Origin: a virus
Virus record (IMG/VR): IMGVR_UViG_3300018428_000136
Span: 1 to 27,324 of that record
Reading direction: 5' to 3' (one strand)
Length of the DNA stretch: 27,324 nucleotides
The notes under the pieces are model-generated. The model ran no database searches. It saw only the letters and a list, made by a program, of their open reading frames with translations, and was not told where the DNA came from. Position numbers and translations under genes: made by a program. Shown here in pieces: positions 1 to 27,324 of the stretch. Positions within the stretch are counted from its first letter, which is position 1. Each line of letters starts with the position of its first letter.

Positions 1-3000
1 ATCACCCTTGCGTACAACACCTGTTACTTGTACAGGAACTCTACCTTGTAATGCTATTGCTACTACATGGTCACCTTCTAAATTTTTATTCATTAAGTAT
101 GCAGGATCAGTTGAAACAACTCCTGCTACTCTTGGATCTTTCATCATTACGTTTGCTGTAACTTCTTGTTCACCGCCAAACACTACTACTGTGCCTGGCT
201 CATAACTTTCATCTGCCAAATATTTCTCTGCCAAGTCAGCAAATTCAGCCGCTGATGCTGTACCTTCAAATCTAACAGCATGAACATTGTTATATCTATT
301 AGTTGACTCACCTATATCATAAGTGGCATCATTTATTACATTTGTTCCTTGTCCGTCTGTACCGTTTGTAGGAACTATGTTTCTTGAACCAAACACACCT
401 TGCATAAACGAATCATCTGCAATACCATTTCTTCTTAGGAATGTATTGTTAACGGAAGTATTTCCCGAACTCACTAAAACATTTGCTGAAAGTGTTGCGT
501 TTGCATCACCGCTCCAACTTACACTTCCTGATAAATCACCTGCCAGTGTAAGTGTTCTTGCAGTTGTCCATCTATCAGCACTACCATGAAATCTTGAACC
601 ATCTCCGCCCCCACCTTGGCTATCTGCTGTGATTAAAGGTTGATTAGTAATACCTTTGACAGTCATTAATTCTAATCTAGAATATACATTACCGTCATTA
701 GTTCCGCTGTGTGCTGTAAATGCCGTTGTGTCAACTCCATTTGTTAACCCAGAGTCTACATAAAATTCAAAACTACTTGCTGTTAGTCCGCTGATATAAC
801 CAACTGTGCCATTTAGTTGACTCATTGATGCTACACCGTCAATTCTAACTTGATCACCATTTGTTAAATTATTTGTACCACCTAATACAGTGAAACTTAC
901 AACAGCCGGATCTGCCTGTGTAACATTTGTTATTTGTAGTGTAACACCAAGTCTTGGACTAATATTATCTGTTACAATATTTTTTATAAAACCTTCATTG
1001 TATCTAGCACTTGCTTGACCTAGGTCAAATGTATCATCTGAACTTGGTCTTACGTTTTGTGTTTGTAGAGTACCAATCATAGTACCACCTGACTTAACAA
1101 GTGCACCGTTTGTATCTAAAACGTTTTCTGTAATATATGCTTCAACACTGTTATCAAAATCAATCAATGCTCTTGTCTGCGAAGCAGTAAGTGCCACCAC
1201 AGCATTTTCACTGGATTGATTGTTACCTAAAATACTGTTACCTGTAATAAATTCCATTTTACTTAATGTAACACCATCATTTGGATTTGATATGCTAGGT
1301 GCTTTTAATTCAATCCAACCATCGGTATCTGCAAATTCTGTGCTGTGGAAAGCCGCAACACCTAAATCTGCCTGTGTAATACCAGTTGCATTTGCTCTAG
1401 TAGTTGCGGCATTTAAATTTAATTTACTTTGATCAATTGCCGCCGCCGCACTTACATCTGTATTTTTAACAGCACCATTGGCTAATTGAATATTAATTTG
1501 GTTGTTTAATCTTGTAATTCTTACATCAGAACCTGTTCCTGTTGGTTCACCAAATGTTGGACTACCACCTGTTGTGTCTGTAGTGGTATCTAATGCAACA
1601 TTAACTGCACCTTGAATTGCGTTTCCTAATCCGTCTGTATGATTAGTACCACTGAACATTAACAAGTCTGTGTCATTTGGATTACCTGTTACGGTAACGC
1701 CTTCTAGTCCACCTATTCTATTTTGTTCATCTACATATTGTTTGTTTACAGCATCAGTACCATCAAATGGATCCCTTAAAGATTTGATTCTGTTACCGTT
1801 CATGTCAATTGCACCAGTATCTGCGGAACTGTCATTTAACATTGTAAATGCTTTGACATCTGTTCTTACAGAATCTGTTGTGCTACCTCTAAATACATTA
1901 TCTGCATAAAGTTTGTTGACACCGTCATCGTCACCAGCACCACTCATTGAAATATTTGTAATTAGGTTAGTACCCATATTGAGTTCACCATACATTCTAT
2001 TCCAAGTTAAATTACTTGCGTTGTATCCTGCTCTACTCAATAATCCGAAGTTACCTCCTGCCTGAGAACCTGTTGTAGTCCATTCAGGGAAAGTAGTACC
2101 ATCTTCATGTTGTCCAATTACTGCACTGTTTAGATAAGTTACTGAACTTGCTTCTGTAGGAACAGCATCATCTGATTTACCAAGCATCTTGTCATCAGTG
2201 CTAAATTCATTAATAACTGTACCTTTTGTAAATCCTAAACCATCTACGTTTGTAAGTGAAATATTTGCGTTAAGTTCAACAGAACCATCACCTTGGTTAA
2301 CACGGAAGAACTTACCAACTCTAAAGTTACCATCTTGGTCTGTACTTGCATAGAATACTCTACCAGCACCTACTTCAACTGCTTCACTGGCTTGGTCCGC
2401 CGCGAAGTCTGGTCTACCTGTTGGGTTACCAAACACGTTGTTTGGATAGTTTGAATCAACATAGTTACCCCAACCTATGTTTAGGAAGTCGTGTCCAGTT
2501 GCTCTAAGGGTTGAAATTTTTGTTGTTACTTTTACAGTGTCTCCGTTAAATCTATCTGCTGGAAACTGCAAGTCCAAACTCATTAATTGATAATCAATGT
2601 TTGGATCACCTATTTCATTTGTTACTAATCTTTCCACACCTAAAATTCTAAACACAGATTGATCACCTGTAGCAAAAATTAATGCAGAACTAGGTAATAC
2701 TCTTGGAGTATCTTTTAGATTTCTAACTGTAATTTTTTTACCAATGGTAATTGTAAATCTACTTCCATCTGCAATCACTGTGCCAACACCAAGTGCAAGT
2801 GCAGAACCAAGTTTTAATTTTGCTCTACCACCACCTTTAGCAGTTGCACCAGATCCGCTATAACTTGGATTTCCTTTTGCAGTTGTATCAAGGAATGTTG
2901 TTAATGCTACATTAGTTGCTAGTTTAAAACTAGTAGCATCAACTAATTTTACATAGTAGATACCATCTACTCCTGTCATGCCATTAGCATCAGCACCTGC

Positions 3001-6000
3001 TATGAATACCATAGCACCTTCTCTGTAGTAGTGACTGCCATTTGTAGTAACCACCGCTTCTGCGGCAATTGAAATACCTGTTATGTTTACAGTAACATCT
3101 TCTAATTCATCTACTTCATAGTTTGTGCTATCGTTATTTGAACTGTACTGTGTTAATTTAAATTTACTATTTTCAATTGGTCTATAGTCGAACTCTCTAA
3201 TTTCTAAATCAGTTGCACCTGTATTTGCTTCTTGTCCTGTAGGATTGTGTATCGTAACGTCCTGTGAAAAATCTCTTCTGGAACTGTCTGATTCTACTAG
3301 AGCATTAAGTTCTCTGAAGAAAATCTGTCCTGCTTGAATATTTTCATTTGGATCTGAACCTTCTGCCTTAAGTGCAATTCGTCCATAACCATTGGAGCCG
3401 TTAAGTGATCTAATCTGTCCACCATTTCTTGCCCAATACGCCGTGTCACAGTAGTACGTGAACACAGACACTGTTTCAATAAGTCCGTTGTTAGTTGCTA
3501 CTAGTCCATAACCATCTGAGTTGATTTGAGTGTAGTCATTTGATGTCATTGACTTATTACCAGCAGTCTCAACTCTAATTTCTTCGTTTTGTGGAATATT
3601 GCCATTAGGTAAAGCATTGGTATCAGTAACAATTGATGTTGTGCTTGATAGTGTTAATGTTTGTTTAAATGTAGTTGGAGTATTTCCTAAACCATCATCT
3701 ACTGGAGCAGTTGCACCAATAATTCTATAAGTTTTCTTTTCTACGGCACCTGATCCTTGATATAGGAACGTTGTTGGCAATTGAACTTCTCTAGTCAAGC
3801 CACTTAATGTAATACTTGTTCCAGTTGCAGGATTATCTACTACGGTACCATACTGCACACCAGCATTACCGTCAACTAACTGACCACCACCGCCTTGTCC
3901 TGAGAAAGAACTACAAGTTTGTACGTAAGGTGATTTGGTTAAAATTTGTCCTTCATGGTCAAGTACCATACAGAAACCTTGATGTCTTCTCATTGTAATG
4001 TTTCTTAAAATACAAGCATTGTTTACAAGGAAGAAGTCCAAGTGTTGGTTTAATAATTTTAGTTCAACAACCGTGTTGTTTGGTATATCGTGTTGAAGAG
4101 TAGTTGCAGTAGTTAAGTTTATGTCACTGTATAAAGATAAGTCTGCTCTTGTAAAGTCTTCCTGTCCAGCAGGATCAAAACTTACTTCTTTAACATAGTA
4201 GGTTACACCGTTAAATGTAAAATACTGTCCATATTTTGGATAGTATACTAAATCTTTTAATCTAATTTGAGCCGCACCAGTTTGGTTTACACCGCCAACT
4301 GTGTCTGCTCTTGAATATTGTGAGTCATAGTGATTTCTAAATCTTGCCGCTTTTGGAGTACCTGTACCATCAAAACGTTTTAGGTCACCTCTTTCAAAAG
4401 TTTGAATTATGTTTCTTTGTGTTGGTCTTACACCTACTTTGGCTTGAATTATCACACGTCTAAATTCATCACCTTTCAATGATACGTTTTCAGGCAATGT
4501 AATACCTAAGTATTCTTCATATAAACCTGATTCAACATGAATAGTAACTTCTTTATCAGGTATATTTTGTTCTCTACCTTCGCCGCCTGTTTTTGCAGGA
4601 AGCACACCAAGTCCGTTGCTGATAACATTGGTTACGATATCCATTAACGTTGTTATTCTAGCCGCCGCACCTGTTTCTGCAATTATAGTTGTATCAATAA
4701 ACTGTGATGCTGTTGTTTGTAAACTTCCTGTATATGCAGTGTTTGTTAAAATATTTGTAAGGATCAAACCTTTTGCAAAGTTAATCGCGGCTACTGTCTC
4801 GTTTTGCTGTCCAGCAACTCTAGATGTAGCACCGTTCCAATAACTTGCCGCCGCATCTACAGTTTTACTATTTCCGCCATATGTTAAATCAAAACTTACA
4901 GCATCTATAATCAAACCAATATCTCTAAAACATTTATCTTCCTGATATCTAAATGTCGTAGCAAAGTCGTCTGTGTTATCACCGTCGGCAATTTCTGCAT
5001 TTATGAATGCAATAGTTTCATGTTGTACAAATGATCTGTTTTCAACAAATAATTTATTTGCTAAAACATTTGTTGTATCTTCAGTTCCGTCTGCCGCCAA
5101 GTTGACTGTGTATGGTCCAGGTTTTTTGCCTGGAACTTTGAATACAATGTCTACCTTAGGATATATATGAGCACCTGATGAACAAGTATATCTAATGTTT
5201 CTTATTTCAACTTTATCACCAGCAGTAAGTCCGTGTGCTCTATCTACTGTAACTGTTAAAACACCGGTAACATTATTCCATGGAGCATTAGTAATAAAGA
5301 AAGTATCGTCACCTTTAATAATTATACCACCGCTGTCGTATGTGTGTACATCGGTGTGTGTTCCTAACTGTATTTGAAATGTATCAGATGTTAGTCCTGC
5401 TCCAAGCACTGTGTACTCTACGTTATTTCCAAGTAATCCTTGATCACGTAAAACAATATCACCTTTTACAATTCTTTCAGCATAGAAAGCCGCTTCACGT
5501 ATAGTGTTAAATGAGTATGCTAGACTTCTACCAACCTGTGTTTGATCAACACCAGCGGCTACCATTTGTGCTTCTGTTCTACCGTTGGTACTTACAAATA
5601 AATTTTCTTTTGATGTAAATGAATTATTATCTACGTATGCTTTAGTTGCCGCTTGTAAACCGCTATCAGCAAATGCAGGTGTTTCAGAAAGAATTAGCGG
5701 ACCGGTCATTGTTTCACCAGCAATTCTAACTTTAGTGTCTGCGTATGATTTGTTTACTGCTTCGTCAGGATCATTAGGTACTCTAGGACTTCCACCGTTT
5801 TGTAATCTAAGCACTCCTGTTGCTGTATCTCCTGCAACATCTAAGAAAGTGTTATCCGCGTATTCTTTGTTTACAGCATCTTGAGGTTTAACAGGTGTTC
5901 CTAAGTTTTCTATTAAAAATGTTTGTGCATTTAAATCACCACCAAGTTCTGGTGTTGTATCTAATCTAATTTCTGTTCCAGTTGTTCTAAGTGTTAATTT

Positions 6001-6270
6001 TGTAGGATCACTTGAAAAGTCAACAGCAATTCCAACACCTTCTAGTGTTCTACTTGCAACAGCATCGCCCGCCGTATTAGTTGTTAAAATTTGATTGGCA
6101 GTAATTGTAGATGGAGTATCATCAAGATTTACAAATTTTAGTCCGCCACTTAATCCTAAAGAAGCATAAATTTCTGTAAAGTTTTGATTTACTTTGCTAA
6201 ATGCACCTCTGATACTATCACCAGTTGCGTCATTACCTGTTGTTCCAATGTTAATTACTTTACGTGCCAT
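1..6270 (-). CDS. Giant tail-fibre/structural protein, 3' end outside window
   Basis: An uninterrupted minus-strand frame of 2090 codons starts at an ATG at 6270 and has no stop before the window edge, so the C-terminus is missing. The N-terminus (MARKVINIGTTG, then a SIRGAFSKVNQNFTEIY segment) is the typical start of large structural proteins of marine T4-like phages. Tail-fibre repeats of the form D/E-A/G-VNKxYAD/VD occur near residues 131-139, 170-178, 1449-1457 and 1506-1514. Much of the rest is Thr/Asn/Gly-rich beta-type sequence. From about residue 1996 (ADLAEKY, then YEPGTVVVFGG) it resembles the C-terminal region of phage tail proteins that carry a self-processing chaperone-type domain (Peptidase_G2-like). 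That last point is from memory of the family. It begins 3 nt after the Fe-S carrier gene. Likely a long fibre or baseplate-associated fibre; host receptor binding is inferred. Confidence 0.9.
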   Translation of the reverse strand, partial: MARKVINIGTTGNDATGDSIRGAFSKVNQNFTEIYASLGLSGGLKFVNLDDTPSTITANQILTTNTAGDAVASRTLEGVGIAVDFSSDPTKLTLRTTGTEIRLDTTPELGGDLNAQTFLIENLGTPVKPQDAVNKEYADNTFLDVAGDTATGVLRLQNGGSPRVPNDPDEAVNKSYADTKVRIAGETMTGPLILSETPAFADSGLQAATKAYVDNNSFTSKENLFVSTNGRTEAQMVAAGVDQTQVGRSLAYSFNTIREAAFYAERIVKGDIVLRDQGLLGNNVEYTVLGAGLTSDTFQIQLGTHTDVHTYDSGGIIIKGDDTFFITNAPWNNVTGVLTVTVDRAHGLTAGDKVEIRNIRYTCSSGAHIYPKVDIVFKVPGKKPGPYTVNLAADGTEDTTNVLANKLFVENRSFVQHETIAFINAEIADGDNTDDFATTFRYQEDKCFRDIGLIIDAVSFDLTYGGNSKTVDAAASYWNGATSRVAGQQNETVAAINFAKGLILTNILTNTAYTGSLQTTASQFIDTTIIAETGAAARITTLMDIVTNVISNGLGVLPAKTGGEGREQNIPDKEVTIHVESGLYEEYLGITLPENVSLKGDEFRRVIIQAKVGVRPTQRNIIQTFERGDLKRFDGTGTPKAARFRNHYDSQYSRADTVGGVNQTGAAQIRLKDLVYYPKYGQYFTFNGVTYYVKEVSFDPAGQEDFTRADLSLYSDINLTTATTLQHDIPNNTVVELKLLNQHLDFFLVNNACILRNITMRRHQGFCMVLDHEGQILTKSPYVQTCSSFSGQGGGGQLVDGNAGVQYGTVVDNPATGTSITLSGLTREVQLPTTFLYQGSGAVEKKTYRIIGATAPVDDGLGNTPTTFKQTLTLSSTTSIVTDTNALPNGNIPQNEEIRVETAGNKSMTSNDYTQINSDGYGLVATNNGLIETVSVFTYYCDTAYWARNGGQIRSLNGSNGYGRIALKAEGSDPNENIQAGQIFFRELNALVESDSSRRDFSQDVTIHNPTGQEANTGATDLEIREFDYRPIENSKFKLTQYSSNNDSTNYEVDELEDVTVNITGISIAAEAVVTTNGSHYYREGAMVFIAGADANGMTGVDGIYYVKLVDATSFKLATNVALTTFLDTTAKGNPSYSGSGATAKGGGRAKLKLGSALALGVGTVIADGSRFTITIGKKITVRNLKDTPRVLPSSALIFATGDQSVFRILGVERLVTNEIGDPNIDYQLMSLDLQFPADRFNGDTVKVTTKISTLRATGHDFLNIGWGNYVDSNYPNNVFGNPTGRPDFAADQASEAVEVGAGRVFYASTDQDGNFRVGKFFRVNQGDGSVELNANISLTNVDGLGFTKGTVINEFSTDDKMLGKSDDAVPTEASSVTYLNSAVIGQHEDGTTFPEWTTTGSQAGGNFGLLSRAGYNASNLTWNRMYGELNMGTNLITNISMSGAGDDDGVNKLYADNVFRGSTTDSVRTDVKAFTMLNDSSADTGAIDMNGNRIKSLRDPFDGTDAVNKQYVDEQNRIGGLEGVTVTGNPNDTDLLMFSGTNHTDGLGNAIQGAVNVALDTTTDTTGGSPTFGEPTGTGSDVRITRLNNQINIQLANGAVKNTDVSAAAAIDQSKLNLNAATTRANATGITQADLGVAAFHSTEFADTDGWIELKAPSISNPNDGVTLSKMEFITGNSILGNNQSSENAVVALTASQTRALIDFDNSVEAYITENVLDTNGALVKSGGTMIGTLQTQNVRPSSDDTFDLGQASARYNEGFIKNIVTDNISPRLGVTLQITNVTQADPAVVSFTVLGGTNNLTNGDQVRIDGVASMSQLNGTVGYISGLTASSFEFYVDSGLTNGVDTTAFTAHSGTNDGNVYSRLELMTVKGITNQPLITADSQGGGGDGSRFHGSADRWTTARTLTLAGDLSGSVSWSGDANATLSANVLVSSGNTSVNNTFLRRNGIADDSFMQGVFGSRNIVPTNGTDGQGTNVINDATYDIGESTNRYNNVHAVRFEGTASAAEFADLAEKYLADESYEPGTVVVFGGEQEVTANVMMKDPRVAGVVSTDPAYLMNKNLEGDHVVAIALQGRVPVQVTGVVRKGD

Positions 6271-6273
6271 TTA

Positions 6274-6612
6274 CTAAACTCCAAAACTTTCGCCACAACC
6301 GCATGAACTTGTTGCGTTAGGATTTACTATGCTCATGTAAGATCCAAATACTTCTTCTTTGTAATCAATTGTAGTACCCATTACATACATTAACCCAACT
6401 CCATCAATAGCAAATTTGCCATTTTTCAATTCAATAAGTTCATCGTTTGCATCTATATTATCTACAGCATTCCATTCGTATTGAAAACCAGCACATCCAC
6501 CGCCTTTAACACTTAATTTAACATACTGTTTTTTCTGTTTTTCTAGTATGCCTTCCATGTGTTTTTTGGCAGATTCTGTTACATTTACTACACTCATATC
6601 AATATTTAGCAT
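6274..6612 (-). CDS. A-type iron-sulfur cluster carrier (IscA/ErpA/HesB family)
   Basis: A 112-residue protein of usual length for A-type carriers. It has the three family cysteines: C40 in a GGGCAGFQY context and C104/C106 in a C-terminal SSCGCGESF motif. These bind an Fe-S cluster or iron and pass it to apo-enzymes in the cytoplasm. The gene lies directly upstream of the giant tail gene (3 nt gap) and probably shares its transcript. An internal Met6 (MSVVNVTESA) aligns better with usual family starts; neither start has a strong Shine-Dalgarno, so 6612 is kept as the longest form. A-type carriers are known in marine phage genomes, where their clients are unknown. Here the iron enzymes nearby (two 2OG oxygenases) do not use Fe-S clusters, so the client probably lies outside the window. 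Confidence 0.93.
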   Translation of the reverse strand: MLNIDMSVVNVTESAKKHMEGILEKQKKQYVKLSVKGGGCAGFQYEWNAVDNIDANDELIELKNGKFAIDGVGLMYVMGTTIDYKEEVFGSYMSIVNPNATSSCGCGESFGV

Positions 6613-6635
6613 AGACTTCTACAATCCGAATGTAA

Positions 6636-6938
6636 ATGGTAAATATGAATATGTACGTAAGAACGGATATAACAACTAAATCTTATATGCGTAAAAGCCG
6701 TAAAGGAAAGTTTCACCCATATACTCGTAAGAAGCAAATAGCAGTGTTTAGTTGTGATAATTGTAATGAATTGTTTACACGTGACAAGGGTGTCGTAGAT
6801 CCTAGGCGTTTATCCAACAACTATTTCCATGTTTGTCCTAAGTGTGATCCTAAAAGATTTGCACAGAAAAAAGGTGTTGAAAAACGCCTAGTATGGAATC
6901 TAAACGCATCAAGCGGTTTAGATATCAGTAAGATTTAA
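6636..6938 (+). CDS. Small zinc-ribbon protein
   Basis: A 100-residue, very basic protein on the opposite strand to its neighbours. Two CxxC pairs, CDNC (about residues 40-43) and CPKC (about 67-70), about 23 residues apart, form a probable zinc ribbon. The N-terminus is rich in Lys/Arg (RKSRKGKFHPYTRKK), as in nucleic-acid-binding proteins. Between the pairs is a conserved-looking DPRRLSNNYFHVC segment. It diverges from the Fe-S carrier gene with only 23 nt between starts, so its promoter must lie within that gene. Met4 and Met6 are alternative starts; none has a clear Shine-Dalgarno. Small proteins of this layout are common in marine phages and some resemble the ribbon of homing endonucleases, but no catalytic motif is visible. 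Function unknown; DNA or RNA binding inferred. Confidence 0.8.
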   Translation: MVNMNMYVRTDITTKSYMRKSRKGKFHPYTRKKQIAVFSCDNCNELFTRDKGVVDPRRLSNNYFHVCPKCDPKRFAQKKGVEKRLVWNLNASSGLDISKI

Positions 6939-7115
6939 TTATTTTCCTGGCTTCCAGATAGTCCAAGCACCGTAGGCAATTGCCGCGTATGCTAAAATAC
7001 CTGCTAGAGGTTTAGCAATCAGTACAACAATACCTAATGCAATTAGAGCCGCACCATCCCAAGAAGTTCTTTCTTTGAAACGATTGCTTACCCAACCTTT
7101 AAATTTATCTAACAT
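6939..7115 (-). CDS. Small membrane protein, 58 aa
   Basis: A short frame with a strong Shine-Dalgarno (AAGGAGGAG, about 4 nt before the ATG) that overlaps the end of the superoxide dismutase gene; the two genes are 1 nt apart. The protein starts MLDKFKGWVSNRF, a basic amphipathic stretch, and then has a hydrophobic segment of about 30 residues (roughly 21-52, GAALIALGIVVLIAKPLAG and following) that could span the membrane once or twice. It ends WTIWKPGK. It meets the plus-strand zinc-ribbon gene tail to tail with no gap. The RBS, tight spacing and uniform composition support a real gene. Function is unknown; a small holin-like or inner-membrane role is possible but not shown. Confidence 0.8.
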   Translation of the reverse strand: MLDKFKGWVSNRFKERTSWDGAALIALGIVVLIAKPLAGILAYAAIAYGAWTIWKPGK

Positions 7116-7116
7116 T

Positions 7117-7671
7117 TTACTCCTCCTTTTTTAGAGTTATAACACCACAGGCAAGTCTATCACCTGCGTTTCCTGTTTTTAGACTTTCAGCATCTCCGCC
7201 TTGGCCTAAATCGTCTTGGTCTTTGTGTATTACCACAGCACGACCAACAACAGATCTTTCTCCTAGCAAATCCACTCTTTTCGCAACAATAGTGAAATCG
7301 GCTACACCGTTTGTTCCCGCTACGACATTTCCTAAATCTCCTACGTGACCTTTTTTAAGATCTCCGTGATCAACACCGTCTGGATTATAATGTGCACCAG
7401 CACTGTCGCAACCATCTGATAAATCACCATACTTATGTATATGAAAACCGTGTTCGCCAGGTTCAAGTCCTTGTATTCTACCAACTATTAAAGTAGGCTG
7501 TCCAGCACTTTGTTTAAAAATAATTGTACCTTTGACGCTGTCTGAATGTTCTAAGACGCTGACTGCTGTCACTGTTTCATTTGCTTCAGATAATCTATTG
7601 ATATCTTCGCAATGGCACTTTGTTGATTTAGTGCGTGGACATTCTGAGATATATAATTCATTTAGTCTCAT
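7117..7671 (-). CDS. sodC: Cu/Zn superoxide dismutase with Cys-containing N-terminal extension
   Basis: Converts superoxide to hydrogen peroxide and oxygen. All metal ligands of the Cu/Zn family are present: H77 and H79 (GFHIH), H94 (GAHYNP), H102, H109, D112 (GHVGDLGN) and H149 (VVIHKDQDDLGQGG). The structural disulfide pair is C88/C175 and the active-site arginine is R172 (DRLACGVI). The catalytic domain is full length (about residues 36-182). There is no signal peptide. Instead a 35-residue extension carries C11, C19 and C21 (C-x7-C-H-C), which could bind metal, perhaps as a copper-delivery or anchoring motif; this is inference. Most bacterial SodC proteins are periplasmic, so a leaderless form suggests action in the host cytoplasm or packaging in the virion. 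The gene overlaps uvsE by 14 nt. Confidence 0.95.
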   Translation of the reverse strand: MRLNELYISECPRTKSTKCHCEDINRLSEANETVTAVSVLEHSDSVKGTIIFKQSAGQPTLIVGRIQGLEPGEHGFHIHKYGDLSDGCDSAGAHYNPDGVDHGDLKKGHVGDLGNVVAGTNGVADFTIVAKRVDLLGERSVVGRAVVIHKDQDDLGQGGDAESLKTGNAGDRLACGVITLKKEE

Positions 7672-8686
7672 GATAATATTTATGCAAACTATGACTGGCT
7701 AAATTCTTTGCTTTAGATTCTACCATAATGTCTGCATGGTCCCAAAAGGACAATGCCCAGTCATTCACAGCATTATTCCACATATAATCACTATGAGCAC
7801 GAAGTTTTGCTTTTTTAAAATTCTGTTCAAGTAATGTGTTCATTACAGGTTTTTTATCTACAGGATGATCTATAAGTATATCTTCACGTGAAACAGAATA
7901 ATGTATAACAGGCCTTACACCACGCCAACTGTCTACTATGCGAGAAAATCTATCGTCGGTGGTGCTGATATATTCACCTGTTTTGACCCAGTGATGGTGT
8001 ATGTCAAGTACGAGTGCGACGTCCCTACATAATTCAATACTTGCTTCAATCCCCCACGACATTTCGTCATTTTCAATTGTAATAATGTTTCTCGCTTCTT
8101 GAGATAATCTTGGCAGGACGGCTTGTATACCGGCTGGACCTTTGCGACCTGCGATGTGTACGTTGCATTTAAAATCTTGGAATTGTTTACCGTATCCCAT
8201 CCACCTTGCGACATCAACATGATATTCAAACTCCTCTATACTTCTTTCTACAATATTGGGGTTGTCAGATGCAAGAACAGTAAACTGACCAGGATGAAAA
8301 GAAAGCCTAACATCCAACTTTCTCGCAAGGTCACCGACTGGCCCAAGATGCTTTTCACAATACTCTCTGACATCATTTTTACGCCAAAAGTAACTCCAAG
8401 TAGGCTCAGTATAAACAGGAAGAACATCACTGCCGAGCCTAACCATTCGTAACTCATTATCTAAACCTCCAACATATTCAATTAAATTTTTAAACGATCG
8501 AATATTATGTTCCATAATATCCCATAGTCTTTGTTCTGCGACTTCTTTAGTTTGCCTGTTCAACCAAGCAACTGTTGTGCTACGAGTATTTAGTGGACGT
8601 TGAATTTCTTCTAATAACTTTTTCTTTTGTGATTGATCAGGGTGCATATACTTACAAGCAAACCCTATTCTTTTATGTGAAGTCAT
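7658..8686 (-). CDS. uvsE: UV DNA damage endonuclease (UvsE/UVDE)
   Basis: A 342-residue TIM-barrel endonuclease that nicks DNA 5' of UV photoproducts and other lesions, starting an alternative excision repair pathway. Family motifs are present in order: N-terminal RIGFA, LSFHPGQFTVL (H131), NVHIAG (H177), TIENDE (E205), VLDIHHH (D228, H230, H231), IHYS (H262), RAHSDYMW (H298) and a C-terminal MVESKAKN (E323). These correspond to the metal-binding residues of the family. Length is normal. It overlaps the upstream HAD gene and the downstream sodC by 14 nt each, so translation is probably coupled. A near-consensus promoter lies about 40 nt upstream within the HAD gene. Photoproduct repair makes sense for a virus of sunlit surface water. 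Confidence 0.95.
   Translation of the reverse strand: MTSHKRIGFACKYMHPDQSQKKKLLEEIQRPLNTRSTTVAWLNRQTKEVAEQRLWDIMEHNIRSFKNLIEYVGGLDNELRMVRLGSDVLPVYTEPTWSYFWRKNDVREYCEKHLGPVGDLARKLDVRLSFHPGQFTVLASDNPNIVERSIEEFEYHVDVARWMGYGKQFQDFKCNVHIAGRKGPAGIQAVLPRLSQEARNIITIENDEMSWGIEASIELCRDVALVLDIHHHWVKTGEYISTTDDRFSRIVDSWRGVRPVIHYSVSREDILIDHPVDKKPVMNTLLEQNFKKAKLRAHSDYMWNNAVNDWALSFWDHADIMVESKAKNLASHSLHKYYHETK
7677..7684 (-). promoter_or_regulatory. Possible T4-like late promoter motif before sodC
   Basis: CATAAATA, one mismatch from the T4 late consensus TATAAATA, lies 6 nt before the sodC start but within the last codons of uvsE. A transcript from it would be almost leaderless, so it may be chance in coding sequence. 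Confidence 0.25.
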
Positions 8687-9386
8687 TTTTTAATATTTTC
8701 CAAGTATGTTTATAATCTTTTACATTGTAACATAAACCTAGATCCTTGTCAATCAAAACTCTTTTCAACGGATAGTCATTTCCTGATGGTTGCATAGCAT
8801 CACCAAAAAATTGTATTATATCGTTTTTTGGATCAAAGTCTTTTACAATTTGACTTTTATCACTACCTTTTTGGAAAATATCAATGCCTGTTTCGCCGCC
8901 AACGACTGCTTCTAAGTTTGGAAATTGTATTTTAAATTCTTTTGCAATCCTAATTCTTTCTTTGTCCACACTATCAAATCTAGCATATAACTTTCGTTCA
9001 CCTAGTGTTGCATTACGTCCTACTACACTAAAGTTTACCATGCCTGGACGTTTTTCAATGTGTAAACCTGTGCGTAAAGGAAAACTACTTTGTCTGCATT
9101 TGATATTCAACCAAGTTTCTGCATCATCGGGAATTTGCCAATCGTTAGTGTTTATATTTTTTCCTTTTTCCCAAACATCACTACCAGAACAGTTGTATAC
9201 ACGTTCTACATTTTCACATAGTTTTTTACCTAGTTGTTCTACAGTTTTAGAATAATCACTACCTGTTACAAGGTAAACATAGTTTTCATTTGTAAACTTT
9301 AAAAACCAATCGTGAAATTTAGAATTTATTTTTTGTCTGCTTGGGGTGAGAGTTCCATCTACATCAAATACAAATCTATATACCAT
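8673..9386 (-). CDS. HAD-family phosphomannomutase-like protein (eukaryotic PMM type)
   Basis: A 237-residue protein of the alpha-phosphomannomutase (PMM1/PMM2-type) branch of the HAD superfamily, which interconverts mannose-6-phosphate and mannose-1-phosphate, the precursor of GDP-mannose. Seen: the catalytic FDVDGTLTPSRQ motif (nucleophile D8, acid/base D10), TGSD near residue 41, the substrate-binding RPGMVNFSVVGR motif (113-124), GGETGIDIF (163-171) and a metal-binding FFGDAMQPSGNDYPL (D196, D204). Order and length match human PMM2 closely. Bacteria usually make mannose-1-phosphate with the unrelated ManB family, so this is a eukaryote-type enzyme in a phage. It ends a run of genes for two oxygenases and a glycosyltransferase, suggesting activated-sugar supply. 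Alternative: another HAD sugar phosphatase. Confidence 0.88.
   Translation of the reverse strand: MVYRFVFDVDGTLTPSRQKINSKFHDWFLKFTNENYVYLVTGSDYSKTVEQLGKKLCENVERVYNCSGSDVWEKGKNINTNDWQIPDDAETWLNIKCRQSSFPLRTGLHIEKRPGMVNFSVVGRNATLGERKLYARFDSVDKERIRIAKEFKIQFPNLEAVVGGETGIDIFQKGSDKSQIVKDFDPKNDIIQFFGDAMQPSGNDYPLKRVLIDKDLGLCYNVKDYKHTWKILKNDFT
8724..8752 (-). promoter_or_regulatory. Predicted sigma-70 promoter for uvsE-sodC
   Basis: On the minus strand, TTGACA (8747-8752), a 17-nt spacer ending TATGT (extended -10 TG), then TACAAT (8724-8729). It lies in the 3' part of the phosphomannomutase-like gene, about 38 nt before the uvsE start. The near-perfect hexamers and spacing argue for function, but the site is also coding sequence, so chance is possible. 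Confidence 0.5.
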
Positions 9387-9393
9387 TTAAACA

Positions 9394-9978
9394 TTACTCG
9401 TCGTTTGTGAACCAGCCAGTGATTATGTATTTGTAACCTTCGTATATAGGATTACCTCTGTGTGGATGTTGCCATGTTGCAGGAAAGAAAACAAGTTTAC
9501 CAGCAGTAGGTTTAGTCTTTATACCTTGATATAAAAATTCTGTTTCTCCGCCTTCTTTAACTGTGTTTAAATAAAGCATATATACAGATACTCTGTCTCC
9601 ACTTGCTTTATCATTATTTTCAACGTGCCAAATATGATATGCTTCTTTAGGACCGTTGCGTTGAACACTCATACCTTTAGGAGTGTGTTTCACAACACTA
9701 TCTTTAAGAACACTAAATTCTTTGCAGTACTGTTCATTGTAGTATTTGTTTACAGTTTCATAAAATTTTATACACAGTTCCGGATCATGATAAAACATAT
9801 TGTAGTGAGGTGCCCAATCATAAACTACTCTAGTGTCTTGATTGTATCTAACACTTCCGTCATAATCACTTGTTTGGTTATTTCTATTCATTGTTTCAAA
9901 ACGTTCTATGACATTTTCACAAAAGTCTTTACTAAATGCGTTTGGATATTCTCTGATGTATGATTCTGATATTGCCAT
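9394..9978 (-). CDS. 2-oxoglutarate/Fe(II) oxygenase, prolyl-4-hydroxylase-like
   Basis: A 194-residue protein with the core of the prolyl-4-hydroxylase-like 2OG-Fe(II) oxygenases. Visible motifs: HIWHVE (H118, E120, an H-x-E in place of the usual H-x-D), YLNTVKEGGETEFLY, KPTAGKLVFFPATWQHPH (distal metal ligand H171, or H173) and a C-terminal GYKYIITGWF in which K183 would bind 2-oxoglutarate. Such enzymes hydroxylate proteins, nucleobases or small molecules; the substrate is not readable here. Its start overlaps the stop of the next oxygenase gene by 1 nt (TAATG), so the two are translationally coupled. The acidic metal ligand is Glu rather than Asp, which a few family members tolerate. Confidence 0.9.
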   Translation of the reverse strand: MAISESYIREYPNAFSKDFCENVIERFETMNRNNQTSDYDGSVRYNQDTRVVYDWAPHYNMFYHDPELCIKFYETVNKYYNEQYCKEFSVLKDSVVKHTPKGMSVQRNGPKEAYHIWHVENNDKASGDRVSVYMLYLNTVKEGGETEFLYQGIKTKPTAGKLVFFPATWQHPHRGNPIYEGYKYIITGWFTNDE

Positions 9979-10556
9979 TATAATATATTTAACGTGTTGA
10001 AACTTACCACCATACGATTATCGGTTGTGTTCGTTTTGGATCCATGTTTTAACCAACTTGGAAACAAGTAAAGATAACCTTCGGTAGCAGGCACAGTCAC
10101 GTCCTTCATGTTGTATTCTGATATGTCATTATGTACTTCAGCCATTTTGTACATTTCGATTGGACTTTCAAATGTTAATCCAATACTTCCTTCTGGAACT
10201 TTAGGATAGTATGCTCCACTAATTACACTTGCTTCGTGCCTATGGAATACCAAACTACTTCCTTTATTCATTGTGCTACACCAACTGTTGGTAATTACAG
10301 TTTTAACCAGTGCAGTTTTTTGTGCATAAACATCTACACAATTTTGTAATTCTGTTTTGAGTGCTTTTATAAGTGGCACATCTAGATCTAATAATAACCC
10401 GTCTGTTCTATCATATGTGCTTTTACCAGCACCTTCTAGTAAAGGATGTTCTTTCGCTTCTATATTTTTTAATTCGTTGTATAGTAATTGCGTGTTGATT
10501 TTAGGGTTTAAATCAAACTCCATAACCAATGTTGGAAATAAATTAAATTGTTTCAT
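9978..10556 (-). CDS. Putative 2-oxoglutarate/Fe(II) oxygenase (2OG-FeII_Oxy_5 type)
   Basis: A 192-residue protein of the second oxygenase family common in marine phages. It starts MKQFNLFPTLV, as this family does (short beta strand ending in a phenylalanine-proline motif). NSWCSTMNKGS is followed by FHRHEASVISGAYYP with H105 and H107 as proximal metal ligands, then LFPSWLKHG (distal ligand H171) and NRMVVSFN with R181 as the likely 2-oxoglutarate salt bridge. Substrate unknown. It lies between the glycosyltransferase (5 nt gap) and the other oxygenase (1 nt overlap). Having two different oxygenases in one operon suggests successive oxidation steps or two targets; this is inference. Confidence 0.87.
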   Translation of the reverse strand: MKQFNLFPTLVMEFDLNPKINTQLLYNELKNIEAKEHPLLEGAGKSTYDRTDGLLLDLDVPLIKALKTELQNCVDVYAQKTALVKTVITNSWCSTMNKGSSLVFHRHEASVISGAYYPKVPEGSIGLTFESPIEMYKMAEVHNDISEYNMKDVTVPATEGYLYLFPSWLKHGSKTNTTDNRMVVSFNTLNIL

Positions 10557-10561
10557 ATGTC

Positions 10562-11392
10562 CTACTTCCAGTTATTTAACACCCATGGGTCGGAACACAT
10601 ATCAGGATTGGGATCTCCATGAAATACTGCTATGCAACATTCCTTATGAGGAACAACATCTTCTTTTTTAGTAAATGTTCTTTTGCCTTTTTCTCCAGCA
10701 GTAAGAGTTCTGTCTTTTCTTATTTCCCATTTCCAACTTCTAATCCATTCATCGGGCCAGAGTTTAGCAGTGTTTTGAGCACTGGTCCACAGCCAATCCT
10801 GATCACCGAAGTGTGTTTTTATAATTTGCTCATGATTACTGTTAAAGTCTCTCCAAACTTTATCAAGTTGTCCTTTATTAAATCTTATTACACTGCTATT
10901 GTATTTCTGCCAATTTGGTTGCATGGCACGAGTAAAATCTCTAATTACACACCAATCTCCTTGACTATATTCAAATAGTTTATCTAAACTACCTGCTATA
11001 ACTACGTCAAGGTCCATGTAAAGTATTGTACCAGTTAACGGCAATTCTGCACTGTACATATAAGGTTTACACCACCAACCCGAAAGATGTTGTGGTATAT
11101 CAATAGGAACAATATCAGGATCTAATCCTTTCCTATCGTCTGTCATACAAGCAAATTTAAAAGGCAAAGATAGGTTACGTTTAACCATGTTGTAAAGAAT
11201 ATTTACATAATTGGCAGTGTATTTGTTTCCGTGCTTTAAACATAACACCCATCTATCAGCAGTTTGATCTACAGGAGGAAATTTTTCTCTCACTGTTACC
11301 GCTGGTTGCGTAATGTTTCTATTTGCTTTTTCTTTTGCTTTACGTAATTTACGTTGTGCTTTTGTTTCGCCAGGTATGTAAACCTTTGCCAT
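10562..11392 (-). CDS. GT-A fold glycosyltransferase (GT8-like)
   Basis: A 276-residue protein with a basic N-terminal tail (residues 1-35) and a GT-A nucleotide-sugar transferase core. Seen: the metal/UDP-binding D-x-D motif in LYMDLDVV (D127, D129), the preceding SGWWCKPYMY and PLTGTI segments, a GDQDWLW motif and a C-terminal VFHGDPNP, the His that usually coordinates the metal in GT8-like enzymes. The Shine-Dalgarno (AGGAG) overlaps the queD stop codon, so the genes are coupled. Likely role: transfer of a sugar to a virion protein, modified base or host surface glycan; the acceptor cannot be told from sequence. Context with a phosphomannomutase-like enzyme suggests an operon that both makes and uses an activated sugar. 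Confidence 0.85.
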   Translation of the reverse strand: MAKVYIPGETKAQRKLRKAKEKANRNITQPAVTVREKFPPVDQTADRWVLCLKHGNKYTANYVNILYNMVKRNLSLPFKFACMTDDRKGLDPDIVPIDIPQHLSGWWCKPYMYSAELPLTGTILYMDLDVVIAGSLDKLFEYSQGDWCVIRDFTRAMQPNWQKYNSSVIRFNKGQLDKVWRDFNSNHEQIIKTHFGDQDWLWTSAQNTAKLWPDEWIRSWKWEIRKDRTLTAGEKGKRTFTKKEDVVPHKECCIAVFHGDPNPDMCSDPWVLNNWK

Positions 11393-11403
11393 TAGGTAAA
11401 CTC

Positions 11404-11853
11404 CTATGCTTCATATATTGCACTGTTGGCGCCATGCTCTGCACATTCTACTCGCACAACATAACATCTATTATTAGTTTGTTCTCTAATAAGTTTGTCT
11501 GCAAAATTAAAGGCGTGTTCCGCAAATTTCTCTGCACCAACACCTTCAAATACAACGACATCTGCTAAATCCATATCGTTAAGTTTTAAAAATGTGTCCA
11601 TGTGCGGATCTGCTTTATCAACCACAAGTTTATGATCAAAATGATCTTCAAGCCATTTCTTCAAAGGTTTTAGTCCGCCAAAGTCAACTGCCCAGTTCTT
11701 GTTGTCTAGTTCGTCACAACCGAATGTGAATGTAAATGCTAGACTGTAACCATGTAACAAATGACAGTGTGAATGATCTGCGTTAGGTTGTCTAAATACG
11801 GCACTTAATCCAATGTTGTGGCCATAATGTTTTGTACTATAATGTTTTGCCAT
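11404..11853 (-). CDS. queD: QueD / 6-pyruvoyl-tetrahydropterin synthase family protein
   Basis: A 149-residue member of the T-fold PTPS/QueD family. QueD converts dihydroneopterin triphosphate to 6-carboxytetrahydropterin, the first dedicated step to preQ0, queuosine and 7-deazaguanine DNA bases. Visible: catalytic C30 in HSHCHLLHGY, VDFGGLK, the FDHKLVV pair (D73, H74), a GAEKFAEHAF helix (usual PTSENIA) and VRVECAEHG (E136). Odd: the usual HGH zinc motif is HGY (H34, Y36), and the first ligand position is in a VFRQ context. H27 or H29 could supply a missing ligand, so zinc binding is rearranged. A clear Shine-Dalgarno (AGGAG) and its own promoter precede it. Without QueE/QueC/FolE nearby, the pathway must be completed elsewhere in the phage or by the host. 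Confidence 0.88.
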   Translation of the reverse strand: MAKHYSTKHYGHNIGLSAVFRQPNADHSHCHLLHGYSLAFTFTFGCDELDNKNWAVDFGGLKPLKKWLEDHFDHKLVVDKADPHMDTFLKLNDMDLADVVVFEGVGAEKFAEHAFNFADKLIREQTNNRCYVVRVECAEHGANSAIYEA

Positions 11854-11893
11854 CTTTGCTCCTAGTAATCGTGAAAATGCTATTCATGTATAT

Positions 11894-11922
11894 AATATAA
11901 CATTCTTATTTGTTTTTGTCAA
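11894..11922 (-). promoter_or_regulatory. Predicted sigma-70 promoter for the queD operon
   Basis: TTGACA (11917-11922), a 17-nt spacer, then TATATT (11894-11899) on the minus strand; an overlapping TATTAT gives a 19-nt spacer. It sits at the end of the upstream gene and in the 52-nt gap before queD. It would start the queD, glycosyltransferase, oxygenases and phosphomannomutase transcript. Confidence 0.65.
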
Positions 11923-12523
11923 TCAATTCTTTGAGTCCATCGTAATTATCGATAAAAAAATTATCAAAATTTTCCCATTCTGTAGGCGAATCCCAATCAT
12001 CAGGTTGTATTTGAATAAATTTTATTTTTGGATAATGTTCAAATAGTTTAGCAGTTTGATATATCCAATAACTTGGATCAGTAGCATCTTTCCTCGACTC
12101 ATTATAATGTTCTGTGTCTTTGTATATATTGTTGAATAGTTTATCTTTACTATACAAATCAAAGCCAATCATAACTACAAACTGTGGATCAAACGTACAG
12201 GCTAAATTTAGTGCGTGTCCACCACTGCCCCACTGAAAACTATCATCAGGTCTTTTGTCGCCTTTATATGGTAGATCCGGAACAGTTAAAACATTCTTCC
12301 AATAACTAAAACTTGCTCTCCAATCACTGCGTGTGTATACAGGATTAGAATAGTTATTGTTTACTGCTTCGCTTACCATTCTGCGATCAGCACAAACTAG
12401 ATAGTCGGGTATAAAATCTCTATGCACTGCATTAGTGCCTACAGTCTTACCCAGAAAAGTAAGACTATATAAATCAAAATTCTTACGACTTTCGCCATTA
12501 CCAATAACACTGATATAACTCAT
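11906..12523 (-). CDS. DUF115-like protein, possible glycan-related Rossmann enzyme
   Basis: A 205-residue protein starting with an alternating beta strand and a GNGESR motif (residues 8-13), then VGTNAVHRDFIPDYLVCADRRM, QWGSGGHALNLAC (about 96-108) and FVVMIGFDLYS. This layout (short glycine motif, G-x-N-A, D in a strand end, G-x-x-A-L, G-x-D) resembles the DUF115 group, which includes sialyltransferase-like and pterin pyrophosphokinase (MptE) proteins. Small proteins like it occur in marine T4-like phages with no assigned function. It is followed by queD and a glycosyltransferase. Either a glycan or a pterin link would suit the neighbours, but neither can be shown from the sequence. Confidence 0.75.
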   Translation of the reverse strand: MSYISVIGNGESRKNFDLYSLTFLGKTVGTNAVHRDFIPDYLVCADRRMVSEAVNNNYSNPVYTRSDWRASFSYWKNVLTVPDLPYKGDKRPDDSFQWGSGGHALNLACTFDPQFVVMIGFDLYSKDKLFNNIYKDTEHYNESRKDATDPSYWIYQTAKLFEHYPKIKFIQIQPDDWDSPTEWENFDNFFIDNYDGLKELIDKNK

Positions 12524-12527
12524 GCTA

Positions 12528-12869
12528 TTACTTATTGTCTTTTTTGATGTCTTGAAAAATTTGTCTTATAATTTTAATTTCAGTTAGAACTTCTTGTACA
12601 CCGCTTTCTGCTTTGTGTACTCTATCAGATATATGCCCTATTGTTGCTATTGTCCAGAACCACCAAGTAACTGCTGTTACTACAAATACTCCTAAACCTA
12701 GCCATAGTATAGACTTTACATCCATCATCTGTGTTGAATGCATTATCAATCCAAGTATTACAAAACCTAAGGGTCCTAGTTTAGCGAACATATCCCAAGC
12801 ACGAACTTGCTTTTTAATTCTGTTAGGAATGTTCTTTTTTAGAAATATTATATTTTTAGTCTGTTTCAT
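12528..12869 (-). CDS. Two-helix membrane protein with C-terminal coiled coil
   Basis: A 113-residue protein: a basic N-terminus (residues 1-25), two predicted membrane helices (about 29-44, GPLGFVILGLIMHS, and 53-75, ILWLGLGVFVVTAVTWWFW), then a charged helical tail of about 35 residues with heptad-like spacing. The order and length match small membrane proteins of T4-like marine phages, some annotated as holin-like. It lies 4 nt before the DUF115-like gene. Function unknown; holin or membrane scaffold are possibilities. Confidence 0.8.
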   Translation of the reverse strand: MKQTKNIIFLKKNIPNRIKKQVRAWDMFAKLGPLGFVILGLIMHSTQMMDVKSILWLGLGVFVVTAVTWWFWTIATIGHISDRVHKAESGVQEVLTEIKIIRQIFQDIKKDNK

Positions 12870-12874
12870 ACCAA

Positions 12875-12882
12875 TATTTATG
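12875..12882 (-). promoter_or_regulatory. Possible T4-like late promoter motif
   Basis: CATAAATA in the 39-nt non-coding gap between the fibre gene and the membrane-protein gene, one mismatch from TATAAATA. It is only 5 nt from the ATG, so the transcript would be leaderless or nearly so; this lowers confidence. Confidence 0.35.
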
Positions 12883-12908
12883 ATTCTAATTTTTTGTATA
12901 AACTGGTA

Positions 12909-14015
12909 CTAGTATGGCTTGCCTACAAATCCAAAACTGTTCCATTGTCCTGGATTTCCACCTATAGTGCATACCCAACCAATTGGAGCATCTTCTCTTG
13001 GATTAGTGTTCCACACTGTATCGCCTTTATTCCATTTACCTTTTGTTGGAGGTCTTTCACCAACTGTAAATATGCGATTTTGAAATTTTATATTACCAAC
13101 TGCATCTATTGAATGCTGTGGATTTTTAATGCCTATACCAACCTTACCCCAAATATTGTGTGTAAGATCTTCGTTACCCTGTGAGCCAACAGTTAAACTT
13201 CCCTTATGATCTATTGAAAGTCTATTTTGATCATCTGTAATTAAAGTGAGTGTTTTATTATTATAAGCACCCACTTTAATTTGTCCTTCATCAGAAGTAA
13301 TAATAAAGTTTGTATCGTATTCAAAATTGTATAACCCTATGTCACCTGCAGGTTTATCAGTACCAATACCTATCCTATCAAGATTAGGATCGTAAAAAAT
13401 ATGTTCACCTATTTCTACACGACCAGTAACATTTAGATTTTTTAACTTTCCAACTTTTTGCAGACTACTATTAACAACACTACTGCCTAGAGTATTTTGA
13501 CTTAATACCGATTGCTGACCTATCATAAAGTCTTTGTCTTTATGTAGTTCAATAGGTTCAGTACTATAAAATCTATCAGGTTTATTCAAATATACAAACT
13601 GTCTAGTGTATTGTTTAGGACTAGTCCAAATAAATCCTGTACCAACACTGCTTTGTCTTTTGTTTTTATGACTGAATTCTATATACTGTCTATCTGTTTT
13701 TTCATCAGCAACCAGTTGCTTTGTTATAAGTTCATCTACTTCTAGTTTTCCTACAACAAGTACATCTTGTTTAAATGTAACATTATCAGTAAAATCAATT
13801 TTACCCTGTATAGATTCTGTCTTAATTGCCTTGACGACTATCATGTTATCTATCACAGTTAATGAAACATCTTTTGCTTTGTCTAATATACCTGTACTGC
13901 TGAACTCTTGTATAGGACCACCTTTGACCCACTCGCCAGGGAACTCTCCTTTTTTGATATCTAGTTGAGATACCCTTATATTATCAATTGGCTTGTCAAA
14001 AGTTGCTACTGGCAT
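12909..14015 (-). CDS. Tail-fibre-like virion protein
   Basis: A 368-residue, beta-rich protein. The middle and C-terminal parts carry repeats of the RIGIGTDKPAGDI and GKVGIGIKNPQHSIDAVGNI type, the GIG-x-xxP-xxxLDV-like fibre motif seen in many tail fibre and tailspike proteins. The C-terminus (GDTVWNTNPREDAPIGWVC, GGNPGQWNSFG) is the small tip module found at the ends of phage fibre and lyase-like proteins. No intramolecular chaperone motif is seen. Its ATG overlaps the clpP stop by 1 nt (TAATG). Probably a host-contacting or whisker-type fibre; adhesion role inferred. Confidence 0.85.
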   Translation of the reverse strand: MPVATFDKPIDNIRVSQLDIKKGEFPGEWVKGGPIQEFSSTGILDKAKDVSLTVIDNMIVVKAIKTESIQGKIDFTDNVTFKQDVLVVGKLEVDELITKQLVADEKTDRQYIEFSHKNKRQSSVGTGFIWTSPKQYTRQFVYLNKPDRFYSTEPIELHKDKDFMIGQQSVLSQNTLGSSVVNSSLQKVGKLKNLNVTGRVEIGEHIFYDPNLDRIGIGTDKPAGDIGLYNFEYDTNFIITSDEGQIKVGAYNNKTLTLITDDQNRLSIDHKGSLTVGSQGNEDLTHNIWGKVGIGIKNPQHSIDAVGNIKFQNRIFTVGERPPTKGKWNKGDTVWNTNPREDAPIGWVCTIGGNPGQWNSFGFVGKPY

Positions 14016-14608
14016 TAGTCTCTCTTATTAAGGATCATATCACACAATCCATATTCAATACATTCTTCTGCTGTTAAGAAGTTATCTCGTTCCATATCTT
14101 TAGCAAGTTCATCAAATGTTTTACCTTTTGTATTATGCTCTACATAGATTTGTGTAAGTTCTTTTTTCACTCTAAGTATTTCTTCTGCATGAATACTGAT
14201 ATCTGTTGCTTGGCCTGTGTAGCCGCCACTAGGTTGATGTATCATATGCCTTGCGTGTGGCAACATAAATCTATGTCCTTCAGTTCCTGCTTGAGCAAGT
14301 AATGATCCCATACTAGCGGCATGACCCATTACATAAGTATGAATAGGACATTTGATATATTGCATAGTATCATAGATTGCCATACCAGAAGTTACAATAC
14401 CTCCTGGACTGTTAATATAGAAGTGAATTGGTTTATTTCCGTTTTCACTTTCTAATAAAATTAATTGTGCAGTAATTGAATGTGCTACTCCGTCATGCAC
14501 CATTCCATTTAAAAACACAATTCTATCTTTTAGCAAACGACTAAAAATGTCATATGCTCTTTCACCATTTTGGGTTTTTTCAACCACCATTGGTATTAGT
14601 TCACTCAT
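14015..14608 (-). CDS. clpP: ClpP-type serine protease (complete catalytic triad)
   Basis: A 197-residue ClpP-family peptidase of normal length. The Ser-His-Asp triad is in family contexts: S99 in GHAASMGS, H124 in [10 protein letters not shown] and D171 in the [14 protein letters not shown] region. The oxyanion/strand motif FYINSPGG (residues 63-70) is intact and there is no long propeptide. ClpP forms tetradecameric chambers that need a partner ATPase (ClpX/ClpA), here presumably from the host. The gene overlaps the upstream gene by 4 nt (ATGA) and the fibre gene by 1 nt. Possible roles: virion protein maturation or degradation of host factors. A second, more divergent ClpP-like gene lies at 19725-20285. 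Confidence 0.95.
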
Positions 14609-15906
14609 CTGTATACTCCTATCAGTAGTGTTTCGTTGTTAATACGTCCGTTCATTTTTGTTGGAGTAGTTTTCACTGACTCCCACCAGTTTTCAAACTT
14701 TCTACGTGTATTTAAATTACGTACTTCTTCAAGTTGCTCAACTGGCTTTCTTAAAACTTTCCAAACTGATTCCTTTTCATTAAATCTTTGAATAGTCTGT
14801 CCTTTCAAATAAAGACCCGTTCCTTCTCTTTCTTGTCCTAATGGATCTTCATTACTTGTATAGTATACGCCCAATTTCCTATTTTTGCAATTGAAAACCA
14901 AAAGCATATTTGCCGAAATAAATTTATGTGCTTCTACACTTGCACCATACTTTTCATCGGAAATCTTGTACTTCAATTTTTTAACAATTTGCTCAGGTGC
15001 TTTTCTGCTAACCTTTCTTGGTTTACGATTTGCTTTACGTTCTGCAATAATACTGTTACAAGCAATAAGCACTGTTTGGTAAAAATCATGTAATTTTTTA
15101 AGTTGCCTTTTATCATAGTGTGAGTATCCATCTTTGAGTTGTTGATGCCAGTCTTTTTCTACATCAGTCATTTTTGAAGTATCAGGTGGATTTAACAGTT
15201 CTCTCATTTCTTCAAATGCAGGTTCATAGTGATCTTGAATTAATTTAGCATGAGGTTGTTTGACATCCTTTTGTCTAAAATAATTTAATGGTTTCAAGTG
15301 TTTGAAGTCTACAATTTTACCTTCTGTGAAATCATCAAGTGCTTGATCAATAGCATCTGTCATATGAGGTATAGCCATTGCAATACGTTCTTGTATGCTA
15401 GGCTTGTAAACGTTCTTTGCTTTTTCTTCTTCCTGCTTCTTCTCTTCTTCTTTTTCTTCTACAATCAGTTTGCCTTTTTCAACTAGTAAGTCAACTTGTT
15501 TTTTAACAAACTCGGACATAGGCTTTATTTCGCCCATTGTGCCGGGCAGTTCTAGCCAGTATTTTGCGTAAGGTTCATAATAATCAGGTAATCCTTTGGA
15601 AAGCATTCTGCATATCCCACCCAATGTACAATTAAATTCTCGTTCAGGATTTTTCCGAACAATATCTATAATATCTTTGTGTTCAGAATAATTAAAATTT
15701 TCTAAGTAATCTATAGTCCATTGTTTGTAATCTGTGTTTTTGCATTCCAAACGATAGTAGGTCAATGCAGTATCTTTAAATCTTGAATATTGTTGACCAC
15801 TAAATTTATCTAAGTCTTCATACTTAGGCTCTAATGTCTTTGTTTTGTAAACTTTTCTTTTTTGTGCCACTGTTCTCTCTTTTAAAAAATCAGGTATATC
15901 ATTCAT
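14605..15906 (-). CDS. Conserved-looking phage protein of unknown function
   Basis: A 433-residue, highly charged, mostly helical protein that I do not assign to a family. The N-terminal half (1-150) is rich in Tyr, Lys and Asp and has a possible [12 protein letters not shown] core. A Glu/Lys run (about 145-165, [15 protein letters not shown]) forms a charged linker. The C-terminal half contains a Lys/Arg block ([10 protein letters not shown] near 297) and then a compact domain (about 310-410: [32 protein letters not shown]) that looks folded. It precedes clpP with a 4-nt overlap and a good promoter lies upstream. Proteins of this shape are found in T4-like marine phages. Nucleic-acid or scaffold binding is possible but unsupported. 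Confidence 0.85.
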
Positions 15907-15928
15907 AAAGTAAAAATATGTAATACAA

Positions 15929-15957
15929 AGTATATATATGTTTTCTTAGAAAATCAA
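15929..15957 (-). promoter_or_regulatory. Predicted sigma-70 promoter for the 433-aa protein-clpP-fibre operon
   Basis: TTGATT (15952-15957), a 17-nt spacer, then TATACT (15929-15934), in the 67-nt intergenic gap about 23 nt before the start codon. Confidence 0.6.
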
Positions 15958-15973
15958 CCTGAATGATTCTGGT

Positions 15974-16216
15974 TTAGCCTTCAAAGGAGAACTTTGTTCC
16001 CCATTGTGACTTTATTTTATTCAAATCATTAGAGTTACTGCCAAAAACTTTAGCATTTGGATTTTTGTCCATAAGTGGGAATTCATACTTTAACCATGTC
16101 CAAAATTGTGTTACGTCTTGTTTGGTTGCGTGATTAAGAGGAATCACTTTGTAACGTTTTACAATTTCGCCTGTCATTACAGCCGGTCCGGAAGGTGTTT
16201 TAAGTTTGAATCGCAT
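15974..16216 (-). CDS. Small hypothetical protein, 80 aa
   Basis: An 80-residue basic protein (RFKLKTPSGPAVMTGEIVKRYKVIPLNHATK, then WTWLKYEF and a polar tail) that I do not recognise. It follows the 60-residue gene by a few nt, probably in one transcript from the promoter at 16431-16458. CTAAATAGGTGT precedes the ATG: GGTGT may act as a weak Shine-Dalgarno and CTAAATA resembles a late motif. Spacing and composition fit a real gene. Confidence 0.7.
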   Translation of the reverse strand: MRFKLKTPSGPAVMTGEIVKRYKVIPLNHATKQDVTQFWTWLKYEFPLMDKNPNAKVFGSNSNDLNKIKSQWGTKFSFEG

Positions 16217-16220
16217 ACAC

Positions 16221-16403
16221 CTATTTAGCGAAGATTTCTAATTGATCTTCGTTCTTATGTGCCTCAGCCATATCGTAAATAGAAATCAAATTCATAATTT
16301 GCTTTGCAAGATCGGGCCACTTTTTTACTAATGTTTCCGCAAACTCATTGCGTTCTTCATAGTTCATTCTTGCGATCATTTCTACAAACTGTTCCATATC
16401 CAT
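16221..16403 (-). CDS. Small helical protein, 60 aa
   Basis: The start is set at 16403, where ATG GAT ATG GAA is preceded by AAGGAGAG at good spacing; a longer frame to 16448 would run through the promoter -10 and is rejected. The protein (MDMEQFVEMIARMNYEERNEF, then VKKWPDLAKQIMNLI) is a short acidic helical protein, with no recognised family. It has its own near-perfect promoter, so it may be strongly expressed early, but the role is unknown. Confidence 0.75.
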   Translation of the reverse strand: MDMEQFVEMIARMNYEERNEFAETLVKKWPDLAKQIMNLISIYDMAEAHKNEDQLEIFAK

Positions 16404-16430
16404 AATACTCTCCTTAATTAATATAAATTC

Positions 16431-16458
16431 AGTATAGCATCGTTGCATTGTTTGTCAA
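16431..16458 (-). promoter_or_regulatory. Predicted sigma-70 promoter downstream of the odd tRNA
   Basis: TTGACA (16453-16458), a 16-nt spacer, then TATACT (16431-16436), in non-coding DNA about 28 nt before the 60-aa gene start. Strong match to the host vegetative consensus. Confidence 0.75.
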
Positions 16459-16466
16459 CCATTAGT

Positions 16467-16560
16467 TGGTAGTCCTGGCGGGAGTCGAACCCACATCGCT
16501 CTCTAATCTGGAGACTGTGCCGAGTATAAGCCGGGTGTTTTACCATTAAACTACAGGACC
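16467..16560 (-). tRNA. Atypical tRNA, class II shape, UAU anticodon
   Basis: Folded by eye on the minus strand. The acceptor GGTCCTG pairs with CAGGACT, with a G-U at position 1-72, then A73 and an encoded CCA (16467-16469). The D stem GTTT pairs with AAAC and the T stem/loop GTGGG-TTCGACT-CCCGC is standard. The anticodon loop CTTATAC gives UAU (16526-16528, Ile AUA), but its stem CCCGG/TCGGC has a G-U and one C-C mismatch. Between the anticodon stem and T stem are 24 nt containing a TCTC/GAGA hairpin, i.e. a long variable arm as in Leu, Ser or Tyr tRNAs. No known Ile tRNA has such an arm. The fold is well supported; the identity is not. Leu/Ser/Tyr descent, an altered-identity tRNA or a decayed tRNA are all possible. 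Confidence 0.7.
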
Positions 16561-16567
16561 ACTAACT

Positions 16568-16801
16568 TTAATTTAGAACAGGATCGCTAGGACATTCTTC
16601 TTGATCCGGATGCCAGTGAGTAACGTCACCGGTTAAGAATCCATAATCACAGTAGAATATACTCATTCCTTCCCATTCCTTTCCATCTTCATCAACATAG
16701 AGGCCTCCGTAAAAGCCTCTATGAGTACCTACCATATCAAAGAAGTACCAACAAGGTTCTCCTACTTGGGGTAGTCTTTCATTAACATTAATCCATTTCA
16801 T
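16568..16801 (-). CDS. DUF551-like small protein
   Basis: A 77-residue protein starting MKWINVNERLPQVGEP and ending in VTHWHPDQE. The DUF551 family found in phages starts W-I-S-V-x-x-R-L-P and ends VTHW-x-P, so this is a good match in order, with GFYGGLYVDEDGKEWEG between. A strong Shine-Dalgarno (GAGGAG) precedes the ATG. Seven nt after its stop lies the odd tRNA, so gene and tRNA may be co-transcribed. The molecular function of the family is not established. Confidence 0.8.
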   Translation of the reverse strand: MKWINVNERLPQVGEPCWYFFDMVGTHRGFYGGLYVDEDGKEWEGMSIFYCDYGFLTGDVTHWHPDQEECPSDPVLN

Positions 16802-16837
16802 AATAAACTCCTCTTAATAGATTGTGTTTGTTGTTTA

Positions 16838-17014
16838 CTATGTAATGCCTATTAGACCCCAACCATGGTTTGCTATTGCATTTAAGATAATAGCAAGGCA
16901 AGTAAGAATGTGCAACACCACCCAAAGAGTACGAAGGATTGCCACTCTGTCAGAACGATTGTTATCTTCTTCATATGCTTTACTTCCTATTGTTTTACAC
17001 CATGTTTCCCACAT
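16838..17014 (-). CDS. Small membrane protein, 58 aa
   Basis: The start is set at 17014 (ATG TGG GAA), with GGAAAG about 6 nt upstream; a longer frame to 17059 would run into tRNA-Trp and is rejected. The protein has a polar N-terminus with GSKAYEEDNNRSDRVAILRT and one hydrophobic segment (about 31-50, WVVLHILTCLAIILNAIANH). Small proteins of this pattern recur in T4-like marine phages. Membrane location is likely; function is unknown. Confidence 0.65.
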   Translation of the reverse strand: MWETWCKTIGSKAYEEDNNRSDRVAILRTLWVVLHILTCLAIILNAIANHGWGLIGIT

Positions 17015-17030
17015 ACTGTACTTTCCGAAT

Positions 17031-17104
17031 TGGCAGAGGAGCAAGGAATTGAACCCCATCCTGCTGGGTTGGAACCAGCCGTGCTACCGTAACACTTCTC
17101 CCCC
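17031..17104 (-). tRNA. tRNA-Trp(CCA)
   Basis: A complete cloverleaf: acceptor GGGGGAG with CTCCTCT (two G-U pairs), D stem GTGT/GCAC, anticodon stem GCTGG/CCAGC perfectly paired around TTCCAAC (anticodon CCA at 17070-17072), T loop TTCAATT, discriminator G and encoded 3' CCA. It lies 5 nt after the stop of the glycine-zipper gene and is presumably processed from that transcript. Confidence 0.92.
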
Positions 17105-17109
17105 GTAAC

Positions 17110-17532
17110 TTATTTTTGAAAAGTGACTTTATAGTCCTTTCCATTATAGGCAAATGTAATCGTACTGTGACTATACATTTCTTTGCTAACTTCGTTGTAC
17201 CTTGTTTCAGTACTACACTTACGTTGCAAAGTTTTTTCATCTTGGTTTGCAAATAATCCACCAAGCAGTGCCCCAGCGGCGCCATTGCCTTTACTGTCGC
17301 CTATTTGATTACCAATAATGCCACCTACTATCATACCTTCAACATCAAGACCACCAAGTTTAGGTTTTGTGTCAACTTCAACATGAGTACAAACTTCTAC
17401 ACTGTAAGGTGTACGATCAATAACTGTTTTGTAATGATCAGTTACTGTACCTGTTGTATTCTGGTATGCATAGGCAGTATTGGCAATAAAACATGAGCCA
17501 AGGGCCAATCCAACTACTATAAAATTTTTCAT
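17110..17532 (-). CDS. Exported glycine-zipper protein (17 kDa antigen/2TM-like)
   Basis: A 140-residue protein with a cleavable signal peptide (residues 1-22, ending AYA) and a glycine-zipper membrane domain (about 60-95: GGLDVEGMIVGGIIGNQIGDS and AAGALLGGLF), as in the 17-kDa antigen/YmgG family of outer-membrane-associated proteins. Two cysteines, C48 and C106, flank the zipper and may form a disulfide after export. Shine-Dalgarno AAGGA precedes the ATG. The gene sits between tRNA-Leu and tRNA-Trp and is preceded by a structured leader. A phage that exports such a protein may alter the host envelope, for superinfection exclusion or lysis; this is inference. Confidence 0.88.
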   Translation of the reverse strand: MKNFIVVGLALGSCFIANTAYAYQNTTGTVTDHYKTVIDRTPYSVEVCTHVEVDTKPKLGGLDVEGMIVGGIIGNQIGDSKGNGAAGALLGGLFANQDEKTLQRKCSTETRYNEVSKEMYSHSTITFAYNGKDYKVTFQK

Positions 17533-17556
17533 AACTATATCCTTTCTCTTATAGTA

Positions 17557-17647
17557 GAGCAGTTTAAAGTCATGCTCAGGACTTGCTGAGACCTTTCTCG
17601 AGGGCGCCTCCCAATTTCCCGCCTGAACTTTTATCTAGGGGCCAGGC
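17557..17647 (-). ncRNA. Candidate structured 5' leader RNA
   Basis: The 142-nt stretch between tRNA-Leu and the glycine-zipper gene has no ORF and is unusually GC-rich for this window. On the minus strand it can form a GCCTG/CAGGC stem (17643-17647 with 17621-17625), a GAGG-CGC-CCTC hairpin (17600-17610), and CTCAG/CTGAG (17575-17590) with loop CAAGTC. An alternative GAGCA/TGCTC stem (17557-17577) shares bases with that stem. The AAGTC loop can pair with GACTT (17567-17571) as a pseudoknot. The octamer GAGAAAGG occurs twice, once at the Shine-Dalgarno (17541-17548) and once at 17592-17599. Competing helices suggest a cis-regulatory RNA; I do not recognise a known riboswitch class. Confidence 0.4.
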
Positions 17648-17674
17648 CTAACCACGTTTATACTCGTTCCCTAT

Positions 17675-17760
17675 TGGTGCGAGCAGAGAGACTCGAACTC
17701 TCACGACCAATGGTCAACGGATTTTAAGTCCGTTGCGTCTACCTATTCCGCCATGCTCGC
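17675..17760 (-). tRNA. tRNA-Leu(UAA)
   Basis: Class II tRNA. Acceptor GCGAGCA/TGCTCGC, anticodon stem ACGGA/TCCGT around CTTAAAA (anticodon TAA, reading UUA), a variable arm with GACCATTGGTC, T loop TTCGAGT, A73 and encoded CCA (17675-17677). UUA is a favoured Leu codon in AT-rich phage genes. The promoter at 17806-17834 lies just upstream. Confidence 0.95.
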
Positions 17761-17805
17761 GATAAAACTAATTGTAAGTTCCTTCTCTGCTCTAACTATA
17801 TGTAT

Positions 17806-17834
17806 ACTATACTACCGAATGGTAACGTTGTCAA
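17806..17834 (-). promoter_or_regulatory. Predicted sigma-70 promoter for tRNA-Leu and glycine-zipper gene
   Basis: TTGACA (17829-17834), a 17-nt spacer, then TATAGT (17806-17811). The -35 box overlaps the stop codon of the HExxH gene; the rest is in the intergenic gap. Confidence 0.75.
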
Positions 17835-18535
17835 CTGTTTTCTATATTATTATATACTTTTTTTAATAATTTTTTTATTACAGGATGTTTTGTGTTAAAA
17901 CCCCATACAGCAAGATATCCTAAAAGGTTAGGTGATAACAAATATCCTAGTTCGTCTTTCAGTCCTGCTGTTTGTGTTACTTTGCGTAACAAATCTATTG
18001 CGGTTTGTTTGTCTCTTTTACGCAACAATTCGGCACTGATGTTTTTTGCAAATGCTTCTATTTCATCATCATTACCCAGATATTCTTTTGCACGTTTTAC
18101 ATCAGGTTCTTTGTCTTTAGTTTTGTAATCTCTTTGTCTAACAAAACTCCTCGACCTATATTGTCGCATATGAATCATTTCATGTTCAAGTGCGTCTAAT
18201 ACCCTATCTCTGATATTTGCAATACCGTCTTTTGTAAATTCTAAATTTTTATCTTTAACACTAAAAACAAGATCAATACTGAATGGATCAAATCCATCTT
18301 CATCATCATGCGGATCGTATGCGGCGTTCATGTTCATATCTCCACTATCTACTTCTTTGCTTGTAATAACTTTGACTTCGTCTACGCCAAATTGTTTTAG
18401 TGTTTGTTCAAGTTTTTTTGCTATGTGTTTAGGCTTGAGAGGTTGATCACCACTTCCTAGATACATTAGAAAAGGTTCTAATGCTTTAGCAAGTTCTTCA
18501 CGATCGACGGGTTGTAATATCTCTGCTAACTGCAT
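17831..18535 (-). CDS. HExxH zinc-metalloprotease-like protein
   Basis: A 234-residue protein with a zinc-peptidase signature HEMIH (H118, E119, H122) inside a helix that reads ALEHEMIHMRQYRSR, and a downstream acidic stretch DDEIEAFAKN (E158 or E160) that could be the third zinc ligand. An N-terminal helical region (1-60) precedes it; no signal peptide or membrane segment is seen. Similar small HExxH proteins are found in T4-like marine phages with unknown targets. Structural cleavage in virion assembly, or host protein degradation, are possible. The -35 of the tRNA-Leu promoter overlaps its 3' end. Confidence 0.75.
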   Translation of the reverse strand: MQLAEILQPVDREELAKALEPFLMYLGSGDQPLKPKHIAKKLEQTLKQFGVDEVKVITSKEVDSGDMNMNAAYDPHDDEDGFDPFSIDLVFSVKDKNLEFTKDGIANIRDRVLDALEHEMIHMRQYRSRSFVRQRDYKTKDKEPDVKRAKEYLGNDDEIEAFAKNISAELLRKRDKQTAIDLLRKVTQTAGLKDELGYLLSPNLLGYLAVWGFNTKHPVIKKLLKKVYNNIENS

Positions 18536-18543
18536 GATTGTAT

Positions 18544-18987
18544 TTACTTAGGTTTGCGTGAAGTTTTAGTAGATGAAGGCATACTAAAGGTTTTAGGACC
18601 CTTCATTATTTTCTCAATTTCTTTTTTTTGTTTATAATTGCGTTCGCGAGGATCATAATCTTCTTTGTGTAGCACTGACACAGATTTTTCATATTCAGCA
18701 TAGTGCTTGATATCACTGCCGGGTATTTTTATAGCAGTGTCTTCTTTAGGTGCATATCCAACAGTCATTTCTGTGGCGTGTCTATCACTTAAAGTTTTAA
18801 CTTGAACTTCTTTCTTATCGTGCGAACTCCATTCGTACTCTGGCCTTCTAACAGCAGGAGCAGATGTAATCATAGTTTTTATATTTGTCTTACCACAGTT
18901 TGGACAAGTTTCAGCGGTACCGTCCATGGGTACCAGTTCATCCCACTCAAATTCACAATCTTCACAACCAAATGATCTAAGAGGCAT
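18544..18987 (-). CDS. FmdB-like zinc-ribbon protein
   Basis: A 147-residue protein. The first 35 residues match the FmdB/regulatory zinc-ribbon domain: MPLRSFGCEDC, then CPNCG, giving C8, C11, C28 and C31. The rest is polar and basic with a lysine-rich end. FmdB-type ribbons are small metal-binding modules in putative regulators. Its ATG overlaps the stop of the GNAT gene by 1 nt, so the two are coupled. No DNA-binding domain is recognisable beyond the ribbon. Confidence 0.85.
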   Translation of the reverse strand: MPLRSFGCEDCEFEWDELVPMDGTAETCPNCGKTNIKTMITSAPAVRRPEYEWSSHDKKEVQVKTLSDRHATEMTVGYAPKEDTAIKIPGSDIKHYAEYEKSVSVLHKEDYDPRERNYKQKKEIEKIMKGPKTFSMPSSTKTSRKPK

Positions 18988-19478
18988 TATTTTTCTCCTA
19001 ACTTATACTCAAAATTTTGTGTGGTACTGTTAATGCTAATGACCTTTGCTCCATTACGAATATGAAAGTGTGTTGCCATAGGAGTCAACGGAGATAAAGT
19101 TATCACTCTTTCAATACCATTTTTCTTTGCGTATTCAATTACTTTATTAATTATCTCTTTTCCTGCACCTTTTTTCCTACTCCATACAGTGTATGCAATA
19201 GCAATATTCTTTTGATCTTTAAGGTGTGCAAGTTCACTCATCATGTCTAGTTCTTTGACACTGTGGGGAATATCATTTGTAAATGCTACACAAATAATTC
19301 CCTCAATCTCTTCCTCAAACTTTAAACCAAATATTTTTCTGCCATTGGTTATTCTCCAACCTAATGTAAGTTCTGGTCTAACAGGATCTTCAGAAACATC
19401 TATATCGTCTAGTTCAACTAATTCAGTTCCTTTAACCCAACGAAAAAATTCGTTTATATTGTCTTTAAATTTTTGCAC
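18987..19478 (-). CDS. GNAT-family acetyltransferase-like protein
   Basis: A 163-residue protein with a GNAT-type core: beta strand NIAIAYTVW, the acetyl-CoA pyrophosphate loop RKKGAGKEI (101-109), the following helix INKVIEYAKKNGIERV, and ATHFHIRNGAKVI. The N-terminal 50 residues look like an extra domain. Substrate unknown. Start supported by a GGAG Shine-Dalgarno. It sits 1 nt after the membrane-protein gene and is coupled to the FmdB-like gene. Targets could be a protein or a tRNA/antibiotic-type small molecule. Confidence 0.8.
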   Translation of the reverse strand: MQKFKDNINEFFRWVKGTELVELDDIDVSEDPVRPELTLGWRITNGRKIFGLKFEEEIEGIICVAFTNDIPHSVKELDMMSELAHLKDQKNIAIAYTVWSRKKGAGKEIINKVIEYAKKNGIERVITLSPLTPMATHFHIRNGAKVISINSTTQNFEYKLGEK

Positions 19479-19479
19479 A

Positions 19480-19725
19480 TTAACTCCACATTTGATCTAT
19501 TTTTCGTTTGTAACTCCAATAAAGGATATAGTCAACAAAAATAGTATTTAAGAAAAATCCCATAACAGTAAAAACAAATCCGAAAAGATATGGCAGTAAA
19601 AACAAAATAAAAAACATTTTTAAAATGTAATCAATTGCAAAATACTCCGGTACAGAATAAGTTAACCACGGACCAAGATCTGGTTTAGGTGGCTTCGGCC
19701 GGTAATCTTCATATTCATGATACAT
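19480..19725 (-). CDS. Small membrane protein, 81 aa
   Basis: An 81-residue protein: a Pro/Tyr-rich N-terminus (YEDYRPKPPKPDLG), then two close hydrophobic segments (about 33-60 and 60-70, MFFILFLLPYLFGFVFTVMGF), and a basic C-terminus. Its ATG overlaps the stop of the ClpP-like gene by 1 nt. Probably an inner-membrane protein. No family recognised. Confidence 0.78.
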   Translation of the reverse strand: MYHEYEDYRPKPPKPDLGPWLTYSVPEYFAIDYILKMFFILFLLPYLFGFVFTVMGFFLNTIFVDYILYWSYKRKIDQMWS

Positions 19726-20285
19726 TATAAAATCTCGTCTGCTAGTTTTAAATCAATTAATTGTTTTGCCGTAAAATATTGATCGCTTTTATCATTAAAT
19801 TTTTTACGTACATCGGTCAAACTCATTCCACAGGCTTCTCTAATTATATTAAAACTTCTTAGTTCACAGTTTGCATTTTCTTTCATAGCACTTCTCATGT
19901 CGTGCATCTTTGATTCCATAGCGTCTGAATGTTGATGGTTCATTATACCTGTGTTTTTTCCTATGTATCTGTAACCCTGTTTTCCACTTATAAAAATTAA
20001 AAAGGCGGCACTCATTACCGCTCCAACTCCAACAGTGCTTATTGTGTGATAACTTTCTTTCATTATATCAATCAAAGCAAATGCTTGGTATAAATCACCA
20101 CCTGTGCTGTTAATATATAATTCTAAAGTACGTTTTGGTTTCTTGGTTAAATTAGCACTAACAATCCATTTAATAGCATTACCAATATTTTCTTCTGATA
20201 TATCTCCAGTCAAATAATGTATATCGTTTTCCAAAAGCGAAACGTCTATTCTGTCATCTGCTGTAAAATTTTCAAATCTTTTCAT
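19725..20285 (-). CDS. ClpP-like serine protease, second paralogue
   Basis: A 186-residue ClpP/crotonase-fold peptidase. The triad can be placed as S92 (GVGAVMSAAF), H117 (IMNHQHSD) and D165 (FNDKSDQYFTA), matching ClpP spacing. LYINSTGG (57-63) replaces the usual YINSPGG. It differs strongly from the other ClpP here (14015-14608) and lacks the normal proline after the catalytic His, so it may have a separate origin or substrate. Mixed ClpP1/ClpP2 chambers are known in other organisms. A promoter with both sigma-70 and late motifs lies directly upstream and AAGGA is the Shine-Dalgarno. Confidence 0.88.
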   Translation of the reverse strand: MKRFENFTADDRIDVSLLENDIHYLTGDISEENIGNAIKWIVSANLTKKPKRTLELYINSTGGDLYQAFALIDIMKESYHTISTVGVGAVMSAAFLIFISGKQGYRYIGKNTGIMNHQHSDAMESKMHDMRSAMKENANCELRSFNIIREACGMSLTDVRKKFNDKSDQYFTAKQLIDLKLADEIL

Positions 20286-20296
20286 ATGTCCTTACA

Positions 20297-20325
20297 ATAA
20301 TATACGTATATTTATACAATGTCAA
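20297..20325 (-). promoter_or_regulatory. Composite promoter: sigma-70 hexamers plus T4-like late motif
   Basis: TTGACA (20320-20325), a 17-nt spacer and TATTAT (20297-20302) form a consensus promoter. Inside the spacer, TATAAATA (20309-20316) is an exact match to the T4 late promoter. The site is in the 63-nt non-coding gap upstream of the ClpP-like gene, so one site could serve both early and late transcription. Confidence 0.65.
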
Positions 20326-20348
20326 ATATACAGATGCTCGTTGTGTTT

Positions 20349-20425
20349 TGGCCCGCTCGGCAGGACTCGAACCTGCAACCTACGGCTTAGAAGGCCGTTG
20401 CTCTATCCAGTTGTGCTACGAGCGG
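20349..20425 (-). tRNA. tRNA-Arg(UCU)
   Basis: Acceptor CCGCTCG/CGAGCGG, D arm GCAC/GAGC with one A-A mismatch, anticodon stem ACGGC/GCCGT around CTTCTAA (anticodon TCT, reading AGA), T arm GCAGG-TTCGAGT-CCTGC, discriminator G, encoded CCA (20349-20351). AGA is the usual Arg codon of AT-rich phage genes. Confidence 0.93.
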
Positions 20426-20447
20426 TTTGCTCCAAAACATTATACTC

Positions 20448-20476
20448 ATAATAACACCTAAGTTGATGTGTGTCAA
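20448..20476 (-). promoter_or_regulatory. Predicted sigma-70 promoter for tRNA-Arg
   Basis: TTGACA (20471-20476), a 17-nt spacer and TATTAT (20448-20453). A perfect TATAAT at 20439-20444 lies just downstream, but with no -35 at proper distance. The -35 is covered by an 18-bp inverted repeat. Confidence 0.65.
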
Positions 20477-20478
20477 CT
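20461..20478. promoter_or_regulatory. Operator-like inverted repeat over the tRNA-Arg -35
   Basis: AGTTGA-TGTGTG-TCAACT: 6-bp arms around 6 bp. It overlaps the -35 box of the tRNA-Arg promoter and lies upstream of the plus-strand DUF3307 gene. Could bind a dimeric repressor. Confidence 0.4.
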
Positions 20479-20534
20479 CAAAACTAATTTTTTTGGTAAA
20501 TAAAAGTGGATACCCCGTCGAGCGAGATTATCAA

Positions 20535-20894
20535 ATGTACTTACTGTTCTTTTTTCTGCTACTGTTAAAACACACGGTTGCAGATTTAATGCTACAGAGG
20601 TATTTTGTAAGTGGTGCCAACAAGCAAAAATATTTAGATTTATACAGTCAAACGCACTATCTACATCATAGTGTATTGACTTTGCTTATTGCTTTATTTT
20701 TTGTTGATTTACAATTTGCTATTGTGCTATGCTTAATTGATCATATAGCACATTGGCATATTGATTTTGCCAAAACATCTGTGATTAAGAAGTTTGAAAT
20801 TACAACACAACACAAGACTTTTTGGGCCTTGCAATCCGCTGATCAAAGTTTACACTTTGCTACGTATTACTTTTTAACTTTACTGTTAGTATAA
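20535..20894 (+). CDS. DUF3307 membrane protein
   Basis: A 119-residue protein (start at 20535, preceded by a weak GAG Shine-Dalgarno). A longer frame from 20427 is rejected because it runs through promoter and tRNA-proximal non-coding DNA. It has several membrane segments (residues about 3-14, 47-60, 105-117) and a DUF3307-type pattern: KHTVADLMLQRYFVSGANK, then H-rich TH-x-x-H and CLIDHIAHWHIDFAK. It is one of the few plus-strand genes. It converges with the 86-aa gene and overlaps it by 28 nt. DUF3307 proteins occur in phages and bacteria with no known function. Confidence 0.8.
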   Translation: MYLLFFFLLLLKHTVADLMLQRYFVSGANKQKYLDLYSQTHYLHHSVLTLLIALFFVDLQFAIVLCLIDHIAHWHIDFAKTSVIKKFEITTQHKTFWALQSADQSLHFATYYFLTLLLV

Positions 20895-21127
20895 TTTTTT
20901 GGAAGTTTACTTGCAGAGATTGGTAACGGTTCGCCATCAGCATCAGTTGGTTGATGTAAATTGTCTGGCTCTGAATCATCTTTGTCTGCCGCAATTTCTG
21001 TAGGGTTAACACCATCAGGTAATGTAACTTCACCTGCTTCTACTTTTTTGCGTTCTGCTTTAGATTCTACCCAACCTTCATCTTCAACTCTAGCAACTTT
21101 TTCTACTTTGATTATTTTTTCTGACAT
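20867..21127 (-). CDS. Small acidic hypothetical protein, 86 aa
   Basis: An 86-residue, hydrophilic, Glu/Lys/Asp-rich protein (MSEKIIKVEKVARVEDEGWVESK at the start is listed only by its first part: MSEKIIKVEKVARV), predicted disordered. A strong Shine-Dalgarno (AAGGAGTAG) precedes the ATG. It follows the coiled-coil membrane protein by 9 nt. No family recognised. Confidence 0.75.
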   Translation of the reverse strand: MSEKIIKVEKVARVEDEGWVESKAERKKVEAGEVTLPDGVNPTEIAADKDDSEPDNLHQPTDADGEPLPISASKLPKNYTNSKVKK

Positions 21128-21136
21128 ATCTACTCC

Positions 21137-21607
21137 TTATTTGCTTGTTGCCATGTCGGCTAACGGATTTTCAAGAGCCTTTTTAATTTGTTTGCTAATC
21201 TTTTCATCAAGTTCTTTCATATCTTGCTTGATAGTTTTAATAGCATCATTTATATCTCTATTAAGTTCTCTTGAGTCTTCTTTTACTTTTGTTTCTGTAT
21301 CTTCAACAATAGTTTCAATTCTTCTAATATCGCCTTTCATATCACCTTTAAGATCTCTAGTAACTCCTACAACAAGTTCTAGTTCTTCTTTCATGAATGT
21401 AATTTCTTCTTCAATCACTGCAAGGCGCTTATCAAAGCCACTTAGGTCTGGAGCAACATAAGAATCTATTTTGGCTTCCATGGCTTGATATCTGCTAAAC
21501 AGTTCAAAACCTCCCCATAGTCCACCCATTATTGTACCTATCAAAGGTAGAACTAATAATAGTTTGCTACCACCTATTTTAATACCTTTATATTCTATTT
21601 CTGCCAT
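21137..21607 (-). CDS. Membrane-anchored coiled-coil protein
   Basis: A 156-residue protein. A short N-terminus is followed by one membrane helix (about 15-36, KLLLVLPLIGTIMGGLWGGF) and a long charged coiled coil (about 50-150, EEEITFMKEELELVVGV, then repeated D/E and K residues at heptad-like spacing). A single membrane segment plus coiled coil suits a spanin-like or tail-tube/membrane tether role, but no lysis partner is seen. Shine-Dalgarno AGGAG and a TATAAATA motif lie directly upstream. Confidence 0.82.
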   Translation of the reverse strand: MAEIEYKGIKIGGSKLLLVLPLIGTIMGGLWGGFELFSRYQAMEAKIDSYVAPDLSGFDKRLAVIEEEITFMKEELELVVGVTRDLKGDMKGDIRRIETIVEDTETKVKEDSRELNRDINDAIKTIKQDMKELDEKISKQIKKALENPLADMATSK

Positions 21608-21622
21608 AATGTTCTCCTATTG

Positions 21623-21630
21623 TATTTATA
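21623..21630 (-). promoter_or_regulatory. T4-like late promoter motif (exact TATAAATA)
   Basis: TATAAATA fills the left part of the 23-nt gap before the coiled-coil gene. If it works like T4 late promoters, the transcript would begin near the AGGAG Shine-Dalgarno, giving a leader of about 10 nt. The exact match in non-coding DNA is notable; the short leader is a caution. Confidence 0.5.
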
Positions 21631-23646
21631 CTACTCTTTGTATTGTTGCATGATCATTTCTTCCATGATCTTGTCTTGTGCCATATTATAAAGCACAGAT
21701 GCAGGGTCTAGTAATTGTGGCATATCTTGATAAACTTGTGTATCTGCATACCAACTAGGCAAATCTGCGTTCTTTTGTGCTATATATTTGTTAAAATTAT
21801 CCTGATCTGCTAGGCTTTGCATTAGTGCAATTTTAGTAGTTTCGTTTATCGCACTGTACGTGTCTGCCATTGCGGCGAGGATTCTAGTTGCGATCTTCTG
21901 CTTGGCCTCTGCGATCTTCTTTTCAACGTACTCTCTTTTTTGTTCTTGTTTTGATTTAGTAGAGCCTCCTTTTCCTTTAGACTTTTCTCCGCTGGAAGAG
22001 TCTTTGTTGCTATCTCCACCTTCTTTATCTCCGGCTTCGGATTTGGTTTCTGCCCCACTGGTATTCTCTCCAGAATCAGTGTCTCCACTGTCTGACCCTT
22101 CTGATTCACTTCCACTTTCCTCCACTGGCTGTTCAGCATTTTCACTGGACTCTTGTACGTTCTCCGCCTCCACTGTTGACTCTGAGGTGCTTGAACTTTC
22201 TGTTTCGGAAACTTCCTGTGTCGATTCTGGCCCATCAGTATTTCCTTCACTAGTATTTACACTTGCTACTTCTATGTTTTCAGTTGGGCCTACATCTATT
22301 TCTATTTCTGCAACAGCATCGGCAACAGCACTATCAATCTGTGATCCAATGTCTGCTTCAATTTCTGCAACAGTAATCTCTGGCATTTCAGTTGCGCCTG
22401 TATCCATTTCGAAGTCTAAACTAATTTCTGCTATGCTTTCTACCTGAACAACACCTGTGTCTAAGTTTGTTGAACTCATTTCAACGTTAGCCGTATTAGA
22501 AGTTTCGTCTACTTCTACTGTAAATTCTAATTCTATTCCGCCACCATCTGCGTCTACTATTTCTATTTCAAATGAATCTACATCTGTGTAGTCAATTTCA
22601 ATTGGAGTAGTATCTGTTGTGGGGTCACCTATGAACACACTGGTCATTGTTTCTTCTGAAGTTTCATATACTGTTTGCTGTGTGCTTAACACTATGTTTG
22701 TGATCTGTTCAGTTATTGTTGTAACTACATCGTAGGTTAGTTTTATAAAGGGATCTGAAAATATAGGTCCATACATACCCCCATGATACCCTGCGTCAAC
22801 ACCCCATAGGACCAAGCCACCATATAAATTTTCGTAATTGTTTTCTGGTAATGTATATGTATAAGAATATGTTCGTGTACCTGAATAGGTTAATGTTTCG
22901 TATCTTGTACTTTGGGCAACATAAGTTCCCATATCGTTAGCAAATAGGTTTAATGTTACTTTGATTAGGTCCTGACAGTCCCCTGTGGTATTAGCACAGT
23001 TCGGCACAGTGGCATTTGATTGGTGTGACTCAACCGTTGCACCGAAGTTGATATCAAAGCCTGCTTGTATTTCTGCTTCGGTTAGATTCTGTGTAAGTTC
23101 CACATAACCTGAGTTTACCGAACCACCACCAAGTGAGTTGCTTCCGTAGGGTTGCCAATTTATTGTACCGCTGACATTTGAATTTGGAACATTGGCCATT
23201 GGTCCTGTACAGGCTTCACCGACCTCAAGATTGCCACTATAATTACAGGCCACATTATTTTGCTGTGGACCAACATTTACAGTACCCCTTGTGGTCCAGT
23301 TACTGTCAATATCTCCTAGTTGATTGGCAGTGGTCGTTTCAACTGTGGTTTGTGATGTAGTTGTGGTTGTTTCTGTTGTTGAAATCTGTTCTGTAACAGT
23401 TTCTGTGTAAAGTGTTGTTGTGGTTGTTTCTTCGAAGCCACCATTGAGAGCAACATCAGTACCAGTAACAGTTGACGTTAAATCCACCGCAGTTACCTGT
23501 CCACCGTTGGGTCCTGTGTCACCTACTTGATACTGTTGATCGTATGCTAAACTAGAGTAGGAATAAAAGGAAACCAAGAGCGCCAAGGCCAGTTGCCCAA
23601 GTAGTCGCTTTATTTTTCCATTCTTTTTCGTATGCTTCAAGATCAT
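21631..23646 (-). CDS. Large exported Thr/Ser/Glu-rich protein
   Basis: A 671-residue protein with a signal peptide (about residues 1-34: basic KKNGKIKRLL, then hydrophobic LALALLVSFYSYSS, cleavage after SLA). After it come a Thr-rich region (about 72-107), a beta-rich body with cysteines (about 110-330), acidic repeats (about 340-470), a Ser/Glu/Gly-rich disordered stretch (about 470-575) and a helical C-terminus (about 575-671). Homologous-looking proteins are common in T4-like marine phages, where the role is unknown; export or outer-membrane display is inferred. Its first 95 nt overlap the upstream gene out of frame. No good alternative ATG exists before residue 150, so the overlap appears real. 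Confidence 0.85.
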   Translation of the reverse strand: MILKHTKKNGKIKRLLGQLALALLVSFYSYSSLAYDQQYQVGDTGPNGGQVTAVDLTSTVTGTDVALNGGFEETTTTTLYTETVTEQISTTETTTTTSQTTVETTTANQLGDIDSNWTTRGTVNVGPQQNNVACNYSGNLEVGEACTGPMANVPNSNVSGTINWQPYGSNSLGGGSVNSGYVELTQNLTEAEIQAGFDINFGATVESHQSNATVPNCANTTGDCQDLIKVTLNLFANDMGTYVAQSTRYETLTYSGTRTYSYTYTLPENNYENLYGGLVLWGVDAGYHGGMYGPIFSDPFIKLTYDVVTTITEQITNIVLSTQQTVYETSEETMTSVFIGDPTTDTTPIEIDYTDVDSFEIEIVDADGGGIELEFTVEVDETSNTANVEMSSTNLDTGVVQVESIAEISLDFEMDTGATEMPEITVAEIEADIGSQIDSAVADAVAEIEIDVGPTENIEVASVNTSEGNTDGPESTQEVSETESSSTSESTVEAENVQESSENAEQPVEESGSESEGSDSGDTDSGENTSGAETKSEAGDKEGGDSNKDSSSGEKSKGKGGSTKSKQEQKREYVEKKIAEAKQKIATRILAAMADTYSAINETTKIALMQSLADQDNFNKYIAQKNADLPSWYADTQVYQDMPQLLDPASVLYNMAQDKIMEEMIMQQYKE

Positions 23647-24103
23647 TTTCTTTTAACCATTTCTCATAGTCAGGACGTTTCTCTGGATTTTCTGCCCAAG
23701 CCTTAGCCGCCTCAATACCAATTTTACCTTTGTACGGACAAGGTGTTCCTGCCATTTCCATTGCTTCAAATACTCGTGCATCTTGGCATAATAAGGATAC
23801 TGCGGCAACCTTCATACCCATACCATATAATGATCTGGATAATTTTAATCTTTCACAGTTTAGATCTCGTATAGTTGTTCCACCTGCAATACCAAATACC
23901 TGTGTTTGTACTGCGGCACTGGTTCCTGTTGAACACACATCCTGATTGTTAATCATTACGTTAGGAGCAGAGGCAGTTGGTGGTGTTTTATCAACCGTAG
24001 TTGTTCCTGTAACAGTTGAAGTTACAGTGTTTGTTTCAGCGAATGCGGTTTCAACCATAAAAATGCTAAGAGCCGCTATCAGAATGATCTTCAATTCTCT
24101 CAT
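23552..24103 (-). CDS. Exported protein with C-terminal membrane segment, 183 aa
   Basis: Signal peptide MRELKIILIAALSIFMVETAFA (cleavage after AFA, residue 22), a short Thr-rich spacer (TVTSTVTGTTTVDKTPPTAS), a conserved-looking core with cysteines (NNQDVCSTG, LNCERLKLS, SLLCQDARVF, TPCPYKGK), and a C-terminal hydrophobic segment (about 166-183, WATGLGALGFLLFLL). I recall this Cys-containing layout in T4-like cyanophages and other marine phages. It likely anchors in the envelope after export. The last 95 nt are shared, in another frame, with the start of the next gene. Confidence 0.85.
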   Translation of the reverse strand: MRELKIILIAALSIFMVETAFAETNTVTSTVTGTTTVDKTPPTASAPNVMINNQDVCSTGTSAAVQTQVFGIAGGTTIRDLNCERLKLSRSLYGMGMKVAAVSLLCQDARVFEAMEMAGTPCPYKGKIGIEAAKAWAENPEKRPDYEKWLKENDLEAYEKEWKNKATTWATGLGALGFLLFLL

Positions 24104-24138
24104 ATTTCTTTACCCTTGCTCGATTAGTTAACTACAGA

Positions 24139-24146
24139 TATTTATC
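24139..24146 (-). promoter_or_regulatory. T4-like late promoter motif
   Basis: GATAAATA on the minus strand, 36 nt before the ATG of the 183-aa exported protein, in the 145-nt divergent gap. Good geometry for a late promoter. Confidence 0.5.
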
Positions 24147-24151
24147 ATTTA

Positions 24152-24169
24152 GTGTAAAAATATTTACAC
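24152..24169. promoter_or_regulatory. Operator-like inverted repeat in divergent intergenic region
   Basis: GTGTAAA-AATA-TTTACAC: perfect 7-bp arms around 4 bp, between the two divergent late motifs at 24139-24146 (minus) and 24214-24221 (plus). A site for a dimeric regulator, perhaps the Fis-like protein encoded nearby. Confidence 0.5.
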
Positions 24170-24213
24170 CAATGTATTATATTGTCCACTTAAGGTGTGC
24201 ATTCTAGTTTTTT

Positions 24214-24221
24214 AATAAATA
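24214..24221 (+). promoter_or_regulatory. T4-like late promoter motif for the plus-strand island
   Basis: AATAAATA, 27 nt before the ATG of the 82-aa gene, followed by a strong Shine-Dalgarno (TAGGAGAGAG). Good geometry. Confidence 0.5.
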
Positions 24222-24248
24222 ATATACGTACATAATAGGAGAGAGTAA

Positions 24249-24497
24249 ATGTTAAAAACTTTATTGGTGGTGCTGATGCTAGGCGCAGGACCTAACGGTG
24301 AAAGAGACTTGTTTATCTTTACTGAACCCGAATTCGAAAGCATTGAAAAATGTCAAGTATGGGCACGGGAAAATCCAGAATCTATAATCGTAAATGTTCA
24401 GCGAAACTATGGCACTAGACCAATCGAGATGGTTTACTGTGTTCCTGAAAGAAATATGCCTAATTACCTACCTAGAGGAGAAGCAATACAGATATGA
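24249..24497 (+). CDS. Small exported or membrane-associated protein, 82 aa
   Basis: An 82-residue protein with a short hydrophobic N-terminus (MLKTLLVVLMLGAG), then FTEPEFESIEKCQVWARENP and MVYCVPERN, giving two cysteines (about C35 and C67) that could pair. Shine-Dalgarno TAGGAGAGAG is strong. The stop overlaps the next gene start (ATGA, 4 nt). Similar small proteins are seen in T4-like marine phages. Function unknown. Confidence 0.75.
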   Translation: MLKTLLVVLMLGAGPNGERDLFIFTEPEFESIEKCQVWARENPESIIVNVQRNYGTRPIEMVYCVPERNMPNYLPRGEAIQI

Positions 24498-24748
24498 AAC
24501 ATATAGATACTGATCAAAATTTCAAAGAACAGACAGAATTTTTCGACTTTTTTGATACCCTATGGTTTGACCAACAATTCAAAGATGAATCTTTGCCTTC
24601 AGAAGTAGAAAGTCTTGAAAAAACAAGAATACATAATGCGTTAGAAACTGCTAATGGCAATCGAACCCATGCCGCAAAAATACTAGGCATTGGAAGAACT
24701 AACTTAATTGCTAAGATTAAGAAATATAATATCTTATACGTATACTAG
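24494..24748 (+). CDS. Fis-type helix-turn-helix DNA-binding protein
   Basis: An 84-residue protein. The C-terminal half (about 41-80) matches the HTH_8/Fis domain of NtrC-family regulators: LEKTRIHNALETANGNRT, then AAKILGIGRTNLIAKIKKY. The N-terminal 40 residues are acidic and aromatic (FFDFFDTLWFDQQF) and may contact another protein. It is a likely transcription regulator. It is coupled to the upstream gene by a 4-nt overlap and lies near the inverted repeat at 24152-24169, a candidate target. It ends overlapping the subtilase gene by 4 nt tail to tail. Confidence 0.88.
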   Translation: MKHIDTDQNFKEQTEFFDFFDTLWFDQQFKDESLPSEVESLEKTRIHNALETANGNRTHAAKILGIGRTNLIAKIKKYNILYVY

Positions 24749-26406
24749 TTCTTTTTAAATTTAAGTCCAACACCTGTCATTTTTACGGTGCTTTTTGTAA
24801 AGGCTTCTTTATTGTTTAGCCTTCTAATATGTTTGTTCCAATAAGGAATGTAAAGTATTCTTCTATCAGGGTCAGCACAATTATAACTGTTTCTATAATC
24901 AGTCTGAGATGTGTAATATAATAAACCTCTAGTTGCTTGTTCTTCCAACCATTCTCTGCCCTGCTGTGGTGTTGCACCTGGATTAGTTTGTAAGTAACAA
25001 GCCAACGCTCCACACACTTGTGGTGATGCCATGCTAGTTCCACTTATAACTAAACTTCCATATGTATTTCCACTGTTTCCACTATAACCATAGGTGTAAG
25101 TATTTCCAAAAGATGCTTCTTGAAATCCTGCACTAATAATTCTAGTGCCGGCCGCCCATATAGTAACTCCTGGACCACATTCAGAACTGTCTGCTTTTGT
25201 TTCTTCAGTAGAACTTGCACCTCCGCCACCGTTGGCGTTGTTAATGTTTCCAACTGTGATGGCATTAGATAAAGTGCCACCCAATCCACCTCTATGATAA
25301 AAGTATGAAAAAGGTGAAGTTGTTTGGTTATTGTAATCTTGATCTCCTATAGCGGCTATATAACTCTGGTAGTTTCCTGCAGAAGTAACAAAATGCACTC
25401 CTTCATCTTGCATATCTTCGATTTCAGTTTCGTATATAGGATTGCTGTAAGGATGAACAAATTGACCAAAGTCTGATCTATATCTTCCCACAAAGCCATA
25501 TATGTTGCCACCAACAGTTTGATTAGTGTAATTTGTTCCTCTATAATTAAGATTCCATGTAGTGCTAGATTGACCCATACCAAACAAACTACCCCAACTT
25601 GCATTTACTACTGTTGGTCTTTTAAACCCTGTTTCAGGATCTACTGGTTTATTTTTATGCCATAATCTAATTAGATCAAAAGAACTAGTACTTGCACTAG
25701 GACTAATTGCACCACTGTCTAAAGTTTTCATACTGTAAAGATGAGCACCTTTGGCCCAACCGTGGTATAGTCCACCTGCTGTTCCCATTACGTGAGCACC
25801 ATGACCTGATGTTACGTCATAGAAATTAGTGGGCATTGTTCCTGAAACGCCTGCACCTGCATACCAATCTATCTGTTGAAATCTTGATGTGCTACCATCT
25901 TCTGATAGCCATTCAGGATGTCCAGTTTCACTGCCGTCATCTGATATTACAATATCAACACCTGTGCCATCTATTGCACTTCTGTGGTTTGTAGTTACAG
26001 TACCACCTGCTCCATTCCAAGGATCAAGTCTGCGAGTGTGACGCATGAATCCCCAATTCAAATCTGTGCCACTGTCTACAGTTTTATCAAAGTCACCTTG
26101 ACCTAAATCATAATCAAGTGTGTCAAATATATTAGTATCTCTCTGGTCACCACGCTGTTCCAAAGGCACAGCCTCGCGTTCTTCTTTGGTAAGTTCAACG
26201 CCTTTTACTCTAGGATCTTGTCTTAGTTTTTCTGCTTCTTCGGCAGTAAGGGCATAGTGAGTAATTCTTTTGCTGTTTGTTCTCGCATCTGCAACATCTA
26301 CACTTCTGTTTGGAATAGTGCTACTGCCACTGCTTCTTCTTAATTCAGCATCTACATCTGCTACGTGGTCTTGTTCAACTGCTACCTGATATTGTTTTTC
26401 AGACAT
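24745..26406 (-). CDS. Subtilisin-like serine protease (peptidase S8)
   Basis: A 553-residue protease with the full S8 triad: Asp in VDIVISDDGSETGHPE (D156 or D157), His in GHGAHVMGTAGG (H202) and Ser in GTSMASPQVCGAL (S458), with the oxyanion Asn in VTSAGNY (N345). The N-terminal 90 residues contain an inhibitor-like domain (HYALTAEEAEKLRQDPRVKGVE), typical of a subtilase propeptide, and there is no signal peptide. The Shine-Dalgarno AGGAG lies before the ATG. It sits between tail-type genes, so a virion-borne protease that processes tail proteins or attacks host surface proteins is reasonable; neither is proved. Confidence 0.94.
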   Translation of the reverse strand: MSEKQYQVAVEQDHVADVDAELRRSSGSSTIPNRSVDVADARTNSKRITHYALTAEEAEKLRQDPRVKGVELTKEEREAVPLEQRGDQRDTNIFDTLDYDLGQGDFDKTVDSGTDLNWGFMRHTRRLDPWNGAGGTVTTNHRSAIDGTGVDIVISDDGSETGHPEWLSEDGSTSRFQQIDWYAGAGVSGTMPTNFYDVTSGHGAHVMGTAGGLYHGWAKGAHLYSMKTLDSGAISPSASTSSFDLIRLWHKNKPVDPETGFKRPTVVNASWGSLFGMGQSSTTWNLNYRGTNYTNQTVGGNIYGFVGRYRSDFGQFVHPYSNPIYETEIEDMQDEGVHFVTSAGNYQSYIAAIGDQDYNNQTTSPFSYFYHRGGLGGTLSNAITVGNINNANGGGGASSTEETKADSSECGPGVTIWAAGTRIISAGFQEASFGNTYTYGYSGNSGNTYGSLVISGTSMASPQVCGALACYLQTNPGATPQQGREWLEEQATRGLLYYTSQTDYRNSYNCADPDRRILYIPYWNKHIRRLNNKEAFTKSTVKMTGVGLKFKKN

Positions 26407-26414
26407 TTTATCTC

Positions 26415-26921
26415 CTAGGAAATTACAACTCTATCAGTAAATCTACGCCAGTTTGTTCCATCAAAGAAACAAGGCTGAGCACCTCCACTTTCATCTGTTG
26501 CGTATGCTATTGCACCTGCTGTTGAACCTTGCACTTGAAGTTGTGCTACTGTATAACTTTTTAAAACTATAGGTGCATCTACTACTAATTTTCCTGCTGG
26601 TTCAATATTGATATCTCCAACACTTTCTAAAGTAGGAGTACCTGATGTTGTGGCTTCAAAAGCACCAGTAACAGTTACGTCGCCTGCAAATGTAACATTG
26701 TCATTAAAGTTTAATGCTTGTCCGTTTACTGTACTTAAAGTATTACCTTCAACTTTTACAGTGTCTAAAATTATTCTGCCACTGCCATCTGGAACTAAAT
26801 TTATATCACCGTTGTTAATGCTTACAATATTATTGCCATTAACATCTAAGTCACCTGCAAGAACAGGACTTGTATCTGTGCTATCCCAACTTAAATTTAC
26901 ATTTTGTATAAAGTCTGTCAT
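26415..26921 (-). CDS. Short tail-fibre-like structural protein
   Basis: A 168-residue protein made of short beta repeats (GDLDVNGNNIVSINNGDINL, then VTFAGDVTVTGAFEA) as in phage fibre shafts, with a C-terminal tip YTVAQLQVQG, then GAIAYATDESGGAQPCFFDGTNWRRF, a common end module of phage structural proteins. It is followed after 8 nt by the subtilase gene. Probably a fibre or tail accessory protein. Confidence 0.82.
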   Translation of the reverse strand: MTDFIQNVNLSWDSTDTSPVLAGDLDVNGNNIVSINNGDINLVPDGSGRIILDTVKVEGNTLSTVNGQALNFNDNVTFAGDVTVTGAFEATTSGTPTLESVGDINIEPAGKLVVDAPIVLKSYTVAQLQVQGSTAGAIAYATDESGGAQPCFFDGTNWRRFTDRVVIS

Positions 26922-26930
26922 GTTCTATCC

Positions 26931-27324
26931 TTACGTGTTGTATAGCGGAATTTTGTATTCTGTTCCGTTAATACTAATTCTTAAATATGTTACAGGCGTT
27001 GCAGGTAGTCCACTACCTCCGCCATCACCTCCTACAGTTGTTTGTAATGTAGCACCAATTATTGTAGGATCATCAATTTGAACATTACCTGTACCATTTG
27101 CCGCAATAGTTAAAGGTTCGTTTGATCGTGTGCTTGAAATATCATTTTGAGCAATTCTAATACCTTCTGTTAAAAATACAGTTGCATCTACATTACCATT
27201 TACATCTAGTGTTGCTCCATCGAATGTAAGTTTTGCATTATCAGTAAGTACTCCTCCTGTGGTTGCAAAAGTAACCCTGCCACTTGTAAGATTTGCACTA
27301 CCTAGATTTCCTGTTGCTTCAACA
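26931..27324 (-). CDS. Tail/fibre structural protein, N-terminus outside window
   Basis: An open frame runs from the window edge to a stop at 26931-26933; 130 residues are visible. It contains repeats of the type RVTFATTGGVLTDNAKL, then LTFDGATLDVNGNVDATV, and ends in TYLRISINGTEYKIPLYNT, typical of phage structural proteins. Its upstream part and length are unknown. Confidence 0.85.
   Translation of the reverse strand, partial: VEATGNLGSANLTSGRVTFATTGGVLTDNAKLTFDGATLDVNGNVDATVFLTEGIRIAQNDISSTRSNEPLTIAANGTGNVQIDDPTIIGATLQTTVGGDGGGSGLPATPVTYLRISINGTEYKIPLYNT

Follow-up and report, generated by a model that had tools for sequence, protein, structure and literature searches.

Here we report that six enzyme genes of a marine T4-like phage, although they resemble one pathway, are best read as a sugar-transfer cassette together with a stray QueD gene. 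The genes sit among tail genes in the window, by which we mean the whole analysed stretch of 27,324 nucleotides (IMG/VR record IMGVR_UViG_3300018428_000136). A first-pass annotation had proposed that all six serve a single pathway, building either a modified base or a virion glycan; this unity finds no support among relatives, where QueD and the DUF115/glycosyltransferase pair separate in both directions. We consider it somewhat better than an even proposition that the run forms a cargo island within the tail module, holding two unrelated functions. No account of this gene combination was found in the literature searched.

The six genes are intact ORFs on the minus strand within 8673-12523, in the order and single direction first described. 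In the order of transcription, 52 nt separate the DUF115-like gene from QueD and 11 nt separate QueD from the glycosyltransferase (GT), while the GT lies 5 nt from the oxygenase OxyB, OxyB and the oxygenase OxyA overlap by 1 nt, and OxyA lies 7 nt from the phosphomannomutase (PMM), in agreement with the earlier description, in which only the gaps at queD exceed 7 nt. Ratios of dN/dS against relatives were 0.07-0.34 for the six genes where computable, so these are not chance ORFs but genes under purifying selection. The proposed operon limits do enclose all six, but the run continues past 8673 into a UvdE UV endonuclease of separate function (7658..8686, minus strand; PF03851, 2.6e-40) and the Cu/Zn superoxide dismutase SodC (7117..7671, minus strand; PF00080, 6e-45), with overlaps of 14 nt at both PMM/UvdE and UvdE/SodC. 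At the other end, a small protein with no Pfam or PHROG match (12528..12869, minus strand) lies 4 nt upstream of the DUF115-like gene, followed by a tail-fibre-like structural protein (12909..14015, minus strand) that weakly matches PHROGs of tail fibre and virion structural proteins. The latter is the upstream border of the island and is conserved in relatives; the same tail-gene borders, tail-fibre-like on either side, flank the island in 90 IMG/VR contigs.

The DUF115-like protein, D115 (11906..12523, minus strand), is probably a glycosyltransferase using a CMP-sugar, as judged mainly from its predicted structure. The window protein itself has no match to DUF115 (Pfam PF01973), and the label derives from its homologues, of which 5 of 60 match PF01973 with E values no higher than 0.1 (3.5e-5 for the best), and from the fold. 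Structural alignment of the D115 model (pLDDT 96.4) with VIA-align placed it closest to the flagellin glycosyltransferase Maf (Z 13.3, 170 residues) and the GT42 sialyltransferase CstII (Z 11.1, 172 residues), followed by MptE (Z 9.4); Foldseek alone gave no match under E 0.001, and the Maf/GT42 matches thus came from VIA-align. The Maf and GT42 (CstI/CstII) matches cover most of D115 and share its GNG.S motif, and a profile search of the PDB returned GT42 chains only (E 0.03). Against these enzymes, D115 has only about 200 residues and weak sequence similarity, and its relatives point to Kdo rather than to sialic or pseudaminic acid.

The second transferase (10562..11392, minus strand) matches Pfam GT8 weakly (5.1e-3; 16.9 bits, below the cut-off of 24.3), but its model (pLDDT 93.1) is clearly that of a GT8/GT6-like retaining enzyme of GT-A fold, with Foldseek matches to GlyE, LgtC and glycogenin (E down to 4.8e-8), an invariant DxD motif (D126-L-D128) and an equally invariant GDQD. 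The two oxygenases and PMM are optional in the island. OxyB (9978..10556, minus strand) is a 2OG-Fe(II) oxygenase of the TIGR02466/phrog_81 type (PF13759, 6.6e-18; TIGR02466 above cut-off) found in 18 of the 90 contigs; OxyA (9394..9978, minus strand), of the phrog_61 type (PF13640, 2.2e-13; phrog_61, 6.1e-40), keeps the HxE and distal His and occurs in 10. PMM (8673..9386, minus strand) is a PMM1/2-type phosphomannomutase of the HAD family (PF03332, 1.6e-26; 94 bits against a cut-off of 22.4; PDB phosphomannomutases, 6.5e-27) retaining FDVDGTLTP, aligned to 2i54 over the HAD motif DVDGT. SodC is likewise optional cargo (23/90). Coupling among PMM, KdsA, the oxygenases and SodC was considered on the UvdE tree, where the independent changes were too few for a test.

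Independent scattering of the genes in relatives had been named as evidence against a common system, and it is seen for part of the set: PMM, OxyA and OxyB each change 5-8 times on the tree, but the DUF115-like and GT8-like genes stay paired across the 90 contigs, both being present in 80 and neither in 10. As few as 2 changes on the tree suffice to explain this 80/10 split, and shared descent therefore accounts for much of the pairing; in one 307-kb record (G012) DUF115 stands at the tail site and GT was not found. The DUF115-like gene was also sought in bacterial genomes, with four matches; the two inspected proved to carry the same phage locus.

In 21 contigs KdsA is inserted between QueD and GT, accompanied in six of them by KdsB, and it never occurs in OxyB-bearing contigs. 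The relatives' KdsA proteins score 384.5 and 320.9 bits, above the TIGR01362 equivalog cut-off of 314; their partners score 106.3 and 104.6 bits, below the TIGR00466 cut-off of 155.2, although KdsB supplies their best models and all of their PDB matches, and we call them KdsB-like. Neither gene was found in the contigs of the window phage itself. Taken with the DUF115 fold, these insertions favour a CMP-Kdo-type donor over mannose alone, so that the virion-glycan chemistry first proposed gains support, with its emphasis moved to another sugar; a search for GDP-mannose genes, which the mannose version invited, found no NTP_transferase (PF00483) in 27 phage records.

Based on these observations, we suggest that the DUF115/GT42-like and GT8-like proteins would act together as two glycosyltransferases, D115 using a CMP-activated Kdo-type sugar taken from the host or, in some relatives, made by phage KdsA and KdsB. 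Gram-negative hosts make CMP-Kdo. PMM would provide hexose-1-phosphate, and the glycan or its acceptor may be the substrate that the 2OG oxygenases oxidise. The product is most likely a short glycan on a tail protein or the host surface, with a tail or other virion protein the probable acceptor and the host surface a less likely one.

A host target alone, with the transferases modifying the host's LPS core or its outer polysaccharide in infected cells, for instance against superinfection, would be in keeping with the role of KdsA and KdsB, which make Kdo for the host's LPS. One survey (PMC10653327) counts both genes among the most frequent surface and subsurface LPS genes of viruses. Synechococcus phage S-SCSM2R, a cyanophage, also carries KdsA and KdsB with glycosyltransferase and 2OG oxygenase genes, as the island group does, but its Kdo genes lie between pstS and psbA/psbD, and no QueD or UvdE is annotated in the stretch shown. 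We nevertheless regard the host-surface explanation as unlikely: the flanking tail-fibre-like genes point to late expression alongside virion proteins, and among the other inserts of the island no lipid A or polysaccharide export genes were recognised.

The second function of the island is carried by the gene at 11404..11853 (minus strand), a putative 6-carboxytetrahydropterin synthase of the PTPS/QueD-like family (PF01242, 1.4e-14; 54.5 bits against a cut-off of 22.4; phrog_2389, 1.7e-40). It scores below the NCBIfam TIGR03367 cut-off (38.6 against 89.25 bits), and phmmer found no match to it in the PDB. The signature of PTPS-I (QueD) in COG0720 is CxxxHGH (PMC5041015); the window protein has CHLLHGY, i.e. 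CxxxHGY, and on its sequence we file it as QueD-like rather than QueD. The same deviation (CSLLHGY) is found in phage Iggy, whose QueD, 50% identical to the window's, is encoded in a QueE-QueC-QueD-FolE-DpdA operon.

This enzyme is probably displaced from a 7-deazaguanine pathway. The modified-base chemistry first suggested gains from a search for its partner genes: FolE and QueE co-occur in relatives with a phosphoribosyltransferase, but at a distance of about 55 kb from the island, within the replication module. They are present in a relative with the same island (G010), where QueD is at the tail site apart from them, and in relatives with QueD (G011-G013, G036); searches of the contigs of the window phage itself (G001/G002), which are fragments, did not find them. 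In G011 and G036 the QueD copies, 83-84% identical to the window's, belong to the FolE/QueE cluster, in one of the two only 5 nt from QueE. Conversely, QueD occupies the tail site without DUF115 and GT in 10 contigs, and in G012 DUF115 is at the tail site without QueD. We suggest that FolE, QueE and the phosphoribosyltransferase are partners with which QueD acts in trans, in a route that would supply 7-deazaguanine for DNA (or tRNA).

Phages 9g and Iggy, with 7-deazaguanine DNA modification (FolE, QueD, QueE, QueC, DpdA), are among the nearest described systems; this group shares FolE, QueD-like and QueE proteins with them but has QueD displaced to the tail module and a conserved phosphoribosyltransferase beside FolE/QueE, and in limited tests QueC and DpdA1 were not found. 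For QueC, PF06508, used without a phage positive control, gave only partial matches in 4 of 36 records, and tblastn with Iggy QueC gave no match within the pieces searched. PF01702 misses the DpdA of 9g, Iggy and nt-1, and its negative result was set aside because it fails these positive controls; a DpdA1 model, which finds 9g and Iggy but misses nt-1, found none in ten records of this group. A 350-aa protein beside FolE was tried as a hidden DpdA, but an hhalign comparison with Iggy DpdA found no match, and by sequence the protein looks like a GT-B glycosyltransferase. A DNA base made without QueC and DpdA may be envisaged, in which FolE, QueD and QueE would yield 7-carboxy-7-deazaguanine, the phosphoribosyltransferase would convert it to a nucleotide before replication, and the conserved GT-B-like enzyme beside FolE would add a sugar; we hold this specific route to be quite unlikely.

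That all six genes make one glycosylated 7-deazaguanine, QueD with FolE/QueE making the base, the oxygenases modifying it and DUF115 and GT adding sugars in DNA, we consider very unlikely. All 80 paired contigs do have QueD between DUF115 and GT, FolE and QueE do occur in the same phages, and the glycosylated bases of phage T4 DNA offer a precedent; yet the separations run both ways, KdsA/KdsB indicate a Kdo-type sugar, FolE's neighbour is a different, GT-B-like enzyme, and the island lies in the tail rather than the replication module. If so, genes may be neighbours in a phage cargo site and yet serve different pathways. Equally improbable is a pterin/folate role, with D115 as an MptE-like 6-hydroxymethylpterin diphosphokinase beside a PTPS-family gene: MptE, the HPPK of M. 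jannaschii, is a structural match and some homologues touch PF01973, but Maf and CstII align with a larger part of the model at higher Z, the PDB profile search leads to GT42 only, and DUF115 accompanies a glycosyltransferase but is missing from the contigs that have QueD alone.

If the two-function reading is correct, a widespread group of aquatic T4-like phages, some of them jumbo, encodes two transferases in a compact cassette, by which tail proteins or the host surface may receive a Kdo-type sugar, and divides between two genome sites a 7-deazaguanine pathway whose set of partners is unusual. Both functions are testable, and for the base pathway the same four enzymes are found in a phage in culture, Synechococcus phage BUCT-ZZ01. 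In contrast to the window group, it has all four in one operon (QueE, phosphoribosyltransferase, QueD, FolE), the phosphoribosyltransferase lying between QueE and QueD; the DpdA1 model found nothing in its complete genome, and its QueD is 55% identical to that of the window.

Within the window, a 27,324-base IMG/VR virus record from the tail region of an apparently T4-like marine phage, the six minus-strand ORFs of the first-pass annotation (8673-12523) are present at the coordinates and spacing it gave, as our gap measurements show: a DUF115/GT42-like protein (11906..12523), a QueD-like protein (11404..11853), a GT8/GT6-like glycosyltransferase (GT; 10562..11392), the 2OG-Fe(II) oxygenases OxyB (9978..10556) and OxyA (9394..9978), and PMM (8673..9386). 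The closest named phages, gene by gene, are the Pelagibacter phages Mosig and HTVC008M and Kyanoviridae cyanophages, and dN/dS against relatives is 0.07-0.34 where computable. Genes for a small uncharacterised protein and a tail-fibre-like protein lie upstream; past PMM the run extends through 14-nt overlaps into UvdE (7658..8686) and then SodC (7117..7671), followed by an ORF that reads as HesB-like and a long ORF running off the window end. Elsewhere in the tail region, two ORFs (14015-14608 and 19725-20285) each hit head maturation protease families of the ClpP type (phrog_94, 4.4e-52 and 5.9e-20), and four tRNA genes (Ile-TAT, Trp-CCA, Leu-TAA, Arg-TCT) lie amid small ORFs at 16467-20425.

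The stretch between the tail-fibre-like gene and UvdE is a cargo island, in which the DUF115/GT pair is the stable part and the remaining genes are optional, as both presence counts and changes on the UvdE tree indicate. Four viral-contig scans and tblastn with window proteins yielded 90 distinct contigs, mostly fragments, readable from the tail-fibre-like gene, or its upstream neighbour, to UvdE; they were picked by QueD, GT, DUF115 or PMM, so their frequencies are not population estimates. DUF115 and GT occur in the identical 80 contigs, and QueD in all 90, partly an effect of how the contigs were found. PMM (32), OxyB (18) and OxyA (10) are limited to contigs carrying the pair; SodC occurs in 23. 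The pair requires a minimum of 2 changes on the tree, compared with 9 for KdsA, and since it changes so rarely, much of the 80/10 split is explained by common descent. Independent scattering in relatives, which the first-pass annotation had held would count against a common system, was found in part: PMM changes at least 6 times, OxyA 5 and OxyB 8, and DUF115 and GT stay together. SodC, outside the six genes, changes at least 6 times. Further inserts within or just after the island encode cupins, an Asp/Arg hydroxylase, an additional 2OG oxygenase and a methyltransferase of the FkbM family. In one contig (L088/L002) the genes flanking PMM share 99-100% identity with the window and PMM itself only 82%, which suggests allele replacement confined to this gene.

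The grouping of QueD with the glycan genes in a single pathway is not supported, as QueD and the pair are separable both ways: the tail site of one relative, G012, reads fib2-DUF115-UvdE with QueD absent (the region matches relative G011), and that of G013 and nine further contigs reads QueD-UvdE, lacking DUF115 and GT. Other queuosine genes, for which the first-pass annotation had proposed a search, do occur in relatives. In G010 (156.6 kb; island order DUF115-OxyB-QueD-GT-PMM-UvdE-SodC), FolE (PF01227, 1.8e-38), QueE (phrog_2076, 4.8e-51) and a phosphoribosyltransferase (PF00156, 3.8e-10) lie ~55 kb from the island. QueE and the phosphoribosyltransferase co-occur in the same 5 of 36 records, all with FolE; a sixth record, G005, has FolE close to its contig end. 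QueD lies 5 nt from QueE in G011 and within the QueE/FolE cluster in G036. From this gene content, QueD at the tail site probably belongs with the FolE/QueE pathway elsewhere in the genome.

The window protein scores above the Pfam PTPS cut-off and fails two formal QueD-family tests, falling under the NCBIfam QueD cut-off and carrying CxxxHGY in place of the PTPS-I motif CxxxHGH. The same variant is found in the QueD of phage Iggy, 50% identical to the window's and encoded in a QueE-QueC-QueD-FolE-DpdA operon; we file the window protein as QueD-like, and it probably works as QueD does. A QueC search of the relatives' records gave partial matches only. The PF01702 model failed to detect DpdA even in phages 9g, Iggy and nt-1, which makes its negative result uninformative; a DpdA1 model, which finds 9g and Iggy and misses nt-1, detected none in ten records of this phage group or in the Synechococcus phage BUCT-ZZ01. 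In later studies, transglycosylases are reported from every phage with 7-deazaguanine in its DNA, a point against a transglycosylase-free route. A strongly conserved GT-B-like glycosyltransferase (L227, 12581-13627, and 80 loci, L247-L326) lies in the replication module near FolE, the phosphoribosyltransferase and QueE (41, 41 and 37, respectively, of 42 contigs with enough flank), was not found in G036, and is possibly a DNA-base glycosyltransferase.

For the pair, the predicted DUF115-like model (pLDDT 96.4) resembles Maf glycosyltransferase (Z 13.3, 170 residues) and CstII/CstI (Z 10-11, 170-187 residues), with MptE lower (Z 9.4, 133 residues). Its profile reached GT42 chains alone in the PDB, weakly (E 0.03), and its homologues reach Pfam models of both the MptE-like and the CST-I kind. 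For GT, the predicted structure resembles GT8/GT6 enzymes (E down to 4.8e-8), and the DLD and GDQD motifs are invariant. KdsA, above its equivalog cut-off, stands between QueD and GT in 21 of 80 pair-bearing contigs, and a KdsB-like gene, scoring under its cut-off with KdsB models and solved KdsB chains as best matches, immediately precedes GT in 6. CMP-Kdo is the product of KdsB, and CMP-sugars are the donors of GT42 enzymes; the simplest reading of these relatives is therefore that the DUF115 donor would be a CMP-Kdo-type sugar. KdsA is found in 0/18 contigs with OxyB, the window type, versus 21/62 others, counting contigs singly and ignoring kinship. PMM is a PMM1/2-type phosphomannomutase, and the search for GDP-mannose genes that the first-pass annotation had also proposed found no GDP-mannose pyrophosphorylase in the phage records. 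A small CTP_transf_like cytidylyltransferase lies inside the island in L004 (9592-10008) and recurs in G010, G012, G013, G020, G027 and G036, outside the island in most long records.

Single IMG/VR phage records also carry radical SAM clusters of 4 to 11 genes, among them an 82.6-kb record that is almost the same as the window. By the locus each record yielded, they span 14.8-23.7 kb (L136), 20-34 kb (L060), 50-71 kb (L080, where they are interspersed with many ORFs of unidentified function), 1.6-17 kb (L083), 218-267 kb (L068) and 12-49 kb (L063). The phage locus with the island also turns up in contigs catalogued as MAGs of Neomarinimicrobiota and Rickettsiales (L235, PBPT01000016.1, 335 kb; L236; L237), which are probably mis-binned phage; their phage group takes in records of 307 and 356 kb.
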